From Gemmatimonadota bacterium (lineage in GTDB: Bacteria > Gemmatimonadota > Gemmatimonadetes > Gemmatimonadales > GWC2-71-9): DNA of 64,000 nucleotides. A model generated the notes under the pieces. It did no database searches. It was not told where the DNA came from and saw only the letters and a list, made by a program, of their open reading frames with translations. The stretch's first letter is position 1. Each line of letters opens with the position of its first letter. Shown here one piece after another: positions 1 to 64,000 of the stretch. The stretch is taken from the NCBI GenBank assembly GCA_040388535.1, contig JAZKBR010000001.1, positions 269,764 through 333,763 of the forward strand, read 5' to 3'. A program made the translations under genes and the position numbers.

Positions 1-477
1 GGCCAGGACATCCTCGACGACGCCGTTGAAATCGGAGAACGGCCCCTCGGTGATCTCGACCGCCTGCCCGACGAGGAATGGAATCTCCTCTTTCGGCGCA
101 GCATCAGCTTCCGCCTCGGACTTGCCGAGGAGTCGGGCGACTTCGTCATCACGCAGCGGTAACGGGGCCTTGCTGGTCCCGACGAACTTGATCACGCCCT
201 GGATCGAGTTGACCACATGCTGCGCTTCCTGACTCATCCCCATCTGCACGATCACGTAGCCGGGGAACAGCTTCCGCTCGACCGTGACCTTCTTGCCGTT
301 CTTGATCTCGACGACATCCTGCGTCGGGACCAGCGCCTGGGCGACCAGCTTCTGCCCTTCCGGGCGCGGGTCGTCCTGGATCCGTCGTTCGAGCAGCGAG
401 CGCACCTTGTTCTCGTGCCCCGCCGTCGTCTGGATCGCGTACCAGCGATACTCCCCGCCCACTACCGGACTCGTCAT
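1..477 (-). CDS. nusG: Transcription termination/antitermination protein NusG (partial, 3' end beyond window)
   Basis: NusG binds RNA polymerase, modulates pausing and Rho termination, and links transcription to translation. The 159 visible residues begin with the NGN domain (YRWYAIQTTAGHENKV near residues 10-25, then the LFPGYVIVQM core strand and a GVIKFVG segment). They end just inside the KOW domain (FLVGQAVEITEGPFSDFNG). The C-terminus lies beyond base 1. The ATG at 477 overlaps the secE stop as ATGA, so translation is probably coupled. Position after tuf and secE is the classical bacterial order. The spacer between the NGN and KOW parts is acidic and alanine-rich. Identification is secure. 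Confidence 0.95.
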   Translation of the reverse strand, partial: MTSPVVGGEYRWYAIQTTAGHENKVRSLLERRIQDDPRPEGQKLVAQALVPTQDVVEIKNGKKVTVERKLFPGYVIVQMGMSQEAQHVVNSIQGVIKFVGTSKAPLPLRDDEVARLLGKSEAEADAAPKEEIPFLVGQAVEITEGPFSDFNGVVEDVLA

Positions 478-716
478 CGCGCCAACAGGGCGACGCCGTC
501 GACCAGCAGCTTCTGGAGCAGCCAGTCGAGCACGCCGATGGCGACGCCGAGCATCAGCGAGCCGATGATGACCGCACGCGTCGCCTTGATCAGCTCCGGC
601 TTCGGCGGCCAGCTGACCTTGTCCATCTCGGCGCGCGCTTCGACGAGGAATTCCCGCGTCGCCGCGAGCTTGCCCGCCTTCGGTGCCACCAGTTCGGTTC
701 CGGCCTGCTCAGTCAT
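474..716 (-). CDS. secE: Preprotein translocase subunit SecE
   Basis: SecE is the small essential subunit that clamps SecY in the inner-membrane translocon. The 80-residue protein has the short single-helix form: a charged amphipathic stretch with the family hallmark EMDKVSWPPKPELIKATRAV (about residues 29-48), then one transmembrane segment (about 49-70). A poorly conserved N-terminal tail precedes these. GAGAGG lies seven bases upstream of the ATG at 716. The stop overlaps the nusG start. Upstream is a 150-bp gap to tuf that contains a palindromic repeat instead of the rpmG or tRNA-Trp genes found there in some bacteria. Confidence 0.93.
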   Translation of the reverse strand: MTEQAGTELVAPKAGKLAATREFLVEARAEMDKVSWPPKPELIKATRAVIIGSLMLGVAIGVLDWLLQKLLVDGVALLAR

Positions 717-738
717 TCGTCGTCCTCTCGCTAGCCTC

Positions 739-836
739 GGTGGTGCCGCCCTGGGGCGGCACCGGTATTCGCTGCGTAACTACGTCCTTGTGCTCGACCG
801 ACGGTGAGACCGGTGCGGCGCAAGCGCGGCACGACC
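739..836. repeat. 98-bp nested-palindrome element, copy A
   Basis: The element starts with GGTGGTGCCGCC and ends with a degenerate inverse, GCGGCACGACC. Its left part is a perfect 10-bp inverted repeat (742-751 against 754-763). Its right part is another GC hairpin, GTGCGGCGCAAGCGCGGCAC. Copy B at 49282-49378, read on the opposite strand, aligns over the whole length, best at both ends and in the GAGACCGGTGC block. It fills most of the gap between tuf and secE and carries no gene. Confidence 0.75.
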
Positions 837-845
837 TCAAATCGA

Positions 846-865
846 GCGTCGCGCAAGCGCGACGC
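846..865 (-). terminator. Stem-loop immediately after tuf
   Basis: GCGTCGCG and CGCGACGC form a perfect 8-bp stem around a CTTG tetraloop, starting at the base after the tuf stop codon. No run of T follows on the minus strand, so it may be an imperfect terminator, a processing site or a 3'-end stabiliser, allowing read-through into secE-nusG. Confidence 0.5.
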
Positions 866-2068
<1,203 letters not shown>

Positions 2069-2110
2069 TTTTTCAAATCTCCGCTACTGCGTGGTGATCT
2101 TCGTCGTTAT

Positions 2111-2130
2111 GGGCGCAGCATGCTGCGCCC
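2111..2130. repeat. Perfect 20-bp palindrome in the tuf leader
   Basis: GGGCGCAGCA is followed directly by its exact complement TGCTGCGCCC, about 40 bases upstream of the tuf start. In RNA it would form a strong hairpin in the tRNA-tuf spacer. It could be a tRNA/mRNA processing signal, an attenuating hairpin or a protein site; the sequence does not decide between these. Confidence 0.5.
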
Positions 2131-2284
2131 CTGCTACGTCATTCCGAATCGCGTCATCAACATCTCGTTGACACAACGCGCCGGGCACGCGGAAACTGTC
2201 CGCCGGCCCGGCGTGGTTGGACGCCGCTGCGTCCGATACTTCAACAACGTGGTCGGTGGACTGGCCACGCGACCGGGCTCTCAG

Positions 2285-2357
2285 AGCTCGCGATCGGGAT
2301 TGAACCGATGACCTCATCCTTACCAAGGATGTGCTCTACCAACTGAGCTACGCGAGC
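2285..2357 (-). tRNA. tRNA-Thr (anticodon GGT)
   Basis: A complete cloverleaf reads on the minus strand. The acceptor stem is GCTCGCG with CGCGAGC, the D arm is AGCTCAGTTGGTAGAGC, the anticodon loop TTGGTAA carries GGT and the T arm contains GGTTCAATCCC. No CCA is encoded. It is the last of four tRNAs before tuf and reads ACC/ACT codons. Confidence 0.95.
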
Positions 2358-2366
2358 AACCCACAG

Positions 2367-2439
2367 AGCGGGCGACGAGACTCGAACTCGCGACCCTCAG
2401 CTTGGAAGGCTGATGCTCTACCAACTGAGCTACACCCGC
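2367..2439 (-). tRNA. tRNA-Gly (anticodon TCC)
   Basis: The minus strand folds into a cloverleaf with acceptor stem GCGGGTG/CGCCCGC (one G-T pair), D arm AGCTCAGTTGGTAGAGC, anticodon loop CTTCCAA (anticodon TCC) and a T arm with GAGTTCGAGTCTC. It decodes GGA/GGG. It lies nine bases from the following tRNA-Thr, consistent with one processed transcript. Confidence 0.95.
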
Positions 2440-2472
2440 AATCCCGCGTTGCCTTCTTCCGCCTTCAAACCA

Positions 2473-2556
2473 TGGTGGGGGTAGGATTCGAACCTACGTA
2501 GGGCGTAGCCCGGCAGATTTACAGTCTGCTGCCATTAGCCACTCGGCCACCCCACC
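2473..2556 (-). tRNA. tRNA-Tyr (anticodon GTA)
   Basis: This is a class II tRNA of 84 bases. The acceptor stem is GGTGGGG/CCCCACC, the anticodon loop CTGTAAA carries GTA, there is a long variable arm, and the T arm contains GGTTCGAATCC. A3' discriminator A is present and CCA is not encoded. Its place between tRNA-Thr(TGT) and tRNA-Gly(TCC) matches the tuf-linked tRNA cluster of E. coli. Confidence 0.95.
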
Positions 2557-2594
2557 GCGTTCTGCCCTTCCGAGCCACGTCACCTGCTCACTGG

Positions 2595-2668
2595 AGCTGA
2601 CGGCGGGAATCGAACCCACAACCGCCTGATTACAAATCAGGTGCTCTACCAGATTGAGCTACGTCAGC
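2595..2668 (-). tRNA. tRNA-Thr (anticodon TGT)
   Basis: The cloverleaf on the minus strand has acceptor stem GCTGACG/CGTCAGC, anticodon loop TTTGTAA (TGT) and a T arm with GGTTCGATTCC. It is the first gene of the tRNA-tuf transcript, about 20-25 bases from the predicted transcription start. It decodes ACA/ACG. Confidence 0.95.
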
Positions 2669-2697
2669 CAAAAAGCCCGGTCCCCCGGCAGACACCC

Positions 2698-2726
2698 AAG
2701 TTACTGGAGGCTCAAGTCAGCGTCAA
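2698..2726 (-). promoter_or_regulatory. Sigma70-type promoter of the tRNA-tuf-secE-nusG operon
   Basis: On the minus strand TTGACG (2726-2721) is followed after exactly 17 bases by TAACTT (2703-2698). The tRNA-Thr(TGT) gene starts 30 bases further on. No other gene could use this promoter, and stable-RNA operons normally have strong sites like this. Confidence 0.7.
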
Positions 2727-2748
2727 CGGGGGAGTTACGGCGGGAAAA

Positions 2749-2906
2749 GGGTGATGGGTCACGGGTCATGGGGAAGGAGGGGCCGCGCTGTCATCCTGAG
2801 CGGAGCCCGCGAAGCGGGCGAAGTCGAGGGAGCCTGAACTCCGCCCCCTCGCTTCGCTCAGGGTGACACAACGACCCCCTTCCCCGTGACCCATCACCCA
2901 TCACCC
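2749..2906. repeat. Heptamer inverted-arm element with hairpin core, locus 1
   Basis: The left arm is four tandem heptamers (GGGTGAT, GGGTCAC, GGGTCAT, GGGGAAG; 2749-2776). The right arm is the inverse set (2879-2906). Between them is a core whose ends are inverted: TGTCATCCTGAGCG at 2789-2802 and CGCTCAGGGTGACA at 2855-2868. A smaller hairpin, GCCCGC-GAA-GCGGGC, lies inside. The element sits against the 3' end of cysS. The core aligns closely with the one at 38859-38937 in the opposite orientation. Confidence 0.75.
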
Positions 2907-2915
2907 TTTCGCGCT

Positions 2916-4400
2916 TCAACTCCTCACCAGTCCCGCGCTTCCATCACGATTATCACGCGTTTCCCACCCATTTTGGGCCAAAAGTGCCCGAATTCGATCA
3001 GATTCGGCGAAATTCTTCGATTTCTTTGCCGCCAGTCGCCGCCCGGCCCACGCCATCGCCCAGCTTTCCGCGGCGGCCGGGTCAGCGGGAGGCGCGTCGG
3101 CCAGGTCGCCCTCGTCCGCCGTGGCCTCGATCCGGGCCGAGCCGACCTGATTCGGCAGGACCTGAAGTACCCCGGTCGCCCGCTCCCAGGCCGAGCGGAA
3201 GCCGGCGGTCGGTTCGGCCCCGCTGTCGAGGAGCCGGTTCCCCTCCCGTGCCGCCTCGAAAAGGGCGGCCAGGGCCCGCGGCGCGTTGAGGTCGTCATCC
3301 ATCGCGGCGGTAAAGTCATCGTGGAGGCGTTCGCCCGCCCGCTCGAACTCGGCGCTCGCCCCGTTGGGCACCACGGCCAGGCGCCCGGCAAACTCCCCGA
3401 GACGGCGCGACCCTTCCTTCGCCGCGTCGAGCGCCTGATCGGTGAAGTCGAGTGCCTGACGATAGTGCGTCGTCGCGAAGAGCGTCCGCACCGTCCCGGC
3501 GTCGACCCGTTCCTCGCGGAGGTCGCGTGCCGTGAGGATGTTCCCGAAGCGCTTGGACATCTTGGTCCCCGACATCGTCAGGAACTCGCCGTGCATCCAG
3601 ACCCGCGCGAAATCGCGCTGCCCGGTGTGGGCGCAGCTCTGGGCGATCTCATCCTCGTGATGCGGGAAGATCAGGTCGACCGCGCCGGCGTGAATATCGA
3701 GCACGTTGGTGCCGAGCTGCTTGTCGATCAGGTCGAGCGCCATCGCGGAGCACTCGAGGTGCCATCCCGGGCGGCCGCGGCCGAACGGTGTATCCCACGC
3801 GGCGCTCACCGCCTCGTCTTCGGGACGCACCGCCTTCCAGAGCACGAAGTCGCGGGCATCTTCCTTGGCGTACTCGTCGGCGCTGACTCGGCCGCTCGCA
3901 CCGGTCTGCAGTTCGCGCATATCGAGATGCGAAAGCTTGCCGTAGTCGGGAAAGCGTTCGATCGAGAAGTAGACCGAGCCGTCATCGCCCTTGTAGGCGT
4001 TGCCCTTTTCCAGCAGCGACTCGACCAGCGCGATCTGTTGCGCGATGTAGTCGGTCGCCCGCGGATAGGCCTGCGCCGACAGGATGCGCAGATAGTCGCG
4101 ATCGGCGAAGAACGCCTCGATGTACGGGATCGCCAGCTCGCCGATGGAGATCCCCTTGGCGCCGGCCCCCTTGATCATCTTGTCGTCAACGTCGGTGAGG
4201 TTCATCACGTGGAAGACGTCGTAGCCACTCGCCATCAACCAGCGCCGCAGCATGTCCTCGAAGAGGAAGGTGCGGAAATTCCCGATATGCGCGTAGTTGT
4301 AGACCGTGGGGCCGCAGGTGTAGAGCGACACGTGCGGGGCGTTGAGCGCGACGAACTCGTCGGTCGAGCGCGTCATCGTATTATAGAGTCGCAGTGTCAT
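2916..4400 (-). CDS. cysS: Cysteinyl-tRNA synthetase
   Basis: This class I synthetase charges tRNA-Cys. The 494-residue protein has the normal family length. The zinc/cysteine pocket begins with CGPTVYN, the HIGH motif follows as YAHIGNFRTF, a second zinc Cys is in the WHLECSAMA region, and the KMSKS motif is TKMSKRFGN. The C-terminal helical domain ends in the ISPNLIEFG-like cysteinyl-domain region. The frame is open to 4571, but the family N-terminus MTLRLYNTMTRS begins at 4400. That ATG overlaps the stop of the upstream channel gene as ATGA, so 4400 is chosen as the start. Confidence 0.95.
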   Translation of the reverse strand: MTLRLYNTMTRSTDEFVALNAPHVSLYTCGPTVYNYAHIGNFRTFLFEDMLRRWLMASGYDVFHVMNLTDVDDKMIKGAGAKGISIGELAIPYIEAFFADRDYLRILSAQAYPRATDYIAQQIALVESLLEKGNAYKGDDGSVYFSIERFPDYGKLSHLDMRELQTGASGRVSADEYAKEDARDFVLWKAVRPEDEAVSAAWDTPFGRGRPGWHLECSAMALDLIDKQLGTNVLDIHAGAVDLIFPHHEDEIAQSCAHTGQRDFARVWMHGEFLTMSGTKMSKRFGNILTARDLREERVDAGTVRTLFATTHYRQALDFTDQALDAAKEGSRRLGEFAGRLAVVPNGASAEFERAGERLHDDFTAAMDDDLNAPRALAALFEAAREGNRLLDSGAEPTAGFRSAWERATGVLQVLPNQVGSARIEATADEGDLADAPPADPAAAESWAMAWAGRRLAAKKSKNFAESDRIRALLAQNGWETRDNRDGSAGLVRS

Positions 4401-5395
4401 GCCCCACCTGCCGCTGCAATGTCTGTCGCAATGTCGTCGCCGCCCGTCGGCGCGCTGCTCCCCGGCCCGCTGTGCTTCACGTGCACCATCCGCTGGGGAT
4501 ACGGAATGTCGATCCCTTCGTGATCGAGCCGCACCTTGATCCGGCGGCGGAACTCGCGCGCGACTTCCCACTGCATCCCCGGCTGCGTGCGCAGCATCAC
4601 CCGGATCGACACCGCGTTGTCGCCGAGCGACTGCACGCCAACCACCTCGGGTGGTTGATCGAACTTGACGCCGTGCACCGTGTCGGCTCCGAGCTTTGCC
4701 GCCTCATCGCGGATAATGTCGAGCGCGAGATCGACATCGGCATCGTAGCCAATGGCTACATCGACCACGGCTCGCGACCAGCCGCGAGTCTTGTTGGTGG
4801 CCGTGGTGATCTGGCCGTTAGGAATGATGTGCACCGCGCCATCGATGTCGCGCAGCATTACCACGCGCAGCGTCATCCGTTCGACGGTACCGGTCTTGCC
4901 TGCTGCCTCGATCACATCGCCCACGGCGAACTGGTTCTCGATCAGGATGAATGTTCCCGCAATCACATCCTTCACCAGCGACTGCGCCCCGAACGAGAAG
5001 GCGAGGCCAAGGATACCGGCACCCGCGAGCAACGGGGTGATATCAATGAAGAGGCGCAGGGTGAGCAGCAGGCCGAAGATCAGGATCAGGACCTTGCCGA
5101 CACTCCGGAGTAGCTGAGCGACGGTCTGGGCGCGCTTCTCCTGATACGACAGCCGCGAGTCATCGCCATCATCGGCGTGGATCACGATCCGTCGGGCAAT
5201 CAGCTTCACCAGCTGCCACGTCCCGTAGGCGAGCGCCCAGATGAGCACGAAACCGAGCGCCGTCGAACGCGCCTTGACGAGGTCGGCGCCGAAGAGGCGG
5301 AGGAATCGTTCGACCGAATCCTGAATATCGAGGAGCGAGCTGCCGAGGAGAGCCTTCATGGCTGGCAACTTGGGGGAGGTTGCGGGGTGGGTCAA
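4397..5395 (-). CDS. Small-conductance mechanosensitive channel, MscS family
   Basis: This inner-membrane channel should open under membrane tension on osmotic downshock. The 332 residues contain hydrophobic segments at about 45-65 and 100-125. The pore-lining helix typical of MscS follows (GAGILGLAFSFGAQSLVKDV), then the beta domain (FILIENQFAVGDVIE, VHIIPNGQI) and the C-terminal alpha/beta domain (GIDIPYPQRMVH). An alternative start is the ATG twelve codons in, at 5359 (MKALLGSS). It lies between a MazF-like gene (10-base gap) and cysS (4-base overlap), suggesting a shared transcript. Which MscS subgroup it belongs to is not clear. Confidence 0.9.
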   Translation of the reverse strand: MTHPATSPKLPAMKALLGSSLLDIQDSVERFLRLFGADLVKARSTALGFVLIWALAYGTWQLVKLIARRIVIHADDGDDSRLSYQEKRAQTVAQLLRSVGKVLILIFGLLLTLRLFIDITPLLAGAGILGLAFSFGAQSLVKDVIAGTFILIENQFAVGDVIEAAGKTGTVERMTLRVVMLRDIDGAVHIIPNGQITTATNKTRGWSRAVVDVAIGYDADVDLALDIIRDEAAKLGADTVHGVKFDQPPEVVGVQSLGDNAVSIRVMLRTQPGMQWEVAREFRRRIKVRLDHEGIDIPYPQRMVHVKHSGPGSSAPTGGDDIATDIAAAGGA

Positions 5396-5405
5396 CTCTG
5401 CTGGG

Positions 5406-5747
5406 TCAGGGGGTGAACATCTCCTGGAGCACCTCCAGCACGTTCCTCTGCACCGCCGGCGTCAGTTTGCCGAGTGGGCGAATCAGACGAGTCCGGTCGA
5501 CCGATCTCAGGTGGTCAAGTAGTACTCTGCCGGCCTTCCCCTGGAAGCGGCATTCTACTCGGAATGGGGCGGGGCGGGTCCCACTCGTGAGCGGGGCGAT
5601 GATCACCAGACGACTCTGCCCGTGCATCTCGTCCGGCGACACGATCAGCGCGGGTCGAGTCTTCCTGATCTCGTGCCCGTGCGTTTCGCCGAGCGCGACG
5701 AGGTAGACCTCGCCACGCCGGGGGTCGGGGCGGTTTACCACACCCAA
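5406..5747 (-). CDS. MazF/PemK-type mRNA interferase toxin
   Basis: Proteins of this family cut single-stranded mRNA at short sequences. The 113-residue protein has the family signature: an N-terminal PRRGEVYLVAL strand, KTRPALIVSPDE, APLTSGTRP and VLLDHLRSVDRTRL, with the Arg of RPALIVS and the Thr/Ser of LTSG in expected active-site positions. The frame opens at TTG (5747), overlapping the antitoxin end by 13 bases. A GTG at 5741 is an alternative that starts MVNRPDPRRGEV. The gene follows its antitoxin directly, the normal order. Activity cannot be judged from sequence. Confidence 0.85.
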   Translation of the reverse strand: MGVVNRPDPRRGEVYLVALGETHGHEIRKTRPALIVSPDEMHGQSRLVIIAPLTSGTRPAPFRVECRFQGKAGRVLLDHLRSVDRTRLIRPLGKLTPAVQRNVLEVLQEMFTP

Positions 5748-5983
5748 TCCTCGTCGTCGCTCTCGTTGTTGAAGTAGGGCCAGACCGGTCCGTCATCTCC
5801 GGACTCAGCGAGAGCCTTCGCCGCCTCGGCCCACCCTTCCCGCACCCGCTTGACGCGCCGGATCACCAGCTCGCCATCGCGCACCTCAATATCGACCTCA
5901 TCGCCGAGACCGGCTGCTTCGATCAATGGCTTCGGCAGCCGGATCCCGCGGGAATTCCCGATCCGGATCAGCTTGGCCTTCAT
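5735..5983 (-). CDS. MazE-like antitoxin with SpoVT/AbrB domain
   Basis: This antitoxin should bind DNA as a swapped-hairpin dimer and neutralise the MazF-like partner with its C-terminal tail. The 82 residues start MKAKLIRIGNSRGIRLPKPL, the typical AbrB fold, with VDIEVRDGELVIRR closing the barrel. An acidic, aromatic tail (WPYFNNESDDEDW) is the likely toxin-binding part. The frame extends nine codons upstream, but the conserved N-terminus and GGGATG upstream favour ATG 5983. The stop TAA lies inside the toxin start region, so the two are translationally coupled. An inverted repeat upstream may be the autoregulatory operator. Confidence 0.85.
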   Translation of the reverse strand: MKAKLIRIGNSRGIRLPKPLIEAAGLGDEVDIEVRDGELVIRRVKRVREGWAEAAKALAESGDDGPVWPYFNNESDDEDWVW

Positions 5984-5999
5984 TGCGACATCCCTGAGA

Positions 6000-6024
6000 G
6001 AGGTAGTCACAATGTAATTACCTC
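6000..6024. promoter_or_regulatory. Candidate mazEF operator
   Basis: GAGGTA and TACCTC form an inverted repeat around 13 A/T-rich bases, 17-41 bases upstream of the mazE-like start. Antitoxins of this kind usually repress their own promoter at such a site. The A/T-rich centre contains TACATT on the minus strand, a possible -10, but no good -35 is seen. Confidence 0.4.
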
Positions 6025-6037
6025 GGAACGCCGCGGG

Positions 6038-6235
6038 CTAGGCATCGATCACCCGCGATTTCCGGATCGCCACTCCCTCGGCCAGCAGCGTCGCGAGCGC
6101 TTCCTCCACGGTGATGTCGACCAGGGGCACCGCGGCCCGGCCATCGGGGAGTGGCAGCAGCACCAGTGGGGCGATGCGGGGAGTAACCGGAGCGGACACG
6201 GCGAGTTCGAGGAGGAGGAGTCGGCGGCGAGACAT
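6038..6235 (-). CDS. Possible small hypothetical protein
   Basis: A 65-residue frame, MSRRRLLLLELAVSAP at the start and AIRKSRVIDA at the end, lies between a terminator hairpin and the mazEF operator. It has a short basic N-terminus and a hydrophobic middle but no recognisable domain. There is no clear ribosome-binding site before the ATG at 6235, and the frame begins only 14 bases after the hairpin. It may not be translated. It is listed because nothing else occupies this stretch. Confidence 0.25.
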   Translation of the reverse strand: MSRRRLLLLELAVSAPVTPRIAPLVLLPLPDGRAAVPLVDITVEEALATLLAEGVAIRKSRVIDA

Positions 6236-6248
6236 GAAGCAACGGAAA

Positions 6249-6280
6249 CGCCCCGACGAGTGCGATGACTCGTCGGGGCG
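6249..6280 (-). terminator. Intrinsic-type terminator hairpin
   Basis: CGCCCCGACGAG and CTCGTCGGGGCG form a perfect 12-bp stem with an 8-base loop. On the minus strand it lies 28 bases after the stop of the 6308-6811 gene and is followed by TTTCC. The stem is strong but the T-run is short. Confidence 0.7.
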
Positions 6281-6307
6281 CCGCCGCGGGGAACCAGTAA
6301 ACGCGAG

Positions 6308-6811
6308 TCAGGGTCGCGGTGCGGCTTCTCCCGGTATCGGCGCCTGGTCGGTGGTCACGGTGAGGCCGAACTCGTCGTGACGAATTTTGCCGCCTTCCCA
6401 GCCGGCCCAGCCGAGGATGCCGGCGGTGACGACGAGACCGAGAAGCACGCCGTAGGTCGCGGTGCGGTGTGGTGGCTTGCCACCGCGCGCCATCACCAGC
6501 ACGGCGAGGGCGAGGACGCCCGTGGCAATCGCCGCGATCTCGGCCTTCTCGGCGACTTCTTCGTGCTCGTGGATTCGTTCACGCGAGACCCAGGCATACT
6601 TGGCGTCCTTGACCTCGTCTTCGGCCTTGCCGCCGGTGAGGTCAACGACCCAGGTCGCCGCGCCCATTACGACGGTAGCGAGGAGGGCGAGGCGAACCAT
6701 CGCCTCGTTGAGCCTGGCGAGGCCCCAGAGAAGCAGGATGGCGACCATCGGCACGCCGATGATCGGGATGTGATTGAGGAGGACGTGCCAGTGGGCGGCG
6801 TTGATCATCAT
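6308..6811 (-). CDS. Four-helix integral membrane protein of unknown function
   Basis: The 167-residue protein starts MMINAAHWHVLLNHIPIIG. It has about four transmembrane segments (near residues 10-30, 38-58, 90-110 and 120-140), with a charged loop between the second and third (GGKAEDEVKDAKY, then RERIHEHEEVAEKAE). The N-terminal HxHxLLNHxPI arrangement of histidines in a membrane helix resembles uncharacterised DUF2231-type or haem-associated membrane proteins, but no function can be assigned. The frame is open to 6892; the start is placed at 6811 because the conserved-looking HWHVLLNH segment follows it. A strong hairpin lies after the stop. Confidence 0.65.
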   Translation of the reverse strand: MMINAAHWHVLLNHIPIIGVPMVAILLLWGLARLNEAMVRLALLATVVMGAATWVVDLTGGKAEDEVKDAKYAWVSRERIHEHEEVAEKAEIAAIATGVLALAVLVMARGGKPPHRTATYGVLLGLVVTAGILGWAGWEGGKIRHDEFGLTVTTDQAPIPGEAAPRP

Positions 6812-6943
6812 TGGACGGTCCGGTAAGAGGGACGGGTTCGGGGCTAATGCAACGCTATTTCTGAACAGGACGCTGCCGAACGAGGGTAGCACACGATGAG
6901 TGAAGAAACAGGAGCACTTGGCATGAAGACTCCTTTGCTGACG

Positions 6944-9148
6944 TCACCGCAGCAGAAGCGGTACCGTCCGCCTCAGGGTAACGCCGGCCTTCCGGTCCCG
7001 GACTACAACCTCCAGCCGGTAAGCGCCCTTGTCGAGCCGCGAGATGTCGAGTTCCCGAAGCGACTCATTGAGGCTGGCCTCCAGCGACCCGGTGGAGCGC
7101 ACCTCGAGCGACGGCTTGTCGGATGGCTTCTCGGTGAGGTAGAGCGCGATCGTCGTCTCCACCTCGGCACGCCGTGCTTCGCTCAGGATCTGCCAGTAGA
7201 GCGACACCGGTTCCTTTCGATTGAACGTGCCGAGCGAAGCCACCGGAACCTTGCCACTGGGGCCTGTCCAGACCTGACGTTGCTTCGGCGCCCCGAGGAT
7301 CAGGTCCGACATTTCCAGCGTTCCTGCCACGAGCGAGGGCATTCTGGTTCCCCATCGTCCTCCGGCACGAATGGAGTCTTGCCGGATCATCAGACTCCAC
7401 GATGAGATGGCGGCGCCGGTCGCTGCCTCGATCAGTCCGTTCACTCGGGCATCGGGGCCCGTTCCTGCGGGAATTCTGAGCCGACGAAGTTCTGTAGTAT
7501 CGATCCATCGTTCGGCGTTCTCGTCCCACTGGCGCAGTTCAATCATGAGCGTTGCCACCGAGCTCGAATCAACGAGCAGGTCGCCGGCCCGGACTGACCA
7601 GGGGATCACCGCCACAAGGCGTCCGTCCTTCCATTCACGCTGGAGCCGGGCCGATGTTTCCAGGCCGTGAGCAAACCGACGGGAATTGTCATCCTGTGTC
7701 GTCGCCAGCTTGATGAAGGCGGCATCCTCTGTGCGGATGCGTTCGAGGTGCTCCGCCTCGACCGCCCGCCCACCCATCCGCTCGGCGTTCTCCGAAGTCG
7801 TGGTCAGGAAGCAGCGATACGTGTCGAGGCCACAGAGGTACGAGCCGAGCACGCCTTTCACTAGCCTGGTCGGCTTCGTCGTCGCGGTAAAGGCCTCAGG
7901 TTCAAACTGCAGCAGCAGGCGCGATCCGCCGATGTCATATTGCCACACGGTCCGGCTGTTGGTTCCGAAATACTCCAGCTGCTGTTTTTTCAAGGAAGGG
8001 CGCACGGTGTCGATCCCGCTCCACTCACGGGTATTTCCAGGGGCTCCAAGCCGCATCCACACCGTGGCCCGGTCATCATAGAAGCCGGTCCACCGTTCCG
8101 TCGGGCGGAGCAGATCGGCGTGAATGAGGCCGGGCTCCCAGAACATCGCGAAGTTCCCCGGGACGCGACTCTCTGGCGTCGCGGGATACAGAAATTTCAA
8201 CTGTCCCTTGCGAGACACGGCGAGACGAAAGTGGGCGATGACGTAATCGAGTCGGGCGAAGTGTTCCACCAGACGACTTCCTGAAGGGCGCGCGTCGCGA
8301 ATGTCACGCAACGCGAACGTGTTCAGCACCCAGCGCTGACGCGACGAATCGGGGAGCGTCTGCCATTCGTCCCATTCATCGGGCTCCACGAACCACTTCA
8401 GCTGCCAGCCGACTTCGTCCCATGAGCCACGATCGTGCGCGGAGTGCAGGGCTTCGTGGAGTCGCAGAAGGGCCTGGGTCGTGTCGGCCGTTCGCGCGGC
8501 CGCACGCGCCAGGTAGAGCTGTTGCCAGGTAGAGTCGACCCCGGCGGCGAGCGCAGCTTGCGCACACGCCGCGGCACGCGCCGGCTTCCCGCCGCGCTCG
8601 CTCAGATCCACACAGCTCCGGGCTGCTGCCGCCGATGCAGTCCCGGGGCCTACAGCACCCGCGAGGGCCACCGCGACGGAATCAAGCAAGGGCGAGAGTT
8701 CGGCGTCGTACGCGAGTGCGCCGAGAATCTCCGCCCCGAATGCTGAGGGTGCCAGGGCGAGCCCACGAAGGAGCGCGCGCTCCGATCCGGCAGTCCAGCT
8801 GTCCCCCAATGGCATCAGGAAGCCCGGCCGTGAAATCGTCTCCAGCGCGGAGAGTCTGGCCCGCACGCAGGCGAGCGAGATCAGGACCCTGGCGTCTGCG
8901 GTCGGCCCGTGGTCGGCGAGAGTTCCCTCCTCCTTCAACAAGGCGCCCTGAGTTCCCAGCGCTCCACAGAGGGCCACAATTCGTTGATTGTAGCGTGGGA
9001 TCTCGTCGCGGATGCCGAAAGCTGGGGCGAGGAGTTGCGGGGTCAGGATGTCCGGCCCGCGTTGCGCCAGGAGGTTGCCGGCCAAACCCACGCCAAGCAC
9101 CAGATAGAGCACGAGCAGCTTGAGTCGTCCGCCGATGTGGTAGCTCAC
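6944..9148 (-). CDS. Secreted GWxTD-like protein, third of three tandem paralogues
   Basis: This 734-residue protein has a signal peptide (hydrophobic residues 9-27, cleavage after LLAQ). A long helical, TPR-like middle follows. The GWxTD-like core is GFYDDRATVWMRLGAPGNTR (about residues 340-360), with VWQYDIGGSRLLLQFEP after it. A beta-rich C-terminal half with Ig-like strands ends GVTLRRTVPLLLR. The core is degenerate relative to its two neighbours (YLRHGEP has become WMRLGAP). Its ATG overlaps the previous paralogue's stop as ATGA. Exported, probably periplasmic. The GWxTD name is from memory of the family; function is unknown. Confidence 0.65.
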   Translation of the reverse strand: MSYHIGGRLKLLVLYLVLGVGLAGNLLAQRGPDILTPQLLAPAFGIRDEIPRYNQRIVALCGALGTQGALLKEEGTLADHGPTADARVLISLACVRARLSALETISRPGFLMPLGDSWTAGSERALLRGLALAPSAFGAEILGALAYDAELSPLLDSVAVALAGAVGPGTASAAAARSCVDLSERGGKPARAAACAQAALAAGVDSTWQQLYLARAAARTADTTQALLRLHEALHSAHDRGSWDEVGWQLKWFVEPDEWDEWQTLPDSSRQRWVLNTFALRDIRDARPSGSRLVEHFARLDYVIAHFRLAVSRKGQLKFLYPATPESRVPGNFAMFWEPGLIHADLLRPTERWTGFYDDRATVWMRLGAPGNTREWSGIDTVRPSLKKQQLEYFGTNSRTVWQYDIGGSRLLLQFEPEAFTATTKPTRLVKGVLGSYLCGLDTYRCFLTTTSENAERMGGRAVEAEHLERIRTEDAAFIKLATTQDDNSRRFAHGLETSARLQREWKDGRLVAVIPWSVRAGDLLVDSSSVATLMIELRQWDENAERWIDTTELRRLRIPAGTGPDARVNGLIEAATGAAISSWSLMIRQDSIRAGGRWGTRMPSLVAGTLEMSDLILGAPKQRQVWTGPSGKVPVASLGTFNRKEPVSLYWQILSEARRAEVETTIALYLTEKPSDKPSLEVRSTGSLEASLNESLRELDISRLDKGAYRLEVVVRDRKAGVTLRRTVPLLLR

Positions 9149-11346
9149 GGCACCACCAGCCGTTGGGTCCGCTCGACTTTCACCGTCGGACTCAACTCCG
9201 CTGTCACCCGCAATTCATACGAGCCGCTCTTGAGCGACCCGATCCCGACACGCTGCGTTCGGAATGCGCGCGCCGTGGGCGGCCGATCGACAAACCGCAC
9301 CGTCACCGCTGGCGCGACACCGTCCTTGCCCACTTGCGTCACCGTGACCGTGAGGGGAACGTCGCGCCCGGCCGCGCCGCTCAGGATGTAACCGAGGCCC
9401 ACGAACTTCGCGCGTCCAGGGGAGAGCGCCGGGGAGAGCCGAACGGGATTGCCCTCGATTGCGGTCGGTGCACCCTGTTCGCCATCGGGGAGGAGCACCA
9501 GGTCGGAGATGTCCATCGGCGCATCGGGATCGCCGATCACTAGCCCGCTGTGTGAATACTCGGCGCCCACGCGGCCGGCGCTGTCGGAGACTATCATCTT
9601 GACTTCGTAGGCACCACCTGGAAGCGGCACCTCGAGCAGCGCCGTGAGATAGCCGTCGAGATTGGAGCCATTGCCAAGGGCTGGCAACCGGAAATGTCGC
9701 ATCGTGTCGATCGACACGACCCATTCCTTCGCGGCGTTGCGCACCCGTAGTTGCCAGCGCAATGAGAGGTGGCTCGAATCTTCGGCACCGTACCGCGTCA
9801 GGTCGCGCAGCGAAATGTCGAGGGCAGCCGTCAGCATCCCGGGCTGGCGGCCCAGGCCCACAGCGGAGGCCGCCAACCGCAACTTGTTGTCGAACCGGCT
9901 CGGCGCGCCGTCGTGACTCGCGAGGAATGCCTGATCTTGCGCGGCCAGCTCCTTGACCCGGACGATGCGTTCCTGCGAAAGCGACTTGAGAGATTTCCGG
10001 GCCTCGAGCACGCAGTAGAATGCGGCAAGCTGACAGGTCGCCATCCAGTCACCAGTGCTCAAACTGGTCGCAAACATTCCGGACAATACGCGATCCAGCC
10101 TGGCAAAGTGTGCGAGGGCGGGCCGCTCGCGGAGGGTGTAGAGCCACGACTCGGTGCCCGATGCCTGAGTGCCGGGGTAATTCGCTCTTGCCGGCGGCTC
10201 CCCGTGCCGCAGGTAGGTCAGACCGCGATCGTCCAGAAGTCGGCCGCGGAGGTCGAGACCGCCCAACGAGCAAAAGGGGGTCGGGGCACCACCATCAGCC
10301 GTGTTCCCCTGTTCCTTGCAGGCCGCCAGCACGGCGGTTCTGTCGGCCGGAAGCTTTCGCAACAGCTCGTCCCGGTCGGCAACGCGATAGTGCTGGAGCA
10401 CTACGCGCCATCGCCGCGCGTGCTCCGCGAAGCGGGCGCCAGCGAAGTGACCGTCCTCGAAGTCGCGATCGAGCCAGAATCCCTCCACCCACCTGGCGCG
10501 TTCGCTGAACGGGAGCGCCACGAATGCCGCTGAATCGGAGCTGCCACCGACAAGCGCGAGGTCGCGGGCGACCCACTGCTGGTGCTCCCCACCGCCCGAA
10601 TCGGCGCTGGCTGCGGCATAGAGACGCGTCGCCTCCCGAGCCGACCCGGCGTTCGCCTCGACGAATGCCAAGAGGTAGTTCCGTTCGCCGCTGGTGAGCA
10701 CTTGTGGCCCTGCGCGCGTGATGAGTGCGTGTCCCTCGCCCGCGTCTCCCTGTTCAAGCGATAGCTGGAGGCGAAGGCGTTCGAGTTGCCGCTGCACCGC
10801 AGCGGGAAGCCCCCCTCGGACGAGGGCGCCATTCACACCGGCAAGCTCGCGCTGCGCAGTTGCCCACACCCTGGGATAGGGGACGATCAGATCAAGATCA
10901 GCGATGGTCGGTGCGAATGCTGAGTCTCGGTCGAAGGAACCGAGGTATGCCTCATAGGTGCGACGACACCAATCGAGAAATTCCCTGGTGTTGACGCCAT
11001 CGATCGGACCACAGCTGCCACGCTCCGCCTGCAAGGCGCGGGCAAGCGCAAAGCCTCCCCAAGGATTCCGGTAGGCCCAGCCGTAGGAAAGCGACGCGGC
11101 GGTATCGAGCACTGCTGCGAGGATGCGCGGTTGCTTGAGCGTCGCGTCGCCGCGTCGATTAGTCGGCAACAGGGCCGTGGCGACGGAAGCATCGGTGAGC
11201 GCGCGAAGGGCCGGAGCAGTGCCCAACCACCTTGCCCAGGCTGCAACCGTGTCGGGTGCGGCCTGGGAAACAGCGCGCGCGGGCACAAAGAGGGCGCCCA
11301 GCACGACAACGAGAGTAACAACGGAATTGCGGCGGGAAGGAACCAT
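9145..11346 (-). CDS. Secreted GWxTD-like protein, second of three tandem paralogues
   Basis: The 733-residue protein starts with a signal peptide (MVPSRRNSVVTLVVVLGALF, cleavage near AVSQ). The middle is helical. The core motif is LLDDRGLTYLRHGEPPARAN, followed by TESWLYTLRERPALAHF. The C-terminal third is beta-rich and ends in KVERTQRLVVP. The frame is open to 11526, but the start at 11346 is fixed by ACGAGG nine bases upstream, inside a 24-26 base leader shared almost exactly with the first paralogue. The gene's last four bases overlap the next paralogue. Cell location is inferred to be periplasm or outer envelope. Confidence 0.7.
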   Translation of the reverse strand: MVPSRRNSVVTLVVVLGALFVPARAVSQAAPDTVAAWARWLGTAPALRALTDASVATALLPTNRRGDATLKQPRILAAVLDTAASLSYGWAYRNPWGGFALARALQAERGSCGPIDGVNTREFLDWCRRTYEAYLGSFDRDSAFAPTIADLDLIVPYPRVWATAQRELAGVNGALVRGGLPAAVQRQLERLRLQLSLEQGDAGEGHALITRAGPQVLTSGERNYLLAFVEANAGSAREATRLYAAASADSGGGEHQQWVARDLALVGGSSDSAAFVALPFSERARWVEGFWLDRDFEDGHFAGARFAEHARRWRVVLQHYRVADRDELLRKLPADRTAVLAACKEQGNTADGGAPTPFCSLGGLDLRGRLLDDRGLTYLRHGEPPARANYPGTQASGTESWLYTLRERPALAHFARLDRVLSGMFATSLSTGDWMATCQLAAFYCVLEARKSLKSLSQERIVRVKELAAQDQAFLASHDGAPSRFDNKLRLAASAVGLGRQPGMLTAALDISLRDLTRYGAEDSSHLSLRWQLRVRNAAKEWVVSIDTMRHFRLPALGNGSNLDGYLTALLEVPLPGGAYEVKMIVSDSAGRVGAEYSHSGLVIGDPDAPMDISDLVLLPDGEQGAPTAIEGNPVRLSPALSPGRAKFVGLGYILSGAAGRDVPLTVTVTQVGKDGVAPAVTVRFVDRPPTARAFRTQRVGIGSLKSGSYELRVTAELSPTVKVERTQRLVVP

Positions 11347-11351
11347 CGGTG

Positions 11352-11375
11352 CCAGCCTCGTGGGGGAACGGGCAG
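11352..11375 (-). promoter_or_regulatory. Shared ribosome-binding leader of the second GWxTD-like gene
   Basis: On the minus strand this reads CTGCCCGTTCCCCC followed by ACGAGGCTGG, ending six bases from the ATG. The same block, with one or two extra C/T, precedes the first paralogue at 13732-13757. It holds the Shine-Dalgarno GAGG at equal spacing in both and decides both starts. The conserved pyrimidine run upstream is not needed for ribosome binding and may have another role. Confidence 0.6.
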
Positions 11376-11455
11376 AACCAGGATTCCACAATGATACAGC
11401 GCGTAGGCGCGGAGCGCACTGGAGAGGCGCCTCGCGCGAGAGTAGCAGGGTCGTC

Positions 11456-13726
11456 CTAGTGCCGAGCCGACACCAGCAGAGGGCGTTCGCGTTGCACGCG
11501 TCTTCCCGCCGACTCAATGGTGACAATCAGTCGGTAGCTCCCTGGCTTCAGTCGAGCGAGCGCCAATGACTTGCGCACGCCGTTCACGGCGCCGGAGGAA
11601 CGCTCGGTTCCCTGGATCCTGATCCCCTCCATAGACTTCGGATCGGAAGACCGAACCTCCACGATGCTGCGATAACTCTCGCGGGGTGGAATGCCGCGTA
11701 CTTCGTAATACAGCTCCACTGTTCCACCCACCGGCCACGCCCCGAGCGTGTTGAGCGCGAAGAGCCCGGCGAGAGAATTCCAGGGCGTTCCGACGTCAGC
11801 AATTCCGGTCACGATGTCGCTCAGCGCAAGGCCGTTGCCACCACTCACAGTCACGCGTTTGGCGAGGGCATACGCTCCCGCGGAGTCGTTCGACTGTTTC
11901 GCCCGCACCGCTACTTGCCAATCTCCGCCCATGACCGGCAGCTCGAACCATCCGGCGAGGTGCTCCCCCGCCTTGAGCGAATCATGCCGCATGAAACGAC
12001 GAACAGTGTCGATCGCGATGGTACTGTCGAGCATGCGATTGTAGGCAACCAGCCGGAAGGTGATCGGATATACCAGCTGCCCCTCAGGGCCAGCGTCTGC
12101 GTGGAGCCCGCGTCCGGGAATCGCGAAGGTGACCAGCACTCGACCACTGCCGTCGCCGCCGTCGCCGACGCCGAACGTCTGGACAACAGCATTCCACGGC
12201 GTCGTGATCAGGGGCGAATCGCTGTCGGTGCGCGCTCCAACGAGTGCGTCTTCCCGGCTCTGCGCAATCACATCGCAACGGCGGTAGTCCGTCGCTTTGG
12301 TTCCGCCACTGAGAGACATCCGGACAGCAGCACCCGCGTATTCGGGGAGGAGCCGAGCGCGCAACGCCCAGTCCTCGGGAAAATCCACCGGCAGGAAACT
12401 GGTCATCGTTGTGGGGGCCATATAGCCAAGCGCCTGGCTCCCGCGAAAGTGAATGAGTCGCCAACGTCCATCGATCCAGTAGAGCCACGACTCGTTCTGT
12501 TCCATCGAGCGCGCGATGCGCTGGCGCAGGAAGGGAGGCGGAGGCTCCTGCTGCCCGACGCTGACACCGCTGAGTGGCCCCATTCCAACAGCTTTCCCCG
12601 CGGGCTCACCGTGCCTGAGGTAAATCACCCCTCGATGGTCGAGGAGCGACTCCCTGGCGCGAATGTCCCCAGGAAGCGTCGGCTGAGCCCGGGCAAGCAA
12701 TTCGTAGAGCGAGGTCCCGCTACCTGGGCACGGAAGATCGAGGCCCTCGAATCCAAATTCGACACGGGCAAACTGTGCTCGGCGCCAGGGGTCAAGGGCA
12801 CGATACTGCCCGAGTGCCACGTTCCACCGTCGCAGTTGTTCGAGAAGGCGCGACCCCGGCCTCGCCGCGGCCGCCGCGTCGCGCTCGGCCCAGAACCGGT
12901 GGACCCAGGCAAGCAGGCGACCGTCCGGGATCGAATCAAACGTCTGGAGAGAATCAGGATCGAGCATCCAGCCGAAGTCTTGCCGGTAGAGCGCTCGACC
13001 TGCCGGAGTGAGTGGAGAGAAACCGGCCCAGTAGGCACGGGTCGCACCGGTCGAGTCGCCGATGGCCGACAGACTTCGCGCGCGCTCCAGTGCGATGCGC
13101 GATAGATCTCCGCCGAGCTCGGCACTATGGTCGAAGGCCGCCAGGGCGCTGTCGTTCTGTCCTTCGGCGCGCAGGTGCCGACCCCACACGAGAAGCAGAT
13201 CGGCTTCCGGTCGATCGCGGTTCAGCATCCGCCCAAGAATCTCGACCTGATTCCGGCGCATCAACCTATCGCCCGACGCCACTGCAACCTCCAGCACGAA
13301 TCGCCTGGCCGGATCGAACTCCGGGTCCTTGCGAAACGCATCGCGCAGATTGCGCCAGGCGCTCTCCTCGTGACTTTCGCCCTCGAGCGAGCCTTCCGAC
13401 AACAGGACCGGTGCCCGCGCCTTTGCCAACTCGGCGAATGCTCGCGCGAGGGCAAAGTTCGGCCACGCGCCGAGGTCGGCCCGGCCTGTCAGACGCGAGA
13501 GTGTGAAGAGATTCCGTTCGAGGGTTGGGCGATCGTTGGATAGCTGAGAGGTGCGTAGTTCGCGGACGGCCTGCCAGAGCACCAGCTCCGGGCCCTGCAC
13601 GGGCGGGGTTGGCACCGACGCGACTGCGCTCGGCGTGGTAGCCTGCTGCAGCCGCTCATAGGCAGCATCGAGTCGGGGTGTGGCCACGATGAGTTGGGCA
13701 AAGCAGACGAACCCACCTATCAGCAT
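11456..13726 (-). CDS. Secreted GWxTD-like protein, first of three tandem paralogues
   Basis: The 756-residue protein starts MLIGGFVCFAQLIVATPRLD, a signal sequence or membrane anchor. A helical repeat-like region follows, and the core is SLLDHRGVIYLRHGEPAGKA, then NESWLYWIDGRWRLIHF. A beta-rich C-terminal part ends GRRVQRERPLLVSARH. The start at 13726 is chosen over an in-frame ATG at 13762 because ACGAGG sits nine bases before it, in a leader shared with the second paralogue. A 109-bp gap separates it from that gene. It is the first gene of the cluster and keeps the best-preserved motif. Confidence 0.7.
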   Translation of the reverse strand: MLIGGFVCFAQLIVATPRLDAAYERLQQATTPSAVASVPTPPVQGPELVLWQAVRELRTSQLSNDRPTLERNLFTLSRLTGRADLGAWPNFALARAFAELAKARAPVLLSEGSLEGESHEESAWRNLRDAFRKDPEFDPARRFVLEVAVASGDRLMRRNQVEILGRMLNRDRPEADLLLVWGRHLRAEGQNDSALAAFDHSAELGGDLSRIALERARSLSAIGDSTGATRAYWAGFSPLTPAGRALYRQDFGWMLDPDSLQTFDSIPDGRLLAWVHRFWAERDAAAAARPGSRLLEQLRRWNVALGQYRALDPWRRAQFARVEFGFEGLDLPCPGSGTSLYELLARAQPTLPGDIRARESLLDHRGVIYLRHGEPAGKAVGMGPLSGVSVGQQEPPPPFLRQRIARSMEQNESWLYWIDGRWRLIHFRGSQALGYMAPTTMTSFLPVDFPEDWALRARLLPEYAGAAVRMSLSGGTKATDYRRCDVIAQSREDALVGARTDSDSPLITTPWNAVVQTFGVGDGGDGSGRVLVTFAIPGRGLHADAGPEGQLVYPITFRLVAYNRMLDSTIAIDTVRRFMRHDSLKAGEHLAGWFELPVMGGDWQVAVRAKQSNDSAGAYALAKRVTVSGGNGLALSDIVTGIADVGTPWNSLAGLFALNTLGAWPVGGTVELYYEVRGIPPRESYRSIVEVRSSDPKSMEGIRIQGTERSSGAVNGVRKSLALARLKPGSYRLIVTIESAGRRVQRERPLLVSARH

Positions 13727-13731
13727 ACACA

Positions 13732-13757
13732 CCGGCCTCGTGGGGGGAAACGGGCAG
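13732..13757 (-). promoter_or_regulatory. Shared ribosome-binding leader of the first GWxTD-like gene
   Basis: On the minus strand CTGCCCGTTTCCCCCC is followed by ACGAGGCCGG, ending six bases from the ATG at 13726. It is almost identical to the block before the second paralogue, showing that the duplicated unit included its leader. Confidence 0.6.
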
Positions 13758-13784
13758 TGCACTATCCAGCAAGCATTTTACCAC

Positions 13785-13810
13785 CCGGCCGACGCAGGCG
13801 CGACGGCCGG
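13785..13810 (-). terminator. Hairpin after dgcN
   Basis: CCGGCCG and CGGCCGG pair as a 7-bp stem with further pairing inside, 12 bases past the dgcN stop on the minus strand. No T-run follows. TAAAAT (13780-13775) just beyond may be a -10 for the GWxTD cluster, without a convincing -35. Confidence 0.45.
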
Positions 13811-13821
13811 CACCTCAGAAG

Positions 13822-14871
13822 CTACTTCCTCGCCCCCGCAATCGCATCCAGCAGTGGCGCCGGATCGAAGCGCACCGGGTCGGTGCACGGCAGGCCGGTC
13901 TCCTTCGTGGCGGCTTCGCACGCCGCCCGCGCGGCAGCATCATCAAGATCGTAGGTGTTCATCGCGATGCCGATGACCTTGGTGGGATGCACCGCACCAC
14001 CGATCTCCTCGTACCACTTCACATACTGCGACAGCGGCGGAATCCGCAGCCAGCTCGCCTGACGATAGTCGCCGATGTATTCGCGCGTCGCCTGGTGACA
14101 GAGAATCATCGCATCGGGACAGGAGCCGTGCAGCAGGCCGAGCGTCACCCCGCTGTACCCCGGGTGATTGATGCTCCCCTGCCCCTCAACGAGCACCACG
14201 TCGGCACCCTCGGCGCCGCGCACCGTGATCTGCTCGGCCGCACCAGCGATGAAGTCGGCGACGACAGCATCGACACCGATCCCCCACCCTTCGATCATTA
14301 TCCCGGTCTGGCCAGTCGCCACGAAATTGGTCTTGATGCCGCGCTCGTTGAGCTTTCCCACGAGCTGCAGCTGCGCCGTCATCTTGCCGACGTTGCAGTC
14401 AGTGCCCACCGTGAGAACGCGCAACGCCTTGGTCCCCTTCGCCAGGCCGCTCGCAATCGGCAGGTTCGCCGGCGGGCGACGAATATCGGTGATGCTCCGC
14501 CCCGCCGCCTTCGCGGCCTCGGCAAGCTTCGGATCATCATTGAGGAAAGTGTGCAGTCCGCTCACAATGTCGCAGCCGGCAGCGAGTGCCTCGCGCAGCC
14601 ACTCGCGCCACTCGTCGGGGAGGCGTCCGCCCGCCGGCGCGATGCCGATGAGCACCGAGTTCGCACCGTGGTCGAGCCCTTCGCGCATCGAGGCGACGAC
14701 CGGGATGTCGCCGCCGAAACCGAGCACCTGCTGCGCCGTCTTGCCGGCGTTCTGCCGGTCGAGCACCGCTACCACCCGGTCGGGCTGGTAGCGGATCACC
14801 GAGTTTGCGGTCTTCGATGTCATCGGGCCGAAGTCACCATCGGCCACAATCAGGTGACGCAGCACGCTCAC
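13822..14871 (-). CDS. DUF1611/DgcN-family protein (P-loop N-acetyltransferase-like)
   Basis: The 349-residue protein belongs to the DUF1611 family. A characterised member, DgcN, acetylates D-glutamate in a D-amino-acid catabolic route. An N-terminal Rossmann-like domain (RVVAVLDRQNAGKTAQQVLG) precedes the P-loop domain with GTDCNVGKMTAQ (about residues 158-169). Further conserved segments are FVATGQTGIMIEG, DVVLVEGQGSINHPGYSG and LCHQATRE. It starts at a GTG overlapping the pspA stop as GTGA, so it is made with PspA. The epimerase partner DgcA is not in the window. Substrate here is uncertain, so no symbol is given. Confidence 0.75.
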   Translation of the reverse strand: MSVLRHLIVADGDFGPMTSKTANSVIRYQPDRVVAVLDRQNAGKTAQQVLGFGGDIPVVASMREGLDHGANSVLIGIAPAGGRLPDEWREWLREALAAGCDIVSGLHTFLNDDPKLAEAAKAAGRSITDIRRPPANLPIASGLAKGTKALRVLTVGTDCNVGKMTAQLQLVGKLNERGIKTNFVATGQTGIMIEGWGIGVDAVVADFIAGAAEQITVRGAEGADVVLVEGQGSINHPGYSGVTLGLLHGSCPDAMILCHQATREYIGDYRQASWLRIPPLSQYVKWYEEIGGAVHPTKVIGIAMNTYDLDDAAARAACEAATKETGLPCTDPVRFDPAPLLDAIAGARK

Positions 14872-15602
14872 GACTTCCCCTCGCCGCCACCCTGGCCGAG
14901 CTGCTTCGGTGCCTCGGTGGTGCCGGACTTGAGCGCGCCCATCCGCGCCTTGAGCTCGAGCAGCTGCTGATCCGAAGAGCCGTGGTATTCGAGCTGCTCG
15001 AATTCCTTCGCGAGCTTGTCGCCGGTGAACTCTTCCTGCAGTTCGGCCGCCGCGAGCGCCTTGCGCTCGTTGTTCTCGATCTTCTCCTGCATCCGCTCGA
15101 ACGACTCGAAGGCACTCTTGTCGCCCATCCCCGACAGCGTCTCCTGAATCCGCTGCTGCGCCTCGGCCCGCCGCGCCCGGGCAACGAGGATGTTCTTCTT
15201 GCGCTTGGCTTCCTCGATCTTGTCGTTGAGCTGGCGCAGTGACGCCTTGAGCGATTCGGTCTCGCTCTTGCTCTTGACCCAGGTCTCGTGGAGCTGCTGC
15301 GCACCTTGCAGCGCCTCGTTGTAGCGCATCAGCGCCTGCTTCGCGAGATCGTCGCGGCCTTCCTGCACCGCGAGCATCGCGCGCCGCTCCCAGTCTTCGG
15401 ACTGCTTCTTCATCGCGATGGAATCGGCCTCGAGCTTCTTCTCGTCGGCGATGGACTGCGCCACCTGCTGCCGCGCCTTGTCGAGCTGCGTACGCATGTC
15501 GACAATGAGTTGGTTCAGCATCTTCTCGGGGTTTTCGGCGCGCGAGATGAGGTCATTGAGGTTCGAACGCATCATCGTGGCGAAACGATCAAAGATTCCC
15601 AT
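14868..15602 (-). CDS. pspA: Phage shock protein A (PspA/IM30 family)
   Basis: PspA proteins assemble on the inner face of the cytoplasmic membrane and preserve it under stress; they are ESCRT-III relatives. The 244-residue protein begins with the amphipathic helix MGIFDRFATMMRSNLNDLI. The long coiled-coil hairpin follows (AENPEKMLNQLIVDMRTQL, ARRAEAQQRIQETLSG, ESFERMQEKIENNERKA), then a glycine-rich tail. GAGAGG precedes the ATG. It lies five bases after a YbjN-like gene and overlaps dgcN. Upstream are nine small membrane paralogues with a shared coiled-coil motif, which suggests these are its membrane partners or sensors. No PspF-type regulator is nearby. Confidence 0.93.
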   Translation of the reverse strand: MGIFDRFATMMRSNLNDLISRAENPEKMLNQLIVDMRTQLDKARQQVAQSIADEKKLEADSIAMKKQSEDWERRAMLAVQEGRDDLAKQALMRYNEALQGAQQLHETWVKSKSETESLKASLRQLNDKIEEAKRKKNILVARARRAEAQQRIQETLSGMGDKSAFESFERMQEKIENNERKALAAAELQEEFTGDKLAKEFEQLEYHGSSDQQLLELKARMGALKSGTTEAPKQLGQGGGEGKS

Positions 15603-15607
15603 AACGA

Positions 15608-15994
15608 TTACCTCTCCCCGAACGGCGCGAGTGCGCTCACGTGGGACGCAAGAGCCAGGGCGAGCGAATCGACGCTGGCCTCGAACTCGCTGAAGTCGAG
15701 ATCGGACAATTCCATGGCATCGGTGAGGACGACGTGATCTCCCTCGATGCCGTACGACCCGTGCACCAGGTCATGGGCGTTGTATTCGAGCAGGCGCCGG
15801 CAGAGCTCGGCCGACTTGGTCGCGTCGGCGGGCAGTGGCATCACCCGGACGCGGAGGACCAGCACCGGCGGCGCGAAATGCACCACCAGCTCGGCGTCCT
15901 CGGGCGTCTTCACGCGCCACATATCGTGCGCGACCAGCTCGACCGGCAGGTCGAGTCGATCGAGATAGGCCTGCACGTCTTCACGTGATGTCAT
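15608..15994 (-). CDS. YbjN-like / secretion-chaperone-fold protein next to pspA
   Basis: The 128-residue soluble acidic protein starts MTSREDVQAYLDRLDLPVEL and contains LLEYNAHDLVHGSYGIEGD and ELSDLDFSEFEASVDSLALA, typical of the YbjN/CesT-like fold (alternating beta-sheet and two helices). Such proteins often accompany PspA and are thought to be regulators or chaperones rather than enzymes. TTGGAGGAAG lies just before the ATG. It is placed between the nine-gene array and pspA, with a small hairpin upstream. Family assignment is from pattern resemblance; role is inferred from context. Confidence 0.65.
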   Translation of the reverse strand: MTSREDVQAYLDRLDLPVELVAHDMWRVKTPEDAELVVHFAPPVLVLRVRVMPLPADATKSAELCRRLLEYNAHDLVHGSYGIEGDHVVLTDAMELSDLDFSEFEASVDSLALALASHVSALAPFGER

Positions 15995-16043
15995 CGAACT
16001 TCCTCCAACCCGGGGGATCCGGGGGTAAGACGGGAAACGTAGT

Positions 16044-16062
16044 CCGGGCCATAACGGCCCGG
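16044..16062 (-). terminator. Small stem-loop between the nine-gene array and the ybjN-like gene
   Basis: CCGGGCC and GGCCCGG form a 7-bp stem with a 5-base loop just after the ninth paralogue's stop. No T-run follows, so it more likely tunes or processes the transcript than ends it. It lies in the only real gap (71 bp) of the operon. Confidence 0.4.
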
Positions 16063-16065
16063 CAA

Positions 16066-16428
16066 TCAGGCCGGCGGGTTGCTGTCCTGCTTCGCCAGCA
16101 GCCGCTCCGAGAAGTCCACGCGCTCTTCCAGTTCGCCTACCCGGGCACGCAACTCATCGAGTTCGGCGTAGAGCTCGTCGGGCACCTGCGCGACCATATC
16201 TTCGGCGTCGATCTGGCTCCGGCCGGCGATCCGGTCGGCGAGTGCCTTGCCCAGCGGGCCGCGGAGCGCGTAGGCGGCGCCGCCGACCGCGATGAACCAG
16301 ATCGGAATCGAGGCAGGGCCGAGCCGCTGGCTCACCTCGGTCAGTCCGCTGAAGAGAGCGATGACCGTGACGCCTACCAGAATGAATGGCCATCCCGATC
16401 CGCGATTTCGCCCGTTATCAACTCCCAC
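16066..16428 (-). CDS. PspB-like membrane/coiled-coil paralogue 9 of 9
   Basis: The 120-residue protein has two transmembrane segments (about 13-29 and 41-56), then RGPLGKALADRI (about 57-67). A predicted coiled coil ends in the family motif ELEERVDFSERLLAK (about 99-113). The start is a GTG at 16428 with an excellent AGGAGGT about six bases upstream. It overlaps paralogue 8 by 11 bases. It lacks the SGEVEAQF segment of paralogues 4-6 and 8, and its serine in DFSER is unique within the set. It is the last of the array before the ybjN-like and pspA genes. Resemblance to PspB is structural, not a proven homology. Confidence 0.8.
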   Translation of the reverse strand: MGVDNGRNRGSGWPFILVGVTVIALFSGLTEVSQRLGPASIPIWFIAVGGAAYALRGPLGKALADRIAGRSQIDAEDMVAQVPDELYAELDELRARVGELEERVDFSERLLAKQDSNPPA

Positions 16429-16831
16429 GACCCACCTCCTTCATCGGCTCGTTCTGCACCTGCGCCAGCAACCGTTCTGTGAAATCGAGTCGGTCCTCGA
16501 GTTCGGCGATCCGGCCAAACGCGGCCTCCACTTCCCCACTCGTCAGTCCGTGCTGCTCCAGATACGCCAGGCGCGACTCGAGGTTGCCCTGCATCACGGC
16601 GTCGCCCTGACGATCCCCTTCAAGCATCCCGGCGAGCGCTTTTCCCACCGGGCCACGGAAAATCAACCAGAACAGCCCCATGGCGCCGCTGATGCTGATC
16701 ATCGCCATGCGGGGGTCGCCCCCGCGGCGCGAGTCCAGCGTCACACTGGCAATGAACGCGAGCCCAGCGAGCCCCATTCCGAGCGCCAGGCCGACGCCAA
16801 GGAAACGGGAGAAGCGATTGCCGTTGCTCAT
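16418..16831 (-). CDS. PspB-like membrane/coiled-coil paralogue 8 of 9
   Basis: The 137-residue protein has two hydrophobic segments (about 10-31 and 42-58), the shared RGPVGKALAGML (about 59-70), the GLTSGEVEAAF block (about 95-105) and the motif ELEDRLDFTERLLAQ (about 110-124). Heptad-spaced hydrophobics from about residue 83 predict a coiled coil. Start and stop overlap both neighbours. It is closest to paralogue 7 in the final motif (DFTER) but to paralogues 4-6 in the SGEVEA block, suggesting stepwise duplication with divergence. Function unknown; probably inner membrane with a cytoplasmic tail. Confidence 0.8.
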   Translation of the reverse strand: MSNGNRFSRFLGVGLALGMGLAGLAFIASVTLDSRRGGDPRMAMISISGAMGLFWLIFRGPVGKALAGMLEGDRQGDAVMQGNLESRLAYLEQHGLTSGEVEAAFGRIAELEDRLDFTERLLAQVQNEPMKEVGRGS

Positions 16832-17211
16832 TGGCGCTCACCCGGCGGGAGCGCTTCCCGCTCGCGTTGCGAGATCATCCGTTCGGTGAAGTCGAGACGA
16901 TCCTCGAGCTCGGCCACGCGAGACTGCTCCATTGTCAGTTCGGCGATGCGCGCTTCAAGATCCTCCACCCGCATCGCAAGCTGATCATCGGCCGGGGGAT
17001 CACCCTCGAGCATCTTGCCGACGGCCTTGCCGATCGGGCCGAACATCAGCGCTGCGAACAGGACGCCCCCCGTCAAGAGTGCGAAGACGGGCATCGGGTT
17101 GTCGATGTTGCGGCCTTCATCCATCACGAAGGCGAGATACATCAGCCCCATCGCCGTGACACCGAGCGTGAGCATCAACCCGATTCCGCGCGATCCTCCC
17201 TTGTTGCTCAC
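16828..17211 (-). CDS. PspB-like membrane/coiled-coil paralogue 7 of 9
   Basis: Two transmembrane segments (about 9-30 and 41-58) are followed by FGPIGKAVGKMLEGD (about 57-71), a heptad region (RVEDLEARIAEL) and the motif ELEDRLDFTERMISQ (about 101-115). Total length is 127 residues. Where its neighbours carry GLTSGEVEAQF it has TMEQSRVA, a shorter linker, so it looks like a member that lost or never gained that block. It overlaps paralogues 6 and 8 by four bases each. No catalytic or metal-binding residues are evident; a structural or sensory membrane role is inferred. Confidence 0.8.
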   Translation of the reverse strand: MSNKGGSRGIGLMLTLGVTAMGLMYLAFVMDEGRNIDNPMPVFALLTGGVLFAALMFGPIGKAVGKMLEGDPPADDQLAMRVEDLEARIAELTMEQSRVAELEDRLDFTERMISQREREALPPGERQ

Positions 17212-17624
17212 GGCAGCCGCTCCTGTAGCGTAGGATCCACGCGCGCCAGCAGGCGCTCGGCAAAGTCGAGTCGATCTTCCACCTCGGCGAGTCGCGAGAA
17301 CTGCGCCTCGACCTCTCCAGAGCTCAGGCCGCGCGTTTCCATATTCGAGAGTCGCGCTTCGAGTTCCTCGAGCCGCATCGTGGCGAGATCATCGCGCGGG
17401 CCGGCCTCGAGCATCCCCTTGATGGCCTTGCCGACCGGGCCGAAGAGCAGCGAGCCGAAGATCGCCGTGCCCAATGCGAGCACGAAGATCGCCATCCCGT
17501 CGACCTCGCGTGGGACCTCGCGATGCATGTAGGGCTCGGCCACAGCGAACACGAACACCAGTGCCATCGCCGAGAGGCCGAGCGCCAGCACCATGCCCAT
17601 GAAGCGCGAACCACGGCCGCTCAC
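17208..17624 (-). CDS. PspB-like membrane/coiled-coil paralogue 6 of 9
   Basis: The 138-residue protein has two hydrophobic segments (about 8-30 and 44-61), a charged external-type loop between them (HREVPREVDG), FGPVGKAIKGML (about 61-72) and RLEELEARL. GLSSGEVEAQFSRL (about 99-112) and the motif EVEDRLDFAERLLAR (about 114-128) follow. It is the longest of the array. Four-base overlaps on both sides show tight translational coupling. Function unknown. Confidence 0.8.
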   Translation of the reverse strand: MSGRGSRFMGMVLALGLSAMALVFVFAVAEPYMHREVPREVDGMAIFVLALGTAIFGSLLFGPVGKAIKGMLEAGPRDDLATMRLEELEARLSNMETRGLSSGEVEAQFSRLAEVEDRLDFAERLLARVDPTLQERLP

Positions 17625-18022
17625 GGTTCACCTGCCGTCATGTGGCCTTCACCCTTGGTGAGCATCCGCTCGGCAAAGTCGAGCCGCTCTTCCACTTCGG
17701 AGAGTCGGGTGAACTGCGCCTCGACTTCGCCGGAGGTGAGGTTGCGCTGCTCCATCGATGCGAGTCGCGCCTCGAGATCTTCGACCCGCAGCGCCAGTTC
17801 CTCGTCGTGCTCGTCGCCCTCGATCATTCGTCCGAGCGAGCGGCCGAGGGGGCCACGCAGTGCGAACCACGACACGGCACCACCACCGGCGAGCGCCGTG
17901 AGGAGGTACTCGAAGCCTCGGCGACCGGGTTCATCGATGGCCCATGCGACGAACACCATGCCCATCACCGCCATGCTGATCGCGATCACCATTCCTGCAA
18001 TGCGGGAGTTTCGCATACTCAC
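17621..18022 (-). CDS. PspB-like membrane/coiled-coil paralogue 5 of 9
   Basis: Two hydrophobic segments (about 8-28 and 38-54) precede RGPLGRSLGRMIEGD (about 57-70), RVEDLEARLASM, NLTSGEVEAQFTRL (about 94-107) and the motif EVEERLDFAERMLTK (about 109-123). Length is 133 residues. The C-terminal 60 residues are nearly the same as those of paralogue 4, while the membrane part differs, so the coiled-coil module appears more constrained than the anchor. Start and stop overlap the neighbours by four bases. Function unknown. Confidence 0.8.
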   Translation of the reverse strand: MSMRNSRIAGMVIAISMAVMGMVFVAWAIDEPGRRGFEYLLTALAGGGAVSWFALRGPLGRSLGRMIEGDEHDEELALRVEDLEARLASMEQRNLTSGEVEAQFTRLSEVEERLDFAERMLTKGEGHMTAGEP

Positions 18023-18321
18023 CCCTCCCCTGCCGGGAGTGACGACTCGGTACGAGTGATCATCCGTTCGGCGAAGTCGAGCCGCTCTTCGACCTCGGCG
18101 AGCCGGTGGAACTGGGCTTCGACTTCACCCGATGTGAGGCCGCGGGTCTCGAGATCCGCGAGTCGGGCCTCGAGGGCCATGACCCGCTCGTCACCCGGGC
18201 CGGTCTTGGCATCGATGCGTCGGGCGAATGCCTTGATGATCGGCCCCATCGCCGACCAGAAGGCAAACTGGCCCAGGCCCATCGCAATCCAGAAGGCCAG
18301 ATCGCCGATGCCGTCGCCCAT
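18019..18321 (-). CDS. PspB-like membrane/coiled-coil paralogue 4 of 9
   Basis: This 100-residue member has only one hydrophobic stretch (about 7-28), then MGPIIKAFARRID (about 25-37), EARLADLETRGLTSGEVEAQ and the motif EVEERLDFAERMITR (about 76-90). It reads like paralogue 5 with the first membrane helix removed. It shares one base with paralogue 3 (stop/start) and four with paralogue 5. It marks the step between the short single-helix members (1-4) and the longer two-helix members (5-9). Confidence 0.78.
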   Translation of the reverse strand: MGDGIGDLAFWIAMGLGQFAFWSAMGPIIKAFARRIDAKTGPGDERVMALEARLADLETRGLTSGEVEAQFHRLAEVEERLDFAERMITRTESSLPAGEG

Positions 18322-18680
18322 CAGGCCCCTCCCTCACGCGGCAAGCGGATGACATCCTCCCGTTGTGCCAGCAATCGTTCAGCAAAGTCGACGCGCTCTT
18401 CCAGCTCCTGCATCCGCGCCACCTGCCCTTCGAGATCACCAACGCGCTCGCGCAGGTGATTCACTTCATCAATCAGATTCGGATCCATCGCGCCGGCTTC
18501 GTGCCGCCGCGCCCACGCGCGCGCCATCGGATAGAGCAGGATGCAGGCGATGATCGCGACCAGCGACATCACGATGACTGGGGCGAGCCACTCTGGCGGG
18601 CCGGCCGAGCCCGTGTCGACGACAATCCGGCCGAGGTCCGGCGGCGGAACGGGGGCCTGTGGTGCGGGAAACTGGATCAC
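18321..18680 (-). CDS. PspB-like membrane/coiled-coil paralogue 3 of 9
   Basis: The 119-residue protein has a proline-rich N-terminal stretch (about 1-30), one transmembrane helix (about 31-50), YPMARAWARRHE in the place of the GPxGKA box, a coiled coil (DEVNHLRERVGDLEGQVARM) and the motif ELEERVDFAERLLAQ (about 92-106). It is the most divergent N-terminus in the array, and its region before the helix would lie on the outer side if the tail is cytoplasmic. It overlaps paralogue 2 by four bases. Confidence 0.78.
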   Translation of the reverse strand: MIQFPAPQAPVPPPDLGRIVVDTGSAGPPEWLAPVIVMSLVAIIACILLYPMARAWARRHEAGAMDPNLIDEVNHLRERVGDLEGQVARMQELEERVDFAERLLAQREDVIRLPREGGA

Positions 18681-18964
18681 GATCCCCCCTGGTGGGCGTC
18701 TTCACGCCCCTTGGCGAGCAAGCGCTCGGCAAAGTCGAGCCGTTCGTGGACTTCGAGCAATTCGGCGCGCGCCTGATCGACATCGCCACGCAACTGCTCC
18801 ATCTCGGCGGAGAGCTCTTCGAACTGTTCGCGAGTGGAGGCACCCTTGTCGGCGCCACTGTTGTGACGAATGGCGTCGGCGATCGCGAGCCCGATCGAAC
18901 TCTTCGACACCACCACGACGAGTGGGATGCTCAGCGCGATGATCGGAATCAGTAGCGCGTTCAT
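18677..18964 (-). CDS. PspB-like membrane/coiled-coil paralogue 2 of 9
   Basis: The 95-residue protein begins with a membrane helix (about 3-20), then SSIGLAIADAI in the place of the GPxGKA box. A long charged heptad region (EQFEELSAEMEQLRGDV) leads to the motif EVHERLDFAERLLAK (about 71-85). In size and layout (short N-terminal helix, then coiled coil) this and paralogue 1 are closest to PspB of enterobacteria. It shares a single base with the end of paralogue 1. Confidence 0.78.
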   Translation of the reverse strand: MNALLIPIIALSIPLVVVVSKSSIGLAIADAIRHNSGADKGASTREQFEELSAEMEQLRGDVDQARAELLEVHERLDFAERLLAKGREDAHQGGS

Positions 18965-19233
18965 TATTGCCCGCCCCGGGCAGCGGCATCCTGAGACTCG
19001 TCGCTGCCCTTCGACAGCAGCCGTTCGGCGAAGTCGACTCGCTCCTGCAGCTCGGAAACATCAGTGCGGAGACGGTCGAGCTCGTCATAGATCTCGTGAT
19101 CGACTTCGGGAGGCGGGAGCTGCTGGACCCCGTGGCGGAGACGGTCGGCAATGGCCCGACCCAGTGGCGAAAACGACAACCCGACGACGGTCGCCCCACC
19201 GAAGATCAGTACAATCGCCAGAATGTCTTCCAC
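18964..19233 (-). CDS. PspB-like membrane/coiled-coil paralogue 1 of 9
   Basis: The first gene of the array encodes 89 residues: an N-terminal membrane helix (about 3-21), FSPLGRAIADRL (about 21-32), a linker, a coiled coil (YDELDRLRTDVSEL) and the motif ELQERVDFAERLLSK (about 61-75). A serine/glycine-rich tail follows. Its upstream gap of 76 bp holds the serine dehydratase terminator hairpin but no obvious sigma70 promoter, so how the array is transcribed is unclear. Small size and topology recall PspB. Function is unknown. Confidence 0.78.
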   Translation of the reverse strand: MEDILAIVLIFGGATVVGLSFSPLGRAIADRLRHGVQQLPPPEVDHEIYDELDRLRTDVSELQERVDFAERLLSKGSDESQDAAARGGQ

Positions 19234-19256
19234 GGACGGCCTCCGGATAGAGGGAA

Positions 19257-19276
19257 CGCCCCCATTTACGGGGGCG
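19257..19276 (-). terminator. Hairpin between serine dehydratase and the nine-gene array
   Basis: CGCCCCC and GGGGGCG form a 7-bp stem with a 6-base loop, 33 bases past the sdaAA stop on the minus strand. It is followed by TTCC, so the T-run is weak. Confidence 0.55.
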
Positions 19277-19309
19277 CCTGCGAGAATGTTTCAGCCAGAA
19301 ACGACCGGA

Positions 19310-20194
19310 TCAGCTCCCCTTGCGAGGCTTCAGCTGGACCAGCCGCTCACGGGCAAGACGCCTTCCGGTCGGGGTGGCCGCAAGCCCGCCGCCCGCGGTC
19401 TCCCGATAGCGGACGTCCATATCGCGTCCGATCTGCCCCATGGTATCGACCACTTCGTCGGCGGGGATCGGGAATTCGACGCCAGCGAGGGCCATCTCGA
19501 TCCCGGCGAGCGCCATCGCCGCGCCGGTCGCGTTGCGGTAGACGCACGGCACCTCGACCAGACCGCCGAGCGGGTCGCAGACCAGACCGAGGGTACCCTG
19601 CATCGTCACTGAGACCGCGTGGATGGCTTGCCACGGTGTGCCACCGAGCAGCTCTACCCCGGCCGCTGCCGCCATTCCTGCCGCGGCGCCGGTCTCTGCC
19701 TGACAACCGCCTTCGGCGCCCGAAAGCGAGGCGCGCACGGCGACGACGGCACCCACCAACCCGGCGGTGGCGAGGGCGCGTACCAGGTCAGCATCGGAGA
19801 CATTGCGGTGCTTCGACAGTGCCAGCAACACGCCAGGGAGCACGCCGGCGCCACCGGCCGTGGGCGCCGCGACAATCACGCCCATCGCGGCGTTGACTTC
19901 CTGCACCGCGAGTGCGGCAGCCAGCGCATCGGTGAAGATGGTGCCGGCGAGCGGACCCTTCGCATTGGCGAGCTTGGCGGCGTCGCCACCGACCAGCCCC
20001 GACACCGAGTAGAGATCTCCCACCAGCCCGCGCTCTACCGCGCCACGCATCACCGCGAGCGCACGCCCCAGAGAGTGTTCCACCTCTTCGCGGGTGCGCA
20101 GCCCTTCGGAGACTTCCGACTGCAACGCCAGCTCACCGAGCGAGATTCCCTGAGCGGTCGCGTCCGTCGCGGCTTCAATCAGCGAGTCGTACAT
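19310..20194 (-). CDS. sdaAA: L-serine dehydratase, iron-sulfur alpha subunit
   Basis: With the beta subunit this enzyme deaminates L-serine to pyruvate and ammonia using a [4Fe-4S] cluster. The 294 residues include SGLVGGDAAKL, the glycine-rich APTAGGAGVLPGVLLAL, and cluster cysteines in AEGGCQAETGAAAGMAAA and GLVCDPLGGLVEVPCVYRN, the hallmarks of this family. Its start and the beta stop share one base (20194). The split two-subunit form is typical of Gram-positive and several other phyla. Downstream lies a hairpin before the nine-gene array, so it is probably transcribed separately from that array. Confidence 0.93.
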   Translation of the reverse strand: MYDSLIEAATDATAQGISLGELALQSEVSEGLRTREEVEHSLGRALAVMRGAVERGLVGDLYSVSGLVGGDAAKLANAKGPLAGTIFTDALAAALAVQEVNAAMGVIVAAPTAGGAGVLPGVLLALSKHRNVSDADLVRALATAGLVGAVVAVRASLSGAEGGCQAETGAAAGMAAAAGVELLGGTPWQAIHAVSVTMQGTLGLVCDPLGGLVEVPCVYRNATGAAMALAGIEMALAGVEFPIPADEVVDTMGQIGRDMDVRYRETAGGGLAATPTGRRLARERLVQLKPRKGS

Positions 20195-20859
20195 CAGGCC
20201 ACCCGATCGACGACGCGAATGGTCTTCACCGCCCGCAGGGCGCGGATTCGCTCGACTGCCGCGTCGCTCGGAGGCGAGTCGAGTTCGTAGACGTGAATGG
20301 CATCGCCACCCTTCTGCCGCCGCGACACCCGCATGGTGGCGAGGTTGACGCTCTGCTCAGACAGGGCCGTCGCGACGTTGGCGACAATACCCGGCTCGTC
20401 GTGCGCGACCACGACCATCGTGGTGTAGGAGCCGGTGACATCCACCGGGAAGCCGTCGATCGCCGTGACGAGGATGCGGCCGGCACCGAGTGACGAGCCG
20501 ACCATCGTGGCGCTGCGTCCGTCACGCGTCACGGTGATGCGCGTCGTGTTGGGATGGTGGTCGCCGCGCAGCTTGACGTTGTCGAAGGTGATCACCATCC
20601 CGGCAGCGGCCGCGGCTTCGAGAGATTCACGGAGCCGTTCATCGTCGGGCTGAAATCCGAGCAGTCCACCGGCGATGGCGCGATCGGTCCCGTGCCCCGT
20701 GCCAGTTCGCGCAAAGGAGCCGTGGAGTTCCACCTTTGCTGTATCGGGAGTCCCGCCCACCAGGGCACGAGCGATCAGGCCCAGACGACAGGCGCCGGCC
20801 GTGTGCGAGGACGAGGGGCCCACCATGACCGGGCCGATGATGTCGAGCAGTGAGACCAT
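20194..20859 (-). CDS. sdaAB: L-serine dehydratase, beta subunit (ACT domain)
   Basis: The 221-residue protein starts MVSLLDIIGPVMVGPSSSHT, the conserved N-terminal part of the serine dehydratase beta domain. A GSFARTGTGHGTDRAI loop follows. A C-terminal ACT domain occupies about residues 145-221 (YTTMVVVAHDEPGIVANVAT), the usual serine-sensing or dimerising part. It is transcribed before sdaAA, with a one-base stop/start overlap. It begins five bases after a 71-residue unknown gene, which may belong to the same transcript. Confidence 0.92.
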   Translation of the reverse strand: MVSLLDIIGPVMVGPSSSHTAGACRLGLIARALVGGTPDTAKVELHGSFARTGTGHGTDRAIAGGLLGFQPDDERLRESLEAAAAAGMVITFDNVKLRGDHHPNTTRITVTRDGRSATMVGSSLGAGRILVTAIDGFPVDVTGSYTTMVVVAHDEPGIVANVATALSEQSVNLATMRVSRRQKGGDAIHVYELDSPPSDAAVERIRALRAVKTIRVVDRVA

Positions 20860-20864
20860 AGGTG

Positions 20865-21080
20865 TCAGACCAGTTCTGCCGATTGGATTGCTTCCAGCGA
20901 GACGCCGATTTCGGTGTCGTCGTTGTGGAGCGGTCGGAGGAAGACTTCGTGCGCCGTGATATGGAGATCGACCACCGTCGGAACGCCGTGCACCTCGGTA
21001 CCGTCCCGCAGCACCAACTGGACCGGAAGCTCCTGTCCGTTGGCATAGCGCAGGGTTTCGATGATCAGATCGAGCGTCAT
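20865..21080 (-). CDS. Small conserved-looking protein of unknown function
   Basis: The 71-residue protein starts MTLDLIIETLRYANGQELPV and is mostly beta: QLVLRDGTEVHGVPTVVDLH, then HEVFLRPLHNDDTEIGVSLE. It resembles a small SH3- or Sm-like barrel, but the match is only by strand pattern. A clear AGGAG lies six bases before the ATG. It is followed after five bases by sdaAB, so it is probably co-transcribed with serine dehydratase. No cysteines or signal peptide. Confidence 0.6.
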   Translation of the reverse strand: MTLDLIIETLRYANGQELPVQLVLRDGTEVHGVPTVVDLHITAHEVFLRPLHNDDTEIGVSLEAIQSAELV

Positions 21081-21135
21081 CGCGAGCTCCTGACAGGGAT
21101 ACTGGTAATGTAGCGGGAAATCGCTCGCCCGGGCC

Positions 21136-23982
<2,847 letters not shown>

Positions 23983-24066
23983 AGCCCCGAATGGTAAGGT
24001 GGTAGGGGAAACGCGAGCAACGCGGACCCTTCCGAGAAGGCCCGAGCCTTGCTACAAGAGGCCTCC

Positions 24067-25620
24067 ATGCGCCAACGCCCCCCCTCCATGAGAGCCCTCG
24101 CCGGGGTCGCGGTCCTGACGGCCTGGGCTGGCACCCTTGTCTGGCTCGGGATCCGCACCACCGGCCAGACGGAAGCCACCACCCTCTCGAATGAGGCGTC
24201 GCTGCGGCTTTCTCCCACCGCCGGGTGGTTTGCGGTCTACTCCGGTGACGAACAGATCGGCAGTGCCGGCGTCACCCTCGACACCCTCTCGCCGGGGTAC
24301 CGGATCAGGGAAACGGTGACGCTCGAGTTGTCGGGCGAGGGTGCCTTTCACCGTGCAACCCGCCTTACCGAAACCCGACTGGGCGCGACCCTCGCCCTCC
24401 AGGATGTTCGGTCACGCTACTCCTTTGGCGCCAGGCAGGTCGAATGGACCATCAAGCCCGGGGCAGATTCTGCGGTCGTCGGTTACGGCGCCGGGTCGAT
24501 CCTCGTCACCGCGCGCTTCAAGCCAGCGACCCCTGGAGTCACCCTGGGGGCGATGCCCTATCGGCTGGCGCTGACCGGTGGCCTGAGTCAGGGTCGGTCG
24601 CGCCAGATGCTCCTCTATGGCGGCTGGCCACCTTCGGCCCGGTCTGGACTCATCAAGGTCGGGCGTGATTCGACCGTGGTCTTCGCGGACAGCGCCCAGG
24701 CCGACAGTGCCTCAGGACGATTCGTCGAAGCGCACCGCGATTCGGTTCGTGCCACCGAGGTGCTGATCGACTCGCCATTGGGGCCATACCGGCTCTGGGT
24801 CGATGCGCGCGGTGGCATCGCCGGCCTCGACTGGCCGCTTGGGGTGCACTGGGTGCGATCCGATTTCGACATTGCGGTGCAACAGTTCCGACGCGATGCG
24901 CGCGCCAGGCCTGCCGCCATCACGAATGCACTGGGCCAGCTCTCACCTCTCGCGAGTCCGGGCAACCGACCGGATACGGCAAGCGGCGAGCGCCACTTTC
25001 GCGTCGAGCGCCGCGACGGGCGCGCGGTGAGTGGCGTGATGCTGGTCTACCTCAACGGTGGACGGCAGCTGATGCGCGGCGGTGTGCTCAACGTGCTTTC
25101 GGTGTCGTTGCCCGGCCCGCGCAGCGCCGGCATCGACCGCACCTACGACCCGCTGGCGCAGGAACAGGCGCCGGAGATCCGGGCACTCGCCAAGGAGATC
25201 CTCGCCGGTGAGACCGGCGGCGAGGCGCTGCTGCGCCTGGTGAGTGCCATTCCGAAACTGGCCACCGTTGACACCGCTGTCTCCGCAGCCGACGATGCAC
25301 TCAGCACACTCATGGCGCACCGGGGACGCCCGGACGGTCTGGCACGGCTCTATGTCGCGATCGCCCGGGCTGGCGGAGTGCAGGCGCGCTACGTCGTCGG
25401 CGTCGCGCCCCGAGGGGAGACACTCTTCACCCACGCGTGGGCCGAAGTGTGGGATGCTGCGAACAACTCCTGGTTCGCTGTCGACCCGGTATTCGGGCGC
25501 CCCGTGGCAGGCGCAGGATTGATCCGGATCGGCTATGCTGGATCCAGTCACCCGGATGATCTTCGTCCGATACTGGCGCAGGCCAAATTCACCCTACTCG
25601 ATTCGACGGAGGCGCCGTGA
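24067..25620 (+). CDS. Exported transglutaminase-fold protein lacking the catalytic cysteine
   Basis: The 517-residue protein has an N-terminal membrane helix or signal (about 8-28). A large beta-rich domain (about 45-330) follows, and a transglutaminase-like domain occupies about 400-490. The helix that normally begins with the nucleophile reads [20 protein letters not shown], with proline where the cysteine should be. The His and Asp of the triad remain ([14 protein letters not shown]). It is therefore probably a non-catalytic binding protein. AAGAGG lies six bases before ATG 24067. Its stop overlaps the ABC ATPase start, so it may serve the exporter. Confidence 0.75.
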
Positions 25621-26372
25621 TCGTATTGCGCGGCGTAGTGAAGAAGTACGGCTCGTTCGCAGCGGTGAAAGGGATCGACCTCGAGATCACCAAGGGCGAA
25701 CTCTTCGGCTTCCTCGGCCCCAACGGCGCCGGCAAGACGACGACGATGCGGATGATCGCCGGGATCCTGGCGCCCACGGCCGGCACCATCGAAATCGGCG
25801 GGGTCAACCTGCTACGCGATCCGATGGGTGCCAAGGCAAAAATGGGGTTCATCCCCGATCGCCCGTTCGTCTACGACAAACTCACCGGCGCCGAGTTCCT
25901 CCGTTTCACGGCAGCGCTCTATGGCGAGGATGGCCCGGATCTCGAGTCGCGGATCGACGAACTGCTGACCCTCTTCGAACTCGACCGCTGGAAGCATGAG
26001 CTCACCGAATCGTACAGTCACGGCATGCGGCAGAAGCTGATCATCTCGAGCGCGCTGGTGCACCGCCCCGAGGTGATCGTCGTCGACGAGCCGATGATCG
26101 GCCTCGATCCGAAGAGCGCCCGGCTGTTGCGCGAACTCTTCCGCCGTTTCGTCGACCGGGGCGGCACCGTGCTGATGAGCACCCACACGCTCGAGATCGT
26201 CGAGGGGTGGTGCGACAGGATCGGGATCATCCGCCAGGGTGAACTGGTCGCGTGCGGGACGCTCGATGAACTCCGTCACGACGCTTCAGCTCACGGCGCG
26301 GGACTCGAGGAACTCTTCCTTCGTCTCACTGGTGAACACGTCGACCACGACCTCGATGCCATCCTTGGCTGA
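25617..26372 (+). CDS. ABC transporter ATP-binding protein
   Basis: This 251-residue ATPase drives the adjacent permease. It shows Walker A GPNGAGKTTTMRMIAG (about residues 36-51), signature SYSHGMRQKLIIS, Walker B VIVVDEPMIGLDP and the switch histidine in MSTHTLE. The sequence is of the DRA/NatA-like exporter type. It starts with a GTG at 25617 overlapping the previous gene's stop as GTGA, and its own end overlaps the permease start by 17 bases. The substrate is unknown; together the three genes may form an efflux or membrane-processing system. Confidence 0.92.
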   Translation: MIVLRGVVKKYGSFAAVKGIDLEITKGELFGFLGPNGAGKTTTMRMIAGILAPTAGTIEIGGVNLLRDPMGAKAKMGFIPDRPFVYDKLTGAEFLRFTAALYGEDGPDLESRIDELLTLFELDRWKHELTESYSHGMRQKLIISSALVHRPEVIVVDEPMIGLDPKSARLLRELFRRFVDRGGTVLMSTHTLEIVEGWCDRIGIIRQGELVACGTLDELRHDASAHGAGLEELFLRLTGEHVDHDLDAILG

Positions 26373-28074
26373 GGACGCACGACCGAAGCAGCCCGGCTTC
26401 GCCACGCTGACGTCACCCAAGTGGCGCAGCGCGCTCGCGCGGTTCCGCCGCCGACCGGGTGACGCTCCACGGGGCCGGGGCATTCTCCTCTTCGTGGCCG
26501 CTGCCCTCTTCTTTGCGGCCGCGTTCTACATCGCGTGGCGCGTCGTCAGCTACTTCAAGGGCGTGCCGGAAATCGGCACTCCGCTCGCCGGCAAACTCCT
26601 CGGGATGGCATTCCTCTCCTTCATCTCGATTCTGCTGCTGTCGAATCTCGTCTCGTCGCTGTCGACATTCTTCCTCGCGAAGGACCTCGACATGCTGGTC
26701 GCGGCGCCGGTGGACTGGGGTCGCTTCTACCTCGCCAAGCTCGGCGAAACCATCATCCACTCGTCGTGGATGGTCGCCCTGCTCGCCGTGCCACTGCTCG
26801 CCGCCTACAGTGTGGTCTGGGGTGGCGGCTGGCTCTTCCCGATCGTGGCCATCGGCGCGCTGTTGCCGCTGTTCATCATCCCGGGCGTGATCGGCTCGGC
26901 CGTGACGATGGTGCTCGTCAATGTGTTTCCCGCACGACGCGCGCGGGATCTCCTTGGCCTCGTCACCATCGTCGCCGTCGGTGCCCTGGTTGTAGCGCTG
27001 CGACTCCTCCGCCCCGAACAGCTGGCGCGCCCCGAGGGATTCCAGTCGCTGGTCGATTTCATCGCGGTGCTGCGCACGCCCAGCTCGGCGCTGCTCCCGA
27101 GCGAGTGGGCCAGCAGCATGCTGATGAACTGGCTGACGCGCGTGGGCGACCCGCTGCCGATCGCCCTGCTCTGGACCACGGCAGGTGCATTCATCGTCAT
27201 CGGGGCGTCGATCCACCGCCGGCTCTATGTGTCAGGCTTCGCGCGGGCGCAGGAGGGCGCGGAAGAGTTCGTCCGTGGTGCGCGCTGGGACGGCATCGCG
27301 CGGCGGTTCCTGCGTGGCATGTCGCCGATCCGCCGGGAGTTCATCCTCAAGGACCTGCGGCTCTTCTTCCGCGACAGTACGCAGTGGAGCCAGCTCATCC
27401 TGCTCGGCGTGCTGGTGATGGTCTACCTCTTCAACATCCGGGCGTTGCCGCTCTTCACCGGCGAACAGGTGCCGCTCCTCCTGGTCACGTTGATCGTCTT
27501 CCTGAATCAGGGGCTGGCCGGCTTCGTGATTGCGGCCGTGGCCGCGCGCTTCATCTTCCCGTCGGTGTCGCTCGAGGGTCGCCTGCTCTGGCTGTTGCGG
27601 TCGAGCCCACTCGATCCTGGGACCATGCTCCGGAGCAAGTACCTGGTCGGCGTGCTGCCGCTGCTGCTCCTGGCCCTTGGGCTCACGATTACCACCAACA
27701 CGCTGCTTCGCGCCGACACCTTCATGATGCTTGTGAGCGTCGGTACCGTGCTCGGCTATACCCTGGCCATTGGCGGCCTGGCGCTCGGGATCGGGACGCT
27801 CTATCCGCAATTCGACAGCGAGAATGCGGCGCAGATACCGACTTCGTTCGGCGGGCTGGTGTTCATGCTGCTGGCGGTGGCGCTGCTCGCCGCGGTCGTC
27901 ATCATCGAGGCGCTGCCGGTGATCCAGCACCTGCGCGCGACGCAGGACCATACTGGTGGCGGGCCCGACGCCCTGGGCTGGGCCTGCCTTGGTATCGTGG
28001 CGGTGCTTTGCGCATTGGCCGGTGTGATTCCACTCGGCCTGGCCCGGAAGCGACTGCTGCAGCTCGAAGCCTGA
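26356..28074 (+). CDS. ABC exporter permease
   Basis: The 572-residue protein has about twelve hydrophobic segments in two halves. They are separated by a cytoplasmic stretch (about residues 300-350; RGMSPIRREFILKDLRLFFR). It resembles large exporter permeases of the putative ABC exporter class. The frame is open from 26239, but the upstream part lies within the ATPase gene. ATG 26356 (MPSLAEDARPK) gives a plausible N-terminus before the first helix. It works with the preceding ATPase. The substrate cannot be inferred. Confidence 0.82.
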   Translation: MPSLAEDARPKQPGFATLTSPKWRSALARFRRRPGDAPRGRGILLFVAAALFFAAAFYIAWRVVSYFKGVPEIGTPLAGKLLGMAFLSFISILLLSNLVSSLSTFFLAKDLDMLVAAPVDWGRFYLAKLGETIIHSSWMVALLAVPLLAAYSVVWGGGWLFPIVAIGALLPLFIIPGVIGSAVTMVLVNVFPARRARDLLGLVTIVAVGALVVALRLLRPEQLARPEGFQSLVDFIAVLRTPSSALLPSEWASSMLMNWLTRVGDPLPIALLWTTAGAFIVIGASIHRRLYVSGFARAQEGAEEFVRGARWDGIARRFLRGMSPIRREFILKDLRLFFRDSTQWSQLILLGVLVMVYLFNIRALPLFTGEQVPLLLVTLIVFLNQGLAGFVIAAVAARFIFPSVSLEGRLLWLLRSSPLDPGTMLRSKYLVGVLPLLLLALGLTITTNTLLRADTFMMLVSVGTVLGYTLAIGGLALGIGTLYPQFDSENAAQIPTSFGGLVFMLLAVALLAAVVIIEALPVIQHLRATQDHTGGGPDALGWACLGIVAVLCALAGVIPLGLARKRLLQLEA

Positions 28075-28140
28075 CGCGGATTCCCGACCCCGCGCGCACT
28101 CTAAGGTCACTCGGCGACAACCACCCACTCCCGAATATGC

Positions 28141-28175
28141 CAACTGCGACCCGGCACCCTGCCTGGTCGCAGTTG
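28141..28175. terminator. 11-bp stem-loop between the ABC permease and the lipoprotein gene
   Basis: CAACTGCGACC and GGTCGCAGTTG pair perfectly around a 13-base loop, followed by CCGTTTCAC. It may end the ABC transcript, although the T-run is short, or form part of the 5' leader of the lipoprotein gene 24 bases further on. Confidence 0.5.
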
Positions 28176-28198
28176 CCGTTTCACTCCGGGAGGATGCG

Positions 28199-29422
28199 AT
28201 GTTCCGCCGCCTGTCCTGTTTCACCGCAGTGGTGCTGTTCGGCGCCTGCGCCGATCACGACACCACGACCCTGCCCCACACCCCGCTCGCGAGCCCTGCT
28301 GCGCCCACCGTCGCGATGACGGCGCGGGAGCGGCTCGCGATGCGCCTGGCGACCGCGCTCGCCGACCCGTCCACTCGCGCGACGCTGGCGCGACGACTCG
28401 CGCGATCACATGCACCGGAAGGGAAGCTGCAATTCCAGGCGCTGGTGCGCGCCGACGAAGGCGCTCTGCTCGCGACGCTCGCGCGGCAGGGGGCGACGAG
28501 CGTCAGCGAGCTGCTGGCCGACCTCACCGCCGCGCGGAATCTCGAAATCTACCTGCCGGTCGAAGCCCAGCGTGCCGCGTGGCACGGCAGCACCGACTAC
28601 CTCGTGGCAACTCAGGAACGGGATGGCGATGCGCCGGTCGCGTTCGATGCGAGCGGTCGACGCTCGGTACTCGACGCCGCACGCCCGCCGGCAACGCCGG
28701 TGATCGCACTGGTGCCTCAGGAGACCGACTTCACCAGTGGACGACCCGCGCTCGCCATGAGCTGCTATGACATGTGCACGCCGAGCGAGGGTGGGAGTGG
28801 CGGGAGTGGCGGCGGCGGCACCAGCGCCCCGGCCGGAGCCACCGGGCTGATGCTGACCCAGAGCCACTTCGACGACTACTACGAGAGCTGGATCAAGGGG
28901 AAGCCCGAGTTCGAGTATCACGTCTATGGGGTGGGAGATGGCGGCGAAGCGGTCCAGCTTGCCTGCACCGGGGAACACAGCGGCGGGAGTTACATCTGGG
29001 ACCAGAATGAACTCGACTGGCGCGGCAGCGCGATGCTGCTCACGGAAAGCGATCGCGCCGCCTACGAGACCAGGCATCCCGGCTCGCCGGTGCGCATCGT
29101 CGCCTACGAGGACGATGACGAAGCGTGCGTCCCGCGCGTCGACGGGAGTCGCGTCACCACACTGCTCTCCGCGGTCGACGCGGCCTACAAGTCGGTCACC
29201 AGCGGCAAGGTCGAGCCGTGGCTCTATCGCGGCATCAAGGCAGCACCATCAGTCTTCGCGCTGCTCCGCGCCGTGCGCAACATCATCACCACCAGCGATG
29301 ACCTGATCGGCACCGCTGTCGAAGCCACCGTGGCCGGCAGCGCCCCGGAGGGTGCCAACTGGACGATCAAGACGGATGGGACGCGGACGACGGGGTGGTT
29401 TACGACGGTGTATCAGCACTGA
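28199..29422 (+). CDS. Predicted lipoprotein of unknown function
   Basis: The 407-residue protein begins MFRRLSCFTAVVLFGACADH, a lipoprotein signal with lipobox FGAC (Cys 17). An alanine/arginine-rich helical region (about 40-130) is followed by a glycine/serine linker (about 198-210) and a domain with an acidic, aromatic character (HFDDYYESWIKGKPEFEYHV). CYDMC, LACTGEH and DEACVP give cysteines that could form disulfides. GGGAGG stands five bases before the ATG. No domain is recognised. The gene is followed by a heptamer repeat and the convergent ccm operon. Confidence 0.7.
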   Translation: MFRRLSCFTAVVLFGACADHDTTTLPHTPLASPAAPTVAMTARERLAMRLATALADPSTRATLARRLARSHAPEGKLQFQALVRADEGALLATLARQGATSVSELLADLTAARNLEIYLPVEAQRAAWHGSTDYLVATQERDGDAPVAFDASGRRSVLDAARPPATPVIALVPQETDFTSGRPALAMSCYDMCTPSEGGSGGSGGGGTSAPAGATGLMLTQSHFDDYYESWIKGKPEFEYHVYGVGDGGEAVQLACTGEHSGGSYIWDQNELDWRGSAMLLTESDRAAYETRHPGSPVRIVAYEDDDEACVPRVDGSRVTTLLSAVDAAYKSVTSGKVEPWLYRGIKAAPSVFALLRAVRNIITTSDDLIGTAVEATVAGSAPEGANWTIKTDGTRTTGWFTTVYQH

Positions 29423-29424
29423 AA

Positions 29425-29557
29425 GATGATGGATGATGGATGATGGATGATGGATGATGGATGACAGATGACGGATGACGGACGGAACGGGTCGCCGTCG
29501 GCGAACCAGCAACCCACTTCGCGCCCCTCCCTTCTCCATCATCCATCATCCATCATC
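29425..29557. repeat. Heptamer inverted-arm element, locus 2
   Basis: Eight tandem heptamers (five GATGATG, then GATGACA, GATGACG, GATGACG; 29425-29480) face three inverse heptamers (CATCATC, 29537-29557). The centre has no TGTCA-type core, unlike loci 1 and 3. It starts two bases after the stop of the lipoprotein gene and lies between two convergent genes. Confidence 0.75.
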
Positions 29558-29566
29558 CCAATTCAC

Positions 29567-29968
29567 TCACCCCGTCGCGCATCCGCAGCTCTCGCAGAAT
29601 TTTGCGTTGGCAGGGAGTCGGGCGCCGCATTGGGTGCAGAACGCCCCACCTGTCTGCGTCGCCACACGCTCGGCAATCAGCGCCTCGACCCGGTCGCTCG
29701 CGACCGAGTCGTCGGCGAGGGTCACCAACGCCGCTGCAGTGTAGCGAGCGTGGAGCGAGGTATAGTCGGCATCGGAGAGCTTGCCGGTGGCGCGGTCGAA
29801 TTCGATCTCCTTGAGCGCCAGGAGCGCCTGACCACGCGCCGTTTCCTCAGGCTCCGGGATGTCGGCGAGTTCGGGTGCTGCAGCGGTGGGAAAGAGAATC
29901 GGCTCGAGTACCAGCCAGAGCAGTGCCGCGCCGACAACCCCGGCTGCAATCGCTTCAAGCAGGATCAC
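29567..29968 (-). CDS. Membrane-anchored zinc-ribbon protein of the ccm operon
   Basis: The 133-residue protein has one N-terminal membrane helix (about 5-25). A helical CcmI-like middle follows (ALLALKEIEFDRATGKLSDA, about 48-67). A C-terminal zinc ribbon carries FCTQCGARLPANAKFCESCG (two CxxC pairs). Its start overlaps the ccmH stop as ATGA. The helical middle resembles the segment seen in CcmI-type proteins, suggesting help in apocytochrome handling, but the zinc ribbon is not part of classical CcmI. Function is inferred from context. Confidence 0.7.
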   Translation of the reverse strand: MILLEAIAAGVVGAALLWLVLEPILFPTAAAPELADIPEPEETARGQALLALKEIEFDRATGKLSDADYTSLHARYTAAALVTLADDSVASDRVEALIAERVATQTGGAFCTQCGARLPANAKFCESCGCATG

Positions 29969-30579
29969 GAGTCAACCTCATCGAGCGCACGACGGAGCCG
30001 CTCTAGCGAATCCGCATCGGGCGCGGGCGCCGGGGCCATCGCGAGTGCCTCATCGGCCTTGGCGGCGGCGAGCACCGTCTCGCCCCGGCGGCGCGAGAGC
30101 CACGCCGCGAGCGCGAGGCCCACGGCGGCCACGGTGAGCCCCGGCACCAGGTACCCTGCCAGGTTGAAGCCGGTGGGCACCGGCGCCATCAGCATCTTCT
30201 CCCCTTCCCGCGCCACGAACGACGCCACGATCTGTTCCGGCGTCTGCTTCGCGAGCACCATCGCCACGATTTCCTTGTGGAGCGCTGGCGAGTAGGTGCA
30301 GGTGAAGTCCGTGGTCCGGCAGGTGTAGATGTCGAGGGTGCAGCCGCAGGTGCAATGGAGTCGGCGTTCGATGCCGAGCACCGTCGGGTCGTTGTCCATC
30401 GCGGTGATCGCTTCCTGCGGTCGACCGGCGAGCCACGGCTCCGCCAGCCGGTCGGCGGCAGCAATCGAATCCTTGGGAAGAACCTTCATCACGTCCTGTC
30501 CGAGGAGCTGCTGCGCCGCAAGCGGCACCGCGAGCATCGCTGCGCCGCCGAGGAGTTCCCGTCGGGTGAGCGGCCTCAT
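29965..30579 (-). CDS. ccmH: CcmH-like cytochrome c maturation protein with variant cysteine motif
   Basis: CcmH normally keeps the apocytochrome CXXCH thiols reduced through an LRCxxC motif. This 204-residue protein has a signal or anchor (about residues 7-27). The motif region reads RRLHCTCGCTLDIYTCRTTD, giving CxCxC rather than CxxC, with further cysteines just after. A C-terminal membrane helix (about 135-155) and a short cytoplasmic tail follow. The frame extends to 30666, but ATG 30579 overlaps the ccmF stop as ATGA and starts a signal-like MRPLTRRELLGG. Operon context supports the name; the active-site chemistry may differ. Confidence 0.78.
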   Translation of the reverse strand: MRPLTRRELLGGAAMLAVPLAAQQLLGQDVMKVLPKDSIAAADRLAEPWLAGRPQEAITAMDNDPTVLGIERRLHCTCGCTLDIYTCRTTDFTCTYSPALHKEIVAMVLAKQTPEQIVASFVAREGEKMLMAPVPTGFNLAGYLVPGLTVAAVGLALAAWLSRRRGETVLAAAKADEALAMAPAPAPDADSLERLRRALDEVDS

Positions 30580-32618
30580 TCGGCGACCCCGGCGAGCGGT
30601 ACGGCGTATCCTGCCTGCACTGCCGCCCGGCGACGCGGTGTGCGCACCTGCGCGCCGCCCGGCCACATCGTGATCAGGCCGCCAAGGGTCAGGATGGCCC
30701 CACCGATCCAGAACCAGACCACCAGCGGGTTGATGAGGATCGTGAAATTCGCGCGCTCGGTGCCATCGGGCGAGGAGCCGTAGACCACGTAGAGATCTTC
30801 GCGCAGATCAGTGCGGATGCCGACTTCGGTCGAAGGCTCGAACGTCGGATTGCCGAACGAATCGATGTGCTGGCGCTTCTCGGAGGTAATGGTGCCGAGT
30901 CGCTTGCCATCACGCGAGACATCCAGGGTCGCGGCCGACACGCGCCGATTGAGCGCGGCGTACTGCGACACGCCGATATGCGTGAGCTTGTAGATCGAAC
31001 CGTAGGGCGAGCGCACCGTGGTGCTCTCACCCGGCGAGAGCGTCACGCTGGTCTTCACCTGAAACGCGAGTCCCGTGAACGCGACGAAATAGACGACCAC
31101 ACCGATGTGCACGATGTAACCGCCGTAGCGCCGGCGATTGCGGGCGACGAGGTGCCCGAGCGCCAGCAAGGGTGATTCGGCGTGCATCGTCATCCGGGCG
31201 CGAATGCCGCGATAGAACTCCTGCAACACCGTCCCCACCACGAAGCCCGCGAGCGCCAGCGTCATCAGCGGATAGCCGTCGTGCAGACCGCGCGCGTAGG
31301 CGATCCCGCCGGTCAGCAGGAAGGCGGCCGTGGGCACGATGAACTGGCGTCGCAGATTCGCGGCCGACGCCTTGCGCCACGCGATGAGCGGGCCGACACC
31401 GGTGAGGAAGAGCAGGAAGAGGCCCAGCGGCACATTAACGCGATTGAAGAAGATCGGACCCACCGAGATCTTCACGCCGCGCACCGCTTCGGAGACGATC
31501 GGAAAGAGCGTGCCCCACAGCACCGAGAAGGCGATGCCGACCAGCGCCAGGTTGTTGAAGAGGAACGCCGCCTCACGGCTCACCAGCGACTCGAGCTCGA
31601 CATCGGCCTTGAGCGACGGCCAGCGGGTGTACAGCAGGGTGAACGAGGCAATCGCGGTGACGAGCAGGAACGCGAGGAAGAACGAGCCGACATCAGACTG
31701 GGTGAACGAGTGCACCGATGCGATCACCCCCGAGCGAGTGATGAAGGTGCCGAACACCGAGAGCAGGTAGGTGCCGAGCATCAGCGACAGGTTCCAGCGC
31801 TTCAGCATCCCGCGCTTTTCCTGGATCATCACCGAATGCAGGAAGGCCGTCAGCGTGAGCCACGGGTGGAACGAGGCATTCTCCACCGGATCCCAGGCCC
31901 AGACGCCACCCCACCCCAGTTCGACATAGGCCCACCACATCCCGATGGTGATCCCGATCGAGAGGAAGAGCCACGAGGCGAGAGCCCACTTTCGCATCGC
32001 GATGATCCAGCCGGCATCGAGCGTGCGCGACAGGAGCGCCGCGATCGCGAACGCGAACGGCACGGTCAGCGAGATGTAACCGAGATAGAGCATCGGCGGG
32101 TGCATCACCATGCCGGGATTCTGCAGCTGCGGATTGAGGCCGCGGCCGTCCGGTGGTGTGAACGCGAGGCGCTCGAAGGGATTCGCGTGTTCCCCGAAGA
32201 GCATCACCGAGATGAAGAACGCCGCGACCAGCCCGGTCACGCCAGCGACATACGGCAGCAGGTGTTTGTGTCGCGTCGACGTCAGCGCCTGCGCCAGCGC
32301 GCCGAAGATGCCGAGCACCACGGCCCAGAAGAGCAGCGAGCCCTTCTGTCCGGCCCAGAACGCCGAGATCAGGTAGTAGTCGGGGAGATTGCGCGAAGTG
32401 TACGACGCCACGTACTCGATATTGAAGTCGTGGGTGAAGATCCCCTTCCAGAGGGCAGCGGCAGCGACGAGGAGCGCACCACAGATCGCGTAACTGCCGC
32501 GGGTAATGCTGAGCGCGAGGGCCGGGCGATCGTGCCAGCGCCCGAAGAACGCGAGCCCCGCGCTCCAGAGGCCGAGAAGAAAAGCCGCCCAGAGTGCGAA
32601 CGATCCAAGCAGGGTCAT
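30576..32618 (-). CDS. ccmF: Cytochrome c haem lyase subunit CcmF
   Basis: CcmF attaches haem from CcmE to apocytochrome c in the membrane. The 680-residue protein has many hydrophobic helices and the periplasmic tryptophan-rich WWD loop GWGGVWAWDPVENAS (about residues 225-240). Other family segments include PPMLYLGYISLTVPFAFAIA and LGTYLLSVFGTFITRSG. The frame is open to 32684; the start at ATG 32618 (MTLLGSFALW) fits the family and lies seven bases after the ccmE stop. It overlaps ccmH by four bases. Confidence 0.95.
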   Translation of the reverse strand: MTLLGSFALWAAFLLGLWSAGLAFFGRWHDRPALALSITRGSYAICGALLVAAAALWKGIFTHDFNIEYVASYTSRNLPDYYLISAFWAGQKGSLLFWAVVLGIFGALAQALTSTRHKHLLPYVAGVTGLVAAFFISVMLFGEHANPFERLAFTPPDGRGLNPQLQNPGMVMHPPMLYLGYISLTVPFAFAIAALLSRTLDAGWIIAMRKWALASWLFLSIGITIGMWWAYVELGWGGVWAWDPVENASFHPWLTLTAFLHSVMIQEKRGMLKRWNLSLMLGTYLLSVFGTFITRSGVIASVHSFTQSDVGSFFLAFLLVTAIASFTLLYTRWPSLKADVELESLVSREAAFLFNNLALVGIAFSVLWGTLFPIVSEAVRGVKISVGPIFFNRVNVPLGLFLLFLTGVGPLIAWRKASAANLRRQFIVPTAAFLLTGGIAYARGLHDGYPLMTLALAGFVVGTVLQEFYRGIRARMTMHAESPLLALGHLVARNRRRYGGYIVHIGVVVYFVAFTGLAFQVKTSVTLSPGESTTVRSPYGSIYKLTHIGVSQYAALNRRVSAATLDVSRDGKRLGTITSEKRQHIDSFGNPTFEPSTEVGIRTDLREDLYVVYGSSPDGTERANFTILINPLVVWFWIGGAILTLGGLITMWPGGAQVRTPRRRAAVQAGYAVPLAGVAE

Positions 32619-32625
32619 GGGATGC

Positions 32626-33051
32626 TCAGGCCTTCTTGCCTTGTGCGTCCCACACGGCTTCGTACCGCGAGCCGCACTTCGCAATCACATCGGTAGCGTG
32701 GAAGACGTGGTCTCGGCCGAACTTCCCCTCGACGACGACATCGATGTCGTTGGCGTCGGTAAAGGTGTCGGGCACATCACCAACATAGGTCACCGGAAAG
32801 GTCTGGCCGCCGTCGCTGATCTTGAAGTCGACGCGGCGTGCGCTGGGGTCGCGACTGATGGACCCGCGCACGACCTTGGCACTCACCTTGAGACCGAGAT
32901 TGTAGAAGGTGGAATCCGCCGTGGTCTTCTCGACGAGTTGTGTCGGCGTGAGGAAGTAGGTTCCGGTCGCCTTGACGCCTTCCGAGATCAGGAGCACCAC
33001 GGCCCCGACGATCACCACCGCCCCGAGGGCAAAGCGCGTTCCCGGCTTCAT
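32626..33051 (-). CDS. ccmE: Haem chaperone CcmE, cysteine (CXXXY) type
   Basis: CcmE carries haem covalently on the periplasmic side. The 141-residue protein has an N-terminal membrane anchor (about 6-24) and the OB-fold core (YFLTPTQLVEK, VDFKISDGGQTFPVTYVGD, VVVEGKF). The haem-binding residue, histidine in most bacteria (HxxxY), is a cysteine here: AKCGSRYEAVW, a CXXXY motif as reported from some archaea and Desulfovibrio. It is first of the visible ccm genes. CcmA, B, C, D and G are not in the window. Confidence 0.92.
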   Translation of the reverse strand: MKPGTRFALGAVVIVGAVVLLISEGVKATGTYFLTPTQLVEKTTADSTFYNLGLKVSAKVVRGSISRDPSARRVDFKISDGGQTFPVTYVGDVPDTFTDANDIDVVVEGKFGRDHVFHATDVIAKCGSRYEAVWDAQGKKA

Positions 33052-33118
33052 GAAGAACTCCTTAGTGACTGCATCCCGAAAGATACCCCACCACTGCTGA
33101 CGATGCAGTGCCGGAGCG

Positions 33119-34576
33119 TTACGCTTCCCCGGCCCACGTCAGCGCGGCACGCACTGCCCGCCGCCATTCGCTTCGGCGGGCTTCGCGCCAGGTGGAGTCG
33201 CTCTTTGGATTGAAAATGGTGATACCACCCAGTGCGGCCGCCGGTGGCAGCGCCCCGCCGATACCGAGGGCGGCGAGCCGTGCGGCGCCATAGGCCGTGA
33301 GTTCCACTCCGGCCGGTCGCTCCACCGGTAGGCCGAGCAGGTCCGCCTGGGTCTGCATCAGCCAGTCGTTACTTGCGGCCCCACCGTCGACACGCAGCGT
33401 GGTCACACCACCCATCGCCTCGACCAGATCGCAGGTGCCGTGCGCGATGGCCTCGAGTGTCGCGCGTGCGATGTGCGCCCGCGTGGTGCCACGCGTCAGG
33501 CCGGTGATCGTCCCGCGCGCTTCGGCGTTCCAGTACGGAGCCCCGAGTCCGGTGAAGGCGGGTACCAGCACGACACCACCGCTGTCGGGAACGCTCGCCG
33601 CGAGCGCGGCCGTGTCGCTCGCCCGTTCGATGAGACCGAGTCCGTCACGCAACCACTGCACCGCCGCACCCGCGACGAAGACGCTTCCCTCGAGCGCCCA
33701 CCCGATGCCGCCACTCGCGTTCGCCGCAATCGTCGCGAGGATGCCATCGCCGGGAACTGGCGGGAGATCATCCCCGGTGTAGCGCAGCAGAAACGCGCCG
33801 GTGCCATAGGTGATCTTCGCCGCCCCCGCTGTCACGCATCCTTGCCCGAAGAGCGCGGCCTGCTGATCTCCAGCGAGGCCAGCGATCGGGATCTCGGTTC
33901 CGAACCATTCCGGCAGCGTCACTCCCACTACTCCCGCGCTGGGCACCAACCGCGGCAGGATTTGCGGAGGGACTCCGAAGAGTTCGAGCAGGTCGGCATC
34001 CCAGGTGCCAGTGCGCAGATCTGCGAGTAGCGTGCGCGAGGCGTTCGTCGGATCAGTGACGTGGAGTCCGCCAGTCAGCCGGGCGACCAGCCAGCTTTCC
34101 ACTGTGCCCACGGCGAGTTCTCCCGCGTCGGCCCGTCGCCGAATCACCGGGTCGGCCAGCAGCCATTCGAGTTTCGTCGCCGAGAAGTAGGGATCGAGGA
34201 GGAGGCCGGTGCGCTGGCGGAGGCGTGGCTCAAGGCCGCGTCCGCGCAGTTCGGCACAACGATCGGCGGTACGTCGGTCCTGCCACACGATCGCCCGGCC
34301 GATCGGCGCCAGCGTCGCGCGATCCCAGAGCACCAGCGTCTCACGCTGGTTCGTGATGCCGATCGCATCGATGGCCATCCCGGCCGCGGCAATCGCCTCC
34401 CGGGCCGCCCCAACCGTGGCCTGAACCAGAGATTCCGGGTCGTGCTCCACCTGCCCGGGAGCCGGGAAGAACTGGGGTATTTCGCGGTAGCCCCGCCCGG
34501 CGACCGAGCCATCTGGAGCGATCACGAGGGCGGTCGATCCGGTGGTGCCCTGATCGAGGGCGAGAATGGTCGGCAT
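33119..34576 (-). CDS. glpK: Glycerol kinase
   Basis: Glycerol kinase makes glycerol 3-phosphate from glycerol and ATP in the cytoplasm. The 485-residue protein starts MPTILALDQGTTGSTALVIA, the FGGY-family phosphate loop. It continues with ITNQRETLVLWDR, IVWQDRRTAD, the GLAGDQQAALFGQ segment, GTGAFLL and the C-terminal LRVDGGAASNDWLMQ motif. The frame is open to 34618, but the family N-terminus begins at ATG 34576. No glpF or glpD is adjacent. It is transcribed away from the crotonase gene; a weak hairpin (33092-33110) follows its stop. Confidence 0.93.
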   Translation of the reverse strand: MPTILALDQGTTGSTALVIAPDGSVAGRGYREIPQFFPAPGQVEHDPESLVQATVGAAREAIAAAGMAIDAIGITNQRETLVLWDRATLAPIGRAIVWQDRRTADRCAELRGRGLEPRLRQRTGLLLDPYFSATKLEWLLADPVIRRRADAGELAVGTVESWLVARLTGGLHVTDPTNASRTLLADLRTGTWDADLLELFGVPPQILPRLVPSAGVVGVTLPEWFGTEIPIAGLAGDQQAALFGQGCVTAGAAKITYGTGAFLLRYTGDDLPPVPGDGILATIAANASGGIGWALEGSVFVAGAAVQWLRDGLGLIERASDTAALAASVPDSGGVVLVPAFTGLGAPYWNAEARGTITGLTRGTTRAHIARATLEAIAHGTCDLVEAMGGVTTLRVDGGAASNDWLMQTQADLLGLPVERPAGVELTAYGAARLAALGIGGALPPAAALGGITIFNPKSDSTWREARRSEWRRAVRAALTWAGEA

Positions 34577-34647
34577 CGGAAGAAGGTACCGTCTCCGGGG
34601 GTGCCCCGCAGGCCGCACCGAGGGCCCCGATCCGCTATTTTACAGGG

Positions 34648-35433
34648 ATGACCTACACCACCCTTCTGTACGCCAAAGCCGAGGACGGAATCGCCACCGT
34701 CACGGTCAATCGCCCCGACAAGCTGAACGCCCTCAACGCGACGGTGATCAGCGAACTCGCCGCCGTCGCCGAGGCGATTGCCAATGATCGTTCGGTGCGT
34801 GGCGTGGTACTCACTGGTGCCGGGCCGAAGGCGTTCGTTGCCGGGGCCGACATCAGTGAACTTGCCATGGTCGATGGCGCGAGCGGTGCCGATCTCGCGG
34901 CCCGTGGTCAGGCCGCCTTCCGCGCGATCGAGCAGCTTGGCAAGCCGGTGATCGCGGCGGTCAACGGCTTCGCGCTTGGCGGTGGCTGCGAGCTCGCGAT
35001 GGCGTGTCACATCCGACTCGCCTCGCCCAACGCCAAGTTCGGTCAGCCCGAAGTGAAGCTTGGCCTGATCCCCGGTTACGGCGGCACCGTGCGTCTGCCA
35101 CGACTGGTTGGTCGTGGTCGCGCGCTCGAACTGCTGCTGACCGGCGCCGTCATCGACGCCGAAGAAGCCGCGCGCATCGGCCTGGTGAACCGGGTCGTGC
35201 CGGCAGAGCTGCTGCTCGAGACGGCGCACACAATGGTGCGCACCATTCTGGCGCAGGGGCCGCTCGCGGTGGCCCTCTGTCTGGAGACCGTGGATCGCGT
35301 GCTCGACACGACCATCGACAATGGCCTCGCGATCGAGGCGTCGATGTTCGGCCGTGCCTGCGCGAGCGACGACAAGCGCGAAGGCACGGCAGCGTTCCTG
35401 GAGAAGCGTCCCCCGGCATTCCGCGGGGAATAG
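34648..35433 (+). CDS. Enoyl-CoA hydratase/isomerase (crotonase family)
   Basis: The 261-residue protein should hydrate or isomerise acyl-CoA double bonds, probably in fatty-acid beta-oxidation. It has the oxyanion-hole segments FVAGADISELAMVDG (about 63-77) and NGFALGGGCELAMACHIRLA (about 109-128), the second catalytic Glu region GQPEVKLGLIPGYGGTVRLP (about 132-151) and the C-terminal REGTAAFLEKRPPAF. ACAGGG precedes the ATG. It is followed after five bases by recF and may share its promoter. Exact substrate is unknown. Confidence 0.93.
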   Translation: MTYTTLLYAKAEDGIATVTVNRPDKLNALNATVISELAAVAEAIANDRSVRGVVLTGAGPKAFVAGADISELAMVDGASGADLAARGQAAFRAIEQLGKPVIAAVNGFALGGGCELAMACHIRLASPNAKFGQPEVKLGLIPGYGGTVRLPRLVGRGRALELLLTGAVIDAEEAARIGLVNRVVPAELLLETAHTMVRTILAQGPLAVALCLETVDRVLDTTIDNGLAIEASMFGRACASDDKREGTAAFLEKRPPAFRGE

Positions 35434-35438
35434 CAGCG

Positions 35439-36512
35439 ATGCAGGCGGCGACGCTCCTGGTGCGGAGTTTCCGTAACCTGGCGGACGCCGTGCTCGACCT
35501 GCCGGCAGAAGGGGTGGCACTGGTCGGCCCGAACGGCCACGGCAAGACGAACCTGCTCGAGGCACTGGCGTACCCGGTGCTCTTCCGCTCGGTGCGGGGC
35601 GCGGCCGATCGCGAAGTGGCCCGATTCGGTGGCCCGGGCTTTCACGTCACGGTGACGCTCGCCAATGGCAGCGAGATCGCGACCACGTGGAGCAGTACCA
35701 CGCGTCGGAAGCGGATCGTGCTCGATGGCGAAGAGCAGGCGACCATCACCGGTGCACTGGGACGCTGGCTCGCGGTGGCTTTCCTGCCGACCGATCTCGC
35801 GCTGGTCCAGGGGGGTGCCTCCGAACGACGCCGGTGGATTGACCGGATGCTGTCGCTGGCCGATCGGGCCTATCTTGATGCCCTGCTCCGCTACCGCGCC
35901 GCACTGGCACAGCGGAACGCGGCGCTCCGCTCGGGGGATGCGCGGGCGGCCGAGGCGTTCGATGCTCCACTGGCGCGCAACGGGGTCGAGATCGTGCGGC
36001 GGCGGATGGCCTGGGCCGACGGGGCGGCCGGTCCGTGGCAGGCAGAGCTGGATGCGCTGGGTGAGTCGGCGGCCGTCGTGCTGCGGTATCGGGGCGATGA
36101 GGCATTGACTGATGGCGAAGCCTGGACGCAGAAGCTTGCCGCCGCGCGGCCGCGTGACCTTGCCCGCGGACAGACGCATGTCGGGCCGCACCGCGACGAC
36201 CTGGTGCTCCAGCTCGGTGGTCACGCCGTTCGCGATTACGGCTCCACGGGGCAGCAGCGATCGACCGCGATCGCAATGCGATTGCTGGAGCTCGAGACAC
36301 TCGCCACCGCACGGGGCGTGCGACCGGCGCTGCTGGTCGATGACGTCTTTGCGACGCTCGATGCGACGCGTCAGGCTCGACTGGCGGCCCGGCTCGTGGC
36401 GAGACCGGGACAGCGGATCGTGACGGCTCCGCGCGCCGAGGACGTTCCGAACGAGCTGTTGCTGCCGCGATGGCGCGTGGAGGATGGTGTCGTGACGCAG
36501 GGGATGTCGTGA
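35439..36512 (+). CDS. recF: DNA replication and repair protein RecF
   Basis: RecF is an SMC-like ATPase that helps load RecA on gapped DNA. The 357-residue protein starts MQAATLLVRSFRNLADAVLD and carries Walker A VGPNGHGKTNLLEA (about 27-40), the signature-like STGQQRSTAIAMRL and Walker B RPALLVDDVFATLD. The frame is open much further upstream, through the crotonase gene, but the ATG at 35439 gives the family N-terminus. Its stop overlaps a GTG start of the dciA gene. Gene set recF-dciA-gyrB recalls the dnaA-dnaN-recF-gyrB neighbourhood, although dnaA and dnaN are not here. Confidence 0.93.
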   Translation: MQAATLLVRSFRNLADAVLDLPAEGVALVGPNGHGKTNLLEALAYPVLFRSVRGAADREVARFGGPGFHVTVTLANGSEIATTWSSTTRRKRIVLDGEEQATITGALGRWLAVAFLPTDLALVQGGASERRRWIDRMLSLADRAYLDALLRYRAALAQRNAALRSGDARAAEAFDAPLARNGVEIVRRRMAWADGAAGPWQAELDALGESAAVVLRYRGDEALTDGEAWTQKLAAARPRDLARGQTHVGPHRDDLVLQLGGHAVRDYGSTGQQRSTAIAMRLLELETLATARGVRPALLVDDVFATLDATRQARLAARLVARPGQRIVTAPRAEDVPNELLLPRWRVEDGVVTQGMS

Positions 36513-36850
36513 GGCGGCGAACCGGATCGCCCGATATCAACGCCCCGGCGCGACCGGTGCCGTTTGCCGAGGCGCTGGCGTCGTGGGTGAAGCGCACCGG
36601 TTACGCCAAGCGGCTCGACCTGGCGGTCGCGGTCGACGCCTGGCCCGATGCGGTCGGGCCGCAGATCGCCGCGGTGACCAAGGCGCTGTCAATGACGCCC
36701 GATGGCACCCTGATGGTGCGGGTAGCGACCCACGCCTGGGCCACGGAACTGGGATTGATGACGCCCCGCATTCTGGCGCGGGTGAATGGTTCGAAGAAAG
36801 GCCGAGTGCAGCACATTCGATGGCTGGTTGGTCCGCTGGATCAACCCTGA
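36509..36850 (+). CDS. DciA-like replicative helicase loader (DUF721)
   Basis: Proteins of this family help load the DnaB helicase in bacteria without DnaC/DnaI. The 113-residue protein has the DUF721 core: LASWVKRTGYAKRLDLAVAV, WPDAVGPQIAAVTKAL and the LMVRVATHAWATELGL strand-helix. The GTG at 36509 overlaps the recF stop (GTGA). An upstream ATG at 36470 lies inside recF and is rejected. Position between recF and gyrB is the common place for this family. Confidence 0.85.
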   Translation: MRRRTGSPDINAPARPVPFAEALASWVKRTGYAKRLDLAVAVDAWPDAVGPQIAAVTKALSMTPDGTLMVRVATHAWATELGLMTPRILARVNGSKKGRVQHIRWLVGPLDQP

Positions 36851-38806
<1,956 letters not shown>

Positions 38807-38813
38807 GAAGACG

Positions 38814-38962
38814 GATGACAGATGACAGATGACGGTTGACGGATCATTGGTGGATGATTGTCACCCTGAACGCAGTGAGGGGGCGGAACTATCACTTTCC
38901 CGGATAGCGCCGCCCCCTCGCTTTGCTCAGGGCGACAGATCTGTCATCTGTCATCTGTCATC
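38814..38962. repeat. Heptamer inverted-arm element with hairpin core, locus 3
   Basis: The left arm is GATGACA twice, then GATGACG, GTTGACG and GATCATT (38814-38848). The right arm is three TGTCATC units (38942-38962). The core begins TGTCACCCTGAAC (38859-38871) and ends GCTCAGGGCGACA (38925-38937). Inside it a perfect 10-bp stem GAGGGGGCGG/CCGCCCCCTC spans 38877-38919. The first 32 bases of the core differ from locus 1 (opposite strand) at five positions. It lies between convergent genes, just after gyrB. Confidence 0.78.
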
Positions 38963-38965
38963 TGA

Positions 38966-39223
38966 TCACACAATCCCCGGCAAATTCGATCGACTCGTCC
39001 CGGGGCCCCAGTCGTCATCGTCGTGACCTTCCTCGTCGGCGAGGGCCTCGTTGATCGGCCGCGCGCCGGCTTCCCGGACTTCGCGCTCCGCCGCCTCGAG
39101 TTCGTCCTCATCCACCGGCGTGACGACATCGTCTTCGGGGGCCGCGACCGGCCGCCCCTTGCCGAGTCCGAGGAACCAGACGAGAAAGGCGGCAAGTACG
39201 GCAAAAGCGATCAGACTGCTCAT
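38966..39223 (-). CDS. Small membrane-anchored acidic protein
   Basis: The 85-residue protein has a single N-terminal membrane helix (about 3-20, SLIAFAVLAAFLVWFLGLG) followed by a very acidic tail (EDDVVTPVDEDELEAAEREV, EEGHDDDDWGP). The ATG at 39223 overlaps the stop of the pyrimidine phosphorylase gene as ATGA, so expression is coupled. No known domain is seen. Its end abuts heptamer element 3. Function unknown. Confidence 0.65.
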   Translation of the reverse strand: MSSLIAFAVLAAFLVWFLGLGKGRPVAAPEDDVVTPVDEDELEAAEREVREAGARPINEALADEEGHDDDDWGPGTSRSNLPGIV

Positions 39224-40557
39224 GGAGTCGCTCCGTAGGGTTCGGCCCCGGCGGCGCTGACGCGCCAGGCAACGAGAGGGAGTATCGGCCCTGCAGCATC
39301 GCCGATGGTGGTGGCAGCAAGCACGCCCTGCTCTGCTGCGAATGCGGCCTCGGCCGTGCGCGCATGGACAACCGCGAGGCGATCGCCACGCGAAACCGCA
39401 GCGCCGGGTTTCGCGAACACCTCGAGCCCGACATCGGGGAGCACCGAGTCGGTGGCGACTTTACGACCGCCACCAAGCTCGCTGATTACGCGCCCCAGCG
39501 CACGCGGCTCGACCTGGCTCACGATGCCGTCGCGCTCGGCCAGCACCTCGCGCTGGACCGGCGCCCGCGCGAGGCGTTCAGGGTGATCGACTACCGCCGG
39601 ATCTCCGCCCTGCGCCTCGACCATCTGTCTCAGCACGTCCAGCGCGGCGCCCGAGCTGATGGTTCGCTCCAGCCGAGCACGAGCGGCGGCGGCATCGGTC
39701 TCGAGCTTCGAGAGGAGGAGCATCTCGATGCCGAGCGCATAGGTGACCTCCATCAGGTCGTCGGGGCCATGGCCGCGCAACCCCTCGATCGACTCGACGA
39801 TTTCGATGGCATTACCGCAGGCGACGCCGAGCGGACGGTCCATCGCCGTGATCAGCACGACCGTGGGACAGCCTCGCGCCTCGCCAAGTGAAATCATCGA
39901 ACGCGCCAGTTCGAGCGCCCGAGATTCCTCGGGGAGGAAGGCGCCGGAGCCGATCTTCACATCGAGGACCAGGCCGGTGAGCCCTTCGGCGAGCTTTTTC
40001 GACATGATGCTCGCACTGATGAGCGGGATCGACTCCACCGTGGCGGTCACGTCGCGCAAGGCATAGAGCTTTCGGTCGGCGGGGACGACTTCTGCCGTCT
40101 GGCCGAGCATCGCGGCGCCGATGCGCCGGACCTGCGCTTCCGCTTCCTGCAACGAGAGCGAGGTGCGGAACCCGGGGATTGCCTCGAGCTTGTCGAGCGT
40201 GCCACCGGTATGCCCCAGCCCGCGACCCGACATCATCGGCACGAGCACGCCGCATGCCGCCAGCATTGGCGCCAGCAGGAGCGACGTCTTGTCGCCGACA
40301 CCACCGGTGGAGTGCTTGTCGACTCGCGGTCGTGTCTCGCCCGTGAAGTGCAATCGATCGCCGGAGTCGAGCATCGCATCCGTAAGAGCCGCGAGTTCCT
40401 CGGTGGCGAGGCCGCGATAGAAGACGGCCATTGCAAGTGCCGCCATCTGGTAGTCGGGGACGTCGCCGGTGGTGTAGTGGCGGATCAGCTCGCGCCATTC
40501 GTCACCGGTGAGTGTACCGCCGTCTCGCTTGCGTTCGATCAGGCGTGGGACGACCAT
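39220..40557 (-). CDS. Pyrimidine-nucleoside/thymidine phosphorylase
   Basis: This enzyme cleaves thymidine or uridine with phosphate to give the base and a pentose 1-phosphate. The 445-residue protein begins with RLIERKRDGGTLTGDEWREL. It contains the phosphate-binding loop KHSTGGVGDKTSLLLAPMLA (about 81-100), the GRGLGHTGGTLDKLEAIPG hinge segment and DVKIGSGAFLP. The C-terminal alpha/beta domain ends in an imperfect GxGDRLAVVHA pattern. It fits both DeoA and Pdp; which nucleosides it prefers is not decidable. The next gene on the strand overlaps its stop. Confidence 0.9.
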   Translation of the reverse strand: MVVPRLIERKRDGGTLTGDEWRELIRHYTTGDVPDYQMAALAMAVFYRGLATEELAALTDAMLDSGDRLHFTGETRPRVDKHSTGGVGDKTSLLLAPMLAACGVLVPMMSGRGLGHTGGTLDKLEAIPGFRTSLSLQEAEAQVRRIGAAMLGQTAEVVPADRKLYALRDVTATVESIPLISASIMSKKLAEGLTGLVLDVKIGSGAFLPEESRALELARSMISLGEARGCPTVVLITAMDRPLGVACGNAIEIVESIEGLRGHGPDDLMEVTYALGIEMLLLSKLETDAAAARARLERTISSGAALDVLRQMVEAQGGDPAVVDHPERLARAPVQREVLAERDGIVSQVEPRALGRVISELGGGRKVATDSVLPDVGLEVFAKPGAAVSRGDRLAVVHARTAEAAFAAEQGVLAATTIGDAAGPILPLVAWRVSAAGAEPYGATP

Positions 40558-40599
40558 TCAGCCTCGGGCCGCAGCGGCCCCGGATCTTCGAGAAGAGTG

Positions 40600-41397
40600 A
40601 TGACCAGCGTATCCCGCATTGCATCATGCATCGTGCTTTCTGCCCTGGCCCTGCTGGGGCCTCGGCGCCTCGCGGCCCAGGAAAGCGCCCTGGCGCGCGG
40701 CACGACGGCGATGCTCAGCTATGACTACCTCGGCGCCCGACGCGCGCTCGAGCAGGCCGTCAAGGAAGAGCCAGACAGTTACGAAGCCAACTGGCGACTC
40801 GCCATGACGCTGGTCAACATCGGCCAGCAAACCCCGGACAACCAGAAGAGTCCCGCGCGGGACTCACTGTACGCCCAGGCCGAAAGCTACGCTCGTCGGG
40901 CCGTGACTGCGAAGCCATCGGGCGCCGATGGCCATTTTGCCCTCGGGACGGCGGTCGGCCGTGCCTCGCTGACGCTGGGGGTGCGTGAGCGGATCAAGCG
41001 CGCCGCCGAGATCTATCGGGAGGCGCATAACGCCATCGACCTCGACCCGAAGCACGACGGCGCGTACCACCTGCTCGGCCGCTGGCACGCCGAGATCATG
41101 CGACTCTCCTCGTTGCAGAAGTTCTTCGCGAAAAGCTTCCTCGGGGCGGATATCTTCAATCGTGCCTCATGGGACGAAGCCGAGCACAATCTCCGCACCG
41201 CCGTCGAGCTGGATCCGCGACGGATGTTCCACCATCTCGATCTCGCCGAGGTGCTGGTGAACCGGGAGCGGTGGCGGGAGGCGAAGCGGGAAGTGGACCT
41301 GATTCTCACCATGTCGCCGGTCGAGCCGATGGACCTCACCTATCGACGGCGCGCACAGGAGTTGAGCACTGTCATCGCGGGGAAGTTGAATCGATGA
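40600..41397 (+). CDS. Exported TPR-repeat protein
   Basis: The 265-residue protein has a signal peptide (MTSVSRIASCIVLSALALLG, cleavage after LAAQ). Tetratricopeptide-like helices fill the rest (YDYLGARRALEQAVKEEPDS, SYARRAVTAKPSGADGHFAL, EAEHNLRTAVELDPRRMFHH). It resembles the regulator-of-microtubule-dynamics-type TPR proteins of bacteria, which are probably periplasmic scaffolds. ATG 40600 is chosen because the signal peptide starts there, although the frame is open far upstream through the phosphorylase start. Its stop overlaps the ligA start as ATGA. Confidence 0.8.
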   Translation: MTSVSRIASCIVLSALALLGPRRLAAQESALARGTTAMLSYDYLGARRALEQAVKEEPDSYEANWRLAMTLVNIGQQTPDNQKSPARDSLYAQAESYARRAVTAKPSGADGHFALGTAVGRASLTLGVRERIKRAAEIYREAHNAIDLDPKHDGAYHLLGRWHAEIMRLSSLQKFFAKSFLGADIFNRASWDEAEHNLRTAVELDPRRMFHHLDLAEVLVNRERWREAKREVDLILTMSPVEPMDLTYRRRAQELSTVIAGKLNR

Positions 41398-43424
41398 ACG
41401 AACGGGCAACACCACCGGCTATTGCGGCCGAGGCCGAGAGGCTCCGACAGCAGCTGACCCAGGCGAGCCGCGAGTACTACGAACTCGATCACCCCACCAT
41501 TTCCGATGCGGAATACGATCTCCTCTTCCGGCGACTCCAGTCGCTGGAAGCGGAGCACCCCTCGCTCGTCGTCGAGAGTTCGCCGACGCAACGAGTGGGC
41601 GGCGCGCCGTCGTCGCAGCTCACCAAGCACACCCACTTGCGTCCGATGCTGTCGCTGGCAAATGCGTTCTCCGACGAAGAGCTCGTCGCGTGGGAAGAGC
41701 GCAATGCGAGGCTCACGCCCGCGGTGCGGACCGCCGGCTACACGGTCGAAGTGAAGATCGACGGCACCGCGATCTCGCTGACCTATCGCGACGGCATACT
41801 GCAAAGCGGGGCGACCCGTGGTAACGGCAGCGTGGGCGAGGTGGTGACCGCAAACCTGCGCACAATCGACGACATTCCCTTGCGCCTGACCGGCGCTGGC
41901 TGGCCCGCCCTGATGGAAGTCCGCGGCGAGGTGTATTTCGCCCATCGCGCCTTCGCGAAGATGAATGCCCAGCGCGAGGCCGACGGCGACCCACCCTTCG
42001 CCAATCCGCGGAACGCGGCTGCCGGTGCGTTGCGTCAGCTCGACCCGGCGATCACCCGGAGCCGTCGCCTGCGCAGCTTCGCGTTCCACGTCGAGGCAAT
42101 CGAAGGTACGCTCGCGGCCACGAGTCATCACGAGATGCTGGCGCAGCTGAGCGCCTGGGGATTCCAGGTCGAGCCCCATCACGCACGCTGCGGCTCACTC
42201 GCGGAGGTGTTCAGCCGCGTGGCGAAGCTCGAAACCACCTTGCCCACGCTTCCCTTCGATGCCGACGGTGTGGTCGTGAAGGTCGATCGGCGTGATTTGC
42301 AGGATGAACTCGGGACGATTTCCGATCGCGAACCGCGCTGGGCGATTGCCCGCAAGTTCGCGCCGGAAGTCGCCGTGACGAAGCTGCTCGACATCAAGGT
42401 GAACGTCGGTCGCACGGGCGCCCTGGCGCCATGGGCCGTGCTCGAACCGGTCGAACTCGGTGGCGTGACCATCAGCAGCGCGACGCTGCACAACGAAGAT
42501 CAGATCGCCCAGAAGGAAATTCGCATCGGCGACTGGGTCGAGGTGATCCGCGCGGGCGAGGTCATCCCGCAGGTGGTGGGGCCGCTCCGCGAACGGCGTG
42601 ATGGCAGCGAGGTTCCCTTCGCGCCGCTCACGCACTGCCCGATCTGCGGGACCCCCGCCATTCGCGACCCCGACGAATCGGCGCGCTACTGCCCGAATGT
42701 GCTCTGCCCGGGGCGACTGCTCGAGGGAATCATTCATTTTGCCTCTCGCGACGCGATGGACATTCGCGGACTCGGTGCCGAGCGGGTGCGGCAGCTCCTC
42801 GACGCCGACCTGATCCACGATGTGAGTGACCTCTACACCTTGTCGGTTGCCCAGCTGCTCGAGCTCGATCGTTTCGCTGAACAATCGGCGACCCAACTCG
42901 TTGCGGCGATCGCGACCTCGCGGCAGCGGCCGTTCTCCGTCCTGCTCTTCGCCCTCGGCATCCGCCATGTCGGGAAGACCGTGGCGCTTGCCATCGCGCG
43001 GGCCTTCGGCTCCCTGGCGACACTTCGGGCTGCGAGTGAGGAACAGATCGCCGAGGTCCCCGGCGTCGGTCCGACGATCGCGACCGCGCTCCGGAGCTAT
43101 TGCGACGATGCGGCCTCGGCGGGGCTGCTCGATCGGCTGGTCGAACGTGGGCTCAACACGGCGGAGCCGCAGGCCGAGAGCATCACCGGGCCGCTCACCG
43201 GGGAATCGGTCGTCCTGACGGGTTCGCTGCCGAACCTGACCCGGTCAGAGGCGGCCAGGCGGATTGCTGCCGCAGGTGGGGTGGTCGTGGCAAGCGTCAC
43301 GAAGAAGACGACGCTGGTGGTGGCCGGCGCTGATGCCGGTGAGAAGCTCGAGAAGGCGACCAAGCTGGGCATCCCGGTGATCGACGAGGCCGGGCTCTTG
43401 CGGCGCATCGGCCCCGACGCCTAG
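41394..43424 (+). CDS. ligA: NAD-dependent DNA ligase
   Basis: LigA joins nicks in DNA using NAD. The 676-residue protein has the Ia domain (SREYYELDHPTISDAEYDLL), and the adenylation site with nucleophile lysine in TVEVKIDGTAISL (about 116-128). The oligonucleotide-binding fold (NVGRTGALAPWAVLEPVELG) and the four-cysteine zinc finger (CPICG, CPNVLC) come next. The helix-hairpin-helix repeats and a C-terminal BRCT domain (VVLTGSLPNLTRSEAARRIA) complete it. The start ATG overlaps the preceding gene's stop. Length and order are normal. Confidence 0.96.
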   Translation: MNERATPPAIAAEAERLRQQLTQASREYYELDHPTISDAEYDLLFRRLQSLEAEHPSLVVESSPTQRVGGAPSSQLTKHTHLRPMLSLANAFSDEELVAWEERNARLTPAVRTAGYTVEVKIDGTAISLTYRDGILQSGATRGNGSVGEVVTANLRTIDDIPLRLTGAGWPALMEVRGEVYFAHRAFAKMNAQREADGDPPFANPRNAAAGALRQLDPAITRSRRLRSFAFHVEAIEGTLAATSHHEMLAQLSAWGFQVEPHHARCGSLAEVFSRVAKLETTLPTLPFDADGVVVKVDRRDLQDELGTISDREPRWAIARKFAPEVAVTKLLDIKVNVGRTGALAPWAVLEPVELGGVTISSATLHNEDQIAQKEIRIGDWVEVIRAGEVIPQVVGPLRERRDGSEVPFAPLTHCPICGTPAIRDPDESARYCPNVLCPGRLLEGIIHFASRDAMDIRGLGAERVRQLLDADLIHDVSDLYTLSVAQLLELDRFAEQSATQLVAAIATSRQRPFSVLLFALGIRHVGKTVALAIARAFGSLATLRAASEEQIAEVPGVGPTIATALRSYCDDAASAGLLDRLVERGLNTAEPQAESITGPLTGESVVLTGSLPNLTRSEAARRIAAAGGVVVASVTKKTTLVVAGADAGEKLEKATKLGIPVIDEAGLLRRIGPDA

Positions 43425-43453
43425 CTTCGCCTTCCCAGCCACCACGGTCCCCG

Positions 43454-43996
43454 ATGCCCAGCTTCACCATCGCGCCTGAATCCCTGCATCGTCTGCGTCA
43501 TCGCCTGCAGGCCGCTGGCGCCAATACCGCCGCTGACATCCTGCAGGATGCCGGTTTCGCGACCGGTGAGGCGCTCTTCGATCTCTGGCGCAACCAGATC
43601 GCCGCGCATACCGGCCTCGATGACGCTGGTCGGCTCGATATGCGCTGGTTCGGGCCGCTGCTGGACGAGGTCTGTGTCGAGCTGGGGTGGGGGTCGCTCA
43701 CGGTCACGCCGCTGGCCGAACGCGCGGTTCTGCTCGAAGGCGGGGAATGGGCCGAAGCAGAACCGGGGAGCAGCGAACATCCATCGTGCCATTTTTCCTG
43801 CGGGCTCTTCGCCGCCTTCCTGACGGCACAGGCGGGGGCGCCGATGTCCGTGCTCGAGGTGGAGTGTCTCTCGCGCGGTGATTCGGCCTGCCGATTTCTC
43901 GCGGGATCCACCGCGACCCTGGCGACGGTCTACGACGTGCTCGCCGCCGGGCGGCCGTGGCGCGAGGCCTTCCGCCCGGGCGATTTCCCCGCCTGA
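43454..43996 (+). CDS. V4R-domain protein
   Basis: The 180-residue protein matches the V4R (4-vinyl reductase) domain, a small-molecule or metal-binding regulatory module. Conserved signs are the N-terminal helices, and SCHFSCGLFAAFLTAQAGAP followed by EVECLSRGDSACRFLAGS, with cysteines spaced for metal binding or ligand contact. It stands alone, without a fused output domain, 29 bases after ligA and two bases before a convergent phosphoribosyltransferase. Ligand and partner are unknown. Confidence 0.75.
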   Translation: MPSFTIAPESLHRLRHRLQAAGANTAADILQDAGFATGEALFDLWRNQIAAHTGLDDAGRLDMRWFGPLLDEVCVELGWGSLTVTPLAERAVLLEGGEWAEAEPGSSEHPSCHFSCGLFAAFLTAQAGAPMSVLEVECLSRGDSACRFLAGSTATLATVYDVLAAGRPWREAFRPGDFPA

Positions 43997-43997
43997 G

Positions 43998-44555
43998 TCA
44001 GCCGGCCAGCCAGCCGCGCAGATCGGGCCTGGTCACCAGTTCGCCACCCTCGACCACTTCACGATCCCAGGGCAACACGATTGCCTTGGCGGTCTCGAAA
44101 GCGTGAAAGTCCGGATTCCAGCGACCGGTCTTGAAAGAGACGGCGGTGCGGACCGCCGCTGGCCTCGCTCCGTTGATGGCGTGGAGCGCGAGCTTGAGGG
44201 TGTCGCCGGTATCGCAGGTCTCGTCGACGAGCAGCACCCGCTTCCCGGCGATCGACGGGGGTGGTCCCGAGAGCAGTTCGGGGTCGGCGCCTTCGCTGGT
44301 GCGGGCGATCCCGATCGCCACGAAATCGCGTTGCAGAATGGTGGCGATGATCGCCGCCGGGATCACGCCTGCCTTCGCGATCCCCACCACAATCTCGGGG
44401 TCATACTCCCGCGACACGTGGAGGGCGAGGGCACGGCAGAGCTCGCCGAAGAAGGCCCAGTCGACTTCCAGCGCATCACGGGTTGGTTCCGGACGGAGAC
44501 GCGGCACGGGAGCCTCGACGGGAAAGGTGGGGACCAGTGGAACCCCTGCTGCCAA
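43998..44555 (-). CDS. Phosphoribosyltransferase-domain protein
   Basis: The 185-residue protein has the PRPP-binding loop VLLVDETCDTGDTLKLA (about residues 109-125), a hood-like PEIVVGIAKAGVIPAAIIAT segment and a C-terminal WDREVVEGG. These match type I purine/xanthine phosphoribosyltransferase-like proteins. The frame is open to 44636. The start is placed at TTG 44555 because GGAGGGG lies about six bases before it; a GTG at 44597 is an alternative. The base used as substrate is uncertain. It is divergent from the TPR gene at 44654. Confidence 0.8.
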   Translation of the reverse strand: MAAGVPLVPTFPVEAPVPRLRPEPTRDALEVDWAFFGELCRALALHVSREYDPEIVVGIAKAGVIPAAIIATILQRDFVAIGIARTSEGADPELLSGPPPSIAGKRVLLVDETCDTGDTLKLALHAINGARPAAVRTAVSFKTGRWNPDFHAFETAKAIVLPWDREVVEGGELVTRPDLRGWLAG

Positions 44556-44653
44556 CCTACCCCTCCGACAGCGCCGCCGCCAATCGCGTTGCCCCACCTG
44601 CCAGCGCGGCCTAAGTTTGGCGGGATGCCACAACACTTCGGCGTGACCCGGCG

Positions 44654-45088
44654 ATGAACTGGTGGAAGCGGATCCTCACGGGCGAGGAGGCCTCGGTCAA
44701 GCCGCAACGGCTCGATTACCTCAATGAGGGACTCGCGCTGGAGCGTCAGGGCGATTTCGAAGGTGCCGTGACATCGTACCAGCTCGCCCTGCGCGACGAG
44801 CCCACCAGCGTCAAGGTGCTGCAGTACATCGCGATTGCGCTTTCCAAGACGTCGCGCCACGAAGAAGCGATCCGGCACTACCGGCGTGCCCTCGAACTGA
44901 CGCCCGATCTTCCCGGGGCCCACTACGGGCTCGCCTTCCTGTTGCTGCGACGCGGCGACAGCGCGCGAGCGGCCGAACACTTGCGCGCCTTTCTCTCCAA
45001 GCCGCCACGCGATCCGGAAATGGCGCGCTGGGTCGGTCACGCTCGCGAGACCCTCGAACGCCTCGGAGCACCGGCGGGAGAATCGTGA
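44654..45088 (+). CDS. Cytoplasmic TPR-repeat protein
   Basis: The 144-residue protein consists of three tetratricopeptide repeats (LDYLNEGLALERQGDFEGAV, VLQYIAIALSKTSRHEEAIR, AHYGLAFLLLRRGDSARAAE). It has no signal peptide but a basic, tryptophan-containing N-terminus (MNWWKRILTGEE). It should be a protein-protein interaction scaffold. It shares one base with the next gene, a small lipoprotein, and is followed by an acyl-CoA ligase, so the three may be one operon. Partner unknown. Confidence 0.8.
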   Translation: MNWWKRILTGEEASVKPQRLDYLNEGLALERQGDFEGAVTSYQLALRDEPTSVKVLQYIAIALSKTSRHEEAIRHYRRALELTPDLPGAHYGLAFLLLRRGDSARAAEHLRAFLSKPPRDPEMARWVGHARETLERLGAPAGES

Positions 45089-45423
45089 TGCGACGAGTCG
45101 CCCTGCTCCTGGCGCTGGGGGCACTTGCCGCGTGCAGCGCGCTTCCGGTCACCGGTGATGGCGTTGTTGCCCTCGAGATCAGTTACACCCAGCCGCTGGT
45201 GTTGCGTCTCGGTCAAACACTCACGCTGCCGGTGCGCGCGGTGAACCAGCAAGGCGATTCGGTTGCCGCCGAGATTCGCTGGCAGACGCCCGACACGACT
45301 GCGATCTCGGTCGACTCGGTGAGTGGCGCCATCCTCGCCCGCGTCGGCACCGGAACGGCCCGGGTTCAGGCCCGCGTCGGCACGCTGCATTCCGACCTGA
45401 TCTCGATCACGTTGCAACCGTGA
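45088..45423 (+). CDS. Small lipoprotein with bacterial Ig-like (Big2-type) domain
   Basis: The 111-residue protein has a lipoprotein signal MRRVALLLALGALAACSALP with lipobox LAAC. One Ig-like domain of the Big2 type follows (RLGQTLTLPVRAVNQQGDSV, TTAISVDSVSGAILARVGTG, ending DLISITLQP). The ATG at 45088 is chosen over the GTG at 45085 because GGGAG has better spacing; both overlap the TPR stop. Its own stop overlaps the acyl-CoA ligase start. Probably an envelope-anchored adhesive or structural domain. Confidence 0.75.
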   Translation: MRRVALLLALGALAACSALPVTGDGVVALEISYTQPLVLRLGQTLTLPVRAVNQQGDSVAAEIRWQTPDTTAISVDSVSGAILARVGTGTARVQARVGTLHSDLISITLQP

Positions 45424-47213
45424 CGCCTGCCACGCTCAACGACATTTTCTTCGGCGCGATCGAGCGGTTTCGCAGTCGCCCGGCGGCGATGCGAGCGCGG
45501 CGCAATGGCCGGTGGACGCCGCTATCGCACGAGCAGTTGCTCCAGCGGGTCTTCCATCTTCACTGCGGTCTCCGGGAACTCGGCCTGACCGCCGGCGACC
45601 GGATGGCCATCCTCTCGGAAAACCGCCCGGAATGGGCGATTGCCGACTACGCCTGCCTCACGGCGCGTCTTGCCGATGTACCGATCTATCCGACGCTGAC
45701 CGCACAGCAGGCCTGCTTCATCCTGCGCAACTCGGGCGCCAAGGGGATCTTCGTCTCGTCGCATGCGCTACTGGCCGAGGTGCTTCAGGGGCGCAGCTCA
45801 GTGCCCGACCTGCAACACATCGTCGTCTTTGACGACGGACCGTACCCCGAAGGCGTGATCGGGCTGCAGGAACTCGAAGCGCGCGGCGCTGCAGCTGCGG
45901 GTCGCTATGGCGACTGGATGGACGAAGCCAGGCAGGTGCAGGCCGGCGATCTCGCCACCATCATCTACACCTCGGGCACCACCGGCGACCCGAAGGGCGT
46001 GATGCTCAGTCACGGCAACATCACCAGCAACGTGGTGGCATCACTGCAGGTCCTCGAGATCACGGCCGAGGATGAATGCCTCTCCTTCCTGCCACTGTCG
46101 CACATCTTCGAGCGAATGGTCGGGCACTATACCATGCTCCAGGCCGGGACGGTCATCAACTACGCGACCAGCATGGACGCGCTGCTCACCGAGATGGGCG
46201 AGGTGCGCCCAACGATCCTCGCGTCGGTGCCGCGGATGTACGAGAAGATCTATACGCGGACCCTGGACAGTGCGATGTCGGGGGGCGTGATCAAGCGGGC
46301 GATCTTCGAATGGGCCAGGGCGACGGGCGAGAAGCGGCTCGAATACACGCTGGCGCATCGCACCGTTCCGGGGGGTCTCGCGTTCGGGCACAGGGTGGCG
46401 GATCTGCTCGTCTTCTCGAAGTTGCGCGCCCGGCTCGGCGGACGACTCCGCTTCGGAGTGTCGGGGGGCGCACCACTCAACCCCGACATCTGCCGCTTCT
46501 TCATCGCCGCCGGTTTGCCGGTGCTCGAGGGATATGGTCTGACCGAGACGTCACCGGTGATGACGGTGAACACCTTCTCGCTGCTGAAGCCCGGCACCGT
46601 GGGGCGCCCGATTCCTGGCGTGGAAGTCACCATCGCCAACGACGGCGAGATCCTGACGCGCGGCCCGAACGTGATGCTCGGCTATTTCAACCTCCCCGAG
46701 GCCACGGCGCAGGCCATCGATGCCGAGGGCTGGTTTCATACCGGTGACGTGGGGCTGATCGATGCCGACGGCTGCCTCAAGATCACCGATCGCAAGAAGG
46801 ACCTGATCGTGACCGCCGGCGGGAAGAAGATCGCGCCACAGCCGATCGAAGCGCTGCTCAAGACCAACAAGTTCTTCCTCAATGCGGTGATGCTCGGCGA
46901 CAAACGCAAGTTTCCGATCATGCTGTTGGTGCCGAACCAGAGCGCTGTCACGCAGTGGCTCGCCATCAAGGGGCGGACGCTCAAACAGGGCGAGGACATT
47001 GCCCAGCTGCCCGATGTGCAGGAGAAGCTCGAGCGCGAGGCACGCAAGAGCCTGCGCGACCTGGCTCGCTTCGAGATGCCGAAGAAGTTTCTGGTGCTGC
47101 CGCACGATTTCTCGATTGAGCGGGGAGAACTCACCCCAAAGATGTCGGTCCGACGAAAGGTCGTGGAGGAGCACTACCAGGCGCAGATCGAGAATCTCTA
47201 TGTCGACGCCTGA
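45420..47213 (+). CDS. Long-chain acyl-CoA synthetase (AMP-binding)
   Basis: This enzyme activates fatty acids with ATP and CoA. The 597-residue protein has the AMP-binding loop IIYTSGTTGDPKGVMLSHGN (about 180-199), the LPLSHIFERMVGHY segment typical of long-chain synthetases, GVSGGAPLN, EGYGLTETSPVMTVN, WFHTGDVGLID, and ITDRKKDLIVTAGGKKIAPQ. The GTG start at 45420 overlaps the preceding stop. It may feed the beta-oxidation type crotonase elsewhere in the window. Chain-length preference is not decidable. Confidence 0.93.
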   Translation: MTPATLNDIFFGAIERFRSRPAAMRARRNGRWTPLSHEQLLQRVFHLHCGLRELGLTAGDRMAILSENRPEWAIADYACLTARLADVPIYPTLTAQQACFILRNSGAKGIFVSSHALLAEVLQGRSSVPDLQHIVVFDDGPYPEGVIGLQELEARGAAAAGRYGDWMDEARQVQAGDLATIIYTSGTTGDPKGVMLSHGNITSNVVASLQVLEITAEDECLSFLPLSHIFERMVGHYTMLQAGTVINYATSMDALLTEMGEVRPTILASVPRMYEKIYTRTLDSAMSGGVIKRAIFEWARATGEKRLEYTLAHRTVPGGLAFGHRVADLLVFSKLRARLGGRLRFGVSGGAPLNPDICRFFIAAGLPVLEGYGLTETSPVMTVNTFSLLKPGTVGRPIPGVEVTIANDGEILTRGPNVMLGYFNLPEATAQAIDAEGWFHTGDVGLIDADGCLKITDRKKDLIVTAGGKKIAPQPIEALLKTNKFFLNAVMLGDKRKFPIMLLVPNQSAVTQWLAIKGRTLKQGEDIAQLPDVQEKLEREARKSLRDLARFEMPKKFLVLPHDFSIERGELTPKMSVRRKVVEEHYQAQIENLYVDA

Positions 47214-47219
47214 CGCGCG

Positions 47220-47795
47220 CTAGCGCCGCCGGACCACCCATACACCATCGGCCTCGGCGAGCAGTTCGACCCCCGGTACATCGAGGGGCGGTGCACCGAC
47301 GCCCACCGCGCGAAGCCCCGGGAGTACCGAGCGAACCGCAGCCACCTGCCACTCGGCGGCGTCGGCTCCCACGATGACTCCACGCATCGAGTGCTCCTTG
47401 AGGGGCCACGCGCCACTCCGCAACACACTTACCCGCTCAGCCGGCACGACGCTTTCTGGCGGATTGATGGCCACGATGGCGACGCCAGCAAGCAGCTCCG
47501 CGAGTTCCCTGGCGAGGGCGCCGGCCGAACCCGCGAGCGCAAGCCAACCGCCCGGCCCCGAGATACCGAGCAAGGCAACCGCCGACACGGCATCGCATGG
47601 CGGCGCTGCCACCGATGGCGCTCCACCACCGAAATCAGGAATGCCATTGGTCCAGGCGCAGTTCCAGCCGCATGCAGGACAGCCGAGGTGTCCCGCAATC
47701 ACCTCTCGGCCGGACATCTGATCGGGGAGCAGCACGAGAAAGGCTTCCTCGTGCGACTGGGGACAGCGCAGGTGATCTGTAAGCTCGATATGCAC
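47220..47795 (-). CDS. Zinc-ribbon (Trm112-like) protein of unknown function
   Basis: The 191-residue protein starts VHIELTDHLRCPQSHEEAFL and has a treble-clef type ribbon (LRCPQSH, then HLGCPACGWN and NGIPDFGGG), similar to Trm112-like domains that precede methyltransferases. The rest (GISGPGGWLALAGSAG, VVAINPPESVVPA-like strands) resembles a degenerate Rossmann/methyltransferase fold lacking an obvious SAM motif. The GTG start at 47795 is chosen because the upstream open frame overlaps the previous gene. Function unknown. Confidence 0.6.
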   Translation of the reverse strand: MHIELTDHLRCPQSHEEAFLVLLPDQMSGREVIAGHLGCPACGWNCAWTNGIPDFGGGAPSVAAPPCDAVSAVALLGISGPGGWLALAGSAGALARELAELLAGVAIVAINPPESVVPAERVSVLRSGAWPLKEHSMRGVIVGADAAEWQVAAVRSVLPGLRAVGVGAPPLDVPGVELLAEADGVWVVRRR

Positions 47796-47800
47796 AGCGA

Positions 47801-49414
47801 TCAGGGCCGGAACTCGACCCAGGTCATCGCGCCGGGTCGCACCCGGACCGATCGCGTGATTCGCTTGCCGTCGATGACGACAAAGAGGGTGTGGAGACCC
47901 GCCGGCACGTCGGTGAGGGCGAACTGCTCGCCATAAACCGGATGCGGGCGATTGCGCGGGCCATACGTTTCGGCAAAGACGAATGGCGTCTCGGCCGGCA
48001 ACGGCTTCTTCACACCGTAGATGTGCGCCTGCGGAATCGCCTTCCCTGCTGCATCGACCACCGTGCCTGCGATCAGACCGGTGCCAGGCAGCGGCGTGAT
48101 CCATAGTTCAGGATTGGTGGTATAGGGCGGGTAACGATTGAGCGAGTCGACGATCGGCTTCACCGAGTCGGTCGGTGCCAGGTGCACTTCGAGGTGCATA
48201 TGATCGTTGGTGGCCCTGCCGGTATGACCAACTTCAGAGATGATATCACCACGAGCAACGCGATCACCTACCGAAGTGCGCAACCTGGAGTTGTGGTAGT
48301 ACACCGAGAAGACGAAGAACTTCTTGTCGGCGATCGTCAGCATGGTGTCGTGACGGATCGAGACCGTGAGCGCGCCCCGTTCCGCTCGGCCCGCGTACAC
48401 CACGGTGCCACTGCCGATGGCGTGCACCAGCGTGCCATCAGGGTTATTGAATTCGATCCCCTGATGTGGCTGGAAGAACCCACCCATGGTCGAGCCCCAG
48501 CGGTAGGTCTGGTCATTCATGTCATTGTCGGCATGACCGATCGGGCGGGCAAACCAGGGCGACCAGCCCTTGGCACTTCCCGCGACAGGGCCGGCAACAG
48601 GCACGAGCCCGATCGGCGCGACCGAAACCGCGGCACCGAGTCGCTGGTCGGCCACCACGCACGCTGCGTCATGCTCTCCGCTGGCGGCGCGCAGGCACTG
48701 CCCGAGCGGGAGAAAGGCAGTACGGTGCCCGAGGAGACGCAGGCCGAGTGACGAGGCGCGGGCCCGTGGCGGCGCAGCGAACCCGAGCAGATATTCGCTG
48801 GGCAACACCGCGAGCATGGTGTCGGCGGGCCCCTTGGCCGGCGGCCCCACGGCATCGCCGAATGCGGTCCAGTGGGCGCCGTCGTCGGTCGTTACCTGCA
48901 AGCCGTCGGCGGTCGCAATCGCGACGGTGTCGCCACGAATCAGGATGCCATCGGGCGCGACGTATTGCCACTCGGGGCCGAGCTGGGTGAAGGTCCAGTT
49001 CTTCCAGCTCTTCCCGCCATCGAGTGATACGCCCCAGCCGTTACCGATGGTACCGTACCAGATCTGGCCGCGCGCGCCAAAGGCGATGGCATTGATGAAG
49101 TTCATCGAGATCGAGGTCTTGCTGGTGTCATTCACGAGGCGGCGCAGCGGCTTCTTGCCGGAGGCGATGTAGATGCCGCGACCGTAGGTGCCGACCCAGA
49201 TGTCGCCGTTGGGGGCTTTCGCGGAGGTGAGGGCGATCGTGGGGATTCCGGCGGAGTCTGGTAGGGCTGGTGGCGCGACCTGGTGGTGCCGCCCTTGGGC
49301 GGCACCGGTCTCCGCGTCACGCGGAGTCAGGGCTTTGGCATAGAGCGGAGATCCGTGCCGCGCGAGCGCGGCACCACCAAGGGTTCCGAACAGCAAGAGA
49401 ACTCCGCGCGTCAT
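47801..49414 (-). CDS. Exported beta-propeller/M23-like peptidase protein with inserted repeat
   Basis: The 537-residue protein begins with a signal-like MTRGVLLLFGTLG. A segment of about 33 residues encoded by palindromic repeat B follows (about residues 13-44). Sensor-type propeller strands come next (NGDIWVGTYGRGIYIASG, GQIWYGTIGNGWGVSLDGGK). An M23-like domain (about 300-410) has HQGIEF in place of the usual HxGxD, and HMHLEVH. A carboxypeptidase-regulatory-like beta domain (about 430-537) is at the end. The Asp-to-Glu change at the metal site may weaken peptidase activity. It overlaps the SDR gene stop (ATGA). Confidence 0.75.
   Translation of the reverse strand: MTRGVLLLFGTLGGAALARHGSPLYAKALTPRDAETGAAQGRHHQVAPPALPDSAGIPTIALTSAKAPNGDIWVGTYGRGIYIASGKKPLRRLVNDTSKTSISMNFINAIAFGARGQIWYGTIGNGWGVSLDGGKSWKNWTFTQLGPEWQYVAPDGILIRGDTVAIATADGLQVTTDDGAHWTAFGDAVGPPAKGPADTMLAVLPSEYLLGFAAPPRARASSLGLRLLGHRTAFLPLGQCLRAASGEHDAACVVADQRLGAAVSVAPIGLVPVAGPVAGSAKGWSPWFARPIGHADNDMNDQTYRWGSTMGGFFQPHQGIEFNNPDGTLVHAIGSGTVVYAGRAERGALTVSIRHDTMLTIADKKFFVFSVYYHNSRLRTSVGDRVARGDIISEVGHTGRATNDHMHLEVHLAPTDSVKPIVDSLNRYPPYTTNPELWITPLPGTGLIAGTVVDAAGKAIPQAHIYGVKKPLPAETPFVFAETYGPRNRPHPVYGEQFALTDVPAGLHTLFVVIDGKRITRSVRVRPGAMTWVEFRP
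49282..49378. repeat. 97-bp nested-palindrome element, copy B, inside a coding sequence
   Basis: The ends GGTGGTGCCGC and GCGGCACCACC are exact inverses. Three hairpins are nested: GGTGCCGCCC/GGGCGGCACC, CTCCGCG/CGCGGAG, and GTGCCGCG/CGCGGCAC. It is related over its whole length to copy A at 739-836 on the other strand. Here it lies in frame between the signal peptide and the propeller of the 47801-49414 gene. Confidence 0.78.
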
Positions 49415-50097
49415 CGGCTCGCCCCCATCCGGATCTCCTCGATCTGCACGTGGCCCGGCTGCATTGCTGCGAAGTGGATCGCCGCAGCGACATCGTCGAC
49501 ACAGAGCATATCGGCACGATTTGGCAGGTCGCCGCGCGAGTCAGGATCGAGCGGATCCCAGACCGAGGTATCGGTCGGGCCTGGCGAAATCAGGGTGCAG
49601 CGCACGCCACTCCCACGGCACTCCTCCAGCAGGACCTCATGCAGCCCGCGTGCACCGAACTTGCTCGCGGCATACGCTGCGTTGCCGGCGTACGCCTTGT
49701 GGTCTGCCACACTCCCGACCAGGAGATGCGCGCCGCTGCCGCGTTCCCGCATTGCCGGGAGAAATTGCCGCGCGATGGCGAGTGGCGCCTCGAGATTGAT
49801 CGCGAGCTGCTCGCGCAGCAGGGCGTCGCTGGTGTCTTCGAGTGGGGCCATCAGGAAGGCTCCGGCATTGCTCACGATGACGTCGGGAAGGCCGATTTCT
49901 TCCGAGATCAGGTGCAGCACTCGCGCGCGGTCGGCGGGGTCGGCGAGGTCGACGCGGTAGTCGCGGCTCCCTGGAAGGGGAGGCAGTGCGCTGCGGGCGA
50001 GCCGGATGACGGTGGCGCCATCAGCCGCGAACCGTTTCGCCGTCGCAGCGCCGATGCCGCGCGACGCGCCGGTCACGAGGACCACAGCAGGGTTCAC
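49411..50097 (-). CDS. Short-chain dehydrogenase/reductase
   Basis: The 228-residue protein has the NAD(P) motif VLVTGASRGIGAAT (about 5-18), the NAG sequence VSNAGAF, the catalytic Ser in LLVGSVADHKA and YAASK (NAAYAASKFGARGLHE). The GTG at 50097 is chosen as the start: it overlaps nothing, sits one base after the PTPS stop and gives the standard N-terminus. It follows a PTPS-family enzyme, so a sepiapterin-reductase-like role in pterin chemistry is possible but unproven. Its stop overlaps the propeller-M23 gene. Confidence 0.88.
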   Translation of the reverse strand: MNPAVVLVTGASRGIGAATAKRFAADGATVIRLARSALPPLPGSRDYRVDLADPADRARVLHLISEEIGLPDVIVSNAGAFLMAPLEDTSDALLREQLAINLEAPLAIARQFLPAMRERGSGAHLLVGSVADHKAYAGNAAYAASKFGARGLHEVLLEECRGSGVRCTLISPGPTDTSVWDPLDPDSRGDLPNRADMLCVDDVAAAIHFAAMQPGHVQIEEIRMGASR

Positions 50098-50098
50098 C

Positions 50099-50512
50099 TT
50101 ACGCTCCGGTGTATTCGACAAAGTTGCGCGGCGTTTCCCACAGGCGCACACAGGCGAGCTTCCCTGCGGGAATCCGGTGCTCGAGCTGCTCCCAGATGAA
50201 GCGCGCGATATTCTCGGCCGAGGGCAGGTGGGTCGCGAACCACGGGACGTCGAGGTTCAGATTCCGGTGATCCAGCAAACCATGGACGTGTTCGTCGAAG
50301 AGGGCATTGAGAATCCCCACATCAACGACGTAGCCGGTCTCGAGGCTGATCTCCCCCGCGACACAGAGTTCGACCTCGTAGTTGTGGCCGTGATAGTTGG
50401 CGTTATTGCACGGTCCGAACGTGGCGCGGTTCCACTCGTCGGAGTGTGCGGGGTTGTGGAGGCGATGGGCCGCGTTGAAGTGCACGCGACGGACAACAAG
50501 AGCGCGGGGCAT
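50099..50512 (-). CDS. 6-pyruvoyl-tetrahydropterin synthase family protein
   Basis: The 137-residue protein has the zinc histidines in RRVHFNAAHRLHN and NYHGHNYEVE, and the catalytic cysteine in FGPCNNANYHGH, a spacing like true PTPS rather than the QueD form. The C-terminal Glu is in RLWETPRNFVEY. The frame extends to 50584, but MPRALVVRRVHFNAAH at 50512 is the family start. A one-base gap leads to an SDR, so the pair could make a reduced pterin. QueD-like 6-carboxy-tetrahydropterin synthase remains an alternative. Confidence 0.88.
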   Translation of the reverse strand: MPRALVVRRVHFNAAHRLHNPAHSDEWNRATFGPCNNANYHGHNYEVELCVAGEISLETGYVVDVGILNALFDEHVHGLLDHRNLNLDVPWFATHLPSAENIARFIWEQLEHRIPAGKLACVRLWETPRNFVEYTGA

Positions 50513-50699
50513 TTGCGGAATCCCGGGTGAACGGGCGATGGCAGGGAGGTGTATTTCGAAGCCCGTGGAGAAACGCTTTGGCACCCTCTCCCTGTCGTCC
50601 GTCTTCCCCCGAGGGGCATGGCGTCGGACCTGGAATGTGGGCCCATCCTCGGACCTGTTGGCTCGAAACGTTGGTTCCCCACCACCGTCCGCCCACCGC

Positions 50700-50705
50700 T
50701 ATAAT
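50700..50705 (+). promoter_or_regulatory. Consensus -10 box before the 54-residue membrane protein
   Basis: TATAAT lies 57 bases before the start codon of the small gene at 50763. No good -35 is found at 16-18 bases, so a weak or activated promoter is suggested. The rest of the 250-bp gap (50513-50762) shows no gene or structured RNA that I recognise. Confidence 0.5.
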
Positions 50706-50762
50706 ATGGGCACGCATCACAGCGGTCAACGCGACTGATTTCCTTACACCACAGGAGCAACG

Positions 50763-50927
50763 ATGGTGGAACTCCCGATCGGCATCCTGTGCCTCATCGT
50801 CTGGGGCGTGCTGCAATTCAAGGTGCAGCCTGCCACAGCCTGGTACCACATCCTGCTGGCCGCTGGCGTGATCCTCGCCGTTCGCGGAATCGCCCGTTCT
50901 CGCTGGGGCACCCTGGAACCGCGTTGA
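50763..50927 (+). CDS. 54-residue double-helix membrane protein
   Basis: Translation from ATG 50763 gives MVELPIGILCLIVWGVLQFK at the start and a basic end (RGIARSRWGTLEPR). Two hydrophobic helices (about 5-20 and 27-42) are separated by a short polar turn. AGGAG lies five bases before the ATG, and a TATAAT box is upstream. It is too short to be found by usual length cut-offs. No family is recognised. The stop is five bases from the end of the convergent aminotransferase gene. Confidence 0.7.
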   Translation: MVELPIGILCLIVWGVLQFKVQPATAWYHILLAAGVILAVRGIARSRWGTLEPR

Positions 50928-50932
50928 CGCTG

Positions 50933-52102
50933 CTAGCGCCAGATGCTGGCGGCGCGCCGGGCCGCATCTTCGAGAACGGCGGGTGGGGCGACCATCGACA
51001 TCCGCAGATACTCCGCTCCACCGGTACCAAAACCGCTCCCGGGGGTCAGCACGATCCCTTCGCGGGACAGTAGCAACTCGGTGGCCTCCCAGTCGGTCAT
51101 GCCCGCGGGCACCGGCAACCAGAGATACATGGCTGCCGCGGGAAGCTCTACCCTGAACCCGCCCGAGGCGAATCCTGTTCCCGCAGCCTCGAAGCGCTCG
51201 CGGTAGCCGGCTCGAAGTAGTGACGACAGTTCTTCTGCGCGCTCGAACGCCGTTGCCGCTGCCAGTTGAACCACCGTCGGTGCGCCATACCCGACCAAAT
51301 TGCGGCACGCGTTGAGCGCCCGACAGACCTCCGGACTCCCCACCACCATACCGACCCGCAGGCCTGCCATCGAGAAGTTCTTCGAGCCGGAATGAATCTC
51401 GATCGCCGTATCGAGGGCACCCGGGACCTGCAGCACGCTGGGCGCCGGTTCACCGCGGAAGGTCAATTCGCTATAGGCAAGATCACTCACGAACAGGATG
51501 TCGTTGGCGCGGGCAAACGCCACTGCCTCGGCGAGTCGATCGAGCGAGGTGACCGCACATGTCGGGTTGTTGGGGAAGTTCAGCACCAGCACCTTGGCGC
51601 GGCGACGAAGATCGGCCGACACCGCTCCCAGGTCCGGCCACCATTCACCCGCGGCCGAGACTGGCAGGGCGACGGTCTCGGCGCCAACGGCCATCGCAGC
51701 GCGCTCGTAGACCGGGTACGCCACGTCAGTGATGAGGACCACGTCGCCGGCATTGCAGTAGGTCTGGATCACCTGAGCAAGCGCCTCCTTCGCGCCCGCG
51801 GTCGGAACCAGTTGAGTCATCGGATCCACCGTGGCGCCAAACCGGCGCTCGAGGAACCCCGCAAAGCTGCGCTTGAATGTCGGATCACCGGTGAAGTCGG
51901 GATAGCCGTGACGCGACCGATCGTGCACCGCGGTAGCGAGCGACTCGATGATGGCATCGGGCATCGGCTGATCAGGGGAGCCGAGTGACAGATCGACGAT
52001 CGCGGCACCGGTCGCGAGCCGGGCGCGCTTCTTTTCGGCGAGCGTGGCGAAGACGTACGGCTTGATCCGCTGCAGGCGTTCAGTTGGAACGGGCACATGC
52101 AC
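50933..52102 (-). CDS. PLP-dependent aminotransferase of the phenylalanine operon
   Basis: The 389-residue class I/II aminotransferase has LSLGSPDQPMPDAI, VPTAGAKEALAQ, the LVLNFPNNPTCAV loop, the PLP lysine in SGSKNFSMAGLRVGMV and the C-terminal arginine in AEYLRMSMV. It is the third gene after pheA and a chorismate mutase, with an 85-bp gap. A role as aromatic aminotransferase making phenylalanine from phenylpyruvate fits well. By sequence it also resembles LL-diaminopimelate and AatA-type enzymes, so substrate is inferred from context. Confidence 0.85.
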   Translation of the reverse strand: MHVPVPTERLQRIKPYVFATLAEKKRARLATGAAIVDLSLGSPDQPMPDAIIESLATAVHDRSRHGYPDFTGDPTFKRSFAGFLERRFGATVDPMTQLVPTAGAKEALAQVIQTYCNAGDVVLITDVAYPVYERAAMAVGAETVALPVSAAGEWWPDLGAVSADLRRRAKVLVLNFPNNPTCAVTSLDRLAEAVAFARANDILFVSDLAYSELTFRGEPAPSVLQVPGALDTAIEIHSGSKNFSMAGLRVGMVVGSPEVCRALNACRNLVGYGAPTVVQLAAATAFERAEELSSLLRAGYRERFEAAGTGFASGGFRVELPAAAMYLWLPVPAGMTDWEATELLLSREGIVLTPGSGFGTGGAEYLRMSMVAPPAVLEDAARRAASIWR

Positions 52103-52187
52103 TCACAAGGTCACGGGGAATGGGCGTCGGCGCGGAGGATTGTGGCAGGTCTCCGCAACGGATGCAACACCCCCGTACGACTCCGGA

Positions 52188-52589
52188 TCAGGCTCGTACG
52201 AGATCCGGTCGGAGCGTCGCCGCGCCCCGGAGATAGACGTGCCTCGGCGCAGATTCCTGCCAGTCACGTTGCACGTGTACCAGCACGCGCAGACAGCGAG
52301 GCATGCCTCCCGGTACCGCAATCTCCTGCATGCAGAGCAGCGGCACGTGATGCCACCCCGCGCGACGAGCCGTCTCGGCCGGAAACGCCGCCGTGAGATC
52401 GGGAGTGACGGTGAAGATGGCACTGATCACTTCGGTGTCGGCAAAGTGATTTTCCCGGCGCACCTCTCGCAGCAACTCGAGGACCGCCTCGCGGATTGCC
52501 GCCGCGTCGTCGCTGGCGACGGTAATAGCGCCGCGGATCGCCCGGACGTCGGGCACCGCCAGCCATCGTCGCACCCATCGCCGGATCAC
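52188..52589 (-). CDS. Chorismate mutase, AroH type
   Basis: This enzyme turns chorismate into prephenate. The 133-residue protein is the trimeric AroH fold, not the helical AroQ. It has VRAIRGAITVASDDAAAIRE with the N-terminal active-site Arg, VISAIFTVTPDLTAAFP, and LLCMQEIAVPGGMPRCLRVL with the catalytic Glu and Arg. HVYLRGAATLRPDL is at the end. The GTG at 52589 overlaps the pheA stop (GTGA); an ATG at 52640 lies inside pheA. It supplies prephenate to the upstream-encoded dehydratase. Confidence 0.9.
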   Translation of the reverse strand: MIRRWVRRWLAVPDVRAIRGAITVASDDAAAIREAVLELLREVRRENHFADTEVISAIFTVTPDLTAAFPAETARRAGWHHVPLLCMQEIAVPGGMPRCLRVLVHVQRDWQESAPRHVYLRGAATLRPDLVRA

Positions 52590-53149
52590 GCGGCCACCTC
52601 GGCGCGCACTGCGGTCGCGATGACGACGAAGCGAGTGCAATTGTCGCCGCGGTCGGCGATATCGTGCGCCAGGACCTCGAGGCCATACAATTCTGCGGCC
52701 TCGACCCCGGCGATCGCTGCGCGGGTGTAGTCGCGGTCCGCGGCGATGCTGCGGGCGGCACCGGCGGTATCATCGACCGCCCGCATCTGCAGGCCGCGCT
52801 CGGACAGCCATCCGGCACACTGCGCCAGCGCCGCGGGATGACTCTCGACCCAGCGGATCCCCGCCACCCTGGCGCCCGGAAGTGCGAGCAGGCACTGACG
52901 GATCGGAAAGGTGGCATCCTCGACAATGACGAGCCCCGCTTCAGTGCGCAGTGCCGCCTGCGCCTCACGCACCTCACCGATCACCGAGTTCTCGATCGGG
53001 AGGATGCCGAGCTCGACACGACCCTGCGCCACCGCACGGACGACCGACGCGAAATCGCTCATCGCCTGGCGCTTGGCCCGCGGGAAGAGCTCGCGCGCCG
53101 CGAGCCACGAGAACGCGCCGGGGGCACCCTGATAGGCAATGCGAGTCAT
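52586..53149 (-). CDS. pheA: Prephenate dehydratase without ACT domain
   Basis: This enzyme converts prephenate to phenylpyruvate. The 187 residues cover the two-lobe catalytic domain: YQGAPGAFSWLAARELFP, LGILPIENSVIGEV and the catalytic-cleft motif DNCTRFVVI (about 169-177). The protein ends about ten residues later, so the C-terminal ACT domain with its ESRP phenylalanine site is absent. Feedback inhibition by phenylalanine is therefore unlikely, matching control by attenuation. GGAGG precedes the ATG at 53149. It follows the leader and attenuator. Confidence 0.92.
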   Translation of the reverse strand: MTRIAYQGAPGAFSWLAARELFPRAKRQAMSDFASVVRAVAQGRVELGILPIENSVIGEVREAQAALRTEAGLVIVEDATFPIRQCLLALPGARVAGIRWVESHPAALAQCAGWLSERGLQMRAVDDTAGAARSIAADRDYTRAAIAGVEAAELYGLEVLAHDIADRGDNCTRFVVIATAVRAEVAA

Positions 53150-53165
53150 GTCGTTCCTCCAAAAC

Positions 53166-53196
53166 GAAAAAGCCCCCTCGAGTATTGAGGAGGCTT
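53166..53196 (-). terminator. Attenuator terminator of the pheA operon
   Basis: On the minus strand AAGCCTCCTC (53196-53187) pairs over 10 bp with GAGGGGGCTT (53179-53170) around a 7-base loop, ending in TTTTT. The left half (with CCCG just before it) can instead pair with GAGGGGGTCGGG (53250-53239) as antiterminator. That segment can in turn pair with the end of the leader peptide coding region (53263-53254). This is the standard four-segment attenuation layout. Confidence 0.85.
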
Positions 53197-53220
53197 CGGG
53201 ACTGGTGCGTCGCGGTATTG

Positions 53221-53301
53221 CTAGCGCGTGCGCCTGTGCCCGACCCCCTCAGTGAGGAAGGCCGTAAAGCGATAGGCGAAGGTAAACATTGCGCGAGGCA
53301 T
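53221..53301 (-). CDS. pheL: Phenylalanine-rich pheA leader peptide
   Basis: The 26-residue peptide starts MPRAMFTFAYRFTAFLTEGV and ends TAG. Four phenylalanines and one tyrosine fall in residues 6-15, exactly before the mutually exclusive stem-loops. A ribosome waiting for charged tRNA-Phe there would cover segment 1, letting segment 2 pair with segment 3 and preventing the terminator. Start 53301 has no clear Shine-Dalgarno and may be almost leaderless; the ATG four codons in is an alternative. The symbol is by analogy with enterobacteria. Confidence 0.85.
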   Translation of the reverse strand: MPRAMFTFAYRFTAFLTEGVGHRRTR

Positions 53302-53309
53302 GGTGACTC

Positions 53310-53339
53310 AGGTTACCGGGTGCAGGGGGAGGGCGTCAA
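53310..53339 (-). promoter_or_regulatory. Possible promoter of the pheA operon
   Basis: On the minus strand TTGACG (53339-53334) is followed after 18 bases by TAACCT (53315-53310), close in form to the tRNA-tuf promoter (TTGACG, 17 bases, TAACTT). Transcription would begin near 53303, so the leader peptide ATG would be nearly the first codon. The -10 is weak; the -35 overlaps the end of the DUF1259 gene. Confidence 0.45.
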
Positions 53340-54232
53340 GGGGAGGGCGTCACGGGGGCCACCACCCGCGTCCGGGCGAGCGCGAGGCGGAGTCCGTCGG
53401 CGAGCTTGTCGGGCGCACCGACCCCGTAGAAATGCAGGAAGAGCAAGCGCGGTTCCTCGGCCAGCAGGTGACTGTGCAGTGCCGTCACGGCGATGGCATT
53501 CGCGGTCAGGGCGTTGATCACGGGCTGTACTTCGTCCGCCGCGAGGACAAAATCACCGGTCACCGCGACGAGATTCCTGCCCGCCGACTGGACATTGATA
53601 GCCGTTGCGACGCCCATTGACGGCGGGATAAGCATCCCGCCGGAGCGAATCGAATCCTGGCGCGCGATGGCGATCTGCAGCACCCCACCCACGACCTTGC
53701 CGCGGTATCCAAGGCGATTGACGATGAGCGCCGTGTCGAGCCGGCTGTCGACCGGGGTGGCCGCGCCGCTCGTCGCGGGGGTACCCGTGAGTGCGAGCGC
53801 AGCCCGGATCGCCCGCGCGATCTGCACCGCGTCGCCGTGGGCCTCGACGTGCATGTACATCACGTGAGGCGATTCATTCAGGAGATGATTGTGCAATGCG
53901 GAGGGGACGATCGCGGACGACTGCAGACTGCGTCGCACCGGTTCGACTTCCGACGGCAGCAGCACGAGGTCGCCCATGGCCATCGCTTGCGTTCCCTCAC
54001 GCTGGAAGGCGATCCACGAGCCGAGAGCAAAGGTGGGCCGAAGTGTGACCGCGCCGATCCGGACCCGGAGGTCGGCGCGCGGCATCCCGAACTTGTGAAC
54101 ACCGCCAGGGAGCACCGTGGCGGTGCGACCCATGGCAGCGTCGACAGCCTTCCAGTCATCACCCTGAGCGAGCAGCGACGCTGGCAGGAGCAGAGCGAGT
54201 GAGAGCGCGGTACGCAGGGCGGTGGCAGACAT
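53336..54232 (-). CDS. Exported DUF1259 (LppY/LpqO-like) protein
   Basis: The 298-residue protein has a signal peptide (MSATALRTALSLALLLPASL, cleavage after LLAQ). Two repeats of the DUF1259 domain follow, each with a histidine motif: VPSALHNHLLNESPHVMYMH (about 110-129) and VTALHSHLLAEEPRLLFLHF (about 250-269). LppY/LpqO lipoproteins of mycobacteria are relatives of unknown function. The histidines may bind metal. ATG 54232 is chosen for the signal peptide with AGGGGA before it; the frame is open to 54409. No operon partner is evident. Confidence 0.8.
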   Translation of the reverse strand: MSATALRTALSLALLLPASLLAQGDDWKAVDAAMGRTATVLPGGVHKFGMPRADLRVRIGAVTLRPTFALGSWIAFQREGTQAMAMGDLVLLPSEVEPVRRSLQSSAIVPSALHNHLLNESPHVMYMHVEAHGDAVQIARAIRAALALTGTPATSGAATPVDSRLDTALIVNRLGYRGKVVGGVLQIAIARQDSIRSGGMLIPPSMGVATAINVQSAGRNLVAVTGDFVLAADEVQPVINALTANAIAVTALHSHLLAEEPRLLFLHFYGVGAPDKLADGLRLALARTRVVAPVTPSP

Positions 54233-54303
54233 AGGGTCCCCTGGAAATGGCGAGTGTGCTGTGCCGAGGAGACGAGTGGACCTTTGCTTGCCCCACGGGT
54301 GAC

Positions 54304-55683
54304 CTACGGCAACAGATTCCCCGGCGCCATCAACCCCTGCGGATCGAGCGCGTGCTTGAGGGCCGCCATCGCATCGACCTGGATCCGGCTCAACTGCAAC
54401 GGAAGCCACCGCTGCTTGATCTTGCCGATGCCATGCTCGGCCGCCACGGTGCCGCCCATCGCGATCACCCGCGTGAGGGTCTCCAGCAACACCCGATCGA
54501 CCGCCTCGATCTCCGCCGGGTTCTTGCAGATGAAATTGAAGTGCGGATGGCCGTTGCCGGCGTGGCCGAAGATGGTCGGGTTTTCCACTCCGTGACTCGC
54601 CGCGACTCCCCGCGCCATCGCGATCGCCTCGGGCAACAGTCCATATGGCACGGCCCAGTCGGTACCGACCCGAATCCCGCCGGTGGCCTTGTGCCGGCCG
54701 CCGTATTCGCCGAGCACGGCCGGGACAGCGTGGCGCAGCCGACGGGCGACACGAATGCTCGCATCGCTATCGAACACCAGCATATCATCGGTGACGGCGT
54801 GGTGCCGTTCGGCGAGCGCGAGCCAGGCATCGAAGTCGAGTTCCTCGTCGCCGCGGCTCTCCTGCTCGGTGTAGATGAATGCCTTGCCGCTCCATTGCGC
54901 CCCGCCCTCTTCCGCGCGGACGATCTCGAGCGCACCGCTGTCGAGGAATTCCAGGCAGCGTGGATGCATCGTGCCGGCGTCCATCGCGCTGCGTGCAGCG
55001 ACGACAAATGCCAGCGCATCGCGCTCATCCGCAAACGGAATGCCGATGCCTGTCACCTTCTCCGGCAAGGGCAGCAGAGCCAGTTCCGCAGAAACAACAA
55101 CACCGAGGGTCCCCTCGCTGCCGATGAACCAGTCGATCGGATCCTGCATCGGGGCGTAGCCGACGGTGTTCTTCTCGAGCCGGGTGCGGCGCAGCTCCAC
55201 CTCTTCCCCACTCGCGAGCACGACGGTCAGCGCCCGCACGTGCGGCCGGGTCGCCCCGTACCGGAGAGAACGTGCGCCCGAGGCGTTGCAGGCGATCGCG
55301 CCACCGAGCGAGGCTTCCTCTTCGCTCGTGGGATCGACGGCGAAGAGGAGGCCGTGCTCCGCGAGCTGGCGCTTGAGCTGGGCCACACCGATCCCGGGGC
55401 CGACCCGCACCGTCCGCGCGGCGACATCGAGGTCAGAGACCTGATCGAGGCCGCGGAGCGAGAGCAGGATTCCGTGATCGGTGATCGCCGCGGCGGTCAT
55501 GCTGCTCTGCCCGCCGGCGGAGGTCACCGATGTGCCGTCGGCACTGGCCTGCTTCAGCAGGTCCACGACCTCGGCGGCCGCAACGGGTCGCGCGACGAGG
55601 TCCGGAATCATCTCGATGCCTGACGCGTCGGCACTGAAGGCCTGGCGAACCGCGGGATCGCTGGACAGAATGTCGTGTACCAC
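54304..55683 (-). CDS. FAD-binding oxidoreductase (GlcD / D-lactate dehydrogenase type)
   Basis: The 459-residue protein should oxidise a 2-hydroxy acid such as D-lactate or glycolate. The FAD domain shows VTSAGGQSSMTAAAI, PTSEEEASLGGAIACNASGA and FIGSEGTLGVV. The C-terminal cap domain has FGHAGNGHPHFNF and AAEHGIGKIKQ. A GTG at 55683 is chosen as the start (VVHDILSSDPAVRQAF), five bases from the GNAT stop; the open frame continues to 55719. No iron-sulfur partner subunit is adjacent, so its electron acceptor is unknown. Confidence 0.88.
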   Translation of the reverse strand: MVHDILSSDPAVRQAFSADASGIEMIPDLVARPVAAAEVVDLLKQASADGTSVTSAGGQSSMTAAAITDHGILLSLRGLDQVSDLDVAARTVRVGPGIGVAQLKRQLAEHGLLFAVDPTSEEEASLGGAIACNASGARSLRYGATRPHVRALTVVLASGEEVELRRTRLEKNTVGYAPMQDPIDWFIGSEGTLGVVVSAELALLPLPEKVTGIGIPFADERDALAFVVAARSAMDAGTMHPRCLEFLDSGALEIVRAEEGGAQWSGKAFIYTEQESRGDEELDFDAWLALAERHHAVTDDMLVFDSDASIRVARRLRHAVPAVLGEYGGRHKATGGIRVGTDWAVPYGLLPEAIAMARGVAASHGVENPTIFGHAGNGHPHFNFICKNPAEIEAVDRVLLETLTRVIAMGGTVAAEHGIGKIKQRWLPLQLSRIQVDAMAALKHALDPQGLMAPGNLLP

Positions 55684-55687
55684 GAGT

Positions 55688-56650
55688 TCAGATCTCCCAG
55701 TTCGACAAGAGCACGCCACGCGCTGCCGCTTCGGGGTGGCTGCCGAGCGTGAGCCGGAGATCGGTCCACTGCACCCGGAAGCCGTCGGCGACGAGCATCG
55801 TATAGAGTTCGCGATAGTGCGTCTGGCAGCGCAACGAGAAATGCGTCAGCCCGAGCGCGGCAGTTTCGTGCTCGACCGCCGCGATCACCTCGACGGCGGT
55901 GGCTGTATCGGGCGCGACCAGCTTCAGGATCCGAAGCTCCTCCACCGGGCGTCCCTGGGCGAGTGGCGCTGTATGCCAGAGTGCAAAGCCGCGCAGCGCA
56001 CCGTCGGCCCCACGCAGCAGCGTCGCGTCACCCACCTTGTATTCGAGCGTGAGATCGATCTCCCGGGTGAAGTCGACACCGGTGCAGACGGCATCGGCGA
56101 GAAGTCGGCACTCATTGATGACGGGGCGTGCGGCCGAAGCAGAGAGCTCACCGAGACGCTCCCCGACCCGTTCCTGCTGGCGCGGGTCGTCGCGCTGCAA
56201 GGTGATGGTGAGCGGCGATGGCACAAAGCCGAGTCGCGAGTAGAAGCCGATGTTGTCGATTGTGCGCGGCATCGTTTCGAGGCCGATGGTGGTGGCCCCC
56301 TGGGCGATGAGCCATTCGACGCCCGCCAGCACGATCTGCCGACCGAGCCCCTGCCCCTGTCGATCGGGCCGGACGGCGAGCGGCCCCATCCATCCTTCGC
56401 TCCCCGTCTGGTGCACGATGTTGAAGGCGATCATCTCTCCTCGCCCGTCGCGCCAGAGCATCGCACCGTCGCCGGCATCGGCGATGGCGAACTGCCAGAT
56501 CAGAGGGTTGAGATAGGGCACTCGCACACCCGAGAGGCCGTCCTTCCGGTAGCGCTCGGTGAAGGCATCGGAGAAGACACGATTGAGCGGGTCGATGTCG
56601 CGTGGCTTCACCCGCTCGGGTCCGGCTACAGTACGATCAGGCCGCCACAT
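55688..56650 (-). CDS. GNAT-family acetyltransferase
   Basis: The 320-residue protein has a clear acetyl-CoA site in the first half, GPLAVRPDRQGQGLGRQIVL (about 90-109), followed by NIGFYSRLGFVPSPLTITL. The second half (about 160-320) resembles a second, degenerate GNAT-like domain. The ATG at 56650 has CGGAG seven bases upstream and overlaps the sbcC end by 14 bases, so it is the last-but-one gene of a long minus-strand transcript. Substrate unknown. Confidence 0.82.
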   Translation of the reverse strand: MWRPDRTVAGPERVKPRDIDPLNRVFSDAFTERYRKDGLSGVRVPYLNPLIWQFAIADAGDGAMLWRDGRGEMIAFNIVHQTGSEGWMGPLAVRPDRQGQGLGRQIVLAGVEWLIAQGATTIGLETMPRTIDNIGFYSRLGFVPSPLTITLQRDDPRQQERVGERLGELSASAARPVINECRLLADAVCTGVDFTREIDLTLEYKVGDATLLRGADGALRGFALWHTAPLAQGRPVEELRILKLVAPDTATAVEVIAAVEHETAALGLTHFSLRCQTHYRELYTMLVADGFRVQWTDLRLTLGSHPEAAARGVLLSNWEI

Positions 56651-59051
56651 CGCTCAGCTCCGGAGTTTCGTCAGTGGCCGTCGTGACACCCTTCTCGACA
56701 TCGTAGGTCATCCGGATCACCCGGTCGAAGGCGTCACGCATCCCCTCGACGTGCGTGATCAGCACAACTTGCGGGAAGCGATCCGAGAGCGCCCGGAGCA
56801 GGTCGAGCACCGACCCGCGGCGCTCCTCGTCGAGCGATCCGAAGATTTCGTCCAGCACGAGCAGGGTGAGCGGCTGCCCGGCACGTTCAGCGATCATCTG
56901 GGAGATCGCCAGGCGTAGCGCGAGATTCACCACATCTTCCTCGCCGCCCGAGATCACCGGCTTGGCCTCGCCATCTTCGACGATCGTCGGAAGATACGAC
57001 TCGTCGAGGTCGAGGTCGGGGTAGCGTCCGCCCGTGAGTTCACTGAGCAGGAGTGAGGCCCGCTCGGCGAGTTCGGGCCGGAGCTGGAGATTGAGTTCGT
57101 GGCGCAAGTCGGTGAAGGCCCGATCGAGTTCCTGGAGCAGTCCGAGTCGCACGCCGAGACGCGTCGCCGCCTCCGCCTTCGCCTGTCGATCCGCCTGGCG
57201 GGAGAGTGCCGTCACCTGCTGCCGCTCGCCTGCCTCCACCAACGTCGTCGCCCGTGCGACTGCCACTCGCGACGCCTGCAAACCGGCCTCGATTTCCCGC
57301 AGGTTCCGTTCGAGCGCGGCGAAGCCTTCGGGATCCCAACCCAGGGCCACAACGCGCTGATCGAGCGCCGCGAGCTCCGCCTCGGCGGCACTGGCTCGCT
57401 GCTCGGCAATGGCAGCGTCGGCGAGGAGCGTTTCCGCCCGGGTGGCGAGCCCGATCAGCTGATCGTGTTCGCGTCGCAACGGTTCGAGTTCGGCGAGGCG
57501 GGTGCGCACGCTCTCGTGGCGCGCGGCATCGTACGCTGCTGCGGGGCCGGCCAGCTCTGCCTCGAGTTGCACCAGCTCGGCGGCGAGGCGATCACGCTCG
57601 ACTTCGAGATCGCGACGCTGGCGGATCTGCGCTTGCGCCTGCCCCAGTGCCTCGGTGGACTTGCGCAGCTCCTGCTCGAGTCGCTGCCGCTCGGCATCGA
57701 GCTCGGTGAGTTCCGCGGGCGCATCCTTGAGTTGGTCGGCGCGCTGGCGGAGGTACTGTCCGTCGACGGCCACCTCTTCGAGCTGTCGCGTCAGCAAATC
57801 GAGGAGCGACTGGAAGTCCTTCCCGAGCGGCCGGCCGCAGGTCGGGCAGATTCCTTCAGGCCCGCGTGCCTCGATCAGCTCTCGCTGCTCCTTGAGTTCG
57901 CGATAGCGATCACGGAACTGTTCCAGGCGCGTGCGGACTTCCTGACCATCCTGGGTCCAGCGGGTCCGCCGCTCCTCGTTCTGGCGATCGGCGGCGTCGC
58001 GCAGCAACAAGGCATCAGCCCGCGCGATCATCAACTGGTCAACGCGCGCGGCGTCGGGGAGCACGGCGAGCTGCGGCGCGAGTTCCTCGGCGCGTCGCCG
58101 CGCCTGGTCGCGCCGCGCAGCGCTCTTCGAGCGCGCGCCCCACGCCGCCGAAGCCTGGTCGAGCAACTCGCGCTCGGCCGTGAGGGCCGTCCATTCGCTG
58201 GTGGCCGCGGCGGTTTCGGTGAGGCGCGTGCGCGCCCGCAAGGCGGTGGCGAGTTCGCGATCGAGTGCCTCGAACGACGCGCGCGCCGCGGCCACCTTTC
58301 CCTCGGCGACACGGCGTTCGCCGTCGAGCGACTGCCACGCCGTGCGACGTGCCTCAGCGGCCGTCCAGTCAGGCGTGAGCGCAGCGAGGCGCGCCGAGGC
58401 AGACTGTTCTCCGGCAAGCGCAATATCCCGCTCCCGGCGCGACCCCGCGAGCGCCGCCGCGGCCGCGGCAAGCTCGGCCTCGAGCGCCGCCGGATCGGCC
58501 AGCCCCTGCTCGATCCCCGTCAGCTCGGCGCGGAACGACGTGCGCCGATCGCGCAGCCGATCCTGTGCCTCGCGCAATTTTTCATAGCCGAGAACGCGCG
58601 AGAGAAACTGTGCGCGCTCGGTGGCCCCCATTGCCGCCATCACCGCGAGTTCCTTCTGCCCGGTGAAATAGGTGTTGAAGAACTCGTCGCGTGTCATACC
58701 GAGGAGCGCGGTGACCCGATCAGTCACTGCCCCGGTGCTGTTCGCGATGAGGTGTCCATCCTGCGACAGCTCGGCCGTGGTCAGCGTCCGCGTGATCGAG
58801 TAATGATGGATTCCCAGCGAGAAGTCGAGGGTGACCTCGAACCGGGAGCGGGGCGGTGCCCCGCGACGACGCAGCGTTTCGCGGGTGCCGCGCGTGGCCG
58901 GCACACCGTACAACGCGTAGGCGATCGCCTCGAGCAGTGTGGTCTTGCCGGCGCCGTTCGGGCCGATGATGCCGATCAGCCCGACACCGAATTCCAGGTC
59001 TGTGAGCTCGTGCTGCCGAAAGTTCACAAGACGAAGCCGCTGCAGCAGCAT
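56637..59051 (-). CDS. sbcC: SbcC/Rad50-type DNA repair ATPase
   Basis: With the Mre11/SbcD nuclease this SMC-like ATPase processes DNA ends. The 804-residue protein has Walker A IIGPNGAGKTTLLEAI (about 26-41) and long coiled coils. A zinc hook CPTCGRPL sits near the middle, and the C-terminal signature VISGGEEDVVNLALRLA with Walker B LLVLDEIFGSLDEERR completes the ATPase. It is shorter than E. coli SbcC and closer to archaeal Rad50 in length. The frame is open to 59513, but MLLQRLRLVNFRQHE at 59051 is the true start, sharing one base with the sbcD stop. Confidence 0.93.
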   Translation of the reverse strand: MLLQRLRLVNFRQHELTDLEFGVGLIGIIGPNGAGKTTLLEAIAYALYGVPATRGTRETLRRRGAPPRSRFEVTLDFSLGIHHYSITRTLTTAELSQDGHLIANSTGAVTDRVTALLGMTRDEFFNTYFTGQKELAVMAAMGATERAQFLSRVLGYEKLREAQDRLRDRRTSFRAELTGIEQGLADPAALEAELAAAAAALAGSRRERDIALAGEQSASARLAALTPDWTAAEARRTAWQSLDGERRVAEGKVAAARASFEALDRELATALRARTRLTETAAATSEWTALTAERELLDQASAAWGARSKSAARRDQARRRAEELAPQLAVLPDAARVDQLMIARADALLLRDAADRQNEERRTRWTQDGQEVRTRLEQFRDRYRELKEQRELIEARGPEGICPTCGRPLGKDFQSLLDLLTRQLEEVAVDGQYLRQRADQLKDAPAELTELDAERQRLEQELRKSTEALGQAQAQIRQRRDLEVERDRLAAELVQLEAELAGPAAAYDAARHESVRTRLAELEPLRREHDQLIGLATRAETLLADAAIAEQRASAAEAELAALDQRVVALGWDPEGFAALERNLREIEAGLQASRVAVARATTLVEAGERQQVTALSRQADRQAKAEAATRLGVRLGLLQELDRAFTDLRHELNLQLRPELAERASLLLSELTGGRYPDLDLDESYLPTIVEDGEAKPVISGGEEDVVNLALRLAISQMIAERAGQPLTLLVLDEIFGSLDEERRGSVLDLLRALSDRFPQVVLITHVEGMRDAFDRVIRMTYDVEKGVTTATDETPELSDVAA

Positions 59052-60232
59052 CAGCCCTCCCCGTGGTCGCGGGCGACCGACGCGAGGAGTTCCATGCCTT
59101 CGGCGACGAACGCGGTGCGATCCATCCCGCCGGGTAGCGGCCGACGCGCGAGGAAATCCTCGAGCATCTCGGGGAGCGTCTGTCGGCTTCCGGGTGCCGC
59201 ATTGCCGACGCTGCGCTCGGTCGCCTCGGGGCGCCGGAGGTCGAGCTGGAAGTGCAACGCGAAGGCCTTCCAGGCGCGGATCTTTGCATGATCGAGTTCG
59301 CGCCCGACTGCGCGCGGGACGTTGCGCACCACCTGGCGAACCACGGCCTCGGCAATCCCGCCCGGCACGCTCTCGACCGCCTCGGTAAGGAGTCGATCCA
59401 GCTCGGGCGCGGCAAGCTCGGCGCCGTCGAGCGCTGGCAGGTCGAGAACCCGCCGCGGCGGTGCAATCGGTTTGCGAGTCACTTCGCCGGTGGCCAGATC
59501 GACCAGCAACCACCCCTTTCCAGCGATGCGCTGCCGCCGCTCCTCGTGCAGCTCGCCCCAGGGGTTCGGACTCACATACTCCAGCGCGCCGGAATACCAG
59601 ACGCGTTCGCTCATTTCGTGCTGCACGTGGTAGTGGCCCAGCGCGACGTAGCTCCAGGCGCCGCGTCCGAGGTCCGCTTCCGAGAGGTGGGCACCGCCCG
59701 GCTCCGCCACCCCACGATCATCCCCGAAGAGACCGGGCGTCTCGCCGTGGAGCACCAGCACCTGATATTTCGCGGCGCCCGCCGGCTCGAGGCCGGGGCG
59801 CGGCTCCTCGAAGAGTGCCTGATGCGGGACAGCGAGGACACTCAGATCAAGTGCCGGATACTCGAGGCGACGAGCACTGTCGAGCGCGACATCGATGCCG
59901 AGCTCGGGGAACAACCCGAAGATCGAGACAGTATCGCTCGAGCGGGGCGTATCGTGATTTCCCGCAATCACCACCACCGGGGCATCCGGAAGCGCGGTGC
60001 GCAGCCGGAGGAATTGCCGGTATGCCAGGAGGATCGCCGAATTGGTGGGCCGCACCGCGTGGAACAAGTCACCGGCGACGATCACCGCGTCGGGCCGCTC
60101 GGCGATGATACCGTCTATGGCACGCTCGAAGGCCAGCGCAACATCAACCTCGCGTTGATTGTGCCCGCGCGCTGTCAGCCGGTGGTACTGCCGGAATCCG
60201 AGGTGCAGGTCGGCGACGTGGGCGATGCGCAT
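59051..60232 (-). CDS. sbcD: SbcD/Mre11-type nuclease
   Basis: The 393-residue metallophosphoesterase nuclease starts MRIAHVADLHLGFRQYHRLT and carries the five motifs: DLHLG (about 8-12), VAGDLFH, the GNHDTPRSSD loop, the VLHGETPG histidine and the YVALGHYHVQ motif. The C-terminal part is the capping and Rad50-binding region. It starts three bases after the HerA-like stop. Operon with nurA, herA and sbcC as in archaea supports an end-resection role. Confidence 0.93.
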   Translation of the reverse strand: MRIAHVADLHLGFRQYHRLTARGHNQREVDVALAFERAIDGIIAERPDAVIVAGDLFHAVRPTNSAILLAYRQFLRLRTALPDAPVVVIAGNHDTPRSSDTVSIFGLFPELGIDVALDSARRLEYPALDLSVLAVPHQALFEEPRPGLEPAGAAKYQVLVLHGETPGLFGDDRGVAEPGGAHLSEADLGRGAWSYVALGHYHVQHEMSERVWYSGALEYVSPNPWGELHEERRQRIAGKGWLLVDLATGEVTRKPIAPPRRVLDLPALDGAELAAPELDRLLTEAVESVPGGIAEAVVRQVVRNVPRAVGRELDHAKIRAWKAFALHFQLDLRRPEATERSVGNAAPGSRQTLPEMLEDFLARRPLPGGMDRTAFVAEGMELLASVARDHGEG

Positions 60233-60235
60233 CGA

Positions 60236-62173
60236 TCAGTAGGGTGCGAACGGATCGTCGTCGTTGCGCGCGAGCGGCGCGATACCGCGGCGCGGTTCGA
60301 CCGGACTCGTGGCAATGGTGCGCCTGAGGCAGCCGCGGAAGAAGGCGAGCACATCGTCGGGGCGCCGTTGTGCGGTGGCGCTCAGGGCACGCCGCACTTC
60401 ATCATCGGGGCGCCCGTCGATCGCGGCCCGCACGGCATCTGCGGCGATACTCGCGTCCACCGCCTTGAGCCGCTCGATCACGGCATCGGCGAAGGGGAGG
60501 TCGATCGCAGGTGGGAAGCGCTCGACACCTTCGCGCCCCGAGAGTGAGGCCGGGCGCGGGAAGCGCACGAAGATCGGTTGCGTAAAATGCGGGTGCCGGA
60601 GCAGCAACTCTCCCTTGGGCAGCGCTGCGAGCTTCGCCTTCACCGCCGGCGACAGTGTCGCGTAGCCCGGCATCGCGAGTTCGTCGCTGTCCATCCGGCC
60701 GTAGACCGTGGTGCCGGCGTTCCCGGTGACCCGGCGAAGGACCTGCGAACGGAATTGCTGGGCCGAGAAGAGCACGAGCCCGAGGTAGCGTCCGCGCTCT
60801 GACAGATCGAGCAACATCTTCTTGACGTAGTTGTCCGGTCCGTCGGCGGCCGCGTACTTGTTGAGCTCATCGACGAAGACCACCACGTGATCGACACCGA
60901 GGTCGCGACGCTCGAGATGCTCGCGCAGCTTGGAGATCACCCGGGCGAAGACGAGGTCCTGGGCGAGCGGGTCGACGCCGGCCACATCCACCACGGTGAT
61001 CGACTTGTCGCGGAAGGCGCCCCACGGCAGGTCATTCGCGATGCCGTCATCAGTGACGAGCCCCTTCGAGCGGGTCGCGATATTGCCGAGGCGATTGCGG
61101 ATCTTCCGGATCGTGGCGACGTGATGGGTCCGCCACACCTCGGCGCCGCGCTGGTTGGTCTCGAGGAAGTTGAAGATGGCCTGGAAGAATTCGTCGAGGT
61201 CGGCAAAGCTCATCACCTCGAACGGCGCGCCGCGCAGTTCAGCCGCCTCGAAGCGCTTCCCGACCACCCGTTCGGCCAGGAAGTCGATCAGGGCATCCGA
61301 CTTCGCGTCCACGTCGTCACGATTCAGGACGACTTCGGCGTAGTCGAGCACTTCACGCAGCCCCCAGACCAGGGGTGCGACGTTGGCGCGCAATGCCGGA
61401 TTGCTCCGGAGCGTGTTGAGGTTCACACCATCGGGCTTGAACGGCGCGAAGACGGTCACATCGGCGAACGGCGCCGCATGCAGCCCGAGGCGGTGCCAGA
61501 GGGCAAGGTCTTCCTCGGTCAGCGCGGTGGGCTGATCGAGGAAACAGAGATCCGGTCCCTTCACGTTGAAGCAGACCGCAGCGACGCTCCCCTTCGTGGC
61601 AGGAAAGGTCTGGAAGATGCTCGAGAGCAGGAAAGTCACGGCACTCGTCTTGGTCGCGAGGCCGGAGACACCGGTGATGTTGAGATGTGCGGCTTCGGGG
61701 CCGAGCAGGAAGTCGGCGTCGAGCAACACCGGGGCCGAGAGTCCGCCGGCAGCGTACACACCAATCGGAATTCCAGTGGAGGCATCCTCGCGGACATAGG
61801 CATCCATTCGCAACGCAATCCGCACGTCGGCGTCACTCGCCAGGGTCACGCCGCCGAACGGCACCGGCTGCATCGGCTCCTCAGGAAGCTGGCGCAGGAC
61901 CGCCGCGCTCCAGAGACGGATTTCGGGCCGTAGTGTCGGCTCGTTTGCCACGTTGGCCGGATCACCGTCGGCGCCAATCACGGCGTCGAGCGGGCGCGCA
62001 AGATCGGCGTAGGCAAAGCCTTCCATCACGACCCCGAACACCGTGCGGCCTTCGCCTTCGACGCGCACAATCGTCCCGATCCCCAGCGTGGCATCGGGCG
62101 CAGTCCAGAAATGGAACTGATGCGGCGTACTCGGCTTCATCTCGGTGGCGACCACACGACCCAGAATGCTCAT
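60236..62173 (-). CDS. HerA-like hexameric DNA translocase (DUF87)
   Basis: The 645-residue protein has the HerA N-terminal barrel (GRVVATEMKPSTPHQFHFW). Its P-loop region is NITGVSGLATKTSAVTFLLS (about residues 168-187), longer by one residue than the usual GxxGxGKT and without the second G before K. Walker B is VVVFVDELNKYA. The arginine-finger region contains LSERGRYLGLVLFSAQQF. The start ATG 62173 lies four bases after the nurA stop; the open frame before it is inside nurA. It should pump DNA to the NurA nuclease. Similar P-loops occur in bacterial HerA-type proteins, so it is probably active. Confidence 0.82.
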   Translation of the reverse strand: MSILGRVVATEMKPSTPHQFHFWTAPDATLGIGTIVRVEGEGRTVFGVVMEGFAYADLARPLDAVIGADGDPANVANEPTLRPEIRLWSAAVLRQLPEEPMQPVPFGGVTLASDADVRIALRMDAYVREDASTGIPIGVYAAGGLSAPVLLDADFLLGPEAAHLNITGVSGLATKTSAVTFLLSSIFQTFPATKGSVAAVCFNVKGPDLCFLDQPTALTEEDLALWHRLGLHAAPFADVTVFAPFKPDGVNLNTLRSNPALRANVAPLVWGLREVLDYAEVVLNRDDVDAKSDALIDFLAERVVGKRFEAAELRGAPFEVMSFADLDEFFQAIFNFLETNQRGAEVWRTHHVATIRKIRNRLGNIATRSKGLVTDDGIANDLPWGAFRDKSITVVDVAGVDPLAQDLVFARVISKLREHLERRDLGVDHVVVFVDELNKYAAADGPDNYVKKMLLDLSERGRYLGLVLFSAQQFRSQVLRRVTGNAGTTVYGRMDSDELAMPGYATLSPAVKAKLAALPKGELLLRHPHFTQPIFVRFPRPASLSGREGVERFPPAIDLPFADAVIERLKAVDASIAADAVRAAIDGRPDDEVRRALSATAQRRPDDVLAFFRGCLRRTIATSPVEPRRGIAPLARNDDDPFAPY

Positions 62174-62177
62174 CGCG

Positions 62178-63101
62178 TCAGCTCCCCTGGGCCCGCAAGA
62201 AACGCTCGACATCATGGATGCCGTAGAGCAACCGATCGGCACGCGCATCATTCGCGAGCGGTGCGCGTTCGGCGAGCAAGTGACGCGACAGGGTGTCGGC
62301 CGCTGCAATGGACGACTCACTCGCGGTGACCTCGATCCGCACCAGCCCGTGAAAGAGATCGCGGCCTGCAAAGTCATGCAACCGCAGGCCCCAGGCGTAC
62401 ACCGGGGCAACGCGCGAACTCGCGGGTTCGAAAATCGAGCTACGACATCCCGCCGGCACCGTCAGGTAACACTCCAGGGCATCGCCCTCGAACGGGAGTG
62501 AGGCGTGGCTCTTCACGACGCCGATCATCCGCGGATCGGTGGCCCAGTCGGGCGAGGCACTCAAGGAGCCATCGACAATCAGCCAGCCGTCATTGTTCGC
62601 CCTGAAATCTCGCGCCGCGCGAATTTCGAGTTCGCCCCGCACGCGGTCGACCACGGCGTTGGCCCGCTCGAGATCACGGATCGGGTGAGGTGATTCCTCG
62701 ACATCGGTGGCGATGGCGTCGTAACCGTCGAGGGTACCGCCGAGCTGCGCCAGCGTCTCGGGGCGCGCCGTCACAATCCGCCGCTGCATCACCACGGCCG
62801 CGTGCAACAGTCGCTGCCGCCGCACTCGCACCGCGGCACGTATCACCGCCGCCATGACCGGCGCGGTGCCGACGTACCCGACCAGTTCGACATGCTGCGT
62901 CCCATCGAGAAAGCCGACCTCGGCGTCCCACGGCACCGGTTGCCCGAGCGGGTGGTGCGCCATTGGCGATTCGATCAGGCGCGCCGGACGATAGCTCGCA
63001 TCACCGCGGCGTCCTTGCGCCGACTCGGACGGAGCGTCACTCGGCCGTCCTCCCGCGAGAGCGAGGCGACGACGCAGGGCAGCAAATGGTGAGGCGGGCA
63101 T
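62178..63101 (-). CDS. NurA-type 5'-3' nuclease
   Basis: The 307-residue protein has the NurA domain: the first acidic cluster VGFLDGTQHVELVGYVG (about 62-78), DGWLIVDGSLSAS (about 170-182) and GVVKSHASLPF, followed by a C-terminal LLYGIHDVERFL. In archaea NurA works with HerA to resect DNA ends. The frame is open to 63212, but MPASPFAALRRRLALAGG at 63101 is the likely start, 19 bases after the upstream stop. It is the first nuclease gene of the four-gene repair cluster. Confidence 0.82.
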   Translation of the reverse strand: MPASPFAALRRRLALAGGRPSDAPSESAQGRRGDASYRPARLIESPMAHHPLGQPVPWDAEVGFLDGTQHVELVGYVGTAPVMAAVIRAAVRVRRQRLLHAAVVMQRRIVTARPETLAQLGGTLDGYDAIATDVEESPHPIRDLERANAVVDRVRGELEIRAARDFRANNDGWLIVDGSLSASPDWATDPRMIGVVKSHASLPFEGDALECYLTVPAGCRSSIFEPASSRVAPVYAWGLRLHDFAGRDLFHGLVRIEVTASESSIAAADTLSRHLLAERAPLANDARADRLLYGIHDVERFLRAQGS

Positions 63102-63120
63102 CAGCGCGCGCGGGGCGCGA

Positions 63121-63624
63121 TCAGGCGAGATCGGGAAGCGGCGGGACGTCTTCGAGCCAGAAACCGGCGAGTCGCTGCGATGCATCCACTTCGACCAGAA
63201 AACGATCGGCAACCCGGATCGGCTCCACCGGCCGTCGGGTGCCGATGCGTACGTGATAGACCCGCTCTCCCGGATCGGCCGACGCGGTCAGCGTGGCATC
63301 GAATTCCAGCGCCGACGTGCCCCGCTTCGCTGCGCGTGAGGGCACCACCACCTGTCCTGCGCGGGCCTCGACAGGCGCCGCGAGTCCCGCCATCGTGGTG
63401 ACCTCAGGCCACACCACGATGTCGAGTCCGCAGAGCACACCACCTGCGACGTCAATCACCGCGATCGAGCCTTCATCGTCATTCAGCTCGACGGTGCCGG
63501 TATAGCCGGCGCCGTGCGGAGCGCTCGCGAAAGTTCCGCTGAGAATGTCGGTCTCGGCATCGCGCCGCCACGAGAATGCCGGCAGTGGGCCGGGGAGCGC
63601 GAGGACGTGAATCTCGAGCGCCAT
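63121..63624 (-). CDS. Protein of unknown function between an aminotransferase and nurA
   Basis: The 167-residue protein starts MALEIHVLALPGPLPAFSWR and is beta-rich, with an acidic TVELNDDEGSIAVIDVAGG and a VYHVRIGTRRPVEPIRVADR region. No signal peptide, membrane helix or known domain is seen. Its ATG shares one base with the stop of the aminotransferase and its stop is 19 bases from nurA. It is probably co-transcribed with the repair cluster and may be a partner of it; this is only context. Confidence 0.6.
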   Translation of the reverse strand: MALEIHVLALPGPLPAFSWRRDAETDILSGTFASAPHGAGYTGTVELNDDEGSIAVIDVAGGVLCGLDIVVWPEVTTMAGLAAPVEARAGQVVVPSRAAKRGTSALEFDATLTASADPGERVYHVRIGTRRPVEPIRVADRFLVEVDASQRLAGFWLEDVPPLPDLA

Positions 63625-64000
63625 CAGCTGGGCCCGCCGACCTTGGCGATGAAGCGCATCAGGCGATCGCAGGCGGCTTCGAGTTCGACATCCGACACGC
63701 TGTAGGAGAGCCGGACCCAGCGATCGTCACCGAAGGCGAGCCCCGGCACCAGCGCCACGCCCTCCTCCATCATCAGTCGATCGCAGAAGGCCGCGCCACC
63801 CATGCCGGGGGCAAGACCATCAACGCGGAAGAAGATGTAGAACGCGCCGTGCGGTTCGACGAACTCGACGCCTGGCGCCTGGTCCTGGAAGCGGGCCACG
63901 AGATAATCGCGCCGACGCCGGAATGCGGCCACCATCTTGTCGACTTCCACGTCTTCGGCCGGATTGCCGAAGGCTTCGGCGGCCGCCCACATCGCCGGCT
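63624..64000 (-). CDS. Class I aminotransferase, C-terminal part (5' end beyond window)
   Basis: The visible 125 residues are the C-terminal third of an aspartate-aminotransferase-family enzyme. Helix FRRRRDYLVARFQDQAPGVE, EPHGAFYIFFRVDG, VALVPGLAFGDDRWVRLSYS (with the substrate-carboxylate Arg in VRLSYS) and a final helix are shown. The PLP lysine lies beyond the right edge. The C-terminal pattern fits AspC of the thermophile/alpha type. It precedes the unknown gene with a one-base overlap, so it heads or joins the repair operon. Confidence 0.88.
   Translation of the reverse strand, partial: PAMWAAAEAFGNPAEDVEVDKMVAAFRRRRDYLVARFQDQAPGVEFVEPHGAFYIFFRVDGLAPGMGGAAFCDRLMMEEGVALVPGLAFGDDRWVRLSYSVSDVELEAACDRLMRFIAKVGGPS

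What the first reader, a model, noticed from the sequence alone, without database searches (positions are those of the whole stretch)
16066..19233. Nine tandem PspB-like membrane/coiled-coil genes in one operon
Seen: nine consecutive genes of 89-138 codons, joined by 1-, 4- or 11-base overlaps, all encode one or two membrane helices, a GPxGKA-type box, a coiled coil and a nearly invariant E[LV]x[ED]R[VL]DF[AST]ER motif. Known: small membrane proteins with coiled coils (PspB, PspC) accompany PspA in envelope stress systems. Inference: this is a large paralogue expansion that could build heteromeric membrane complexes or give several sensors for one PspA. I know of no described family with this motif or so many tandem copies.
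Basis: partly seen in the sequence, partly recalled or inferred. Interest (0 to 1): 0.92.

Follow-up and report, generated by a model that had tools for sequence, protein, structure and literature searches.

The report
Nine-gene PspB-like array beside pspA
A lineage of soil and water bacteria (Gemmatimonadota) carries, directly before its membrane-repair gene pspA, a row of two to nine small membrane genes that share one almost unchanging attachment-like motif and often sit behind a stress-type promoter; this looks like a much-expanded, previously undescribed sensor or anchor set for a known membrane-stress system.

Summary
Nine overlapping genes (16066-19233, minus strand) encode small membrane/coiled-coil proteins sharing an invariant E..[ED]R.DF.ER motif; no Pfam or NCBIfam family claims them.

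Arrays of 2-8 copies occur at the same place in many Gemmatimonadota: after uvrA (or sdaBA / an Hfq-fold gene), directly before (CesT)-pspA. All 64 named-genome loci with pspA in view show this. On a PspA tree, array presence needs one change (27 with, 21 without; 98% of bootstraps). In array-less families the locus is otherwise kept and family members sit elsewhere.

The nine represent six positional types in fixed order; one expanded to four.

The "ybjN-like" gene is CesT/Tir-type, a published PspA partner. PspB is absent and PspC nearly absent in relatives. Weak but specific PspB similarity exists (27 of 118 members; 2 of 46 decoys).

New: an ECF-sigma-type promoter (TGAAAC-N17-CGTA) lies 33 nt before the first gene. 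It is the window's only match, a tighter version is unique in the genome, and the type is enriched before arrays (48 of 79 against 1.1%).

Best reading: a stress-induced membrane sensor/anchor set for PspA. Contact with PspA is not shown.

The parts
19267..19293 (-). ECF-sigma-type promoter-like site TGAAAC-N17-CGTA, 33 nt before the p1 start codon
   Evidence: only match in the window, 0.06 expected; TGAAACAT-N14/15-CGTA unique in the genome; conserved in genus and enriched before arrays
18964..19233 (-). p1, 89 aa, one membrane segment, motif ELQERVDFAER; first position type
18677..18964 (-). p2, 95 aa, one membrane segment, motif EVHERLDFAER
18321..18680 (-). p3, 119 aa, proline-rich N-terminal tail then one membrane segment, motif ELEERVDFAER
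18019..18321 (-). p4, 100 aa, weak (aromatic) membrane segment, motif EVEERLDFAER
17621..18022 (-). p5, 133 aa, p5-p8 type
17208..17624 (-). p6, 138 aa, two membrane segments, p5-p8 type
16828..17211 (-). p7, 127 aa, two membrane segments, p5-p8 type
16418..16831 (-). p8, 137 aa, p5-p8 type
16066..16428 (-). p9, 120 aa, last position type; final helix residues 84-115 modelled at high confidence
15608..15994 (-).
   Evidence: E 1.5e-24
14868..15602 (-). pspA (PspA_IM30, PF04012)
   Evidence: E 3.5e-47
13822..14871 (-). DUF1611 gene, overlaps pspA by 4 bases and is often near it in relatives
   Evidence: E 6.8e-74

Best explanation
The array is a set of PspB-like membrane partners for PspA, transcribed with it or just before it from an envelope-stress (ECF sigma) promoter. 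Each protein is held in the inner membrane by one helix or a hairpin, with its C-terminus in the cytoplasm. There it forms a coiled-coil helix that ends in one shared, nearly invariant docking-like motif (R.DF.ERLL). The membrane and outer parts differ between the six types while the docking end does not, so different membrane or periplasmic inputs would converge on one shared partner, most likely PspA (with its CesT-type chaperone where present), recruiting or releasing it at damaged membrane. Shown here: array structure, synteny, one change on the PspA tree, motif invariance, the promoter signature, and the rarity of PspB and PspC. Inferred: topology (positive-inside rule), stress induction, contact with PspA, and the sensor function.
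For: Synteny: 64 of 64 named loci with pspA in view have the array directly before (CesT)-pspA. Array presence is one change on the PspA tree, 27 with and 21 without. PspB over its cut-off in 0 of 41 relatives; PspC in 3 of 41. PspB (TIGR02976) is the NCBIfam model matched by most members: 27 of 118, best E 8.7e-7, next family 13; class-preserving shuffled decoys gave 2 of 46, best E 0.079. Pairwise identity among the nine is 0.71 at the motif and 0.07-0.17 further upstream; the heptad core runs through it and the invariant D, F, E and R lie off the core. Promoter TGAAAC-N17-CGTA before p1, only match in the window; ECF-type boxes precede 48 of 79 arrays and 11 of 22 array-less pspA operons against a 1.1% background, spacer control 0. 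pspA is under ECF sigmas in Bacillus (PMC3498285) and Streptomyces (PMC6767563). The CesT/Tir-PspA dyad is published (PMC11237479).
Against: Family members also occur far from pspA, as single genes across the class and up to about 18 more per genome, so the motif may serve another partner. PspA shows no clear matching change in array genomes: only two conservative substitutions. Sister families run PspA without any array. No complex was modelled; PspB similarity is below every curated cut-off and absent from the Pfam model. 31 of 79 arrays lack the promoter pattern as written, many of them close behind uvrA.
Confidence: 0.5

Rival explanations
1. The copies assemble with each other. Their coiled coils form a heteromeric membrane bundle or scaffold (structural or channel-like) that acts beside PspA in the same stress response without touching it.
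For: Six types in conserved order suggest different subunits of one complex. [quoted passage not shown] E 0.008-0.9). A regular heptad core runs up to the motif.
Against: Copy number varies from 2 to 9, awkward for a fixed heteromer. The most conserved residues are off the heptad core. Many members act as single genes elsewhere.
Confidence: 0.22
2. The family is a general Gemmatimonadota membrane adaptor whose motif binds some other common cytoplasmic partner. The pspA locus is simply a stress-induced operon in which extra copies were kept.
For: Single copies are spread through the class, near murJ, near a two-component system, near transporters, and as single genes. PspA shows almost no array-linked change.
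Against: Large arrays are found only at pspA, and retained in all 27 sampled members of that lineage on the PspA tree. Pairs and trios elsewhere are few.
Confidence: 0.2
3. The array is a by-product of tandem duplication with little function; copies come and go neutrally.
For: Copy number varies, and one type has four copies in the window.
Against: Purifying selection (dS above dN), invariant motif, conserved order, no sampled loss in the lineage, conserved promoter.
Confidence: 0.04

Closest known systems
PspB (PF06667 / TIGR02976), Proteobacterial Psp system
   Same: Small inner-membrane protein with a short membrane anchor and a cytoplasmic helix; encoded with pspA; TIGR02976 is the NCBIfam model matched by most members, on its C-terminal half.
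   Different: All window members are under the curated cut-off; the invariant R.DF.ER is not the PspB pattern; 2-9 different copies per operon, some probably with a hairpin; PspC nearly absent. Ravi et al. report duplicated PspB in some operons (PMC11237479), not arrays.
CesT/Tir-PspA operons (Ravi et al. 2024, PMC11237479)
   Same: A CesT/Tir-type gene directly before pspA, as here.
   Different: The described variants carry band-7, AAA+ or polyamine genes; I found none with an array of membrane coiled-coil paralogues. Neither Gemmatimon- nor YbjN occurs in that main text.
ECF control of pspA: B. subtilis sigma-W, S. coelicolor sigma-E
   Same: pspA operon under an envelope-stress ECF sigma factor (PMC3498285, PMC6767563). 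The sigma-W consensus TGAAAC-N16-CGTA, from my own knowledge, resembles the site here.
   Different: Other phyla; no paralogue array; the sigma factor used here is not identified.

Membership tests
PspB (TIGR02976 / PF06667) | Score over the curated cut-off | tested here: not met
   Best window score 16.3 bits against 51.7; PF06667 over cut-off in 0 of 41 relatives
PspB (TIGR02976 / PF06667) | Remote sequence similarity beyond coiled-coil composition | tested here: inconclusive
   For: 27 of 118 members match TIGR02976 (best 8.7e-7) against 2 of 46 class-preserving decoys (best 0.079). Against: Pfam's PspB model shows no excess, 3 of 118. No profile-profile comparison could be made
PspB (TIGR02976 / PF06667) | N-terminal membrane anchor and cytoplasmic C-terminal helix | tested here: met
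   Prediction only: hydropathy, and positive charge after the last segment in 86% of members; helix 84-115 of p9 at high pLDDT. p4 fails the hydropathy cut, and p9's hairpin is unsure
PspB (TIGR02976 / PF06667) | Operon with pspA and pspC | tested here: not met
   pspA adjacent, but PspC found in only 3 of 41 relatives and not in the window's genome
PspB (TIGR02976 / PF06667) | Regulation by PspF and sigma-54 | not tested
   PspF was not searched; the promoter-like site found is of ECF type
PspB (TIGR02976 / PF06667) | Physical interaction with PspA/PspC | not testable with these tools
   Complex modelling not available
CesT/Tir-PspA operon class | CesT/Tir-family gene adjacent to a PspA_IM30 gene | tested here: met
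   PF22550 E 1.5e-24 and PF04012 E 3.5e-47, adjacent genes
YbjN (PF10722) | Score over the cut-off for the gene at 15608-15994 | tested here: not met
   20.3 bits against cut-off 22; CesT_Tir_1 scores 86.8

The most novel reading that the evidence does not exclude
A modular Psp system in which PspA is served by a positionally ordered set of up to nine different membrane receptors that share one docking motif and are induced together by an ECF sigma factor, so that the lineage tunes its membrane-damage response by adding or dropping receptors.
Probability: 0.3. Interest if true: 0.82.

Novelty: new variant of a known kind. Interest (0 to 1): 0.66.

Why it matters
How PspA-type (bacterial ESCRT-III) proteins are recruited to damaged membrane outside Proteobacteria and Firmicutes is poorly known. 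This locus gives a bounded, genetically simple case: an undescribed membrane family with an invariant candidate docking motif, one change on the PspA tree, matched array-less relatives as natural controls, and a promoter signature that predicts when it is on. If the copies bind PspA, the short motif defines a receptor interface that can be tested directly.

Tried and rejected
YbjN label for the gene before pspA: rejected for CesT_Tir_1.

Membership in PspB by cut-off: not met.

Natural fusion of two copies in G036: not counted. The 210-aa call contains an ambiguous residue, most likely an unresolved stretch of the assembly.

Array loss in genus member G001: not concluded; its contig ends at pspA.

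A diverse PspB alignment could not be assembled, so a profile-profile comparison was replaced by the decoy control.

Recurrent neighbours of the dispersed copies: apart from a conserved bshC-murJ location and the two-component-system location, none clear.

PspA residues that differ with array presence: only two conservative ones.

Fold search with the p9 model: no match, expected for bare helices.

Sigma-70 promoter scan: no candidate before the array.

Hairpin between sdaA and p1: strong in the window and G004, not conserved in the other genus members.

Full report
Observation. Nine consecutive minus-strand ORFs (p1 to p9 in order of transcription, window 19233 down to 16066) are confirmed, with overlaps of 1, 4, 1, 4, 4, 4, 4 and 11 bases. 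Aligned, they keep E..[ED]R.DF.ER without exception. No Pfam or NCBIfam model reaches its cut-off. The gene order around them is uvrA, a 71-aa gene, sdaB, sdaA, p1-p9, a CesT/Tir-type gene, pspA, DUF1611.

Distribution. A profile of the nine finds the family in 36 of 41 relatives. With a wider profile of 118 members, 128 of 150 genomes across the phylum have a match: family f1 has 2-17 per genome, other families of the class mostly 1-5, and the genomes listed from another class none. In a collection of 84,980 species the motif gave 197 confirmed relatives; the 79 loci kept are all Gemmatimonadota (only the best are returned). Three single-chromosome assemblies carry 23, 11 and 14 copies, most of them single genes without recurrent neighbours.

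Link to pspA. Of the 79 named loci, 64 have pspA in view, and in all 64 the array stands directly before pspA or CesT-pspA. Of the other 15, 11 run off the contig and four are single dispersed copies. Fifty-eight arrays are complete and hold 2-8 copies; the window's nine is the largest seen. On a tree of 48 PspA proteins, array presence needs one change, in 98% of bootstrap trees. Because the root is not inferred, one gain is the simpler reading, not proven. The array-less families f2, f4, f5 and f7 keep uvrA and pspA (usually with CesT) together, with nothing or other genes in between. There the family lives elsewhere: an orthologue between a bshC-like gene and murJ, single genes, and in f2 two or three tandem genes with a variant motif between a sensor kinase and an NtrC-type regulator. 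So the family is wider than its link to pspA. The names bshC, murJ, kinase and regulator rest on my reading of the sequences, not on a database search.

History of the nine. A tree of array members in the genus shows types that keep their order: p1 first, then p2, p3, p4, the p5-p8 type, and p9 last. The window has four copies of the p5-p8 type where other species have one or two. Support inside these short alignments is moderate and the bootstrap had not fully settled.

Protein anatomy. Hydropathy gives one membrane segment in most members and two in some; the stretch after it is net positive in 86%, which places the C-terminus in the cytoplasm. The types differ in the outer part: almost none (p1, p2, p4), a proline-rich tail (p3), or a probable hairpin (p5-p9). 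Hydrophobic residues follow a 3-4 heptad pattern at -20, -17, -13, -10, -6, -3, +1 and +8 relative to the motif's R. The invariant D+2, F+3, E+5 and R+6 fall outside that core. Identity among the nine is 0.71 across the motif and 0.07-0.17 further upstream. The p9 model (mean pLDDT 86) has a confident final helix, residues 84-115; its membrane part is drawn as one long helix, so the hairpin is uncertain.

Relation to PspB. Among 18,950 NCBIfam models the one that most members hit is PspB (27 of 118, best E 8.7e-7; next 13), and the match of p9 lies on its C-terminal half. Decoys in which residues were shuffled only within chemical classes gave 2 of 46. Pfam's PspB model shows no excess (3 of 118). 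This supports a remote similarity to PspB but not membership. PspB proper is missing from 41 of 41 relatives and PspC from 38 of 41.

Promoter. Intergenic sequences show TGAAACA...CGTA before p1 in all eight genus members looked at. In the window it is the only match (19267-19293), and TGAAACAT-N14/15-CGTA is unique in the 3.7 Mb genome. Within 200 nt before arrays, (TGACAC or GAAAC)-N15-18-CGTA occurs in 48 of 79 distinct sequences; the background is 1.1%, and the same boxes five bases further apart give 0 of 79. Array-less pspA operons show it in 11 of 22. The TGACAC form was added after inspecting arrays that lacked TGAAAC, so the TGAAAC form alone (32 of 79 against 0.5%) is the cleaner figure, and it too was first seen in the genus members. 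Arrays without the pattern are often within about 35 bases of uvrA, or belong to f3. In most TGAAAC cases the -35 box is half of a GTTTC-N5-GAAAC palindrome (22 of 32 match at least 4 of 5 bases), so a repressor site is also possible. pspA is under sigma-W in B. subtilis (PMC3498285) and sigma-E in Streptomyces (PMC6767563); the sigma-W consensus is from my own knowledge.

Mechanism. The best-supported reading is a stress-induced set of membrane partners for PspA, with different outer parts and one shared cytoplasmic docking end. Shown: arrangement, conservation, one change on the PspA tree, promoter signature, lack of PspB/PspC. Inferred: topology, induction, contact with PspA, sensing. Against it: dispersed members elsewhere, and no array-linked change in PspA beyond two conservative residues. 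Two rivals remain serious: the copies assemble with each other, or they serve another partner.

Known or new. The CesT/Tir-PspA dyad and occasional PspB duplication are published (PMC11237479). Searches of the open-access library found no description of this family or of such arrays in Gemmatimonadota; most subscription papers are not held. I rate it a new variant of a known kind.

Noticed in passing
window 20865-21080 (-) and orthologues (alignment A5): A 71-aa protein without any Pfam hit is modelled with high confidence as an Hfq/Sm-like fold (pLDDT 95; best Foldseek hits are Hfq, E 7e-4), while the Pfam Hfq model finds nothing in 41 of 41 related genomes. It may be an unrecognised Hfq-like protein of this lineage.
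   Followed up: partly
L239, L240, L243, L246, L079, L231: A family member with the variant end LEEESQFLQKLL is conserved between a bshC-like gene and a murJ-like gene across several families of the class, far from pspA.
   Followed up: partly
L248, L249, L250, L080: In family f2, two or three tandem members with the variant motif VERISEGQRFTTKLLAER, some with long N-terminal extensions, sit beside an NtrC-like response regulator and usually a sensor-kinase-like gene.
   Followed up: partly
L071:6698-7081: In the window's own genome a TM2-like membrane protein carries the family motif at its C-terminus (ELHERVEFTERLL), which suggests the motif may be a portable module.
   Followed up: no
L068:3180-9726: A single family copy lies beside a PadR regulator and MacB/FtsX permease genes in the window's own genome.
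   Followed up: no
window 15995-16065 and the same gap in relatives: A short conserved element (CTACGTTTC) lies between p9 and the CesT gene in several genus members; its role is unknown.
   Followed up: no
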